IMG/VR virus record: IMGVR_UViG_3300027710_000117 | Location: 1-26,141 of that record | Strand: one strand, 5' to 3' | From: a virus | Length of the DNA: 26,141 nt | Shown: one piece after another, positions 1 through 26,141 of the stretch | Layout of the letters: every line of letters starts with the position of its first letter | How positions within the stretch are numbered: position 1 is the first letter of the stretch | Notes under the pieces: generated by a model | Database searches by the model: none | The model's input: the letters and a program-made list of their open reading frames with translations, nothing else | What the model was told of the DNA's origin: nothing | Position numbers and translations under genes: made by a program

Positions 1-114
1 GTTGACCTGTTGACCGTCTTTGGCAATGGTGAAATTGCTCATCACCACGGTTTGTGGCTCGGGGTGGTTCTCGACTTGCAGACCGTTAACAGTCCAGTTG
101 TAGCCTTCAGACAT
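1..114 (-). CDS. Small phage protein, 3' end cut by window edge
   Basis: An ATG at 114 opens a frame that stays open for 38 codons to the window edge, so the C-terminus is missing. The protein begins MSEGYNWTVNGLQVENHPEP. It has a good Shine-Dalgarno (AGGAG, 7 bases before the ATG), and the ATG overlaps the stop of the preceding gene by 8 bases (ATGTCTGA), the same arrangement seen at 366. I recognise no family. It is the last visible member of the string of small genes that follows the tail fibre and could be fibre-associated or lead toward lysis genes beyond the window. Confidence 0.6.
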   Translation of the reverse strand, partial: MSEGYNWTVNGLQVENHPEPQTVVMSNFTIAKDGQQVN

Positions 115-125
115 TTTGCTCTCCT
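103..125 (-). repeat. Repeated translation-initiation segment, copy 1
   Basis: The 23-base block 103-125 (minus strand: AGGAG, spacer, ATGTCTGAAGGC) recurs at 355-377 with 21 of 23 bases identical. Both copies carry a ribosome binding site, an ATG and the codons for Met-Ser-Glu-Gly, and both place the preceding gene's TGA inside the start region. Confidence 0.75.
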
Positions 126-253
126 TCGGTTTGGGCGGCTTGCACCTGTTGGGTGATGTTTTGCAAAACCAGCCATGCGCCTGTCTTTGTAGGCTGTTCG
201 CCCAACAAGCTCATCAGGTACTGGATTTCTTCGTTGCTGAGTTCGATTTTCAT
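107..253 (-). CDS. Small hypothetical protein (48 aa)
   Basis: The likely start is the ATG at 253 (MKIELSNEEIQ), not the upstream in-frame ATG at 304. The 253 ATG forms an ATGA overlap with the stop of the zinc-ribbon-like ORF at 250-366, and extending to 304 would overlap that ORF heavily. The protein has a predicted amphipathic helical character (LSNEEIQYLMSLLGEQP, then WLVLQNITQQVQAAQ) with no cysteines or membrane span. Its beginning resembles many short phage proteins whose first residues read 'ieLsneEiq.l..lL', but the function is unknown. It is translationally coupled on both sides. Confidence 0.6.
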   Translation of the reverse strand: MKIELSNEEIQYLMSLLGEQPTKTGAWLVLQNITQQVQAAQTEGEQNV

Positions 254-366
254 AGCTTGCCTTTGTTGCAAGAGTGGGTAAATTTTAAAAGCCGTCCAAG
301 CCATCCAATATGTTCACCACATTTAGGACAGCGCCAGCTTGGTTGGTTTATGCGGCCTTCAGACAT
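250..366 (-). CDS. Zinc-ribbon-like microprotein (38 aa)
   Basis: This frame starts at ATG 366 with AGGAG upstream and ends with a TGA that overlaps the next ATG (ATGA at 253). It overlaps the preceding stop by 8 bases (ATGTCTGA). The product begins MSEGRINQPSWRCPKCGEHI and has Cys13-x2-Cys16 followed by His31-x-Cys33. That CxxC...HxC spacing suggests a single zinc site, although with only four ligands and 38 residues this is inference. It fills what would otherwise be a 105-base gap. Function is unknown; possibilities are a nucleic-acid-binding or host-takeover microprotein. Confidence 0.65.
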   Translation of the reverse strand: MSEGRINQPSWRCPKCGEHIGWLGRLLKFTHSCNKGKL

Positions 367-377
367 CTTGCGCTCCT
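355..377 (-). repeat. Repeated translation-initiation segment, copy 2
   Basis: Partner of the block at 103-125 (21 of 23 bases identical). It contains the AGGAG site and the ATGTCTGAAGGC start of the 38-residue zinc-ribbon-like ORF. Confidence 0.75.
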
Positions 378-628
378 GAGTACTGGGTAAAGGTTTTGAG
401 GACATTGTAGATTGCCGGGATCAGGTCACCAGACAGGTCTTCCATGCCTATGTGATGAGCTTGCTGCTGGATGGAGGGCCACCCTGCTCTGCGAGCTTCT
501 TCGGTTGCATGGATTTCCACCTGAACTTGAATCTGGTCTTTTGTACCAAAGAAGTTGGTGATACGGGCATAGGCTTGGGTTTCCTGTTGCCCGTTGGTTG
601 AGTTGGTTGCTGTGATCTTGAGTGCCAT
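359..628 (-). CDS. Hypothetical phage protein downstream of the tail fibre (89 aa)
   Basis: The start at 628 is supported by AAGGAG six bases upstream and lies 10 bases after the tail fibre stop. The protein begins MALKITATNSTNGQQETQAY, reads as a beta-rich N-terminal half (KITATNS, ARITNFFGTKDQIQVQVEIHATEEA) and then a helical half. I do not recognise the family with certainty. Small proteins with the 'qvqV.i..t.eaR' pattern are common just after fibre genes in phages. An accessory or chaperone role for the fibre is inferred from position only. Confidence 0.7.
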   Translation of the reverse strand: MALKITATNSTNGQQETQAYARITNFFGTKDQIQVQVEIHATEEARRAGWPSIQQQAHHIGMEDLSGDLIPAIYNVLKTFTQYSGAQDV

Positions 629-638
629 AGGTTTCTCC

Positions 639-2939
639 TTAATAGGTCATTTCGGTTGTGCGGATTTGGGCCACGGTGCGTATTGTGGTTGCTGCCTGAC
701 CCGTGAATGTTACTGCCAAGCCACCGTTGGTCGTGTCGGCTGCGACTGCGATTGTCCATGTAGCAGCGCCTACGTCAGCGTACATGGATGTGACTGTAAC
801 GCCTACAACTGTCGTAGAAGCAGCGTTTGCCCCACGCTTGATGACACCCTCAATCGTCCAGCCTTTTGCATCACCACCACCAGTTCTGCCAGAAATAACC
901 TCGCCACGGAAGAAGTAGGCAGAGTTGTTGGGCAGGATGACTTGGTTAACTGTGGATGCGGCTGCTGTGTCAGAAGTAAGTCTTGTTGCAGTAGCATCTG
1001 TAGTTTGTCTTCCAATAATTAAAAGACTGGATTGAGATACGCCCCAATTATCAGCTATTGGGGCAGTTGTTGAAAAAACATTTACCCCAGAAATACCTCT
1101 TGCAGTAGCGTATCTACCACCACCAACAGTTGAAAGAATGCCGTTTGAAATGTTTTGCCATCCTCCGGCAATTACAGCTCCGGAATTAGACGCTACGTTT
1201 AAAATCCCGCCACCAACAAAAGTAGTATCGGCACTTGCTGTGTTTCCAAAAATACTTGTACCTAAAAAACCGCCGCCAGCAATTACAGAGGCTGGGCCAG
1301 AAGCCACGTTCTTAGCACCACCACCAACCGTACTCCAATCCCCAGAAGCCACGTTCCTGTTAGCAGCAGTACCAGCATCACCACCACCACCGATAAAGCT
1401 GTAAGAGCCTGTGGCTTGGTTGTTACCACCGCCTACCACTACACCGTGAGGAGTGAAGAAGGACAGGGTTGATGTGGATGAGCCAGAAGCTACCTTGGAC
1501 AGTGTCAGGGATGTGCCGCTGATGGCTGCAACGTAGGTTTCGTTGGCAATTGAAGTGCCAGTGATGTACTGACCAACCCTGATGCTTGCGTTTGATCCTG
1601 ACAGCGTTACGGCTGTTGTACCGTTCATTGTTGCGGATTGTGTGGTTACGGCAGAACCAGACGTTCCAGAGTTGGTAAACCCTCCGCCCATGAAGTTGAA
1701 ATAACCTGCCGAAGTGTTTAATGCGCCGCCCACAACGGTTGAGTTAATTCCAGAGGCAACATTAAATGTTCCCCCTAAAACAGCAGTGTTGAAGTTTGTT
1801 GCTTGGCATTGGTTTCCCGCAAAAACCCCACTGACAGGCCCCGATGCTAGCGAACCAAAACCTCCACCCAAGACGGAATTTGCGCCGCTTGCAACTTGAA
1901 CTGCATTATTTCTACCTGTCTGCCAATCAACAGCATTAGCACCCCGAGCATTACCGCCTGTGGCTGTAGAGGTTGTCTGTTGGGCTTGTAAGGCTCCTGT
2001 GCCTTTTGGTTGAACAATGGCGGGGATGTTGGACGCTGAACCAGCAGCTTTTAAAGCAGGGTAGGTGGCATCGCCAACAACCTGCATATATTGCGCTGAA
2101 GCAGTGCCTAAAGACGCAGTTCCTGTTGATTCAAGCGTAGTGAATTTACCCGCAGCAGGGGTTGTCGCTCCAACGGTAGCCCCGTTTATCGTGCCGCCTG
2201 TGATGGCTACAGCATTGGCATTCTGCGTAGACATAGTGCCAAGGCCGCCAATATCAGCCGCAGTCAACACCACTACACCTGTCTGCCCGTTAACAGATGA
2301 CACCAAATCTGTGTTGTCAATCTTTTGCCAAATAGTGCCGTTAAAGATTGCCCAATCACCCACAACCCAATCAGTGATGCCGTTTAGGTTTGTTGAGCCA
2401 CTTGTGCCGACAACATAGTAATAACCGTTTGTGCCAACACTTGAAGCCAAGGTAGGCGTATTGGTTGCAGCGTTCCAAGACCCTTGATAAACCAAAGTCC
2501 CTGTGATTGTTGCCCAAGCAGTGTCGTAATTTGCGTTACTTGCTTTTTGCAAGAATTGGCCTGTAGTGCCGCCGATAGCCACACCAGCACCAGTTGCACC
2601 TGTATCACCTCTAGGAATGGTGAAATCAAAAACAGCAGCACTAGATGTGCCTGAATTAACAACGCTTGCGTTAGTGCCAGCAGCGCCTGTGGTTGTAGTC
2701 CCCGCAGCAACCGTTGCAGCGTTTCCTTGTGGGCCTTGTGGCCCAACTGGCCCTTGTGGCCCAACCGGGCCTTGTGCGCCCTCTACGCCCTTATCAACCA
2801 GCACTTCAATGCGCGGTTGTGGCACAACTTCAAGGTTTACACCTCGGTTGCTGTCAATTAACAGTTGTACGTTGTTCTCGTCCGTTACAACGACTTGGAC
2901 GCCCCGATTCGCAGGGGATACGATAATTCCTTTGCTCAT
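639..2939 (-). CDS. Tail fibre with collagen-like segment and GG-x-N-x-A-S beta-roll repeats
   Basis: This 766-residue protein is a trimeric-type fibre. The N-terminal ~50 residues probably attach to the tail. Residues 51-72 form a Gly-X-Y collagen-like run (GPVGPQGPVGPQGPQG core). A beta-rich shaft follows, including a 'GSWNAATNTPTL' segment of the type seen in many phage fibres. From about residue 340 to 650 there are many repeats of the form V-x-GG-x-x-N-x-A-S (for example TVVGGALNTSAG, STVGGGAKNVASG, TVGGGRYATARG). These resemble the head repeats of YadA/Hep-Hag adhesins. The C-terminal ~110 residues are a separate domain with no S74 motif. The start overlaps the upstream gene's stop (ATGA). 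The likely role is host-surface binding; the receptor is unknown. Confidence 0.85.
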   Translation of the reverse strand: MSKGIIVSPANRGVQVVVTDENNVQLLIDSNRGVNLEVVPQPRIEVLVDKGVEGAQGPVGPQGPVGPQGPQGNAATVAAGTTTTGAAGTNASVVNSGTSSAAVFDFTIPRGDTGATGAGVAIGGTTGQFLQKASNANYDTAWATITGTLVYQGSWNAATNTPTLASSVGTNGYYYVVGTSGSTNLNGITDWVVGDWAIFNGTIWQKIDNTDLVSSVNGQTGVVVLTAADIGGLGTMSTQNANAVAITGGTINGATVGATTPAAGKFTTLESTGTASLGTASAQYMQVVGDATYPALKAAGSASNIPAIVQPKGTGALQAQQTTSTATGGNARGANAVDWQTGRNNAVQVASGANSVLGGGFGSLASGPVSGVFAGNQCQATNFNTAVLGGTFNVASGINSTVVGGALNTSAGYFNFMGGGFTNSGTSGSAVTTQSATMNGTTAVTLSGSNASIRVGQYITGTSIANETYVAAISGTSLTLSKVASGSSTSTLSFFTPHGVVVGGGNNQATGSYSFIGGGGDAGTAANRNVASGDWSTVGGGAKNVASGPASVIAGGGFLGTSIFGNTASADTTFVGGGILNVASNSGAVIAGGWQNISNGILSTVGGGRYATARGISGVNVFSTTAPIADNWGVSQSSLLIIGRQTTDATATRLTSDTAAASTVNQVILPNNSAYFFRGEVISGRTGGGDAKGWTIEGVIKRGANAASTTVVGVTVTSMYADVGAATWTIAVAADTTNGGLAVTFTGQAATTIRTVAQIRTTEMTY
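2725..2776 (-). repeat. Collagen-like tandem repeat DNA in the fibre gene
   Basis: A short tandem array of GC-rich, near-identical 9/18-base units (GGGCCACAAGG type) encodes the Gly-Pro-Gln/Gly-Pro-Val triplets at residues 57-72 of the fibre. Such arrays commonly change length by slippage. Confidence 0.75.
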
Positions 2940-3424
2940 ACAACAACGATGCCATCAGAGCGAACAAGGAACAACAAGAAAATGATCTGGTCATCTGCTG
3001 GAGTAGAACCAGCCGCAGGGAATGAAACCTTTACCCGACCAGAGTAACCAACACAACTTGTTGCGTTAATTTCCAGTTGAGCATCAGTAGTAATCAACCC
3101 CCATGTTGTAGAGTCAATAACCAAAGTGCAAGTGCCAGCAGCCGCAACAATGTTGCTAACCGTCAGTGGTATAGCTGTAGGCGTTGGGTTGTAATCAGCA
3201 ATGTCAAAGGTCAGCCCGTTGCGGGTGTCAATGATGTTTGTGACTTGCCTACGCACAATCTGAGCGTTGATCGTTGCGCCCGTTAGATTGATTGGCAAGT
3301 TTGTATTGGAATTCGTGAAGGTCAAATTCCAATAAGTGTTCTGGTTGTAAACCAACTCTCCAGCAAGAATTGGATTGTCAAAGCCCGAGACTTGGGCTAG
3401 TGTGTTCTTATTAAAAACGGCCAT
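2936..3424 (-). CDS. Fibre-associated or baseplate-like structural protein (162 aa)
   Basis: The start at 3424 has an AGGGA site six bases upstream. The product begins MAVFNKNTLAQVSGFDNPIL and is beta-rich, with the segment 'LVYNQNTYWNLTFTNSNTNLPINLTGATINAQI'-like composition (short motifs YWNLTF, NLTGATI) typical of the BppU-like N-terminal fold of baseplate upper proteins and fibre adaptors. There are no signal peptide, membrane span or catalytic motifs. It sits between the J-like tip protein and the fibre and is coupled to the fibre by an ATGA overlap. It is probably an adaptor or short fibre, but the family assignment is tentative. Confidence 0.7.
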   Translation of the reverse strand: MAVFNKNTLAQVSGFDNPILAGELVYNQNTYWNLTFTNSNTNLPINLTGATINAQIVRRQVTNIIDTRNGLTFDIADYNPTPTAIPLTVSNIVAAAGTCTLVIDSTTWGLITTDAQLEINATSCVGYSGRVKVSFPAAGSTPADDQIIFLLFLVRSDGIVVV

Positions 3425-3500
3425 GATAATTCCCTGATCTCAGGTGATGACGCTCCCCATGCACTCACGGGGGTACGGTTCTTGTCATGTAGAAGCTATT
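3425..3500 (-). promoter_or_regulatory. Structured leader with micro-ORF before the fibre operon
   Basis: This 76-base gap is one of the few in the tail block. On the minus strand it contains a 7-codon ORF (3465-3488, MTRTVPP then TGA), a CCCC...GGGG inverted repeat that spans the micro-ORF stop codon, and a CCTGAGATCAGG palindrome touching the AGGGA ribosome binding site of the 162-residue gene. No intrinsic terminator (no T-run) is present. A translational control role is inferred, not shown. Confidence 0.4.
3465..3488 (-). CDS. Putative 7-codon leader ORF ending Pro-Pro-stop
   Basis: The sequence reads ATG ACA AGA ACC GTA CCC CCG TGA, encoding MTRTVPP. Termination after two prolines is known to be slow and can stall ribosomes. 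There is no convincing Shine-Dalgarno for it, but ribosomes ending the J-like gene 13 bases upstream (stop at 3501) could reinitiate. The short length means chance occurrence is quite possible. Confidence 0.3.
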   Translation of the reverse strand: MTRTVPP

Positions 3501-6500
3501 TTAGCCTTTGTTTTGCAACGACTCAATCAATTTTTGTTGCTCATCTACCTTGGCAGACAACTCTTGAATAGCCTTTGTAAGCACAGCAATGTAGCTTGGA
3601 TAATGAATTGTTTTAAACCCAACCTCATCGCCAACTTGCCAGTTTGGTTCCTCATAAACCAAAGATGAGTCTAGGCCAATTAAATCCTCTACCTCGTCAG
3701 CAATAAAGCCGTAACCTTTTTGATGCTTGGGATCGGCTTTCAGCTTATACGACACAGGCCGCAACTGCTTAACAAACTCAAGACCAAGGTCAGCTTCTGC
3801 AATTTCTTCTTTTAGGCGAACATCTGATGGGCTTGTTGTCTGTATTGTAAAAGTAACAGTGTTGCCTGATGCTGATGAGCCAACATAAGCACCAGCAATA
3901 CCCGTAGACGTAGAGCCAAGAAAATTGATGATGCCGCTACTAGGTGTTGCTGAACCACTATTAGCAGCCGCAGTAGTAAAAGCCCCGCTTAGTGATACCC
4001 AACCGCTACCTGACAAATAGAAGTTAGAGCCGGGGGCTGTTGCAGTTAAGTCCCCGGAGGTCAAACTTAAAGACCCACCAAGAGACAAACTACCTGATGT
4101 GGTTACAGTGCCTGATAACGTAATGCCGGACACAGATCCTGTGCCACTAACAGAAGTGACAGTGCCACCTCCACCACCAGCAGGAGCAGCCCACTGACCG
4201 TCATTTCTTAAAAAGAGAGATGTGTTTCCAGTTGGAACAGCTATTGAATATCCGTTCCAAGCTATACGGCCAACCAACAATAAAGATATACCACCAGCAT
4301 TGTTAACCGCTTCTAAAGCAGAGCCTGCTGAATTTGATGTGGTAAAAAATCCTCCCGTTTGACCACCTTGACCAACAACACCAATTCCCGGAACACCAAA
4401 ACCATTATTTCCAATTCCAATCACGCCAATATTGTACAAAGAGCCTGAAAATGAAAATGCGTAACCTAAAACACCAGCCCTAACTTTTCCGGGTGCGTCT
4501 GTTACTGCTTGAGACAACGATGAATAGTCAATAGAAAAAGAAACGCCATTAATAACAACTGGAATAGCAGAAGGATTTTGACCAACAAAAACAGCATCGC
4601 CATCTGTGTTGATGTCACCTTTAAACAAAGCATTGCCAGCAGTGTCAATAGTAAAGTTGGGTACACCAGATTTTGCACCGACAATACCGTTTTCAGTAAT
4701 GGCAATACCAGAGCCGCTTGTCACAACGCCTGATGTGTTCCAAGCAATAGAGCCAACTTTGATTCCGCCCAAGTCTTGCGGGACGATTGTTCCCGTCAAA
4801 ATGTTTGACGTTGTTTTGCTAACCTTGTCAGCAACGTCAATGTAAAGACCATTAACATCTGCTTGCAAATTGGCTACGTTACCTGACTCGCTGTTAACTG
4901 GCGACCAATTAAACGCACTGCTTGTTGGCGACCTTGCAGATGTGCCCAACTCATTGCCAACAACGTATGTGAAGTAATACGTTCCCGCCGACAATTGTAG
5001 GTTTGTAAAGTCGTAGCTGGCCCCATTAGTGGCACTTGTTCCTAGTGGAGTAGATGCTGTTTGCAGCACTTTCCATTCGTAAGCGGCAGGGCTTGCGCTA
5101 GTTGAGTAATACAACGTACCAAAAGTTACGCGACCAATTGCAGGGACTACTATTCGCACGACAAATGTTGCTGGCGTAGTCGATGGGCTGCTAGACACCA
5201 CTGTTGGCGTTGAAAGCGCACTGAAGAAAATGGCGCTTGGAATGTCGCTGTTAGGCACTGGCGCATACTGAGTGATGCTGTAATCATCGTACACAGCCGC
5301 GCTGTATTCGTTCATTTCCAGCCTTGCACCCAAGCTACCGTCAGGCAAAGACGCTTCGTTTACCTTGACCACACGAAACAGCTTGTTGCTCCAACCGTAG
5401 TCTGCATTGGTTACGCTAACAACAGCGCCAGCATCAACTTGGATGCCGTAATAGGTTGTGCTGAAGCTAACAATGAGGTCTTCACGGGCTTGCTCAAGAA
5501 TTCGGTTAGCAAGGTATTGCGCTTGCACAGAATCGTTGCACAGGTCATAGGTAACGCTATATTTGTTTGTTGGCTCGTTTGGATAAAGCAAACCTGATGG
5601 AGTAGCAATGTTGACAAAGTTAGGCTGATCCCTTGCGCCCTTGTCGGGAAACTTTGCCTCTACTTGGTTGATAGACTGCGTAATGTCTGTTGCACTAACC
5701 CGCACCTCGCCAATGATGTTGTCATCGTCAAAAGCGTAAACGGCTGTTTCTGATTTGTTAATGACAATAGACCACTGACCAAGAGCAGCGTTGTACGCCA
5801 TCCAAGAGTCCGCGCAAGTCATTATCTTGTCAAGGTTGTTTAGCACTGGCTGACCAGCATCAAGCACACCGTTCATGCGGTATCGGGCTTGCGTAGCAGA
5901 GCCACCACCAGAAGGTGTGTATGTGATCGTTTGATCTGCATATGCGTTCAACGCTGTGGCAGAACTTGCATTCACAAAAGCAGCATCTACAGCGCCGCCA
6001 TATGCCGCATTGGTAATGTAGTCATACCAAACATCTCCCGGTTTTGCTGCGCCAGTGCTGTTAAGGTAGTGCTTGGCATAAAACGTAATTGGCGACAGGT
6101 TAGTTGTGCCAGCGTCTTGGTTGTAGTTCAGCTTAACGATTGCAAAGGCCAAGCCATTCATTTGGCGACTGCTAGAAGGCCACCGCAAAGCCGCATCAAT
6201 GTCAGCGCCGCCCATGACCACGTTAGGAGCAGATGCGCCGTTTAATGGCGTGATAGTGCCAGCAGCAGTGGATGTGTACAGATTAATGTACAAGTTGTTG
6301 TTAATCTTTGTGTCTACGTTGCCCGCTTCGTCAGTCAGGCTAACAACCTTGGTCTGGTCTGTGCCATCAAAAGTAACAAGCCTATCGCCGTAATAAAACT
6401 TGGTGCTGTCAAACGTAAACTGCCCGTTAGGACTGACGCAAGACACAGCAACAACGTAGTACATTGTTTTTTGATCAGTAGACAACACAGCGTCCACAAA

Positions 6501-6737
6501 CGTACCGCCAAGATAAGCGTCACCGTACACAATCGGAATTGCGTTAATGCTTGATGGTGGCACTTGCTGCCTTGTGCCGCTGTCTTGTGGGCCTTGTCCA
6601 CTTTGCCCAAAGACTCGGCTAACAATAAGCGATACAGCAAAGTTAACAGCAAACGCAGCAGCCGTAAGCGCAAAAGAAGCCGCGACCCCTGCTGCTGTTA
6701 CGCCAGCCGCCGCAGCGACAATTAATGTTCCGACCAT
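3501..6737 (-). CDS. J-like tail tip protein with C-terminal S74 intramolecular chaperone
   Basis: This 1078-residue protein sits in the lambda J position, after the tip proteins. Residues 1-45 are Ala/Val-rich and hydrophobic, as in J-family N-termini. The middle includes hub-like segments (ITQSINQVEAKFPDKG; RILEQAREDLIVSFSTTYYG) and Fn3-like beta domains. About residues 860-920 are a Gly/Ser/Thr-rich shaft (GTVTSVSGTGSVSGITLSG). Residues 971-1078 match the peptidase S74 chaperone domain: SDVRLKEEI, then GFIADEVEDLIG, then a terminal coiled coil (IQELSAKVDEQQKLIESL). S74 domains fold a trimeric fibre and then cleave themselves near the Ser-Asp. So this protein appears to combine tip hub and side/central fibre in one chain. 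GGAG lies just before the start; it is 3 bases after the GNAT stop. Confidence 0.88.
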   Translation of the reverse strand: MVGTLIVAAAAGVTAAGVAASFALTAAAFAVNFAVSLIVSRVFGQSGQGPQDSGTRQQVPPSSINAIPIVYGDAYLGGTFVDAVLSTDQKTMYYVVAVSCVSPNGQFTFDSTKFYYGDRLVTFDGTDQTKVVSLTDEAGNVDTKINNNLYINLYTSTAAGTITPLNGASAPNVVMGGADIDAALRWPSSSRQMNGLAFAIVKLNYNQDAGTTNLSPITFYAKHYLNSTGAAKPGDVWYDYITNAAYGGAVDAAFVNASSATALNAYADQTITYTPSGGGSATQARYRMNGVLDAGQPVLNNLDKIMTCADSWMAYNAALGQWSIVINKSETAVYAFDDDNIIGEVRVSATDITQSINQVEAKFPDKGARDQPNFVNIATPSGLLYPNEPTNKYSVTYDLCNDSVQAQYLANRILEQAREDLIVSFSTTYYGIQVDAGAVVSVTNADYGWSNKLFRVVKVNEASLPDGSLGARLEMNEYSAAVYDDYSITQYAPVPNSDIPSAIFFSALSTPTVVSSSPSTTPATFVVRIVVPAIGRVTFGTLYYSTSASPAAYEWKVLQTASTPLGTSATNGASYDFTNLQLSAGTYYFTYVVGNELGTSARSPTSSAFNWSPVNSESGNVANLQADVNGLYIDVADKVSKTTSNILTGTIVPQDLGGIKVGSIAWNTSGVVTSGSGIAITENGIVGAKSGVPNFTIDTAGNALFKGDINTDGDAVFVGQNPSAIPVVINGVSFSIDYSSLSQAVTDAPGKVRAGVLGYAFSFSGSLYNIGVIGIGNNGFGVPGIGVVGQGGQTGGFFTTSNSAGSALEAVNNAGGISLLLVGRIAWNGYSIAVPTGNTSLFLRNDGQWAAPAGGGGGTVTSVSGTGSVSGITLSGTVTTSGSLSLGGSLSLTSGDLTATAPGSNFYLSGSGWVSLSGAFTTAAANSGSATPSSGIINFLGSTSTGIAGAYVGSSASGNTVTFTIQTTSPSDVRLKEEIAEADLGLEFVKQLRPVSYKLKADPKHQKGYGFIADEVEDLIGLDSSLVYEEPNWQVGDEVGFKTIHYPSYIAVLTKAIQELSAKVDEQQKLIESLQNKG

Positions 6738-6740
6738 CTT

Positions 6741-7187
6741 TTACTCCCGTACAAACGATGCACCCAATGGGGTGTAACCGCGTTTTGTGTAATCAATCAA
6801 AGGGCCATTAGCAGAAATGCTTGTGACAACAAAATCAATGTCGCCAGCTTTAAGCATCGCTTCAGCCCTCTTGTCAAATGCTTTCCATAGCCTACCGCCA
6901 ATTGTCCCATTTCGATGTTCCGGCTCGACCCACCACAACAGTTCATTTAACTCTTTAACCTTTGGCGACCACACGTTGCCTTGCTTGATAGCAATCAGTG
7001 CGCCGCGCATATTGTTGTCAATGTAAATAAACCCTCTGCCAGCAATGATGCTAAACAGCAGTTCTTCTACATACTTTGGAAAATGATTACTTGGCCTACC
7101 TAGAGTCTTGATGGGCATCTCATAAGCGTATGCCTCAACAATCTCAAGCAATCTTGGAATGTCGTATCTTGTTGCTAGTCTTATCAT
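6741..7187 (-). CDS. GNAT-family N-acetyltransferase in the tail-tip cluster
   Basis: The 148-residue product has the GNAT layout: an N-terminal strand-helix (MIRLATRYDIPRLLEIVEAY), a central beta region, and an acetyl-CoA-binding motif A at about residues 86-104 (VEPEHRNGTIGGRLWKAF, pattern R-x-G-x-x-G). It ends with TKRGYTPLGASFVRE, typical of the final GNAT strand pair. The start forms an ATGA overlap with the upstream tip gene. In many siphoviruses and gene transfer agents this slot, just before J, holds an NlpC/P60-type peptidase. The substrate is unknown; acetylation of a virion protein or a host target is inference. Confidence 0.82.
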   Translation of the reverse strand: MIRLATRYDIPRLLEIVEAYAYEMPIKTLGRPSNHFPKYVEELLFSIIAGRGFIYIDNNMRGALIAIKQGNVWSPKVKELNELLWWVEPEHRNGTIGGRLWKAFDKRAEAMLKAGDIDFVVTSISANGPLIDYTKRGYTPLGASFVRE

Positions 7188-7816
7188 GCTGCTAATGTTG
7201 GGTCTGTAGTGTCTGTTGATTGTGTGTCTGTCTGTGGTGGCTTACCAAAGTCAAAGTAAGTGTTTGCAATCGTAGCCACACGGTTCATGCTTGTATCGCC
7301 GGGATACAAGAACTGCCAGCTAGATTGGTTTGTCTTAACCCCGCCAAGCCTGTTCTCCAAGATGCGCCGCATTGACGAGCAAGCGATTGAGCAAGTAGCA
7401 ATGCGTGTACGCAACTCAGAATTAAAATCTTCTGTGATGGAAACACTGTTGATGATGCCTTGATAACGCTTAAAGAATTGCGTTGTAGGCGTTGTGATGA
7501 TTTGGTTGTTGGAGTCAAAGAACCCACGCCACACCTCAACAAGCGACCCTTTAATGTCGTTGCCCAAGATGATGCCAATGTTTGTTGGGTCAATACCCGT
7601 CAACGCAATGGTCATGTCATCACTGGTTGAGCGCATATCACGCTGCACATCACCTACGTTTAGCAAAGCGCCTAAATTGTTAAACGTGTTGCCGCCAACA
7701 GTAATAGGCGCTGCCGCATTACAGAATGTGTAAACAGTAGCGGCTGTGCCAACCGTCAGCTTTACAAACTCTGCGTGTCTGATTTGTGGGCCGCTAACGG
7801 CTGCTATGTCTGTCAT
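7184..7816 (-). CDS. Tail tip/baseplate hub-type protein (210 aa)
   Basis: The protein begins MTDIAAVSGPQIRHAEFVKL and contains 'IKGSLVEVWRGFFD', 'GIINSVSITED', 'RIATCSIACSSMRRILENRLGG' and 'FLYPGDTSMNRV'. The order (VWRG, a FxGxI strand, a Cys pair, then an N/S-rich loop) resembles DUF2163/lambda L-like proteins that sit between the distal tail protein and J and form the tail hub. Lambda L carries an iron-sulphur cluster; here only two close cysteines (Cys-x3-Cys) stand out, so a cluster is unlikely. It is ATGA-coupled at both ends. Confidence 0.65.
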   Translation of the reverse strand: MTDIAAVSGPQIRHAEFVKLTVGTAATVYTFCNAAAPITVGGNTFNNLGALLNVGDVQRDMRSTSDDMTIALTGIDPTNIGIILGNDIKGSLVEVWRGFFDSNNQIITTPTTQFFKRYQGIINSVSITEDFNSELRTRIATCSIACSSMRRILENRLGGVKTNQSSWQFLYPGDTSMNRVATIANTYFDFGKPPQTDTQSTDTTDPTLAA

Positions 7817-8409
7817 GTGATGTATTCCCTAAAAACAAACGCATCATCCCATTGAACAAATGCGCCATCTGTCATTGGGTTCAAAGTATATGTTGGGCAG
7901 CGTTCAGCCACAACATTAAACGTACAAGCATTGCCGATAGATACAGTTGCACCAGATACAGGAGAACCGATCAATGGCCTGTGGATGTTTACAGAAGCGC
8001 CAGCAGAGTCTGCTGTGATTTTGTAGGTATAGCCACCCACCATAATGAAATCACCCGCTTTAAACGTCCCGTTAGAGGTCAGGGCAAGCGTTTGTGTGTT
8101 GGCTGTAGGTGTGCCGTTTAATGTTGCAGTGGTAGCCGTGCCAAGCGTTTTGGTAAACCAATCCAAGTTGTCATTGTTAAACGTAATCGTTTCGGGCAGT
8201 TGACGGTCTTTGTTGTCAATGGCTTGAATAATGTCGCGCACTTGTGGGTAATACAAGTAGTTGTGTGGCGTGACAGTAAACACCCAAGGCACTGCTGTGA
8301 GGTACTGAGCAACAGTAATGTAACCAGACCTAGCGACTTGCTGACCAACCATTCTGCGGTTGTTTACCGTCATGGACTGCTGAATATTGAACACAGTTTG
8401 GAATGACAT
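7813..8409 (-). CDS. Distal tail-type protein (198 aa)
   Basis: First gene after the tape measure, beginning MSFQTVFNIQQSMTVNNRRM. It is beta-rich, with a TLNGTPTANTQTLALTSNG segment, 'FKAGDFIMVGGYTYKIT' (a small SH3/OB-like barrel by eye) and a C-terminal 'DAFVFREYIT'. The position matches the distal tail protein/DUF2460 slot, and the 'kaGDfi...' insert is seen in several phage tip proteins. The exact family is not certain. AAGGGC is 6 bases before the ATG; the start is 3 bases after the tape measure stop. Confidence 0.6.
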   Translation of the reverse strand: MSFQTVFNIQQSMTVNNRRMVGQQVARSGYITVAQYLTAVPWVFTVTPHNYLYYPQVRDIIQAIDNKDRQLPETITFNNDNLDWFTKTLGTATTATLNGTPTANTQTLALTSNGTFKAGDFIMVGGYTYKITADSAGASVNIHRPLIGSPVSGATVSIGNACTFNVVAERCPTYTLNPMTDGAFVQWDDAFVFREYIT

Positions 8410-8411
8410 GA

Positions 8412-10487
8412 TTAAGCCCTTCGTCCGTTTGTTGCCAACTGCTTGTTAGCGTATTGGTAGCCAGCCCAAATGGTGTTGCTGCTTTCCAATAGCTTAGTCT
8501 CAAACGACTTCACATCAATGGCGTTAATGTAGTTGTTGGTTACGTTGGTTTGACCGCCCATTGCTGAACCAAGTTGGTTGTTTGGAATAACTGTTCCATT
8601 TGTTCTTGGCACAATTACTTCAGGGCCACGCTCACCAACCATGTAAGGCATCCCCGCATCAACAGGGCCACCATTAGCTCTTGCGCGAGGATTGAAGACG
8701 CTTTCAGATATGCCGCCAGTATCACTGTAGCTAGAAACAGCAGTAGCGCCAGCAAAGTTAAACATACTGCTGAACAAGCTAATCATTTGTGCGCGTAGCT
8801 GGATGCGGATCATGTCTTGGATAATGCTGCGCGTCAGGTCTTTAAACGACAGCTTGCCAGTGCTGACAAACTTGTCTAACGCACTGGTCATGTTACCTAA
8901 CAACGACTCAAAAATTTGAGCGCCGTTTTCCATTTGAGTTGGAGCAAACGCAAAAAATTCTTCTAGACGCTTGTTAAAACCTTTACTTGCGTCACCCTCT
9001 TGCATCTCACGCATCACACGGTTACGCTCCCGTGCCAACTCAATTGCTTTTTCGGCAAGTTGGTTTTGATTCTTTATGAGTTGTTCACGATCAGCCTCTA
9101 ACAAGTTTGTCTCTTGCTGGATGGCCCTAATCTTGTCTTCTTGCTGTGTGCGAATGTTAAAAATATCAATCGCCAACTGTTTGTCTTTTTCGCGCAGCAA
9201 TCTTGTTTGCTGTTCGTAATTAAAGATTGTTCGCTGACGATCAAGCGACAAAGATTCAAGCGTTTGGCGTTCTTCAAGTTGTTGATTGGTCTTAAAGTTA
9301 AGAGCAACTGTTTGATTGCGTATCTCGCCAATCTTTAGTTCGTTTTCGCGCAAACGTGTTGCTTCACGTTCAGCGTCAGCAGCCAATTGCTTCTCAAGCC
9401 TAGCAGCTTCAGCAGCCATGCGCTTGGCTTCTCTTTCAGCTTCTAACCGTGCTGCTTTGGCTTCAGGGCCTTCGCCAACCTTTGTGCCGCGCAATGGGCC
9501 GCCTTTGCCGGGAGGCGTTACAAAGTCTGATCTTCTTGTAGCCCCACCGGGGTCACCCATAATTTGTGCTTGCAGCCTATCAAGTTCAAGTCTGCGCTCA
9601 ATATTTCTTGCTTCGTATCGCTTGTTTTCTTCTTGTGCTGCTTTTATGCCTTCAGTGAATAAAATTTTTGTGCTGTTAATCGTGTGTTCAATCTCGGCAT
9701 TAATTCCCTTAAAGATAAAAATCAAATCAGTAGCCAGCACAGCTACGGTTTGAAACACAACTTTAAATGCGGAACCAAATATGTTGGACGAACCTGAAAG
9801 CGTATTGAAATATTCAATGGTTGCAAGTAATGGTGGGCCTAATTCGGTCACCAACACAACCGCCAAATCACGCGAGTGTTTTTCAAAGATGCCAACAACA
9901 TCAGCAGCATCCTGAAATGCTTTGGCTTGGGCTTCAGCAAAGACACTTGTTTCTGACAAACTTTTAGCCATGCCAACAAAGTCAACGCCCTTTGCGGCCT
10001 TGCCAAAAATCTCCATCGCCATTGCGTTACGGGTTATTGGGTCTTCAACTTGACCCAATGACTTTATAAGTTTGTTTTGCAATTCATCAATACTGAGATT
10101 GCCAACATCCTTAAGCGTAACGCCAAGCCTTGCCATTGTCTGTTGCGCTTCAAAACTACCTTCAGCAGTTTTATCCACAAAGCCAACAAAGGATGACAGC
10201 ATCTTTGCAGCGTTACCAGCTTCGCCGCCGTTGTCTTGCAATGCGTTACGCAGTTTTAAAACAGTACCAACAGCAACGTCATTTGCTTTGGCGAGATCAA
10301 CCACTTCATCGGCGTAATTTAAAGCGGCAATGCTTGCGGCTACCAATGCTGTAGCTGCAATCTTTCCTGATTTTTCCGCAGCCTCGCTAAATTGCTCTAG
10401 CTTTTTGGTTGCGCCATCAATGCCACGGACAAACTCAGCACTGTCAATGCCAAGCATTACGCCCAATCGGGCAATCATATTAGCCAT
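8412..10487 (-). CDS. Tail tape measure protein
   Basis: The 691-residue protein begins MANMIARLGVMLGIDSAEFV, then 'VRGIDGATKKLEQFSE', the usual tape-measure opening. A hydrophobic/Ala-rich helix follows (residues 40-60). A long charged coiled coil covers about residues 340-500 (LEAEREAKRMAAEAARLEKQ and similar). The C-terminal part 'FESLLGNMTSALDKFVSTGK...FKDLTRSIIQDMIRIQLRAQM' matches the lambda-family tape measure C-terminal domain. It follows the frameshifted chaperone, with an 8-base overlap (ATGGCTAA). At roughly 1.5 angstrom per residue this length predicts a tail of about 100 nm, an inference from the family rule. Confidence 0.95.
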   Translation of the reverse strand: MANMIARLGVMLGIDSAEFVRGIDGATKKLEQFSEAAEKSGKIAATALVAASIAALNYADEVVDLAKANDVAVGTVLKLRNALQDNGGEAGNAAKMLSSFVGFVDKTAEGSFEAQQTMARLGVTLKDVGNLSIDELQNKLIKSLGQVEDPITRNAMAMEIFGKAAKGVDFVGMAKSLSETSVFAEAQAKAFQDAADVVGIFEKHSRDLAVVLVTELGPPLLATIEYFNTLSGSSNIFGSAFKVVFQTVAVLATDLIFIFKGINAEIEHTINSTKILFTEGIKAAQEENKRYEARNIERRLELDRLQAQIMGDPGGATRRSDFVTPPGKGGPLRGTKVGEGPEAKAARLEAEREAKRMAAEAARLEKQLAADAEREATRLRENELKIGEIRNQTVALNFKTNQQLEERQTLESLSLDRQRTIFNYEQQTRLLREKDKQLAIDIFNIRTQQEDKIRAIQQETNLLEADREQLIKNQNQLAEKAIELARERNRVMREMQEGDASKGFNKRLEEFFAFAPTQMENGAQIFESLLGNMTSALDKFVSTGKLSFKDLTRSIIQDMIRIQLRAQMISLFSSMFNFAGATAVSSYSDTGGISESVFNPRARANGGPVDAGMPYMVGERGPEVIVPRTNGTVIPNNQLGSAMGGQTNVTNNYINAIDVKSFETKLLESSNTIWAGYQYANKQLATNGRRA

Positions 10488-11336
10488 CGTTTTTCACCTT
10501 AAACCTGTCTTTTACAAATCCCGGTGCTTGGCTTAAGTAGGCAAGCAAGCTGTTGTTTGTTGCCTCTTTTTGCGCTTCTGGCGGCAACGGAGGATAGAGG
10601 TAATCATAGGCTGAACCCGCAACATTGGCTAGTGTATAAGGTCGTGATTTTGAATCGCGAACATAGTTAAACACACCAGTTATAAGCGTTCCAAGCATTT
10701 CTATTGTCTTGTGATTTCCAATAACCCCGTCCCCGTACATTGTCTGAAGCCGCGCCATCGTTATCCCATCTAGCGCCGCAATTGATTCGGGTGTATGCCC
10801 GTTAAAGATTAAAGCTGTTTCAACTTGAGTCTTTAACGAGCCAATCAGTTTCCCCGAGTTTCCTTGTAGTTAGGACTGATAACTTCACCAATCTTTTCGC
10901 ACAACGCCAACTGAACATTCAAAGGCCACTCAGCCTCAATGTCTTCGTAAGTAATGTCGTTCAGCGTTGCGTCAGCATCTTCTGGAACAAGCAACTTGAT
11001 GTATTCAACAATCCTAGCCTCGGTCAACGCCTTGTTTCTGGCAGCTTCGCGCAACGACTTGCCTTGCACCAGCACATCGTTTTCCAAAAACTCAAAGCCA
11101 GATTCTGTGGCTTCTGGCGATTCGCGGAATTTCTGCAAAGGCTCAACAAGCAATTGATAAATGCTTTCAATCTTTGCTTCGTCAGGATTTGTTATGCGCG
11201 TGTAAATCGCGTCAGACTCTGCAACCAAAGGCACACGGACTTTAAACGTAAAGCCGCCAAGTTCAAACTTGCGAGTCAGAATTTCTCGGCGCATCTTGTC
11301 ATAAGTTGCACCAAATGCGTTGCTGAGTTTTGTCAT
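10480..11336 (-). CDS. Tail assembly chaperone G-T fusion made by -1 frameshift (285 aa)
   Basis: The upstream frame (ATG 11336) encodes 163 residues ending ...NYKETRGN-stop. Its last codons CGG GGA AAC TGA contain the canonical slippery heptamer G GGA AAC in the correct phase. Slipping back one base at AAC reads on as CTG ATT GGC..., and this frame is open with no stop through the ATG at 10758 to a TAA at 10480, adding 122 residues (ending ...FKVKNDG). This is the G/GT arrangement known from lambda and many siphoviruses, located just before the tape measure as expected. The ORF at 10480-10758 is therefore the T part, not a separate gene. The products help the tape measure recruit tail tube subunits. 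Confidence 0.9.
10845..11336 (-). CDS. Tail assembly chaperone, short (G-type) product
   Basis: This is the unshifted product of 163 residues, beginning MTKLSNAFGATYDKM. It has the features of the family: an early 'RKFELGGFTFKVRVPLVAESDAI' beta segment (short motif FTFKVRVP), then helices with 'EATESGFEFLENDVLVQGKSLREAA' and a C-terminal 'LNVQLALCEKIGEVISPNYK'. It starts with an ATGA overlap on the gp10-like gene. Most ribosomes should stop at the TGA at 10845 and a minority should frameshift, giving an excess of G over G-T. The ratio cannot be read from sequence. Confidence 0.88.
   Translation of the reverse strand: MTKLSNAFGATYDKMRREILTRKFELGGFTFKVRVPLVAESDAIYTRITNPDEAKIESIYQLLVEPLQKFRESPEATESGFEFLENDVLVQGKSLREAARNKALTEARIVEYIKLLVPEDADATLNDITYEDIEAEWPLNVQLALCEKIGEVISPNYKETRGN
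10848..10854 (-). promoter_or_regulatory. -1 ribosomal frameshift slippery heptamer GGGAAAC
   Basis: The heptamer fits X XXY YYZ (G GGA AAC) in the zero frame and directly precedes the TGA of the short product (10845-10847). A Shine-Dalgarno-like AAGGA lies at 10861-10865, six bases upstream of the heptamer, which could act as a stimulator as in dnaX. I see no strong downstream hairpin. Confidence 0.9.
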
Positions 11337-11887
11337 GTTTTTGCCCTAAATTTTGCAATGTATTTTCGTAGACCTTCAGCCAACCTGTTCACAGTTTCTT
11401 GTGATTGACTTTCTAACGCTGGTCTTAGGTATGGCTGTGCTGGCATTTTACCCGTACCAAACTCTTGAGCAATAGCCCTTGCATCGCTTTTAAAGCCCTC
11501 AAAGGACTGTGCTTGGTCTTTGGTTGCGCCTAGCTTAATCATGCGCCTTCTGGTGCGTTCTAGCCCTTTGCCTTCGCTCATGGCTCGCATCTTCTTGCCA
11601 GAGGCTGTGGTGACAGCAGCAATCACCGCATCATTGCCTGTGATGTACTTAGAACGCCTATCTTTGCTTGTGGGTCTTCTGGCTTCAACTTGCAACAGTA
11701 ATTGCAAAGCGCCTGTATCCACTGGTGAATTTTGTTGGGCCAATGCCAGCACGGGTTTCATTGCATCCCTTGCAGCAGGGATCAAGATTTTGCTACGGGC
11801 TTTTTTGTCGCCTATCTCTTGAGCGAGTTCGTCAAAGACTTTGATAACGTCACCAAGACCTTCTAGCTTAATGGTAACGCCACCCAT
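11333..11887 (-). CDS. HK97 gp10-like tail completion protein
   Basis: The 184-residue protein opens with 'MGGVTIKLEGLGDVIKVFDEL' type sequence (short motif LEGLGDVIKVFDEL), then 'LAQQNSPVDTGALQ' and 'FGTGKMPAQPYLRPALES'. These 'xPVDTGxL' and 'R/KMPAxPFLRPA' motifs are the signature of the HK97 gp10 family, which helps complete the tail or neck. It lies after the tail-tube genes and just before the chaperone gene, whereas it more often lies before the tube, so the order is somewhat rearranged. One base separates it from the upstream stop. Confidence 0.88.
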   Translation of the reverse strand: MGGVTIKLEGLGDVIKVFDELAQEIGDKKARSKILIPAARDAMKPVLALAQQNSPVDTGALQLLLQVEARRPTSKDRRSKYITGNDAVIAAVTTASGKKMRAMSEGKGLERTRRRMIKLGATKDQAQSFEGFKSDARAIAQEFGTGKMPAQPYLRPALESQSQETVNRLAEGLRKYIAKFRAKT

Positions 11888-11888
11888 G

Positions 11889-12110
11889 TCATGCTTTCGG
11901 TTTGATAATCTTTTGGTACAACTCGTTGTTTAACTCGCTAACGAAATCAACGATCTCGGTTGCTGTCAATTTGTCAGCGTGTCTAGCTGCTATTTCGTGA
12001 GCAAGGTTAATAGCAGTCAACTTCTGCTGTTGCCACCCAAACCAATTCTTTGAAGAATCGGATTGGGCTACAAGGAAGTTTAGAAGGTCGTTACTGTCTT
12101 TTACTATCAT
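11889..12110 (-). CDS. Hypothetical protein (73 aa) in the tail block
   Basis: It begins MIVKDSNDLLNFLVAQSDSS and is mostly helical and charged, with a single Trp pair (NWFGWQQQK) and no cysteines or membrane span. It follows the 68-residue gene by six bases with no strong Shine-Dalgarno, so translation probably depends on coupling. No family recognised; position suggests a tail assembly accessory protein. Confidence 0.6.
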   Translation of the reverse strand: MIVKDSNDLLNFLVAQSDSSKNWFGWQQQKLTAINLAHEIAARHADKLTATEIVDFVSELNNELYQKIIKPKA

Positions 12111-12116
12111 GTCTTG

Positions 12117-12323
12117 TTACTCTGTTGTATTGACTTCTTCAATAACCACCACAGAGGCAGTTACGTTGTACTTCTTCAGCAAAGCCAAAGCAATTGCTTC
12201 GGCTGTATCGGGTTTAGCTGTGGCTTTTGCAAGTTCATCAGCGTCAACCACCAAGCCACGGGCAACAAGTTCAATGTCGCCGTAGCTGGTCACAATTGCT
12301 TCGATTGCGTCTGAGACTTTCAT
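12117..12323 (-). CDS. Hypothetical protein (68 aa) after the tail-tube pair
   Basis: The likely start is the ATG at 12323, which overlaps the stop of tube protein 2 as TGATG. An in-frame ATG at 12377 would run 54 bases into the tube gene and is rejected. The product starts MKVSDAIEAIVTSYGDIELV and has an acidic, helix-rich composition with 'ELAKATAKPDTAEAIALALLKKY'. The function is unknown. Translational coupling to the tube gene suggests a tail assembly role. Confidence 0.65.
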   Translation of the reverse strand: MKVSDAIEAIVTSYGDIELVARGLVVDADELAKATAKPDTAEAIALALLKKYNVTASVVVIEEVNTTE

Positions 12324-12841
12324 CAGTTGTTCGACCAGCCGTACTGGTTGCCTCGCGGATGAACAGTGAATGTGCATTTAGCTTCTGCCCCCGGTTGTGC
12401 GTCAATTTGGAATTGACCCACGCGACCGTTAAAAGCGTAAGCAATGGTGTTTGCGCCTTCTACTGCTGCAACCACAAAAGTGCGATCAACAACACCAGAG
12501 TAAGCATCAGAACGAATTTGCAACAAGGCTGTATCAGCAGGGTTCCAAGCAGCCGTAATGGTCATGCTTGTAGGAGCCGCTTGCACAGGAATCTTGTCGC
12601 TTTGACGAGAGCCAGCAACACCGAAACTGGCAACCGCATCGTCCTGACCAAAGGCAGGGATTGCCTCAACAGGAACAGCAACACCAGCAGCGCCTGTACC
12701 GCCAGCAGAAGTACCAACAATGGTGGCAACTTGAGCAGACCAGACAGACAGATTAGCTGTAGTCAGGGGTGTTGGCGTAGCCGATGATTGCATAAACAGC
12801 GATGCGCTAAAACCGGGAAGAACTTTTGCAGGGATAGCCAT
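12323..12841 (-). CDS. Tail tube protein, paralogue 2
   Basis: The 172-residue protein begins MAIPAKVLPGFSASLFMQSS and ends FTVHPRGNQYGWSNN. It is a close paralogue of the protein at 12851-13345. A 48-residue block (about residues 55-102, from PVEAIPAFGQDD to WNPADT) is identical between the two. The N-terminal variable part carries an extra Gly/Ala-rich stretch (VGTSAGGTGAAG). The location between the terminator/completion proteins and the chaperone, the size and the strong expression signals (AAGGAG five bases before ATG) fit a tail tube (lambda V-like) protein. The fold itself is inferred. Confidence 0.75.
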   Translation of the reverse strand: MAIPAKVLPGFSASLFMQSSATPTPLTTANLSVWSAQVATIVGTSAGGTGAAGVAVPVEAIPAFGQDDAVASFGVAGSRQSDKIPVQAAPTSMTITAAWNPADTALLQIRSDAYSGVVDRTFVVAAVEGANTIAYAFNGRVGQFQIDAQPGAEAKCTFTVHPRGNQYGWSNN

Positions 12842-12850
12842 GATGACTCC

Positions 12851-13345
12851 TTATGCGTTGTTAGACCAACCGTATTGGTTGCCACGGGGATGGACGGTAA
12901 ATGTTGCCTTGGCTTCAGCGCCGGGAGCAGCATCAATCTGGAACTGGCCTACACGCCCGTTAAAGGCGTAATAAACGATGTTTGAACCCTCGGTAGCCGA
13001 GATGATAAAAGTGCGGTCAATCACGCCAGAATAGGCATCTGCTCGCATCAACAGCAAGTTGGTGTCAGCAGGATTCCATGCCGCAGTGATGGTCATGGAA
13101 GTTGGAGCAGCTTGAACAGGGATCTTGTCAGATTGACGCGAACCCGCTACGCCGAAACTGGCCACAGCATCATCTTGACCGAAAGCAGGGATTGCTTCCA
13201 CAGGAATGATGTTGCCGCTAACAGCAAGAGGGGCCACGCTAGCGACCAAGGACAACTGTGCAGTAGTCAAAGGAGTAGGTGTGGCTCCGGGCTGTGCGTA
13301 CAACGCTGCCGTAAAACCGGGAAGAACTTTGTTTGGTAAAGCCAT
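12851..13345 (-). CDS. Tail tube protein, paralogue 1
   Basis: The 164-residue protein begins MALPNKVLPGFTAALYAQPG. It matches its neighbour at 12323-12841 nearly end to end, including the shared terminal motif HPRGNQYGWSNN. It has AAAGGA before the ATG and lies 37 bases after the preceding gene, so it may start a strong translation unit. Despite identical protein over the core 48 residues, the DNA of the two copies differs at more than twenty positions there, all silent. It is probably the main tube subunit or one of two, but which dominates is not known. Confidence 0.75.
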   Translation of the reverse strand: MALPNKVLPGFTAALYAQPGATPTPLTTAQLSLVASVAPLAVSGNIIPVEAIPAFGQDDAVASFGVAGSRQSDKIPVQAAPTSMTITAAWNPADTNLLLMRADAYSGVIDRTFIISATEGSNIVYYAFNGRVGQFQIDAAPGAEAKATFTVHPRGNQYGWSNNA

Positions 13346-13382
13346 TTTGAGTATCCTTTAAAAGTTGAACAATTGTCTTGTC

Positions 13383-13802
13383 TTACGCCGGGATGTCAAT
13401 GGTGCAGTCTAAAAAGATCTGCCCCAATTTTTCCTCATCGTTGTAACTGTTATATAACCAATTCACATCGGCTTTTGAAATGTAAAAGCCTTCTGCGGGA
13501 CTGCCCAAGATGCCGCTATACCCGTGTAAGGCTTGCAGAATCTGATTTGAGATTGTAAAACCATCTTCAATCTGTTGAGTGAAAATAGAAATCTGAAACA
13601 CAGGACGATCAATGCCTTTGTTGCTTTGCTGTGTACCCGTATAAACAGGCTGATGCACGTTACGCAGCATCCAAGTAATGAACTTTGGCTGTGTAGCAAA
13701 GTTACGGTTGAAAGCCGCATACACAGGCACTGGCGTAACAATGCTAGCCAGTTGGTACTGGATGGCTTTACCGTAAACAACAGGATTGAGTTGTGCTGCC
13801 AT
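13383..13802 (-). CDS. Tail terminator/completion-type protein (139 aa)
   Basis: The start at 13802 overlaps the upstream stop as TAATG. The product begins MAAQLNPVVYGKAIQYQLAS and contains 'PVFQISIFTQQIEDGFTISNQILQAL' (short motif ISIFTQQIEDGF) and 'IFLDCTIDIPA'. This pattern of a helix-loop and strands like 'Q.....vs.ft.....a..l...i..al' resembles DUF3168/lambda U-like tail terminator proteins that cap the tube. Position between head closure protein and tube protein supports this. Sequence support is moderate. Confidence 0.68.
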   Translation of the reverse strand: MAAQLNPVVYGKAIQYQLASIVTPVPVYAAFNRNFATQPKFITWMLRNVHQPVYTGTQQSNKGIDRPVFQISIFTQQIEDGFTISNQILQALHGYSGILGSPAEGFYISKADVNWLYNSYNDEEKLGQIFLDCTIDIPA

Positions 13803-14146
13803 TAGACCGCCGTAACTGGATCAGAACGATAGCAAAGGAAAATAATGTTCATGCGATCATCAGTTTCCCGTGCGCTGTCAATACGCCAATCTTTGCCACG
13901 CCATGTGATTGAATAGAGGTTTTGGTTATCCACTATTGCTTTCATGTTTGGCGTGTAGTTCAACGTAAAGTTGGTCATGTCTTGGTACAGACGATACTTC
14001 TCCGCAATTTTTAGACTGTTTGCAACATCCGCAACTTTTGCTCGAGTCACAAACCACAACGTCTGAGTTGTTGCGCCTTCACCAAAATCCGACTTGGTAA
14101 AAGTCAGATTGTTGATGTTGATGTTTTCAAAACGGGCGATAGACAT
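13802..14146 (-). CDS. Head closure-type protein (114 aa)
   Basis: The protein begins MSIARFENININNLTFTKSD and ends with 'ITWRGKDWRIDSARETDDRM' then 'NIIFLCYRSDPVTAV'. Short, beta-barrel-like proteins with a 'v.i.g..y.i....d.......i.l.c.r' C-terminus at this place are head closure proteins (SPP1 gp16/HK97 gp7 type) that sit below the connector. The ATG directly follows the upstream TAA. The assignment relies on size, order and these weak motifs. Confidence 0.68.
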   Translation of the reverse strand: MSIARFENININNLTFTKSDFGEGATTQTLWFVTRAKVADVANSLKIAEKYRLYQDMTNFTLNYTPNMKAIVDNQNLYSITWRGKDWRIDSARETDDRMNIIFLCYRSDPVTAV

Positions 14147-14818
14147 TTACATCACCAAAGGTTTGTAACTGCGTAAAAGCGTTGTCACGCCAAACGGAAT
14201 GTCTTTAAGCTGTACCGCTGTTGAGTTTGAACGGTTGTTATACAAGTGCGTTAGCAACAACAAACCAGCTTGCTTTATAACAGGGTAAGCAGACAAAGGG
14301 TTTGATACCGTTGTGTACAGCACATTGATTGGCGCAGTCATTACCGAATTAACGTCAGTCGGCAAATTGTTGACAATCACTTTGTTGCCAGATGGGTCGT
14401 AGTAGTAACTTGTATTTGTCAGCGCCGTAAACACTGGAGGAAAAGAATCGTTCCAGTATCCGACCGAATCAATTGTTACCCCCGGCTGATTTGGGTAAAA
14501 GTTTTGGCTGACTTCAGGCAAGTCAAGACTGATAGGAGATGCCACAAGGCTTTCAGAGCCATACCAGACGCGATAACTTACCGGGAAGATAGACATTCCC
14601 AAGTAATCCTCAATTGCTTGCCGTGTAGCCAATTCAAGACTAGACAAATAAGTGTCTTGGCTTTCGTCTTGAAACAGGTTTAGCTGTTGCGTGATTTCGT
14701 CAAGCGTCAACCACGGAGTGACACTATCACGGTCAATCTGTTCAACCTTTGCATAGTTAAACGGATTGCGCGTTTGCGCCCCAAAAGGCGCAGCGTATTG
14801 ATAGTTGTCAAGGCTCAT
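14147..14818 (-). CDS. Head-tail connector (gp6-like adaptor)
   Basis: The 223-residue protein has 'WLTLDEITQQLNLFQDESQD' then 'YLSSLELATRQAIEDYLGMSIFPVSYRVWY' (short motifs LATRQAIEDYLG). This matches the adaptor family whose N-terminal helices carry the 'Lt.dEak..L.....e.d..l..li..A...ie.ylg' pattern (HK97 gp6/phiE125 gp8 type). A late helix 'PVIKQAGLLLLTHLYNNR' is also typical. The adaptor ring binds the portal below the head. It is longer than many members because of a beta insertion at about residues 95-165. Confidence 0.85.
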   Translation of the reverse strand: MSLDNYQYAAPFGAQTRNPFNYAKVEQIDRDSVTPWLTLDEITQQLNLFQDESQDTYLSSLELATRQAIEDYLGMSIFPVSYRVWYGSESLVASPISLDLPEVSQNFYPNQPGVTIDSVGYWNDSFPPVFTALTNTSYYYDPSGNKVIVNNLPTDVNSVMTAPINVLYTTVSNPLSAYPVIKQAGLLLLTHLYNNRSNSTAVQLKDIPFGVTTLLRSYKPLVM

Positions 14819-14820
14819 GT

Positions 14821-15864
14821 TTAAGTCTCAATAGAACGAACACCAGCAAAAACATCACGCACAGTGCTGACCATACGCTTTTCAGCATACATCTGCACAA
14901 AGCCGGGAGTTGTCTGTTCCATTGCCTGAACGGTCATTTCTTCCACATCAGCAATGGTCATAAAACGGGGCCAGTTAGCAAGGTACATTGACTTGCAGCC
15001 CACAGTCCCTGCTGCATCCAAATATGGGTTTGGAATTACGGGGAATCCATACACATGGAGCAGCGAACCAGCTTCAGCCGAGCCAGTTTCAACAAAAGAA
15101 TAACTAGAACCGCCGTGAGCATAATTACGCAAAGTTTGAATGGCTGTTGGGTGCATCATCCAAGCAGTACCGGGCATAGACCAGTATTGCGATGGCAACG
15201 CATTTGCCATTGCCGACAAGACTTCTGCTTCAAGGCCACCAGTGTTGTTGTAGCCAACAGTGCGGATGGTGTGCAAGCCGTTTGTGATGGCTGTACCGCT
15301 TGTACCATAAGCAGCCGCAGCACCAGCAGCGCCGGGGTAGCTGTTGAGGCCACGCAAACCATCAATGCCACCAGTTGATGTGGTAGTAGTGCCAGCTTGG
15401 TCGTTATTCAGGCCGCAAGATGCGCCTTCAAGTTGTGCAAATTCCATCATCAAGTCTTCAACCAATTCGGCTTGCAGACCATTGATGTCAGTCAGAACAG
15501 CGGTACGGACAGGCATTTGCGCCGTGATAACACGGGTAGGCATTTGCCAAAAACTTGTGTCGATGTTTGGTGAACCACTGTTGGGGTTAATTGTGTAGCC
15601 CCAAGGGTTTGTGCTGTTTGCAGCGTTACCAGTTTTGGCAACAAACTGAACTTCAGAATTGCCGGGAGCCTTAATAATTCGTGCGCCTTGGCGAAACGGG
15701 TTTGCATAACGCAGCGCAGCGAATGCGTCATCAAAGTAAGTGCGACCACCGACATTCAAGCCTGAACCAGTGATAGCAGATGCCTCGCGCAAGTCAATCG
15801 TGACTCTATCGCCAGTTTCCAATGTTTGCTTAAACCCAGACAGGATGCGTTCGGTAATGGTCAT
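14821..15864 (-). CDS. Second HK97-type major capsid protein paralogue (347 aa)
   Basis: The start chosen is ATG 15864 (MTITERILSGFKQTLETGDR), with AGGAG five bases upstream; the ATG at 15900 would lie inside the preceding gene and lacks such a site. The protein matches the capsid protein at 16510-17859 along its whole length after that protein's N-terminal coil. Shared landmarks include GGRT, ALR..NP.R, WGY.I, P.RTA.L.DI.GL.A..V.D, NNDQA and the terminal EKR..S.VRD..AGVR. It has no N-terminal scaffold-like delta domain. It may form a minor capsid component (for example pentamers) or a decoy copy. Confidence 0.8.
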   Translation of the reverse strand: MTITERILSGFKQTLETGDRVTIDLREASAITGSGLNVGGRTYFDDAFAALRYANPFRQGARIIKAPGNSEVQFVAKTGNAANSTNPWGYTINPNSGSPNIDTSFWQMPTRVITAQMPVRTAVLTDINGLQAELVEDLMMEFAQLEGASCGLNNDQAGTTTTSTGGIDGLRGLNSYPGAAGAAAAYGTSGTAITNGLHTIRTVGYNNTGGLEAEVLSAMANALPSQYWSMPGTAWMMHPTAIQTLRNYAHGGSSYSFVETGSAEAGSLLHVYGFPVIPNPYLDAAGTVGCKSMYLANWPRFMTIADVEEMTVQAMEQTTPGFVQMYAEKRMVSTVRDVFAGVRSIET

Positions 15865-15872
15865 AAAGACTC

Positions 15873-16472
15873 CTAAATTGATGACTTTTTTAGCGCCCAA
15901 TACGCTTTAAGAGATTCTGATCTTTTCTTATTGGCTGCTGGTTTTTGCACGATGCCAAGACTATTCTTGTTCCCGAGCAGCTTCTGTGATCTTTTTAGGT
16001 TTGATTCTATTGTGTTTTTAAAGCCCAAGCGACTTTTATTTCCAACAGAAGCCAAGCCAATGTTTGCCTTGTGTGACTCAGATAAAGTCCGGCCTGTTAT
16101 TGTGTTTTTTCTTTTGTCGGCAGATTCTTGGTTGAACATAGGATTTACAAAGTTGGCTTTCTGTGAGGCGCTCTTTTTAGCCCTCCAAGACTCAGATGGA
16201 ACCCATCCAGAGGTTCCTTCGCCTCCATCAGTCAAATTAACCAAAGGAATGCCAATGTCTTTAAAGCACTGAATCAATAATTTTTCATGCTCCAGTGCTT
16301 CATGCTCTGTATTCCACTTACAAAGTATTTCAGAAGTAAAGCCATGCTTACGAACAACATTATTCCAATGGTTATTACGTTTTGTCTTTACAAGATGCCG
16401 CCTTCCTTGTCCCTTTCCAATATAGAAAGGCTCAAGCGTGTCGGCTTTGAAATGTATGTATGTGTAAAACAT
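15873..16472 (-). CDS. GIY-YIG homing-type endonuclease with NUMOD3-like C-terminus
   Basis: The 199-residue form starting at ATG 16472 (MFYTYIHFKADTLEPFYIGK) begins right at the catalytic domain. Tyr3-Thr4-Tyr5 corresponds to GIY, and Tyr17-Ile18-Gly19 to YIG, followed by Lys-Gly-x-Gly-Arg-Arg and a later 'NTEHEALEHEKLLI' with the metal-binding Glu. The C-terminal half carries NUMOD3-type DNA-binding motifs (GRTLSESHKANIG, SRLGFKNTIESNLKRSQ). Such enzymes spread by cutting sites in conserved genes; here it lies between the two capsid genes. An alternative start at 16502 would pass through the terminator hairpin. The stop TAG forms part of the next gene's Shine-Dalgarno (TAGGAG). Confidence 0.85.
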   Translation of the reverse strand: MFYTYIHFKADTLEPFYIGKGQGRRHLVKTKRNNHWNNVVRKHGFTSEILCKWNTEHEALEHEKLLIQCFKDIGIPLVNLTDGGEGTSGWVPSESWRAKKSASQKANFVNPMFNQESADKRKNTITGRTLSESHKANIGLASVGNKSRLGFKNTIESNLKRSQKLLGNKNSLGIVQKPAANKKRSESLKAYWALKKSSI

Positions 16473-16475
16473 AAC

Positions 16476-16500
16476 AAAAAAGGGGGAGGCAAGCTCCCCC
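16476..16500 (-). terminator. Intrinsic terminator after major capsid protein 1
   Basis: The minus strand reads GGGGGAG, a 5-base loop, CTCCCCC, then six T. The 7-bp GC-rich stem with an immediate T-run is a textbook rho-independent terminator. It begins 9 bases past the capsid stop (16510) and ends just before the nuclease ATG. Confidence 0.88.
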
Positions 16501-16509
16501 ATCACAACT

Positions 16510-17859
16510 TTACGTTGCTGTCCCGGTTGATCGGTAGCGCACACCCGCGTTCGGGTCGCGAACACTGGAGCAAAGCCTTTTTTCGCCGAAAAACGTAATA
16601 AAACCGGGGAGGGTCTGATCGTAACGGCGCATAACCATGTTCAGGCGATCCACGATGGTGTGGAAGCGGCTGAAATCAGCAAAATACATTGGGTACAGGC
16701 TGTTAGTGCCAGCAGTGCCAGTAGTAGTTTGCGATGGCGTATCAAGATACTTGTTTATCACAACGTCAAAGCCGAGCATTTGACCAATGATGCCATCAGG
16801 ATTCAACGACTCAGTAGAGTTGAAGATTGGACGACCATTTGTGTCTTGCAGACCACGGATAGCTTGAGCCAAGATTGGGCTAACCATAAACTTGGCGTTG
16901 CTTGTCCAATACTGCTGTGGCAAAGCGTAGATCAAATTGATAACGTCTTTGTACTGGATGTTGTTAGCACCCACAGTGTTGGCGTTGGTGGTGATCTGGT
17001 CGTAAGTAGCCAGCGAATGCAGACCGCTTGTAGAGCCAGTGCCAGATGTGCCGAAAGCAGCAACAGACGATGTACCACCAGTGTATGTAGCGTTAGAACC
17101 AGCGTACTGATCCAAGCCACGCAGACCGTTAGTGCCGCCGTAAGGGTTGCTTACGGACTGAGCAGCTTGGTCGTTGTTTTGAATCATCGACAGGGCTTCG
17201 CTCTGAGCGAACGAGGCTAACATATCGTCAACAACAACAGCTTCCAAACCATCAATGTCATCCAGAGCAGCAGTACGGATTGGGAACTGGACGTTCAAGT
17301 CTTGCAGAACCAATTGCCAGATGCTTGTGTCTTCAGTGGTGGCTGCACCGTTGTTCTGAATCGCATAGCCCCATGCTTCACCGGGGTTGCCTACGCGCAC
17401 GCGAAACTGGTAAGAAGAACCATCAGTTGCAACAGTGCGAGAAACACCGCGCATTGGGTTCAGCAAACGCAGAGCCGTGAAAGTAGGATCGTAGCCAGTA
17501 CGACCACCCTTGCCATCACCGCCAGCGGTCAAAGCAGAGGCTTCTTTCAGGTAGGCGTCCATTTGGCTTTCGTCTGCAAAGATTTGCAGTTCTTTTTCCA
17601 TGCGGCTGTTACCTTTGTAAAAGGTAGACAGTTGCTCACGCACAGAACGGTTCACATCTTGGCGAACAGTCTTAGCGGGTGTGCGAATGAACTCAGGCAT
17701 TTGAATGGAGGCAACTTTGGCTTCCAGAGCAGATACCATTTCAGCCATTTCAGCTTTGACAGCTTCAACAGCAGCGGGGATTTTGGCTTCTACAGCCGAG
17801 ATGCCTTCAGCTTGTTTAGCTTCGATGGCATCCAGTTTTTCAAGAATAACTTGGGACAT
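16510..17859 (-). CDS. HK97-fold major capsid protein 1 with N-terminal scaffold-like domain
   Basis: The 449-residue protein begins with a coiled coil (about residues 1-55: MSQVILEKLDAIEAKQAEGI, then heptad-like Ala/Glu/Val repeats), as in the HK97 delta domain, followed by a linker and 'TPAKTVRQDV'. The capsid fold follows, with 'KGGRTGYDPTFTALRLLNPM', 'WGYAIQNN', 'FPIRTAALDDIDGLEA' and the C-terminal 'FFGEKRLCSSVRDPNAGVRY'. In the family the prohead protease removes the delta domain during maturation; the protease gene is just upstream (3-base gap). AAAGG precedes the ATG. A strong terminator follows it. I cannot tell from sequence whether crosslinking occurs. Confidence 0.92.
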   Translation of the reverse strand: MSQVILEKLDAIEAKQAEGISAVEAKIPAAVEAVKAEMAEMVSALEAKVASIQMPEFIRTPAKTVRQDVNRSVREQLSTFYKGNSRMEKELQIFADESQMDAYLKEASALTAGGDGKGGRTGYDPTFTALRLLNPMRGVSRTVATDGSSYQFRVRVGNPGEAWGYAIQNNGAATTEDTSIWQLVLQDLNVQFPIRTAALDDIDGLEAVVVDDMLASFAQSEALSMIQNNDQAAQSVSNPYGGTNGLRGLDQYAGSNATYTGGTSSVAAFGTSGTGSTSGLHSLATYDQITTNANTVGANNIQYKDVINLIYALPQQYWTSNAKFMVSPILAQAIRGLQDTNGRPIFNSTESLNPDGIIGQMLGFDVVINKYLDTPSQTTTGTAGTNSLYPMYFADFSRFHTIVDRLNMVMRRYDQTLPGFITFFGEKRLCSSVRDPNAGVRYRSTGTAT

Positions 17860-17862
17860 GAT

Positions 17863-18645
17863 TTAACCTTTAAGTCGTTTATCAAGGAGTTTTAGAAGTT
17901 CACGTTGCTCAAGAGCCGCGAGAATTTCTGCTTCGGTCGCTTCCGCACCAGAATCACTCTGTTGTGGCGCATTTTCAATAGCCACCGTTTCAGCATCACG
18001 CTGCTCCAGCACTTTCTTGAATGTTGATGCGGCAGCGACCGCATCGCTCTTGGACAGCCCTGCATCCCGCAAGGCTTCTTCCAAAACTTTTAAATCAGCA
18101 GAGCCATCAGGTCGGAAATATTCCAACTTCTTAATTTCTGCTGCCATGTTATTTGGGTACATCACAACGCTGGTTTCGCGCAAACCGCCTTTGGTAATTT
18201 GGAAATAAGCGTCTTCTGATTGGTCTGGTTCGCCTTCGACATTGACCATTTGATATTCTTCAGCGTAAGCGCCAACAGAAACCCCGCCAAACATATTTGG
18301 GGATTCTTTCATCACTTGGTAAAGGTCTGAGCCAGCAGATGTGTTCATAAACAATCGGCCTGAAGCGTTCATGCCTTCGTCATCCATCTCAATGCTTGTC
18401 CACTCACCCACGGGGATTGCGTCAGCATTGTGGTTAACGTACATAGGCAGTGGTCGGCCCATTTCGGCAAACTCTTTAGCCCAATCCATAAAGCCTTCAG
18501 CCTTATAGAAAAACTTACGCCCATCAGCGCCTTCTCTTGGGCCAAATGTCGTGATGCGAGCCTCAATCAGACCAGTTGGTTGACCGTTGGTAGCCTTCTC
18601 GTTGAGATTTAGCTTGGCTTCGCAGATAAGATTCAATGTCTTCAT
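17863..18645 (-). CDS. HK97-type prohead protease (S78-like)
   Basis: The 260-residue protein carries the family landmarks: 'GRKFFYKAEGFMDWAKEF', then 'PMYVNHNADAIPVGEWTS' with the candidate catalytic His72, and 'SPNMFGGVSVGAY' with the candidate catalytic Ser123. A 'GLRETSVVMYPNN' strand follows, and the C-terminus (from about residue 180) is a charged, helical tail. It would digest the scaffold domain of the capsid protein inside the prohead. The start at 18645 has AGGGG six bases upstream and leaves a 136-base structured gap after the portal gene. Confidence 0.92.
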   Translation of the reverse strand: MKTLNLICEAKLNLNEKATNGQPTGLIEARITTFGPREGADGRKFFYKAEGFMDWAKEFAEMGRPLPMYVNHNADAIPVGEWTSIEMDDEGMNASGRLFMNTSAGSDLYQVMKESPNMFGGVSVGAYAEEYQMVNVEGEPDQSEDAYFQITKGGLRETSVVMYPNNMAAEIKKLEYFRPDGSADLKVLEEALRDAGLSKSDAVAAASTFKKVLEQRDAETVAIENAPQQSDSGAEATEAEILAALEQRELLKLLDKRLKG

Positions 18646-18781
18646 TGATTGCCCCTAAAGCAATGGATTGGTTATTGTCCTGTATTTTAGGGTGTTGCCC
18701 TAGAAGTACAGGCAACTGTTTAGGTCGTTTGACCTGTTTGGCTAATGCTACCAGATATTGTGTATCAGTACGCATGATATA
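18646..18781 (-). other. Structured portal-protease gap with possible internal promoter
   Basis: This is the longest gap in the packaging/capsid block. On the minus strand it holds a promoter-like pair (TTGATA at 18780-18785 and CACAAT at 18757-18762, 17-base spacer), a perfect 5-bp inverted repeat AGGTC-AAAC-GACCT (18722-18735), and an imperfect longer hairpin at 18679-18712 (outer CCTGTA/TACAGG, inner TAGGG/CCCTA). There is no T-run. A 70-codon frame (18563-18775) covers it but lacks a ribosome binding site and runs 83 bases into the protease gene. Confidence 0.5.
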
Positions 18782-18785
18782 TCAA
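18757..18785 (-). promoter_or_regulatory. Possible sigma70-type promoter before the protease/capsid genes
   Basis: TTGATA (5 of 6 matches to TTGACA), a 17-base spacer and CACAAT (4 of 6 matches to TATAAT). The transcript would begin near 18750 and include both hairpins of the gap. This rests on motif matching alone. Confidence 0.3.
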
Positions 18786-20179
18786 GTAGCGCCAATGTTC
18801 ATTTTTCTGGTTTGGTTACCGCCACCGCCGCCAGTATCTTGACCGCTTGCGCCGGGGACAGGTTCAGCGTCCTTACCATCTGCCATCAATTCGTCTGCAC
18901 CTTCCTTAGAGGGCAAATTCATGTAATTACGGGCTTCGTTAGGTGTCATTATTCCACCTTTTACGCCAGCAGTGGCAAAGTTCATTTGATCCAAAGGCGC
19001 ACCCTTGAGGAAATCCTTGGTATCAAACTCAATGCAAAGACTTGGGTAACCTTCAAGCAAATGCTGTGTCAACTTCTGCTGAATGTTGACGATTGTGGGG
19101 TACATGGTGGTTTTGTAAAACTCATCTAAAGCCGTTTGGCTGTTGTTAAATTTGCCATCATGGATGCCAATCATAGAAGGCGGCACACCAAACAAACCAC
19201 AGATACGGCGCATCGTCTGCAACTTCAAAGCAGCAGCATCAGTGTCTTGCAGGGTTAGCATCTCAAGTTTCTGATACTTCATGCCTTGATCCAGCAACAT
19301 ACCCTGTCCCGGCTTGCTCGGGTCACTGGTCTTGCTGCCTGTCATGTTGTTCCACGCCTCTTTCAGACGGGCTGCAATCTCTTTGTACTTGCCATCAGGA
19401 ATAACCTGATCGGTAACAAACATACCGCTTGGCTTCGCGCCGTTCTGCATGACAAAGTTGGCGTACAGGTCAATGTCTTGGTCAAGGCCAACCAACTCAG
19501 TTGCCAAAATCGCTTTGTTAAAACCAGCCGAGCCTTGCCACGCCATTTCCTTGGTGTGCATAACTTGAAAATACTTGAAGTCATGGTCTTTGTTAAAACC
19601 ATAGCTAGGTGTTGACAGTCGAAAGGTCGGGTAACGTGTTGGCGTGATGGTCACAGCAATTAGCGTTGAATCCAGCACATACATTTCCAGTGGAGTCTCG
19701 GTAGAACTGTTTTGGTCTTTCCTCCACCACAAGGTAAAGGCCTCACCAGACAATTCGTACCACATCAACCACTGATACCAAAACTCATACTTGCTTTGGA
19801 AGTTGTTTGGGTTGCCCAACAGCTTCGCAACTTGACGCGCTTTAGCTTTATCTCGCGTTCCAACACCTTCGCCTTTGCAAGCATCAACCAATTTACCGTC
19901 TGCCATTTCATGGCAGATTTTGATAGGCAATTGCGCCAAAGCTCGCGCTTTTACGCCCACACACGACATGATTGTGCTGTTTCGGGTCAGCACAGACATA
20001 TCCACAGGGCGACCAGCAGTAGTTGTGCTGGCAGTGGTCACATACAGGATTTGGGTGTTAACACCACCACGCTTATCGCTGCCCTGATAGACAATATTGT
20101 TGCCCAAAGCCGTTTGGCCGAACAATGTATTGCTCTCAGATTGAGTGGGCTTTCGTTTAAAAATGTCGAAAATAGCCAT
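18782..20179 (-). CDS. Portal protein (HK97 family)
   Basis: The 465-residue protein has the HK97 portal landmarks: an early 'VLTRNSTIMSCVGVKARALAQLPIK' segment (short motif STIMSCVGVKARALAQLP), 'LLGNPNNFQSKYEFWYQWLMWY', 'NFVMQNGAKPSGMF' and 'RRICGLFGVPPSMIGIHDG'. These form the stem and crown of the dodecameric ring through which DNA enters. The C-terminal 'GGIMTPNEARNYMNLPSKEG' also fits the family. The tail is Gly-rich (GQDTGGGGGNQTRKMN). A GAGG site precedes the ATG, 8 bases after the terminase stop. Confidence 0.95.
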   Translation of the reverse strand: MAIFDIFKRKPTQSESNTLFGQTALGNNIVYQGSDKRGGVNTQILYVTTASTTTAGRPVDMSVLTRNSTIMSCVGVKARALAQLPIKICHEMADGKLVDACKGEGVGTRDKAKARQVAKLLGNPNNFQSKYEFWYQWLMWYELSGEAFTLWWRKDQNSSTETPLEMYVLDSTLIAVTITPTRYPTFRLSTPSYGFNKDHDFKYFQVMHTKEMAWQGSAGFNKAILATELVGLDQDIDLYANFVMQNGAKPSGMFVTDQVIPDGKYKEIAARLKEAWNNMTGSKTSDPSKPGQGMLLDQGMKYQKLEMLTLQDTDAAALKLQTMRRICGLFGVPPSMIGIHDGKFNNSQTALDEFYKTTMYPTIVNIQQKLTQHLLEGYPSLCIEFDTKDFLKGAPLDQMNFATAGVKGGIMTPNEARNYMNLPSKEGADELMADGKDAEPVPGASGQDTGGGGGNQTRKMNIGAT

Positions 20180-20187
20180 GATTTACC

Positions 20188-21849
20188 TCAAAAAGTTCGG
20201 AAACCAAACCCCGATTGCGTTGCATTGTCCAAAGAACAGTGTACAGCAATGATTAAACTAATAATACCATCAACCTTTGCCGACTTGTCTGCCTCATTTT
20301 TACGCACTTTGATGTTCCCGTTGACATCTTCATAGACTTCACAGTTCCCAAGCTGCCAACCAACAAACGGATTGCCATCATGCTTAATAGCGTGACCCAT
20401 CAATAATTTTTCAACGTGTTTGCTTGGGTTGCTCAAAACAGCCATGCCCTGTCCCACCTTTTTAACGGGTAGACCAGCATCATTCAGTCGAGCAACAAGG
20501 CTTGCAGCGTTATAAGCGTCAAAGCCAATCTCTTTCACATCGTATTTGGCGCACTGCTGGATGATGTAATCGCTAATTTCGCGGTCATCCATTACGTTGC
20601 CTTCGGTGATGTGCAAAATGCCAGAATTCTTAGCCACCCTGAAAATGTCGCCGTAGTGCTTGGGAATTAACTCAAAGCCATCAGCAGGGAGGAAGAACTT
20701 AAATTCGGCTTCGTAGTCATCATCCGCATACCGCTTCAAAGTGCATACAGCGTTTAAGTCGCGTGTTGCCGCCAAGTCAAAGCCCATAAACACCGCTTCT
20801 GGCTCACGTTCTTCAACGATCTTGCATTTGTCGTCATCCCAATACGCCCTGTCCACCCAAGCGGAATTAGCCGAAACATAGATGTTTAGGGTTTTGCAAA
20901 GGAACTCGTTTAGCGCCGCTGGCTTATGTTTGGCTTCTTCTGCGCGTTGGGCAATGGCTTCTTCAAAGATGGAAATGCCGTGCATTGGGTTAGCTTTAGC
21001 CCATGTCGATGGATCCCGCCAATCGTCACCGGGATCTAGGCTATACAGCAAGCCAAACCAGCGCGGGTTGTCGTTAGCCTCGCCCGTCAACATAGTTTGA
21101 AGCATTGTCATGTCTTCATAAAACTTTGTCTCTTTGGTGAAGCTGGCAGTCGTGATGTAAATCCTCAATGGGTTTTGCCGCGCAACCATACCTGAGTGCA
21201 GCACCTCAATAGCGTTACGGTCAACGATTTGCGCCGCCTCGTCAATGATGGCGCAAGATGGGTTCATACCGTCACCCGTTTTTTTAGCGTCCCGTGACAA
21301 GGCCTTAAACATCGACTGCGTGTCACCCGCCTTCATAATGTTGTGGCGGCTTGTCGTGTACAGAGCCGCTACGTCTGGAGGCATGGCATCAATAAACCCA
21401 AGTGACGCTTGGAACACAATGGACGCTTGGTCACGGGTAGTCGCCAGCGAATACACCTCAGAGCCAGTTTCGCCAAAGGCTAACTCATATAAGGCAATTG
21501 CCGCTGTCAGTGTGGATTTACCCGCCTTGCGAGGAATGAAAATAATCACATCCGTGACCATTCGTTTGGACGGGTCTTTTTTAGACCTAAACCCATAAAT
21601 GGCGCACATGGCAAAAATCTGGAATGGCTCGAGTTTTAATGGCTTTCCAGCATCCGGGCCTTTTGTGTGGCGCAGCGTAGAAATAAATTCCAAAACGTGT
21701 TCCACATATTTAACGTGAAACTCATAAGCCCATGTCTTGTTTTCTAGTTGGTCAAGGAATCGCTGACAAGCTAATCGAATATTTCGACATACTGCAATCT
21801 CACCCCTTGCCACTTGCACGGCATACATAATGCCATCTTCGTAATTCAT
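20188..21849 (-). CDS. terL: Terminase large subunit
   Basis: The 553-residue protein shows an ATPase domain with Walker A at residues 106-113 (PRKAGKST), Walker B and catalytic Glu at 201-205 (IIDEA), and a TTAS coupling motif at 233-236. The nuclease domain has 'MGFDLAATRDLNAV' (Asp358 as first metal ligand) and 'EIGFDAYNAASLVARL' (second acidic site). It packages genome DNA through the portal and cuts it at the end. The length is typical of the HK97/P27-associated TerL class. The start overlaps the small subunit stop (ATGA). Confidence 0.96.
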   Translation of the reverse strand: MNYEDGIMYAVQVARGEIAVCRNIRLACQRFLDQLENKTWAYEFHVKYVEHVLEFISTLRHTKGPDAGKPLKLEPFQIFAMCAIYGFRSKKDPSKRMVTDVIIFIPRKAGKSTLTAAIALYELAFGETGSEVYSLATTRDQASIVFQASLGFIDAMPPDVAALYTTSRHNIMKAGDTQSMFKALSRDAKKTGDGMNPSCAIIDEAAQIVDRNAIEVLHSGMVARQNPLRIYITTASFTKETKFYEDMTMLQTMLTGEANDNPRWFGLLYSLDPGDDWRDPSTWAKANPMHGISIFEEAIAQRAEEAKHKPAALNEFLCKTLNIYVSANSAWVDRAYWDDDKCKIVEEREPEAVFMGFDLAATRDLNAVCTLKRYADDDYEAEFKFFLPADGFELIPKHYGDIFRVAKNSGILHITEGNVMDDREISDYIIQQCAKYDVKEIGFDAYNAASLVARLNDAGLPVKKVGQGMAVLSNPSKHVEKLLMGHAIKHDGNPFVGWQLGNCEVYEDVNGNIKVRKNEADKSAKVDGIISLIIAVHCSLDNATQSGFGFRTF

Positions 21850-22301
21850 GGCCCTGCCAATAATTTAGAGTACTTGCCGCCTTCTTGCTTATTTGTCGCA
21901 AGTCGCCCACGGGGTGTAAGCCCCAATTCGTTCATCAACACCACCGCCCGAGCCAAAGCCTTGTCGCCAGCAGACAGGTAAGGATTTGGGCCAACAGTCG
22001 CGCCATTGTTAAATGTGGTCACGATGCCGCCTTTAGCCACGCCCTTCATGCACTTAATGTAGATCTCCATCTGGTTAGCCAGCGCAGCCAAAACGTGTTG
22101 GTCTTGGTTTGAGCCAATACCGTAAGTCTCCCAAAGGAAGTCAGACGTTTCTTGGACAAACACATCCCTGTCCCACGCATCAGGGTTGTCCAGCCAAACA
22201 GCCTTCGGAACTCTTGCGCGAACAGCTTCCGGCAAACCTTTGGCTTTATGCGAGGCTTGCGTTCCGTGAACTAAATGCAATTCTGGTGGTAGTCGGTTCA
22301 T
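21846..22301 (-). CDS. terS: Terminase small subunit (P27 family)
   Basis: The 151-residue protein opens 'MNRLPPELHLVHGTQASHKA' and has 'VWLDNPDAWDRDVFVQETSDFLWETYG', a helical core and the C-terminal 'LMNELGLTPRGRLATNKQEG'. The 'P.e...l......pe.Pp.l' opening and the 'elGLTP..R..l' ending are the P27-type small terminase signature. It recognises phage DNA and hands it to TerL. AGGA lies seven bases before the ATG, and a promoter-like pair lies immediately upstream, so this may be the first gene of the late transcript. Confidence 0.9.
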   Translation of the reverse strand: MNRLPPELHLVHGTQASHKAKGLPEAVRARVPKAVWLDNPDAWDRDVFVQETSDFLWETYGIGSNQDQHVLAALANQMEIYIKCMKGVAKGGIVTTFNNGATVGPNPYLSAGDKALARAVVLMNELGLTPRGRLATNKQEGGKYSKLLAGP

Positions 22302-22436
22302 GGTTATATCCTAGCATATAAGAACCCCCCTCGCCCAACTCAATTTGGCGGTAATTGGGTTCGCGCTTGCTTTTTAATTCACCTTATAATTTTTAGTTTC
22401 TCGGTCAAAATTCACCATCTCGACCCGTTTTTTAAC
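22302..22436 (-). other. Intergenic region before the terminase genes
   Basis: This gene-free stretch separates the accessory operon from the packaging genes. It holds the promoter-like pair at 22315-22343, an imperfect inverted repeat around 22336-22360 (CAATT/AATTG with a flanking CCCAA/TTGGG) that could be an operator, and an AT-rich segment at 22370-22400. I see no clear terminator after the HNH gene. Confidence 0.5.
22315..22343 (-). promoter_or_regulatory. Putative late-gene promoter upstream of terS
   Basis: TTGAGT (22338-22343) and TATATG (22315-22320), four matches each to the sigma70 consensus at the critical positions, with an exact 17-base spacer. The predicted start is only a few bases before the terS Shine-Dalgarno (TAGGA). 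Confidence 0.4.
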
Positions 22437-22865
22437 CTAGCTGTTGCTCTGATGCAACACATACCCATAGTCATCTTTACTGTAGGTGCGCTCACCATCG
22501 GGGGTGTAGTGGGTATATACGCCTTGCTTCTCTAAACCTGTCTTATGGCTATGGTCGGCATGGCACAGGCTTTGAAAGATGTTGTTCAGGAAGGCGTGTT
22601 TGCCTATGTGCTTCCATGCGAACACATGGTCAACGTGTTGCGCTTGCTCTACCTTGCCCCTGCTTAGACAGGCTTGGCATAGTGGCTGCATGGATAGTTG
22701 GCGCTGTCTAATGCTTCGCCAAGCGGGTGTCTGATAGATGCTGTCTGTATCCCTTGAGGGTAGGTTGTCCCTACCTCCATGCTTGATACAGAAGCTGTTG
22801 AGCCTTGACCTTGGTTCGCTACACCCTAGCTCGGAACACTTGGTGTTATGTGGGTAGGTCGGCAT
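22437..22865 (-). CDS. HNH endonuclease next to terminase
   Basis: The start used is ATG 22865 (MPTYPHNTKCSELGCSEPRS), giving 142 residues and a 20-base overlap with the methyltransferase gene; the ATG at 22913 would overlap it by 68. An N-terminal Cys/His cluster (Cys10, Cys15, Cys26, His29) is followed by the HNH core: 'LCQACLSRGKVEQAQHVDHV' with His-x-Asp-His at 77-80, Asn94/95, and 'SLCHADHSHKT' at 99-109. HNH proteins of this kind beside terminase genes (HK97 gp74 type) are needed for DNA packaging/cutting in some phages. Homing is the alternative. Confidence 0.85.
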   Translation of the reverse strand: MPTYPHNTKCSELGCSEPRSRLNSFCIKHGGRDNLPSRDTDSIYQTPAWRSIRQRQLSMQPLCQACLSRGKVEQAQHVDHVFAWKHIGKHAFLNNIFQSLCHADHSHKTGLEKQGVYTHYTPDGERTYSKDDYGYVLHQSNS

Positions 22866-23976
22866 TAATAAGCTCTGCCTTCTTGCCTGTGAAGTCTTCC
22901 CATCGCTTAACAATCACATCACAGAATCTTGGATCAAATTCCATAATAAATGATTGAATGCCGTTCTTTTCAGCAGCAATCAGAGTGCTGCCTGATCCAC
23001 CAAAGTAATCAGCAATTGTATTTGCTGACAGTTTAAATCGCTTAATAATCCACTCCATAAGCGCAACAGGCTTTTGTGTTGGATGTACTCGGTTTGTTTT
23101 TTCTGATGCTTGTGTAAATTGACGCACAACACTTCTAAAGTTTGCCCATGCCAATTCACAATCGGTTTGATCTGATTGACCGTTATTCTTATCCCATACT
23201 AACCAACATTCGCTGTCAGGTAATACTGAACAATAATAATTTGCGCCCCACCAAATATGCTTTGCTTCTGGATACAAACCATATATTAGATTAAATGCAT
23301 CTTTTGCTACGTCTGGCGTGTCATCACCAAGAATGTCAATCTTGTAATTTTTCTTTAAAACTGATGACTTGCTGACAGCATTCATTCCATAAGGAGGATC
23401 CGTGTGGACAAGATCAGGATACGTTCCCTGCATCAATTTATCTATGTCATCAATGAATGTGGAATCACCGCACATTAAACGATGGTTACCAAGTCTGTAT
23501 ATGTCACCTTTTTTGGTCTTTGGCTCTTCAGGTATTTCGGGTACAGAATCTTCGTCTGTCAAACCTTCAATTACCTCTGGATTTAATGCTTCAAGCTCAT
23601 CCAAGCTAAAGCCCGTAAGCCCAAGGTCATACCCTGCGTCTTTAAGGTCTGCCACCTCAAGCATCAGCATTTCATTGTCCCAACCAGCGTTTAACGCCAG
23701 TTTGTTGTCAGCAATGATGTATGCGCGTTTCTGGTTGTCATCCATGTGGCTAAGTTCGATGGTCGGCACTTCGCTTTCGCCTAGCTTTTGTGCAGCCAAC
23801 ACCCGCCCGTGACCAGCAATGATGCCGTTTTCCCCGTCAAGCAATACGGGGTTAGTCCAACCAAATTCCTTGATGGATGCCGCTATTTGGGCGACTTGGG
23901 CATCGTTGTGTGTGCGGCTGTTCCTTGCGTAAGGAATCAAGTCTGCTATTGGCTTGTATTGTATTTTCAGCTTCAT
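22846..23976 (-). CDS. ParB-domain DNA methyltransferase (DPPY type)
   Basis: The 376-residue protein joins two domains. Residues 1-95 are ParB/Srx-like (LIPYARNSRTHNDAQVAQIA; GIIAGHGRVLAAQKLG; NQKRAYIIADNKLAL). The methyltransferase follows, with the catalytic motif Asp-Pro-Pro-Tyr at 193-196 and the AdoMet-binding motif DYFGGSGST at 323-331 near the end. Catalytic motif before binding motif indicates the beta class of amino (N6-adenine or N4-cytosine) methyltransferases. No restriction partner is obvious, so it is an orphan enzyme likely protecting phage DNA or marking it. The target site cannot be read. It is ATGA-coupled to the gene upstream. Confidence 0.92.
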   Translation of the reverse strand: MKLKIQYKPIADLIPYARNSRTHNDAQVAQIAASIKEFGWTNPVLLDGENGIIAGHGRVLAAQKLGESEVPTIELSHMDDNQKRAYIIADNKLALNAGWDNEMLMLEVADLKDAGYDLGLTGFSLDELEALNPEVIEGLTDEDSVPEIPEEPKTKKGDIYRLGNHRLMCGDSTFIDDIDKLMQGTYPDLVHTDPPYGMNAVSKSSVLKKNYKIDILGDDTPDVAKDAFNLIYGLYPEAKHIWWGANYYCSVLPDSECWLVWDKNNGQSDQTDCELAWANFRSVVRQFTQASEKTNRVHPTQKPVALMEWIIKRFKLSANTIADYFGGSGSTLIAAEKNGIQSFIMEFDPRFCDVIVKRWEDFTGKKAELINADLPT

Positions 23977-24359
23977 TTTAAGAACCGTAGTTTGTAAAGT
24001 GTTGAGTCAATCAGTTGGGCAATCTCATCCACGCTGTTTTGCAGTTCGCTGTCTTGTGGAAACTTCTCTGATCTACGCAATGTAGCCACCTCATCTTTAA
24101 GGTAGGTTAAGTATTCAATGGGTTGTCCCGGCAAAACGTAATCAGCAGTGAAGTCGTGCAGCAAGCCGTACTTACCTTGGAATGCTTCAATAAAGTCATC
24201 CACAAGATCACCCACTTCAGTGTAGTAATCCTCTAACGCCTTATGTTCAGCGTAACTTTTGGTTGTCAGGTGCAAGATGTGCGCGTTTGTGACGCTATGC
24301 AGCAAGCACATAGTGAATTGCATTACAGGGTCAGATTGCTTTTCAACGCTGAATTTCAT
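23973..24359 (-). CDS. DUF5856-like, ferritin/Dps-like helical protein (128 aa)
   Basis: The protein begins MKFSVEKQSDPVMQFTMCLL and has 'HSVTNAHILHLTTKSYAEHK' followed by 'ALEDYYTEVGDLVDDFIEAFQGKYG'. The spacing of His, Glu and Tyr in these two helices resembles Dps/ferritin-like proteins and the phage family DUF5856. Four helices are predicted by eye with a short loop at about residue 75. Some expected metal ligands are not in classical Dps positions, so iron binding is uncertain. It is ATGA-linked on both sides. Function in phages is unknown to me. Confidence 0.7.
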   Translation of the reverse strand: MKFSVEKQSDPVMQFTMCLLHSVTNAHILHLTTKSYAEHKALEDYYTEVGDLVDDFIEAFQGKYGLLHDFTADYVLPGQPIEYLTYLKDEVATLRRSEKFPQDSELQNSVDEIAQLIDSTLYKLRFLK

Positions 24360-24679
24360 AGTTGTCCTTTAGGCACATTGTCAGGCCATAAGCCCAATGT
24401 TACCAGCTTGTCTACCGTTTTGATATGGCTTTTGTGCCACATTTCCTGACGTTCTTCCTTGCTTAAATTCTTGCCCTGATCCAGTTCAGCATGGCAAGCG
24501 TAGCAAAGCGAGGCAATCAAATTGTCACTTGCTTTAATGCCTCTGCCCTTGCCGCCACCCCAATTAGTGTGCGCTGCTACGACCGTCCCATCGTCTGCCC
24601 CACAGTTTTGGCATGGTATTTGCCTAGCGTTGCGTAACAGTGTTGGGCTTCTGACGTAATCGTGTTTAGGAAATCTCAT
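24356..24679 (-). CDS. YbcO-like HNH family protein (DUF1364-type, 107 aa)
   Basis: The protein has 'SPTLLRNARQIPCQNCGADD' then 'VVAAHTNWGGGKGRGIKASDN' and 'LIASLCYACHAELDQGKNLS'. Opening with 'lr..ar...C..C', then an 'aH.n' and finally 'C..CH..iD' matches E. coli prophage YbcO (DUF1364), a predicted HNH-fold nuclease with a zinc site formed by the CxxC and CxxCH cysteines. The role may be recombination or replication related. It overlaps the preceding gene by 14 bases and the next by 4 (ATGA). Confidence 0.85.
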   Translation of the reverse strand: MRFPKHDYVRSPTLLRNARQIPCQNCGADDGTVVAAHTNWGGGKGRGIKASDNLIASLCYACHAELDQGKNLSKEERQEMWHKSHIKTVDKLVTLGLWPDNVPKGQL

Positions 24680-24881
24680 GCTTGTTCAGTTCAGGCTTTG
24701 TCTTGGGATGCGCTCGGCTATGAATGCTGAACTGCTTATAAGCCACAATGTTTTCCTCTTTGGTTAGGTTTTCGTACACCTGTGGCTTCTTAGGTCGGTA
24801 ATGTATGTCTTGGACAAACATACTTGGCCTTGGGTTTTCTTTCCACAGAAACGGGGAAGTTGGGGGGCATTTGCATTTCAT
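24666..24881 (-). CDS. Hypothetical protein (71 aa)
   Basis: The ATG at 24881 forms an ATGA overlap with the stop of the 32-residue microprotein, which supports this start. A second candidate, ATG 24821 (MFVQDIHYRPKKPQVYENLT), has an AAGG site and would give 51 residues. The protein is basic and polar, with 'YRPKKPQVYENLTKEENIVA' and no recognisable domain. The N-terminal MKCKCPP adds two cysteines only if the longer start is used. Confidence 0.55.
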   Translation of the reverse strand: MKCKCPPTSPFLWKENPRPSMFVQDIHYRPKKPQVYENLTKEENIVAYKQFSIHSRAHPKTKPELNKHEIS

Positions 24882-24976
24882 TTGAATCTCACGCTAAAAG
24901 CATTGCATCGGGCGCATTTGTAAATTGGCTTGTCAGGGACTTCTATCCAGCGGTGTTGGCATTCAGTCATCGTCAT
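24878..24976 (-). CDS. Zinc-binding-type microprotein A (32 aa)
   Basis: This frame starts at ATG 24976 with GGGGGAG seven bases upstream and ends in a TGA that overlaps the next ATG. It starts inside the end of the preceding gene (14-base overlap). The product begins MTMTECQHRWIEVPDKPIYK and has Cys6-x-His8, then Cys21-x2-Cys24, a compact CxH...CxxC zinc site. It shares the pattern C-x-HRW...Y-x-C-x-R-C with the microprotein at 25127-25252, so the two look like paralogues. It is too short for most gene callers. Confidence 0.65.
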   Translation of the reverse strand: MTMTECQHRWIEVPDKPIYKCARCNAFSVRFK

Positions 24977-25130
24977 CTGCGTTCTCCCCCGATTCGTTGA
25001 TAAGTTGCTGCTTCACAAGCTCCAACACCCCGATGACGGTTGCCATGTACAGCGTCTCGTCATACTTGTGAATGACTTCAAGCAGGTCATTGACCAGACC
25101 ATCTGCCAGTTTTCCTTGGTTAAAGTTCAT
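24963..25130 (-). CDS. Small hypothetical protein (55 aa)
   Basis: The start is ATG 25130 (MNFNQGKLADGLVNDLLEVI) with a strong AAGGAG six bases upstream. The ATG at 25247 would overlap microprotein B along its whole length and is rejected. The product is helical and ends with an acidic tail (ESGENADDDD). No family recognised. It sits between the two microproteins and overlaps both. Confidence 0.68.
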   Translation of the reverse strand: MNFNQGKLADGLVNDLLEVIHKYDETLYMATVIGVLELVKQQLINESGENADDDD

Positions 25131-25252
25131 GTCTTCTCCTTGAGTAATGTGCCGATGATCTTGCTGCACCGGGTGCATTGGTACAGGTAGTGCGTGGGTA
25201 TGCGGTACTTGATGCCGAAATTGCTCGGCTCCCAGCGGTGAAAACATTTCAT
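25127..25252 (-). CDS. Zinc-binding-type microprotein B (41 aa)
   Basis: The frame runs from ATG 25252, which forms ATGA with the stop of the HNH-AP2 gene, to a TGA that forms ATGA with the ATG at 25130. The product begins MKCFHRWEPSNFGIKYRIPT and has Cys3-x-His5 and Cys26-x2-Cys29 (YQCTRCSKI). It resembles microprotein A at 24878-24976 in both motif and spacing style, with a longer middle loop. The tight coupling on both ends and the paralogue make a real gene likely. Function unknown; zinc binding is inferred. Confidence 0.7.
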   Translation of the reverse strand: MKCFHRWEPSNFGIKYRIPTHYLYQCTRCSKIIGTLLKEKT

Positions 25253-25719
25253 GTAAAACCTCGTGGTGTTGGTTGAAACTGGTGGTGAATTTCTTTTGCC
25301 TTCAGGTATGCGGCGACTGCATCCTGTTTTGACTCAAAATAACCAAGATGCAGCCGCCTATCTCTGACCCTAATTCGAGCTTGCCACTTATTTTTTTCTT
25401 TGTGCAAATGCACCCCAAAGGATGTGTGATTTTGAGAATTCTCAAAATTTGTCGCTAGCCTCAAATTGGCAATTCTGTTGTCGTTTTTTACGCCATTTAT
25501 GTGGTCAACCTGATTGGAGGGTGGTGCGCCATAAACATACAACCAAGCAAGCCTGTGGGCCTTGTATGTTTTTCTGTCGATGCAAATATTTGTGTATCCG
25601 TTTGACGCTGTAGCTCCCGCAACATCTCCAGCCTTGGCCGTTCCTTTGTTTAATAACCAAAAAAACAAACCAGTGTCCGGTTCGTAGCTCAACAAAAGTT
25701 TCAACTGATCTCTAGTCAT
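25249..25719 (-). CDS. HNH homing-type endonuclease with AP2 DNA-binding domain
   Basis: The 156-residue protein has an HNH_3-type core: 'YKAHRLAWLYVYG' (His55) then 'NQVDHINGVKNDNRIANLRL' (His73, Asn79, Asn81 region). A C-terminal AP2/ERF-type domain spans about residues 105-142 (KNKWQARIRVRDRRLHLGYF). This pair is typical of mobile phage nucleases. It is linked by ATGA overlaps to both neighbours, so either the insertion is old or the gene brought its own coupled start and stop. Confidence 0.9.
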   Translation of the reverse strand: MTRDQLKLLLSYEPDTGLFFWLLNKGTAKAGDVAGATASNGYTNICIDRKTYKAHRLAWLYVYGAPPSNQVDHINGVKNDNRIANLRLATNFENSQNHTSFGVHLHKEKNKWQARIRVRDRRLHLGYFESKQDAVAAYLKAKEIHHQFQPTPRGFT

Positions 25720-26009
25720 GTGTTGCTCCTTGCTCGAATGGCGGCGGCACAGTCATAACCATCACCCATCCCGCCAATTTCAATCATGCAAACCATCGCA
25801 CACGCCTCACGCTCGGCCTCAACAGCTTCACGCATAGCCACGCAAGCAACCTTTGTGCAAGTAGGGCCACATGAGTGAACGTCCCACTTGTATTTCTCAC
25901 GCTCGTCAGCACGGACAAGCTCGGCAAGTCGCTCAATTATTTCGTCATGCCACGCAAGCTCACCTTCAGTGAACCCTGCTTCTTTTGCCATTTCAATTAC
26001 GGTCTTCAT
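25716..26009 (-). CDS. Small phage protein with EREACA motif (97 aa)
   Basis: It begins MKTVIEMAKEAGFTEGELAW and has 'IIERLAELVRADEREKYKWD', an internal Cys cluster (SCGPTCTKVAC) and the C-terminal 'EAEREACAMVCMIEIGG...CAAAIRAR' arrangement. The 'ErEaCA..ce......aa.aIraR' ending is widespread in small phage proteins of unknown function. The start has AGGAG upstream and overlaps the truncated gene's stop (ATGA). Confidence 0.75.
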   Translation of the reverse strand: MKTVIEMAKEAGFTEGELAWHDEIIERLAELVRADEREKYKWDVHSCGPTCTKVACVAMREAVEAEREACAMVCMIEIGGMGDGYDCAAAIRARSNT

Positions 26010-26141
26010 TTTTGCTCCTTGATTGCATAGTCGTGGAATATCGCCCCCTTGCTTGCGTCACCAACCTTGCAGGACTTGACCCAGACGTTCTTGCCTGTTT
26101 TTAGCCTTCTCAGGTGGCCTCTGCGCTCATGCAGTCGGGGT
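26006..26141 (-). CDS. Phage protein, 5' end cut by window edge
   Basis: The frame is open from the right edge and ends in a TGA that overlaps the next ATG at 26009. The visible C-terminus reads ...RLHERRGHLRRLKTGKNVWV..., then KSCKVGDASKGAIFHDYAIK. The 'RRGHlRrl..Gk.vWV..c.vGd...G.i..dY.v' pattern is a familiar C-terminal motif of conserved phage proteins of unknown function. The N-terminal part is outside the window. Confidence 0.75.
   Translation of the reverse strand, partial: PRLHERRGHLRRLKTGKNVWVKSCKVGDASKGAIFHDYAIKEQK

Follow-up and report, generated by a model that had tools for sequence, protein, structure and literature searches.

Tailed-phage tubes are, in the usual description, built by stacking a single protein. 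The locus studied here carries two adjacent genes for tube-like proteins, and the question is whether both supply subunits to one tail tube and how they have stayed matched. The analysed stretch of DNA (the window) is a 26,141-base virus record from IMG/VR, in which the minus strand carries a cluster of head and tail genes. The cluster includes terminase, portal, protease, two capsid genes, connectors, a tail terminator and two tube genes, as well as small genes, a gp10-like protein, chaperone candidates, a tape measure and tip genes. The names terminase, portal, protease, chaperone and tip are presumptive, being taken for instance from gene position or from the annotation of phage P19250A. 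The features relevant to the tube genes are as follows.

12851..13345, minus strand: tail-tube protein copy 1, an open reading frame of 164 amino acids with a predicted gpV-like fold; this form also occurs alone in single-copy relatives
12323..12841, minus strand: tail-tube protein copy 2, an open reading frame of 172 amino acids with a predicted gpV-like fold, belonging to a separate clade
13061..13204, minus strand: 48-residue core of copy 1 (residues 48-95), covering loop β2-β3, strand β3 and the start of helix α1
12530..12673, minus strand: 48-residue core of copy 2 (residues 57-104), with 27 codons and no residues different from copy 1
12857..12904, minus strand: C-terminal identical run of copy 1 (residues 148-163), from the pairwise alignment
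12326..12373, minus strand: C-terminal identical run of copy 2 (residues 157-172), from the pairwise alignment
12680..12742, minus strand: stretch specific to copy 2 (residues 34-54), lying in the β1-β2 loop and containing two small insertions
12847..12852, minus strand: Shine-Dalgarno sequence AAGGAG of copy 2, overlapping the copy 1 stop codon; duplex energy -8.8
8412..10487, minus strand: open reading frame of the tape-measure protein, 691 amino acids
13383..13802, minus strand: tail terminator candidate upstream of copy 1 (PHROG 347, E 9.7e-4, a weak match)

Copies 1 and 2 are full-length homologues over 163 columns, so the identity of their cores is not due to chance. The protein alignment shows an identical 48-residue run (PVEAIPAF...WNPADT), the DNA of which differs at 30 bases in 27 of 48 codons, every difference being silent. 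The identical C-terminal run of 16 residues, TFTVHPRGNQYGWSNN, is likewise encoded with eight base differences, all silent. The N-terminal parts are dissimilar, with nine extra residues in copy 2 that fall in two gaps around TSAGGTGAAGV, and the copy-2-specific stretch 34-54 is a helix plus loop in the predicted model. A preliminary description of this DNA had claimed an identical core and C-terminal motif with only silent DNA differences, divergent N-termini and a Gly/Ala-rich insert in copy 2, and the alignments bear it out on these points. For the whole genes, the NG86 estimates were dN 0.18 and dS about 2.5 (near saturation). A fully identical core was found in four of 103 two-gene genomes, with 22-29 codons different in each of the four; the mean number of core residue differences between copy 1 and copy 2 is 2.96 within a genome and 7.30 across genomes.

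AlphaFold monomer models of copy 1 (mean pLDDT 79.5, pTM 0.78) and copy 2 (mean pLDDT 75.2, pTM 0.70) both contain the bent β-sandwich with one helix seen in solved tube proteins. The best solved matches of both are tubes of the lambda gpV type, with Z 11.9 and rmsd 3.1 over 120 residues for copy 1, and Z 13.4 and rmsd 3.5 over 144 residues for copy 2; lambda gpV and the YDC107 tube share the fold of both copies. The gene order (terminator, tube, chaperone/tape measure) is that of gpV-type tubes, the terminator being assigned by its weak PHROG 347 match. The same order of the tube region is found in relatives, and the downstream tape measure is annotated in P19250A. At the sequence level, Pfam PF18906 (Phage_tube_2) scored 17 bits with copy 1 and 15.4 bits with copy 2, both below the curated cut-off of 27 bits, and neither copy is filed in this family. 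PHROG 158 (major tail protein) matched copy 2 (E 5.2e-4) and not copy 1 at a threshold of E 0.001, and a sequence search of solved structures gave no match at E up to 1. The predicted folds clearly identify both copies as tail-tube proteins of the lambda gpV type, the identity proposed in the preliminary description. Lambda gpV has a C-terminal Ig domain, whereas the copies described here (164 and 172 amino acids) have no room for one.

The history of the pair was traced in relatives. At least 258 loci were collected from five viral scans, one genome scan, P19250A and the window itself; after 44 duplicates had been taken out, along with 28 loci that were incomplete or odd, 186 usable loci remained, of which, among the matches listed, 106 have both tube genes and 80 have one. 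The scans took the 80 best loci per query and two of them started from single-copy tubes, and these counts are biased by query and best-80 sampling and do not represent population frequencies. The two-gene relatives come mostly from environmental DNA surveys. One annotated phage record matched copy 1, that of Methylophilaceae phage P19250A (KX815270), which resembles the window in gene order, in having both capsid genes and in a tube protein 70% identical to copy 1, but has a single tube gene. Protein lengths are nearly constant: copy 1 has exactly 164 amino acids in 104 of the 106 two-gene loci, copy 2 has 171-173 in 103 of 106, and the tube protein of single-gene loci has 163-166. Three pairs with a copy 2 of 238 amino acids were left out of the 106 loci, giving the 103 genomes used in the tests below. 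They belong to a type of about six contigs (L050, L051, L250-L254), in which about 70 residues are inserted near residue 18 of copy 2, and the gene is cut off in L051. In two further loci, L063 and L081, copy 2 is apparently split by a frameshift, from either a broken gene or a sequencing error.

In a phylogeny of 76 tubes, the copy 2 proteins make up a single clade of 27 rows (support 100/99) that holds 27 of the 28 sampled copies, and the single-copy tubes are intermixed with copy 1. The sole sampled copy 2 of the 238-residue type (L050) lies outside this clade. The tree shows a copy 2 that, as far as the sampled proteins tell, descends from one old duplication, in agreement with the long-standing duplication claimed earlier. 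The single clade rules out independent duplication in each lineage for 27 of the 28 sampled copies and, together with the near-saturated silent sites, a recent duplication. When mapped on a phylogeny built from three adjacent genes, the number of tube genes (two or one) had to change four times, and starred branches forced three of these changes. Copy 2 has apparently been lost, or gained by transfer, several times. Because it is absent from 80 of the 186 usable loci among the matches listed, a tube of this family does not require it.

If the two genes evolved separately, copy 1 should match its own copy 2 no better than the copy 2 of another genome. Among 26 representative genomes, the identity between copy 1 and copy 2 in the core (here residues 52-99) was 0.889 within and 0.804 between genomes, and none of 5000 permutations reached the within-genome value. 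The corresponding values were 0.804 and 0.746 for the C-terminal part, and 0.568 and 0.555 for the N-terminal part. A sign test on disjoint pairs of the 103 two-gene genomes was used to limit the effect of shared ancestry. Within-genome matches exceeded cross matches in 31 of 44 pairs and fell below them in two, with 11 ties. By region, the ratio was 21:2 for the core, 21:1 for residues 126-163 and 8:10 for the N-terminus, and residues 96-125 showed a trend only (17:7, p 0.064). The ratio was 14:2 in a second set of 40 pairs and 25:2 in a third of 51 pairs; the sets overlap one another and their p-values are not independent. Changes at the same site in both copies were observed 54 times against 25.1 expected in 40 pairs, an expectation stratified by site and not by pair distance, so that the quartet (disjoint-pair) test is the better one.

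Trees built from separate regions conflict with one another. With N-terminal columns copy 2 is one clade without any same-genome sisters, and with core and C-terminal columns 15 same-genome sister pairs appear among 27 genomes. Residues that distinguish the two copies in all or nearly all genomes (16, 30, 33, 34, 36, 41, 96, 123 and 125 among others) sit between or beside the coupled residues 57, 63, 79, 85, 134, 140 and 148; residues 77, 84, 108, 133, 139 and 151 are coupled as well. Taken as a record of substitutions, these alignments show that the core and the C-terminal strands change in step in both copies and that the N-terminal part does not.

Gene conversion between the tandem genes was examined by five kinds of test: silent identity within and between genomes, concordant sites, quartets, codon-shuffled run lengths and locally conserved orthologues. 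In the core of the 103 genomes, four-fold silent identity between the copies was 0.363 within a genome and 0.334 between genomes, and no genome exceeded the 99th percentile of the between-genome values. Around concordant sites, within-genome paralogue silent identity was 0.359 versus a background of 0.354. In 37 cases where both copies of close relatives show the same change, silent identity nearby was 0.811 for orthologues and 0.405 for paralogues, and in only three of the 37 did either genome reach a paralogue silent identity of 0.6. The window and locus L017 provide an example: residue 84 is Met in both window copies and Leu in both L017 copies, with orthologue silent identities of 0.89 and 1.00 around this site and paralogue values of 6/15 and 7/14. 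Where orthologues are locally alike, 215 concordant cells stand against 59 swapped ones (cells that are not independent), and in none of the 103 genomes do the two copies share an identical DNA run longer than 29 bases, a length within the range of the codon-shuffled control. These results reject gene conversion as the main cause, and the silent-site, concordant-site and codon-shuffle comparisons uphold the earlier claim that the cores reflect neither a recent copy nor conversion. In a looser concordant set, orthologue silent identity (0.63) falls short of the 0.79 median for the pairs, and some of the concordant changes may therefore have entered together through recombination with another phage.

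Copies 1 and 2 of the same genome agree slightly less often in their silent codons than do copies taken from different close genomes, as if identity of the DNA were avoided. Identical codons within versus across close pairs were above in 6 and below in 27 of 40 pairs, and above in 9 and below in 32 of 44 pairs. When 162 shifted registers served as a control they pooled near zero, and single registers reached the same ratio in 22 and 19 of the 162. The effect is about 1% and the run-length tests are weak. Against avoidance, four-fold silent identity over all genomes is slightly higher within (0.392) than between (0.353) them, and identical codons amount to 0.471 versus 0.426 in a within-gene codon shuffle. 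We hold it doubtful, though conceivable, that in a large group of siphophages, most of them uncultured, ancient paralogues coevolve residue by residue at their common interfaces in a heteromeric tube, with selection also keeping their silent sites apart, a natural codon scrambling that would prevent recombination or deletion.

Both copies are under comparable constraint, with dN/dS values of 0.082 (copy 1) and 0.080 (copy 2) in 39 close genome pairs; dN is higher for copy 2 in 18 of these pairs and lower in 21. This comparison between copies and across relatives, proposed in the preliminary description as a check, reveals no relaxation, and the low ratios together with the in-step substitutions of the core and C-terminus agree with its claim of strong selection on the shared surface. 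The same text had named two findings that would speak against it, routine loss or breakage of one copy and relaxed selection. Copy 2 is indeed missing from many of the listed relatives, with at least three to four events of gain or loss, but the selection on it is not relaxed.

In the window, the Shine-Dalgarno energy of copy 2 (-8.8) exceeds that of copy 1 (-5.4) and is the strongest among the tube and upstream genes scored; a small gene reaches -8.6, a value that rests on a start inside copy 2. The median energy is -7.2 kcal/mol for copy 2, the strongest median among 16 gene classes, and -5.6 for copy 1. For the other genes, start codons were guessed from similarity to those in the window, and certain classes contain few rows. 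The site of copy 2 is stronger than that of copy 1 in 76 of 106 genomes, and in 105 of 106 the copy 2 start codon lies 11-18 bases past the last sense codon of copy 1. The stronger Shine-Dalgarno site weakly suggests that copy 2 is abundant, as Shine-Dalgarno strength predicts copy number poorly.

In the copy 1 model, the identical core spans a low-confidence loop (residues 53-82), the strand 84-89 and the start of the helix 95-106. Residues with pLDDT below 50 are 56-73 in the copy 1 model and 67-72 in the copy 2 model. By the proxy of model confidence only, both copies appear to have the long flexible β2-β3 loop that is a trait of gpV-type tubes. According to the review PMC8718954, this loop makes the largest ring-to-ring contact in most tubes, the lambda loop (residues 50-78) is dynamic in the monomer and mediates ring-to-ring growth, and changes of D61/D62 within it block tube growth. 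The core residues D58 and D59 are invariant in all 74 aligned sequences. Because its loop position and the invariant D58 D59 match the lambda loop with D61/D62, the identical core is most likely the ring-stacking part of the tube, judging by the model and by analogy with lambda.

Among neighbouring genes, the tape measure differs between the two kinds of locus. Its open reading frame has a median length of 808 amino acids when two tube genes are present (57 loci) and 597 when there is one (50 loci); with only loci of the same gene order compared (19 and 19), the medians are 680 (range 657-790) and 600 (range 575-653), respectively. It has at least 655 amino acids in 46 of 47 two-gene loci and fewer in 41 of 43 one-gene loci, and an alignment of 20 sequences places the extra length in the middle of the protein. 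The association of copy 2 with a long tape measure stems from only three to four independent changes, nearly always in one direction, and is not significant, so that we treat it as a lead. The gp10-like gene at 10845-11887 and its relatives occur in two gene orders, before or after the chaperone candidates. Two tail-tip open reading frames were inspected by eye: one of those at 639-2939 and 3501-6737 has a short collagen-like GPxGPQ run, and the C-terminus of the large one resembles a self-cleaving chaperone domain.

The two HK97-fold capsid proteins (14821-15900 and 16510-17859) are 38% identical over 346 residues, the second being without about 70 N-terminal residues. The preliminary description had linked the tube pair to this capsid pair as parts of a virion built from paired subunits. 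That link is a weak one, since each of the 89 loci that cover the region has both capsid genes, whether it carries two tube genes (49 loci) or one (40 loci), and residue coupling within the capsid pair is not significant (20:12, p 0.215), with less power at 38% identity. This null result indicates that coupling is not general for the paralogues of these genomes. Between the capsid genes, the open reading frame 15873-16565 resembles by eye a GIY-YIG homing endonuclease, and it has no Pfam match at E 0.1. It has strong relatives between the capsid genes of L046, L121 and L130 and weaker ones elsewhere, and this patchy placement makes it look mobile.

On balance, we favour a two-component siphophage tail tube with two gene-encoded subunits whose shared interfaces coevolve, a reading to which we give somewhat better than even chances. 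A tube gene of the lambda gpV type duplicated once, long ago, as the copy 2 clade shows. Copy 2 then acquired a longer β1-β2 loop and fixed residues in its N-terminal third and around residues 96-125, with loop β2-β3 and the C-terminal strands retained by both copies in the alignments. The former joins ring to ring in the tubes described in the literature, and the barrel strands, to judge from the fold, would connect neighbouring subunits of the same ring. When one copy changes at a site, the other acquires the same substitution through point mutations of its own rather than through DNA transfer between the genes, presumably because both kinds of subunit must fit the same neighbours. Copies 1 and 2 would sit in one tube, and copy 2 would probably be made in quantity. 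We infer that a tube rich in copy 2, whether its rings are mixed or alternate, is likelier than a single end ring, a preference based only on Shine-Dalgarno strength and the breadth of coupling, neither of which is decisive. The differing loop of copy 2 might provide a second surface on the tube wall or another local geometry, perhaps tied to a longer tail.

Other arrangements could leave some of the same traces. It is unlikely, in our estimate, that copy 2 forms one or a few special end rings (an initiator by the distal tail protein, or a neck ring) on a tube otherwise made of copy 1. Tube-fold end rings are known from contractile systems, where T4 gp54/gp48, Pvc5 and Afp5 are initiators, each a second tube-fold protein forming one ring at the baseplate. 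Contractile baseplate and cap chains are among the fold matches of both copies, and an end ring would explain coupling in the ring-to-ring loop, as rings of copy 2 would have to fit onto those of copy 1. Yet a ring needs only six copies, and the Shine-Dalgarno site of copy 2 is the stronger one in 76 of 106 genomes; the coupling includes residues 126-163, which from the fold would hardly lie at one ring face only; and many relatives build their ends without copy 2. Smaller still is the probability that the copies never touch and that a common third partner (tape measure, tail chaperone, terminator or Dit) drives parallel changes. Such a partner would yield the same residue coupling without co-assembly, and the tape measure does differ in length between two-gene and one-gene phages. 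The strongest coupling, however, includes the loop that makes ring-to-ring contacts in known tubes, and even this explanation requires both proteins in the same assembly pathway.

That the copies are alternatives, one a spare or used under other conditions and never in the same tube, seems very improbable. Copy 2 is missing from some lineages nested among two-gene ones, as a spare might be, but in 105 of 106 genomes it begins a short distance after copy 1 and has a Shine-Dalgarno site of its own, its dN/dS equals that of copy 1, and a spare would have no need to change in step. Conversion that keeps the cores alike has, to our mind, next to no likelihood: the 15 same-genome sister pairs among 27 genomes are its classical signature at the protein level, but the silent sites are at background (0.359 versus 0.354, with none of 103 genomes above the 99th percentile), the longest common run of 29 bases is within codon-shuffle expectation, and copy-specific residues are interspersed among the coupled ones.

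The lambda tube is built of one protein, gpV, unlike the two tandem tube genes described here. The contractile initiators likewise place a second tube-fold protein in one tail, but this protein is confined to the baseplate ring. In PMC8718954, the SPP1 tube is described as containing two forms, gp17.1 and gp17.1*, in a ratio of 3:1, the second of which is dispensable and arises when a translational frameshift extends the protein by a C-terminal domain. Copy 2 in the window is not such a product, being a separate full open reading frame with its own start and Shine-Dalgarno sequence, and it differs in an N-terminal loop and not by an added C-terminal domain. In type VI secretion, Hcp paralogues assemble in one ring, according to PMC13323088 and the title of PDB 9vne. 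The Bacteroides Hcp heterohexamer in that entry belongs to the same fold family as both copies (Z 8.8-9.0). Hcp forms a bacterial effector delivery tube in which mixed rings have been seen, whereas mixed rings in the present phages are a proposal. Within the open-access literature searched, we came across no description of tandem tube-gene paralogues in a siphophage. What sets the present case apart from known two-form tubes is a tandem gene pair in siphophages with, on the evidence of the alignments, lasting in-step evolution.

If a conserved two-gene tube is confirmed, the rings of a siphophage tail tube would be heteromeric through gene duplication, as Hcp rings can be. The 103 genomes in which paralogue residues change together would constitute a natural experiment, providing a map of the tube residues that touch. 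Coupling without gene conversion would also make these phages useful for studying how the paralogous subunits of an assembly remain matched to each other.

Follow-up and report, generated by a model that had tools for sequence, protein, structure and literature searches.

Most of the HK97-type phages that have been studied build both the hexamers and the pentamers of the shell from a single protein, bacteriophage T4 being the textbook exception. A linear virus fragment from IMG/VR (26,141 bp, analysed at full length and referred to here as the window) carries two different HK97-type capsid genes, which we call cap1 and cap2, and raises the question of what a second capsid protein does in such a phage.

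Results

A virus fragment with two HK97-type capsid genes

The minus strand of the window contains terL, the genes for the portal protein and a Peptidase_S78 prohead protease, cap1, a hairpin, a nuclease gene, cap2, a connector gene and tail genes (Table 1). A first-pass annotation, made by eye from the sequence, had described two HK97-type capsid genes with a terminator and a gene for a GIY-YIG-like nuclease between them; this arrangement is real, and the positions given for it were right. Both proteins pass the curated cut-off of the Pfam family Phage_capsid (PF05065, 24.2 bits), cap1 with 95.6 bits and cap2 with 64.7 bits. The two are 38% identical over 346 columns (BLASTP, E 2e-62) and have in common the landmarks GGRT, NNDQA and EKR..S.VRD..AGVR, which bears out the divergence that had been noticed between them. 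An AlphaFold model of cap2 (pLDDT 63), compared with the PDB, matches the RcGTA capsid (6tb9, E 1e-12) and also HK97 gp5, and the profile of cap1 is nearest to the RcGTA capsid Rcc01687 (E 1.7e-10); the HK97 fold is thus predicted for cap2 by its model and for cap1 by its profile.

The scaffold-like coil that had been ascribed to the N terminus of cap1 proved to be an extra helical region of ~75-100 aa that is absent from cap2; a low-confidence model (pLDDT 48) places helices at residues 2-51 and 65-82. In particular, only cap1, with the prohead protease gene adjoining, has a helical domain of ~100 aa ahead of the conserved GG region, where cap2 has ~28 aa. Common to both proteins is the stretch (K/R)EAS(A)-TG-G..GGRT..(Y/F)D, and HK97-type capsid proteins get cut at sites of the EAS-TG-GGRT kind. 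Cap1 and cap2 may each be cleaved in their shared EAS(A)-TG-G..GGRT region, and the Peptidase_S78 protease is expected to mature cap1 and possibly matures cap2 as well. In the window, the AGGAG of cap2 and the stop codon of the nuclease gene overlap.

Table 1 Features of the capsid region of the window
Feature	Position	Strand	Evidence
cap1: 449-aa major capsid protein whose N terminus forms a helical, scaffold-like (delta) domain	16510-17859	-	PF05065 E 4e-27; phrog_10
cap2: 347-aa second capsid protein of HK97 type, lacking the delta domain	14821-15864	-	PF05065 E 1e-17; predicted fold
Terminator-like hairpin and T tract directly 3' of cap1 (nuclease-module version)	16473-16500	-	
Free-standing gene for a putative GIY-YIG-like homing endonuclease between the capsid genes, 199 aa	15873-16472	-	PHROG 314 E 6e-15
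Putative cap2 ribosome-binding site AGGAG, 5 nt upstream of the ATG	15870-15874	-	sequence
Prohead serine protease (Peptidase_S78)	17863-18645	-	PF04586 E 3e-8
Portal protein	18782-20179	-	PF04860 E 8e-59
Head-tail connector (Ad1-like), immediately after cap2	14147-14818	-	phrog_40 E 4e-13; PF05135

Elsewhere on the same strand, the packaging end of the fragment contains two HNH-type nuclease genes (25249-25719 and 22437-22913; PF13392 HNH_3, phrog_144) and a single frame (22846-23976) in which, as read by eye, a ParB-like N-terminal region is followed by a DNA methyltransferase with a DPPYG motif. Among the tail genes, two adjacent and closely similar tail-tube-like genes (12323-12841 and 12851-13345, minus strand; the first belongs to phrog_158) hardly differ in their C-terminal halves. 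One copy stands at the equivalent place in P19250A, L238 and L239, so that this second duplication is limited to part of the family.

The capsid pair is a trait of a phage family

We assembled a first set of 233 loci, comprising the results of four viral-contig searches, the isolate P19250A and the window; cap1 is followed by cap2 in 215 of them, and the remaining 18 end at the absent gene or at most about 90 bases from it. A second set of 87 loci came from a search with a more distant member and from seven contigs binned into metagenome-assembled genomes of bacteria or archaea. In this set the pair is present in 80 loci, six of the exceptions being cut by the contig end and the other (L293) having a broken cap1 frame. 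(Note that some loci share one contig, so these counts are partly non-independent, and that the bin labels are weak evidence of host, the host being known only for P19250A.) Methylophilaceae phage P19250A, a complete isolate genome (KX815270), carries the pair with cap1 annotated as 'gene transfer agent capsid protein' and cap2 as 'hypothetical protein'. When 22 contigs of 33-76 kb were searched with Pfam, each proved to have one or two capsid loci and none a further kind of capsid gene; one contig of 76 kb holds two cap1-cap2 pairs and probably contains two copies. These findings establish the pair as a trait of a large family of freshwater phages. When we used the portal protein to look for a single-capsid sister of this family, the matches listed beyond P19250A were only 23-25% identical.

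One old duplication, followed by purifying selection

In a tree of 82 proteins from 41 representative genomes, cap1 and cap2 are reciprocally monophyletic (100/100) and separated by a very long branch. Together they form a single group against five single-capsid outgroup capsids (100/100), in a tree that recovers the cap2 clade with 100/98 and the cap1 clade more weakly, with 84/89. The best capsid outside the family matches cap1 with an E value of only 7e-4, far from that between cap1 and cap2. Given reciprocal clades and no close outside capsid, the copies split before the sampled phages diverged, and one duplication of an HK97-type major capsid gene almost certainly took place before the family radiated, as these trees are best read. 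An old duplication had been one of two origins proposed for the pair; the other, in which cap2 was gained from an unrelated phage, is unsupported, since cap1 and cap2 are sisters relative to the five outgroup capsids, although unsampled intermediates are possible.

Of the two genes, cap2 evolves faster, with a mean identity to the window's copy of 67%, compared with 78% for cap1. Both are under purifying selection, with a dN/dS of 0.12 for cap1 and of 0.07-0.13 for cap2 within an allele class (see below). The retention of the pair in ~300 loci, together with these ratios, lends indirect support to the view that cap2 is expressed and functional, and cap2 is almost certainly conserved as a genuine gene.

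The nuclease gene is a late arrival

The product of the gene between cap1 and cap2 was assigned to the 'homing endonuclease' group PHROG 314 and contains, as read by eye, the motif YTYIHF...FYIGKGQGRR; it has no match in Pfam even at E 1. The nuclease gene separates the two capsid genes in the window (L003), L018 and L062 alone and is absent from the other junctions of the first set, a sporadic presence with empty sites in relatives such as marks a mobile gene. Moreover, the nucleases of L062 and the window are 86% identical though their cap2 proteins are only 72% identical, which indicates that the nuclease moves between lineages, and a few genomes have nuclease relatives at other places. Common to the carriers is a re-coded cap1 3' end (ACCGGGACAGCAACGTAA, amino acids unchanged), and they have their own hairpin in place of the native one; between L018 and L062, similarity climbs to 92-94% at the end of cap1 and drops again in cap2. 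Judging by these comparisons, the nuclease gene is an ordinary selfish late insertion that displaced the native terminator, and cap2 is independent of it. The replaced last codons of cap1, which would have arrived with the nuclease gene, probably destroy its own cut site.

The suggestion that cap2 might be a relic tied to the nuclease is refuted by the same observations: the nuclease gene is the later insertion, and the proposed search for nuclease-free phages that have this capsid pair was strongly positive, with the pair in ~300 loci and the nuclease in three lineages only. It is an established pattern for nuclease genes to lie close to those of the capsid and the terminase (PMC10448857). 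In Rhizobium phage RHph_X2_25, a putative homing endonuclease gene directly follows a single capsid gene (L245, 2034-2882).

A terminator-like hairpin persists between the capsid genes

The hairpin of the window (GGGGGAGCTTGCCTCCCCC-TTTTTT, 16482-16500 plus T tract) has counterparts across the family, where the gap between cap1 and cap2 measures 54-77 bp if uninterrupted by insertions. By a fixed rule, a terminator-like hairpin with a T tract is present in 134 of 147 unique cap1-cap2 junctions, the other 13 having hairpins with weaker T tracts, whereas the same rule detected one in 1.2% of shuffled junctions and in 1.0% of 60-base windows taken elsewhere in these loci; a chance origin is thereby ruled out. 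The 147 junctions contain 62 different 5' arms, so the structure of the hairpin persists while its sequence turns over, and a search of Rfam gave no matching family. Between the hairpin and the start of cap2 there are only ~25-30 bases, which would leave little space for a promoter. By analogy with T-phi of T7, partial termination at the hairpin may raise cap1 above cap2 and the genes downstream.

The junction accepts insertions beyond the nuclease, as indicated by a sub-lineage (L250, L253, L255, L261, L262 and L268) with gaps of ~350 bp, in which an ORF of ~100 aa that is part of phrog_2859 lies between the hairpin and cap2.

Cap2 occurs in two exchangeable classes

Among phages whose cap1 is at least 86% identical to that of the window, cap2 falls into two classes, A (27 loci, the window included) and B (17 loci). 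Identity is mostly 80-100% within a class and 60-70% between classes, with almost no intermediate values. Nucleotide identity between A and B falls below the within-class level only across the cap2 mature domain; all of cap1, the hairpin, the connector gene and the opening ~80 bases of cap2 are as similar between classes as within them. On the cap1 tree the class switches 10 times, at least 8 of the switches being forced by supported branches (13.5 when classes are shuffled), and on the cap2 tree once. These findings demonstrate that cap2 classes are frequently exchanged against a uniform cap1 background. In the same phages, TerL and one tail protein also form two classes, and cap1, portal and protease do not. 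TerL (20188-21849 on the minus strand, and relatives) is bimodal, at 55-65% or 80-100% identity, amid near-uniform portal and cap1 proteins, which points to the terminase as another exchanged cassette. We suggest, tentatively, that the cap2 mature domain might be a balanced allelic cassette, two classes of which are selected and shuffled in a recombining population while the major capsid protein stays uniform; the selection may perhaps reflect recognition of a minor shell protein by hosts, defence systems or satellites.

Discussion

What, then, does cap2 do? The reading we lean towards is that cap1 is the major subunit of the shell and cap2 a specialised, scarcer one, most likely located at the vertices, a placement that draws on the analogy to T4, the reduced propeptide and the position of cap2 after a terminator. 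After an ancestral duplication, one copy would have kept the scaffold domain and the bulk shell role, and the other, whose scaffold domain is lost, may have become a dedicated, less abundant shell subunit. The hairpin after cap1 would let only part of the transcripts pass to cap2 and the connector and tail genes, giving an excess of cap1. Cap2 would then co-assemble in proheads driven by the cap1 scaffold domain, most likely taking up the 11 five-fold vertices other than that of the portal, and the same protease may trim it in the region it has in common with cap1. Counting against a place at the vertices, a terminator would reduce every downstream gene and not cap2 alone, and the faster evolution and two allele classes of cap2 are not obviously traits of a vertex subunit.

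Cap2 could instead be a shell protein located off the vertices, mixed with cap1 in hexamers or confined to particular lattice positions, for example around the portal. The full HK97 fold predicted by the model of cap2, its place in the operon of cap1 and the wide variation among its alleles, which might be tolerable at scattered positions, are compatible with this; however, our literature searches gave no HK97-type phage in which paralogues mix in one lattice, and the only well-described paralogous pair they returned, gp23 and gp24 of T4, is segregated, and we regard such a role as fairly unlikely. That two discrete cap2 classes have undergone at least 8 exchanges relative to cap1 would be explained if cap2 worked outside the lattice, as a decoy or trigger-evading partner in conflicts with capsid-sensing host defences or phage satellites. 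Yet both the full fold and the maturation-site region shared with cap1 have been kept in cap2, and TerL and a tail protein also occur in allele classes, so exchange need not imply conflict; we consider this quite improbable. We think it very unlikely that cap2 is an alternative capsid for some conditions, such as another head size or host, and is normally absent from shells of cap1: two intact capsid genes are indeed both under selection, but a protein that lacks a scaffold domain and has no separate scaffold gene adjoining is a poor candidate for building a shell by itself, and protease, portal and operon are each single and shared. Finally, the nuclease gene between the two capsid genes of the window might suggest that cap2 is a non-functional relic or a by-product of homing, a reading to which we give almost no credence in view of its intact frames, the purifying selection on it and the ~300 loci that have the pair without the nuclease.

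If cap2 is indeed a scarcer vertex subunit, then a second, independent duplication in small phages common in freshwater would mean that the split between bulk and vertex roles evolves repeatedly, and the isolate P19250A would offer a small system for testing why the two roles split. The conserved terminator may set the stoichiometry of the shell. Apart from this, a whole family of 'hypothetical' proteins can now be named capsid proteins, and one capsid gene has been shown to occur in two allele classes that can be exchanged.

The order of elements in the window, major capsid gene, terminator, nuclease gene and presumed minor capsid gene, is also that of T4, in which gene 23 is followed by a hairpin and T tract, the GIY-YIG gene segD and gene 24. 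T4 gp24 occupies 11 of 12 vertices, is ~20% identical to gp23, probably arose by duplication and has a propeptide of 10 residues, compared with 65 in gp23 (PMC9958956). Like gp23 and gp24, cap1 and cap2 are paralogous capsid proteins of (predicted) HK97 fold that are encoded by adjacent genes, the minor (in our case presumed minor) copy having a much shorter propeptide. Unlike the T4 proteins, they are members of PF05065, and each is the other's closest relative; PF05065 is their sole Pfam match, and T4-type capsids are absent among the tblastn matches listed, at E values up to 10. The duplication is thus separate from that of T4, and the resemblance would be convergent. The two systems also differ in genome size (~33-41 kb in the paired-capsid family and 169 kb in T4), in the scaffold, which here would be a domain of cap1 and in T4 is a separate protein, and in the strand of the nuclease gene, segD lying opposite to the capsid genes and the nuclease gene of the window on the same strand. 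A search of the literature for pairs of paralogous HK97 capsids in phages other than T4-like ones returned nothing relevant; JBD30 and SU10 were considered and rejected, the sources having meant neighbouring copies of one protein.

Closer to the window, P19250A belongs to the same family and has the same gene order, with a hairpin between capsid genes that lie 77 bp apart, capsid proteins 56-57% identical to those of the window and no nuclease gene. HK97 gp5 and Rcc01687 of RcGTA, which provide the closest solved structures, have the same fold, but in each of these systems, unlike the cap1-cap2 pair, one gene forms both hexamers and pentamers. In T7, T-phi lies directly after capsid gene 10 and before the head-tail genes, much as the hairpin follows cap1; however, T-phi is a terminator for T7 RNA polymerase, the gene that follows is no capsid paralogue, and the minor form of the T7 capsid protein, gp10B, comes from the same gene as the major one.
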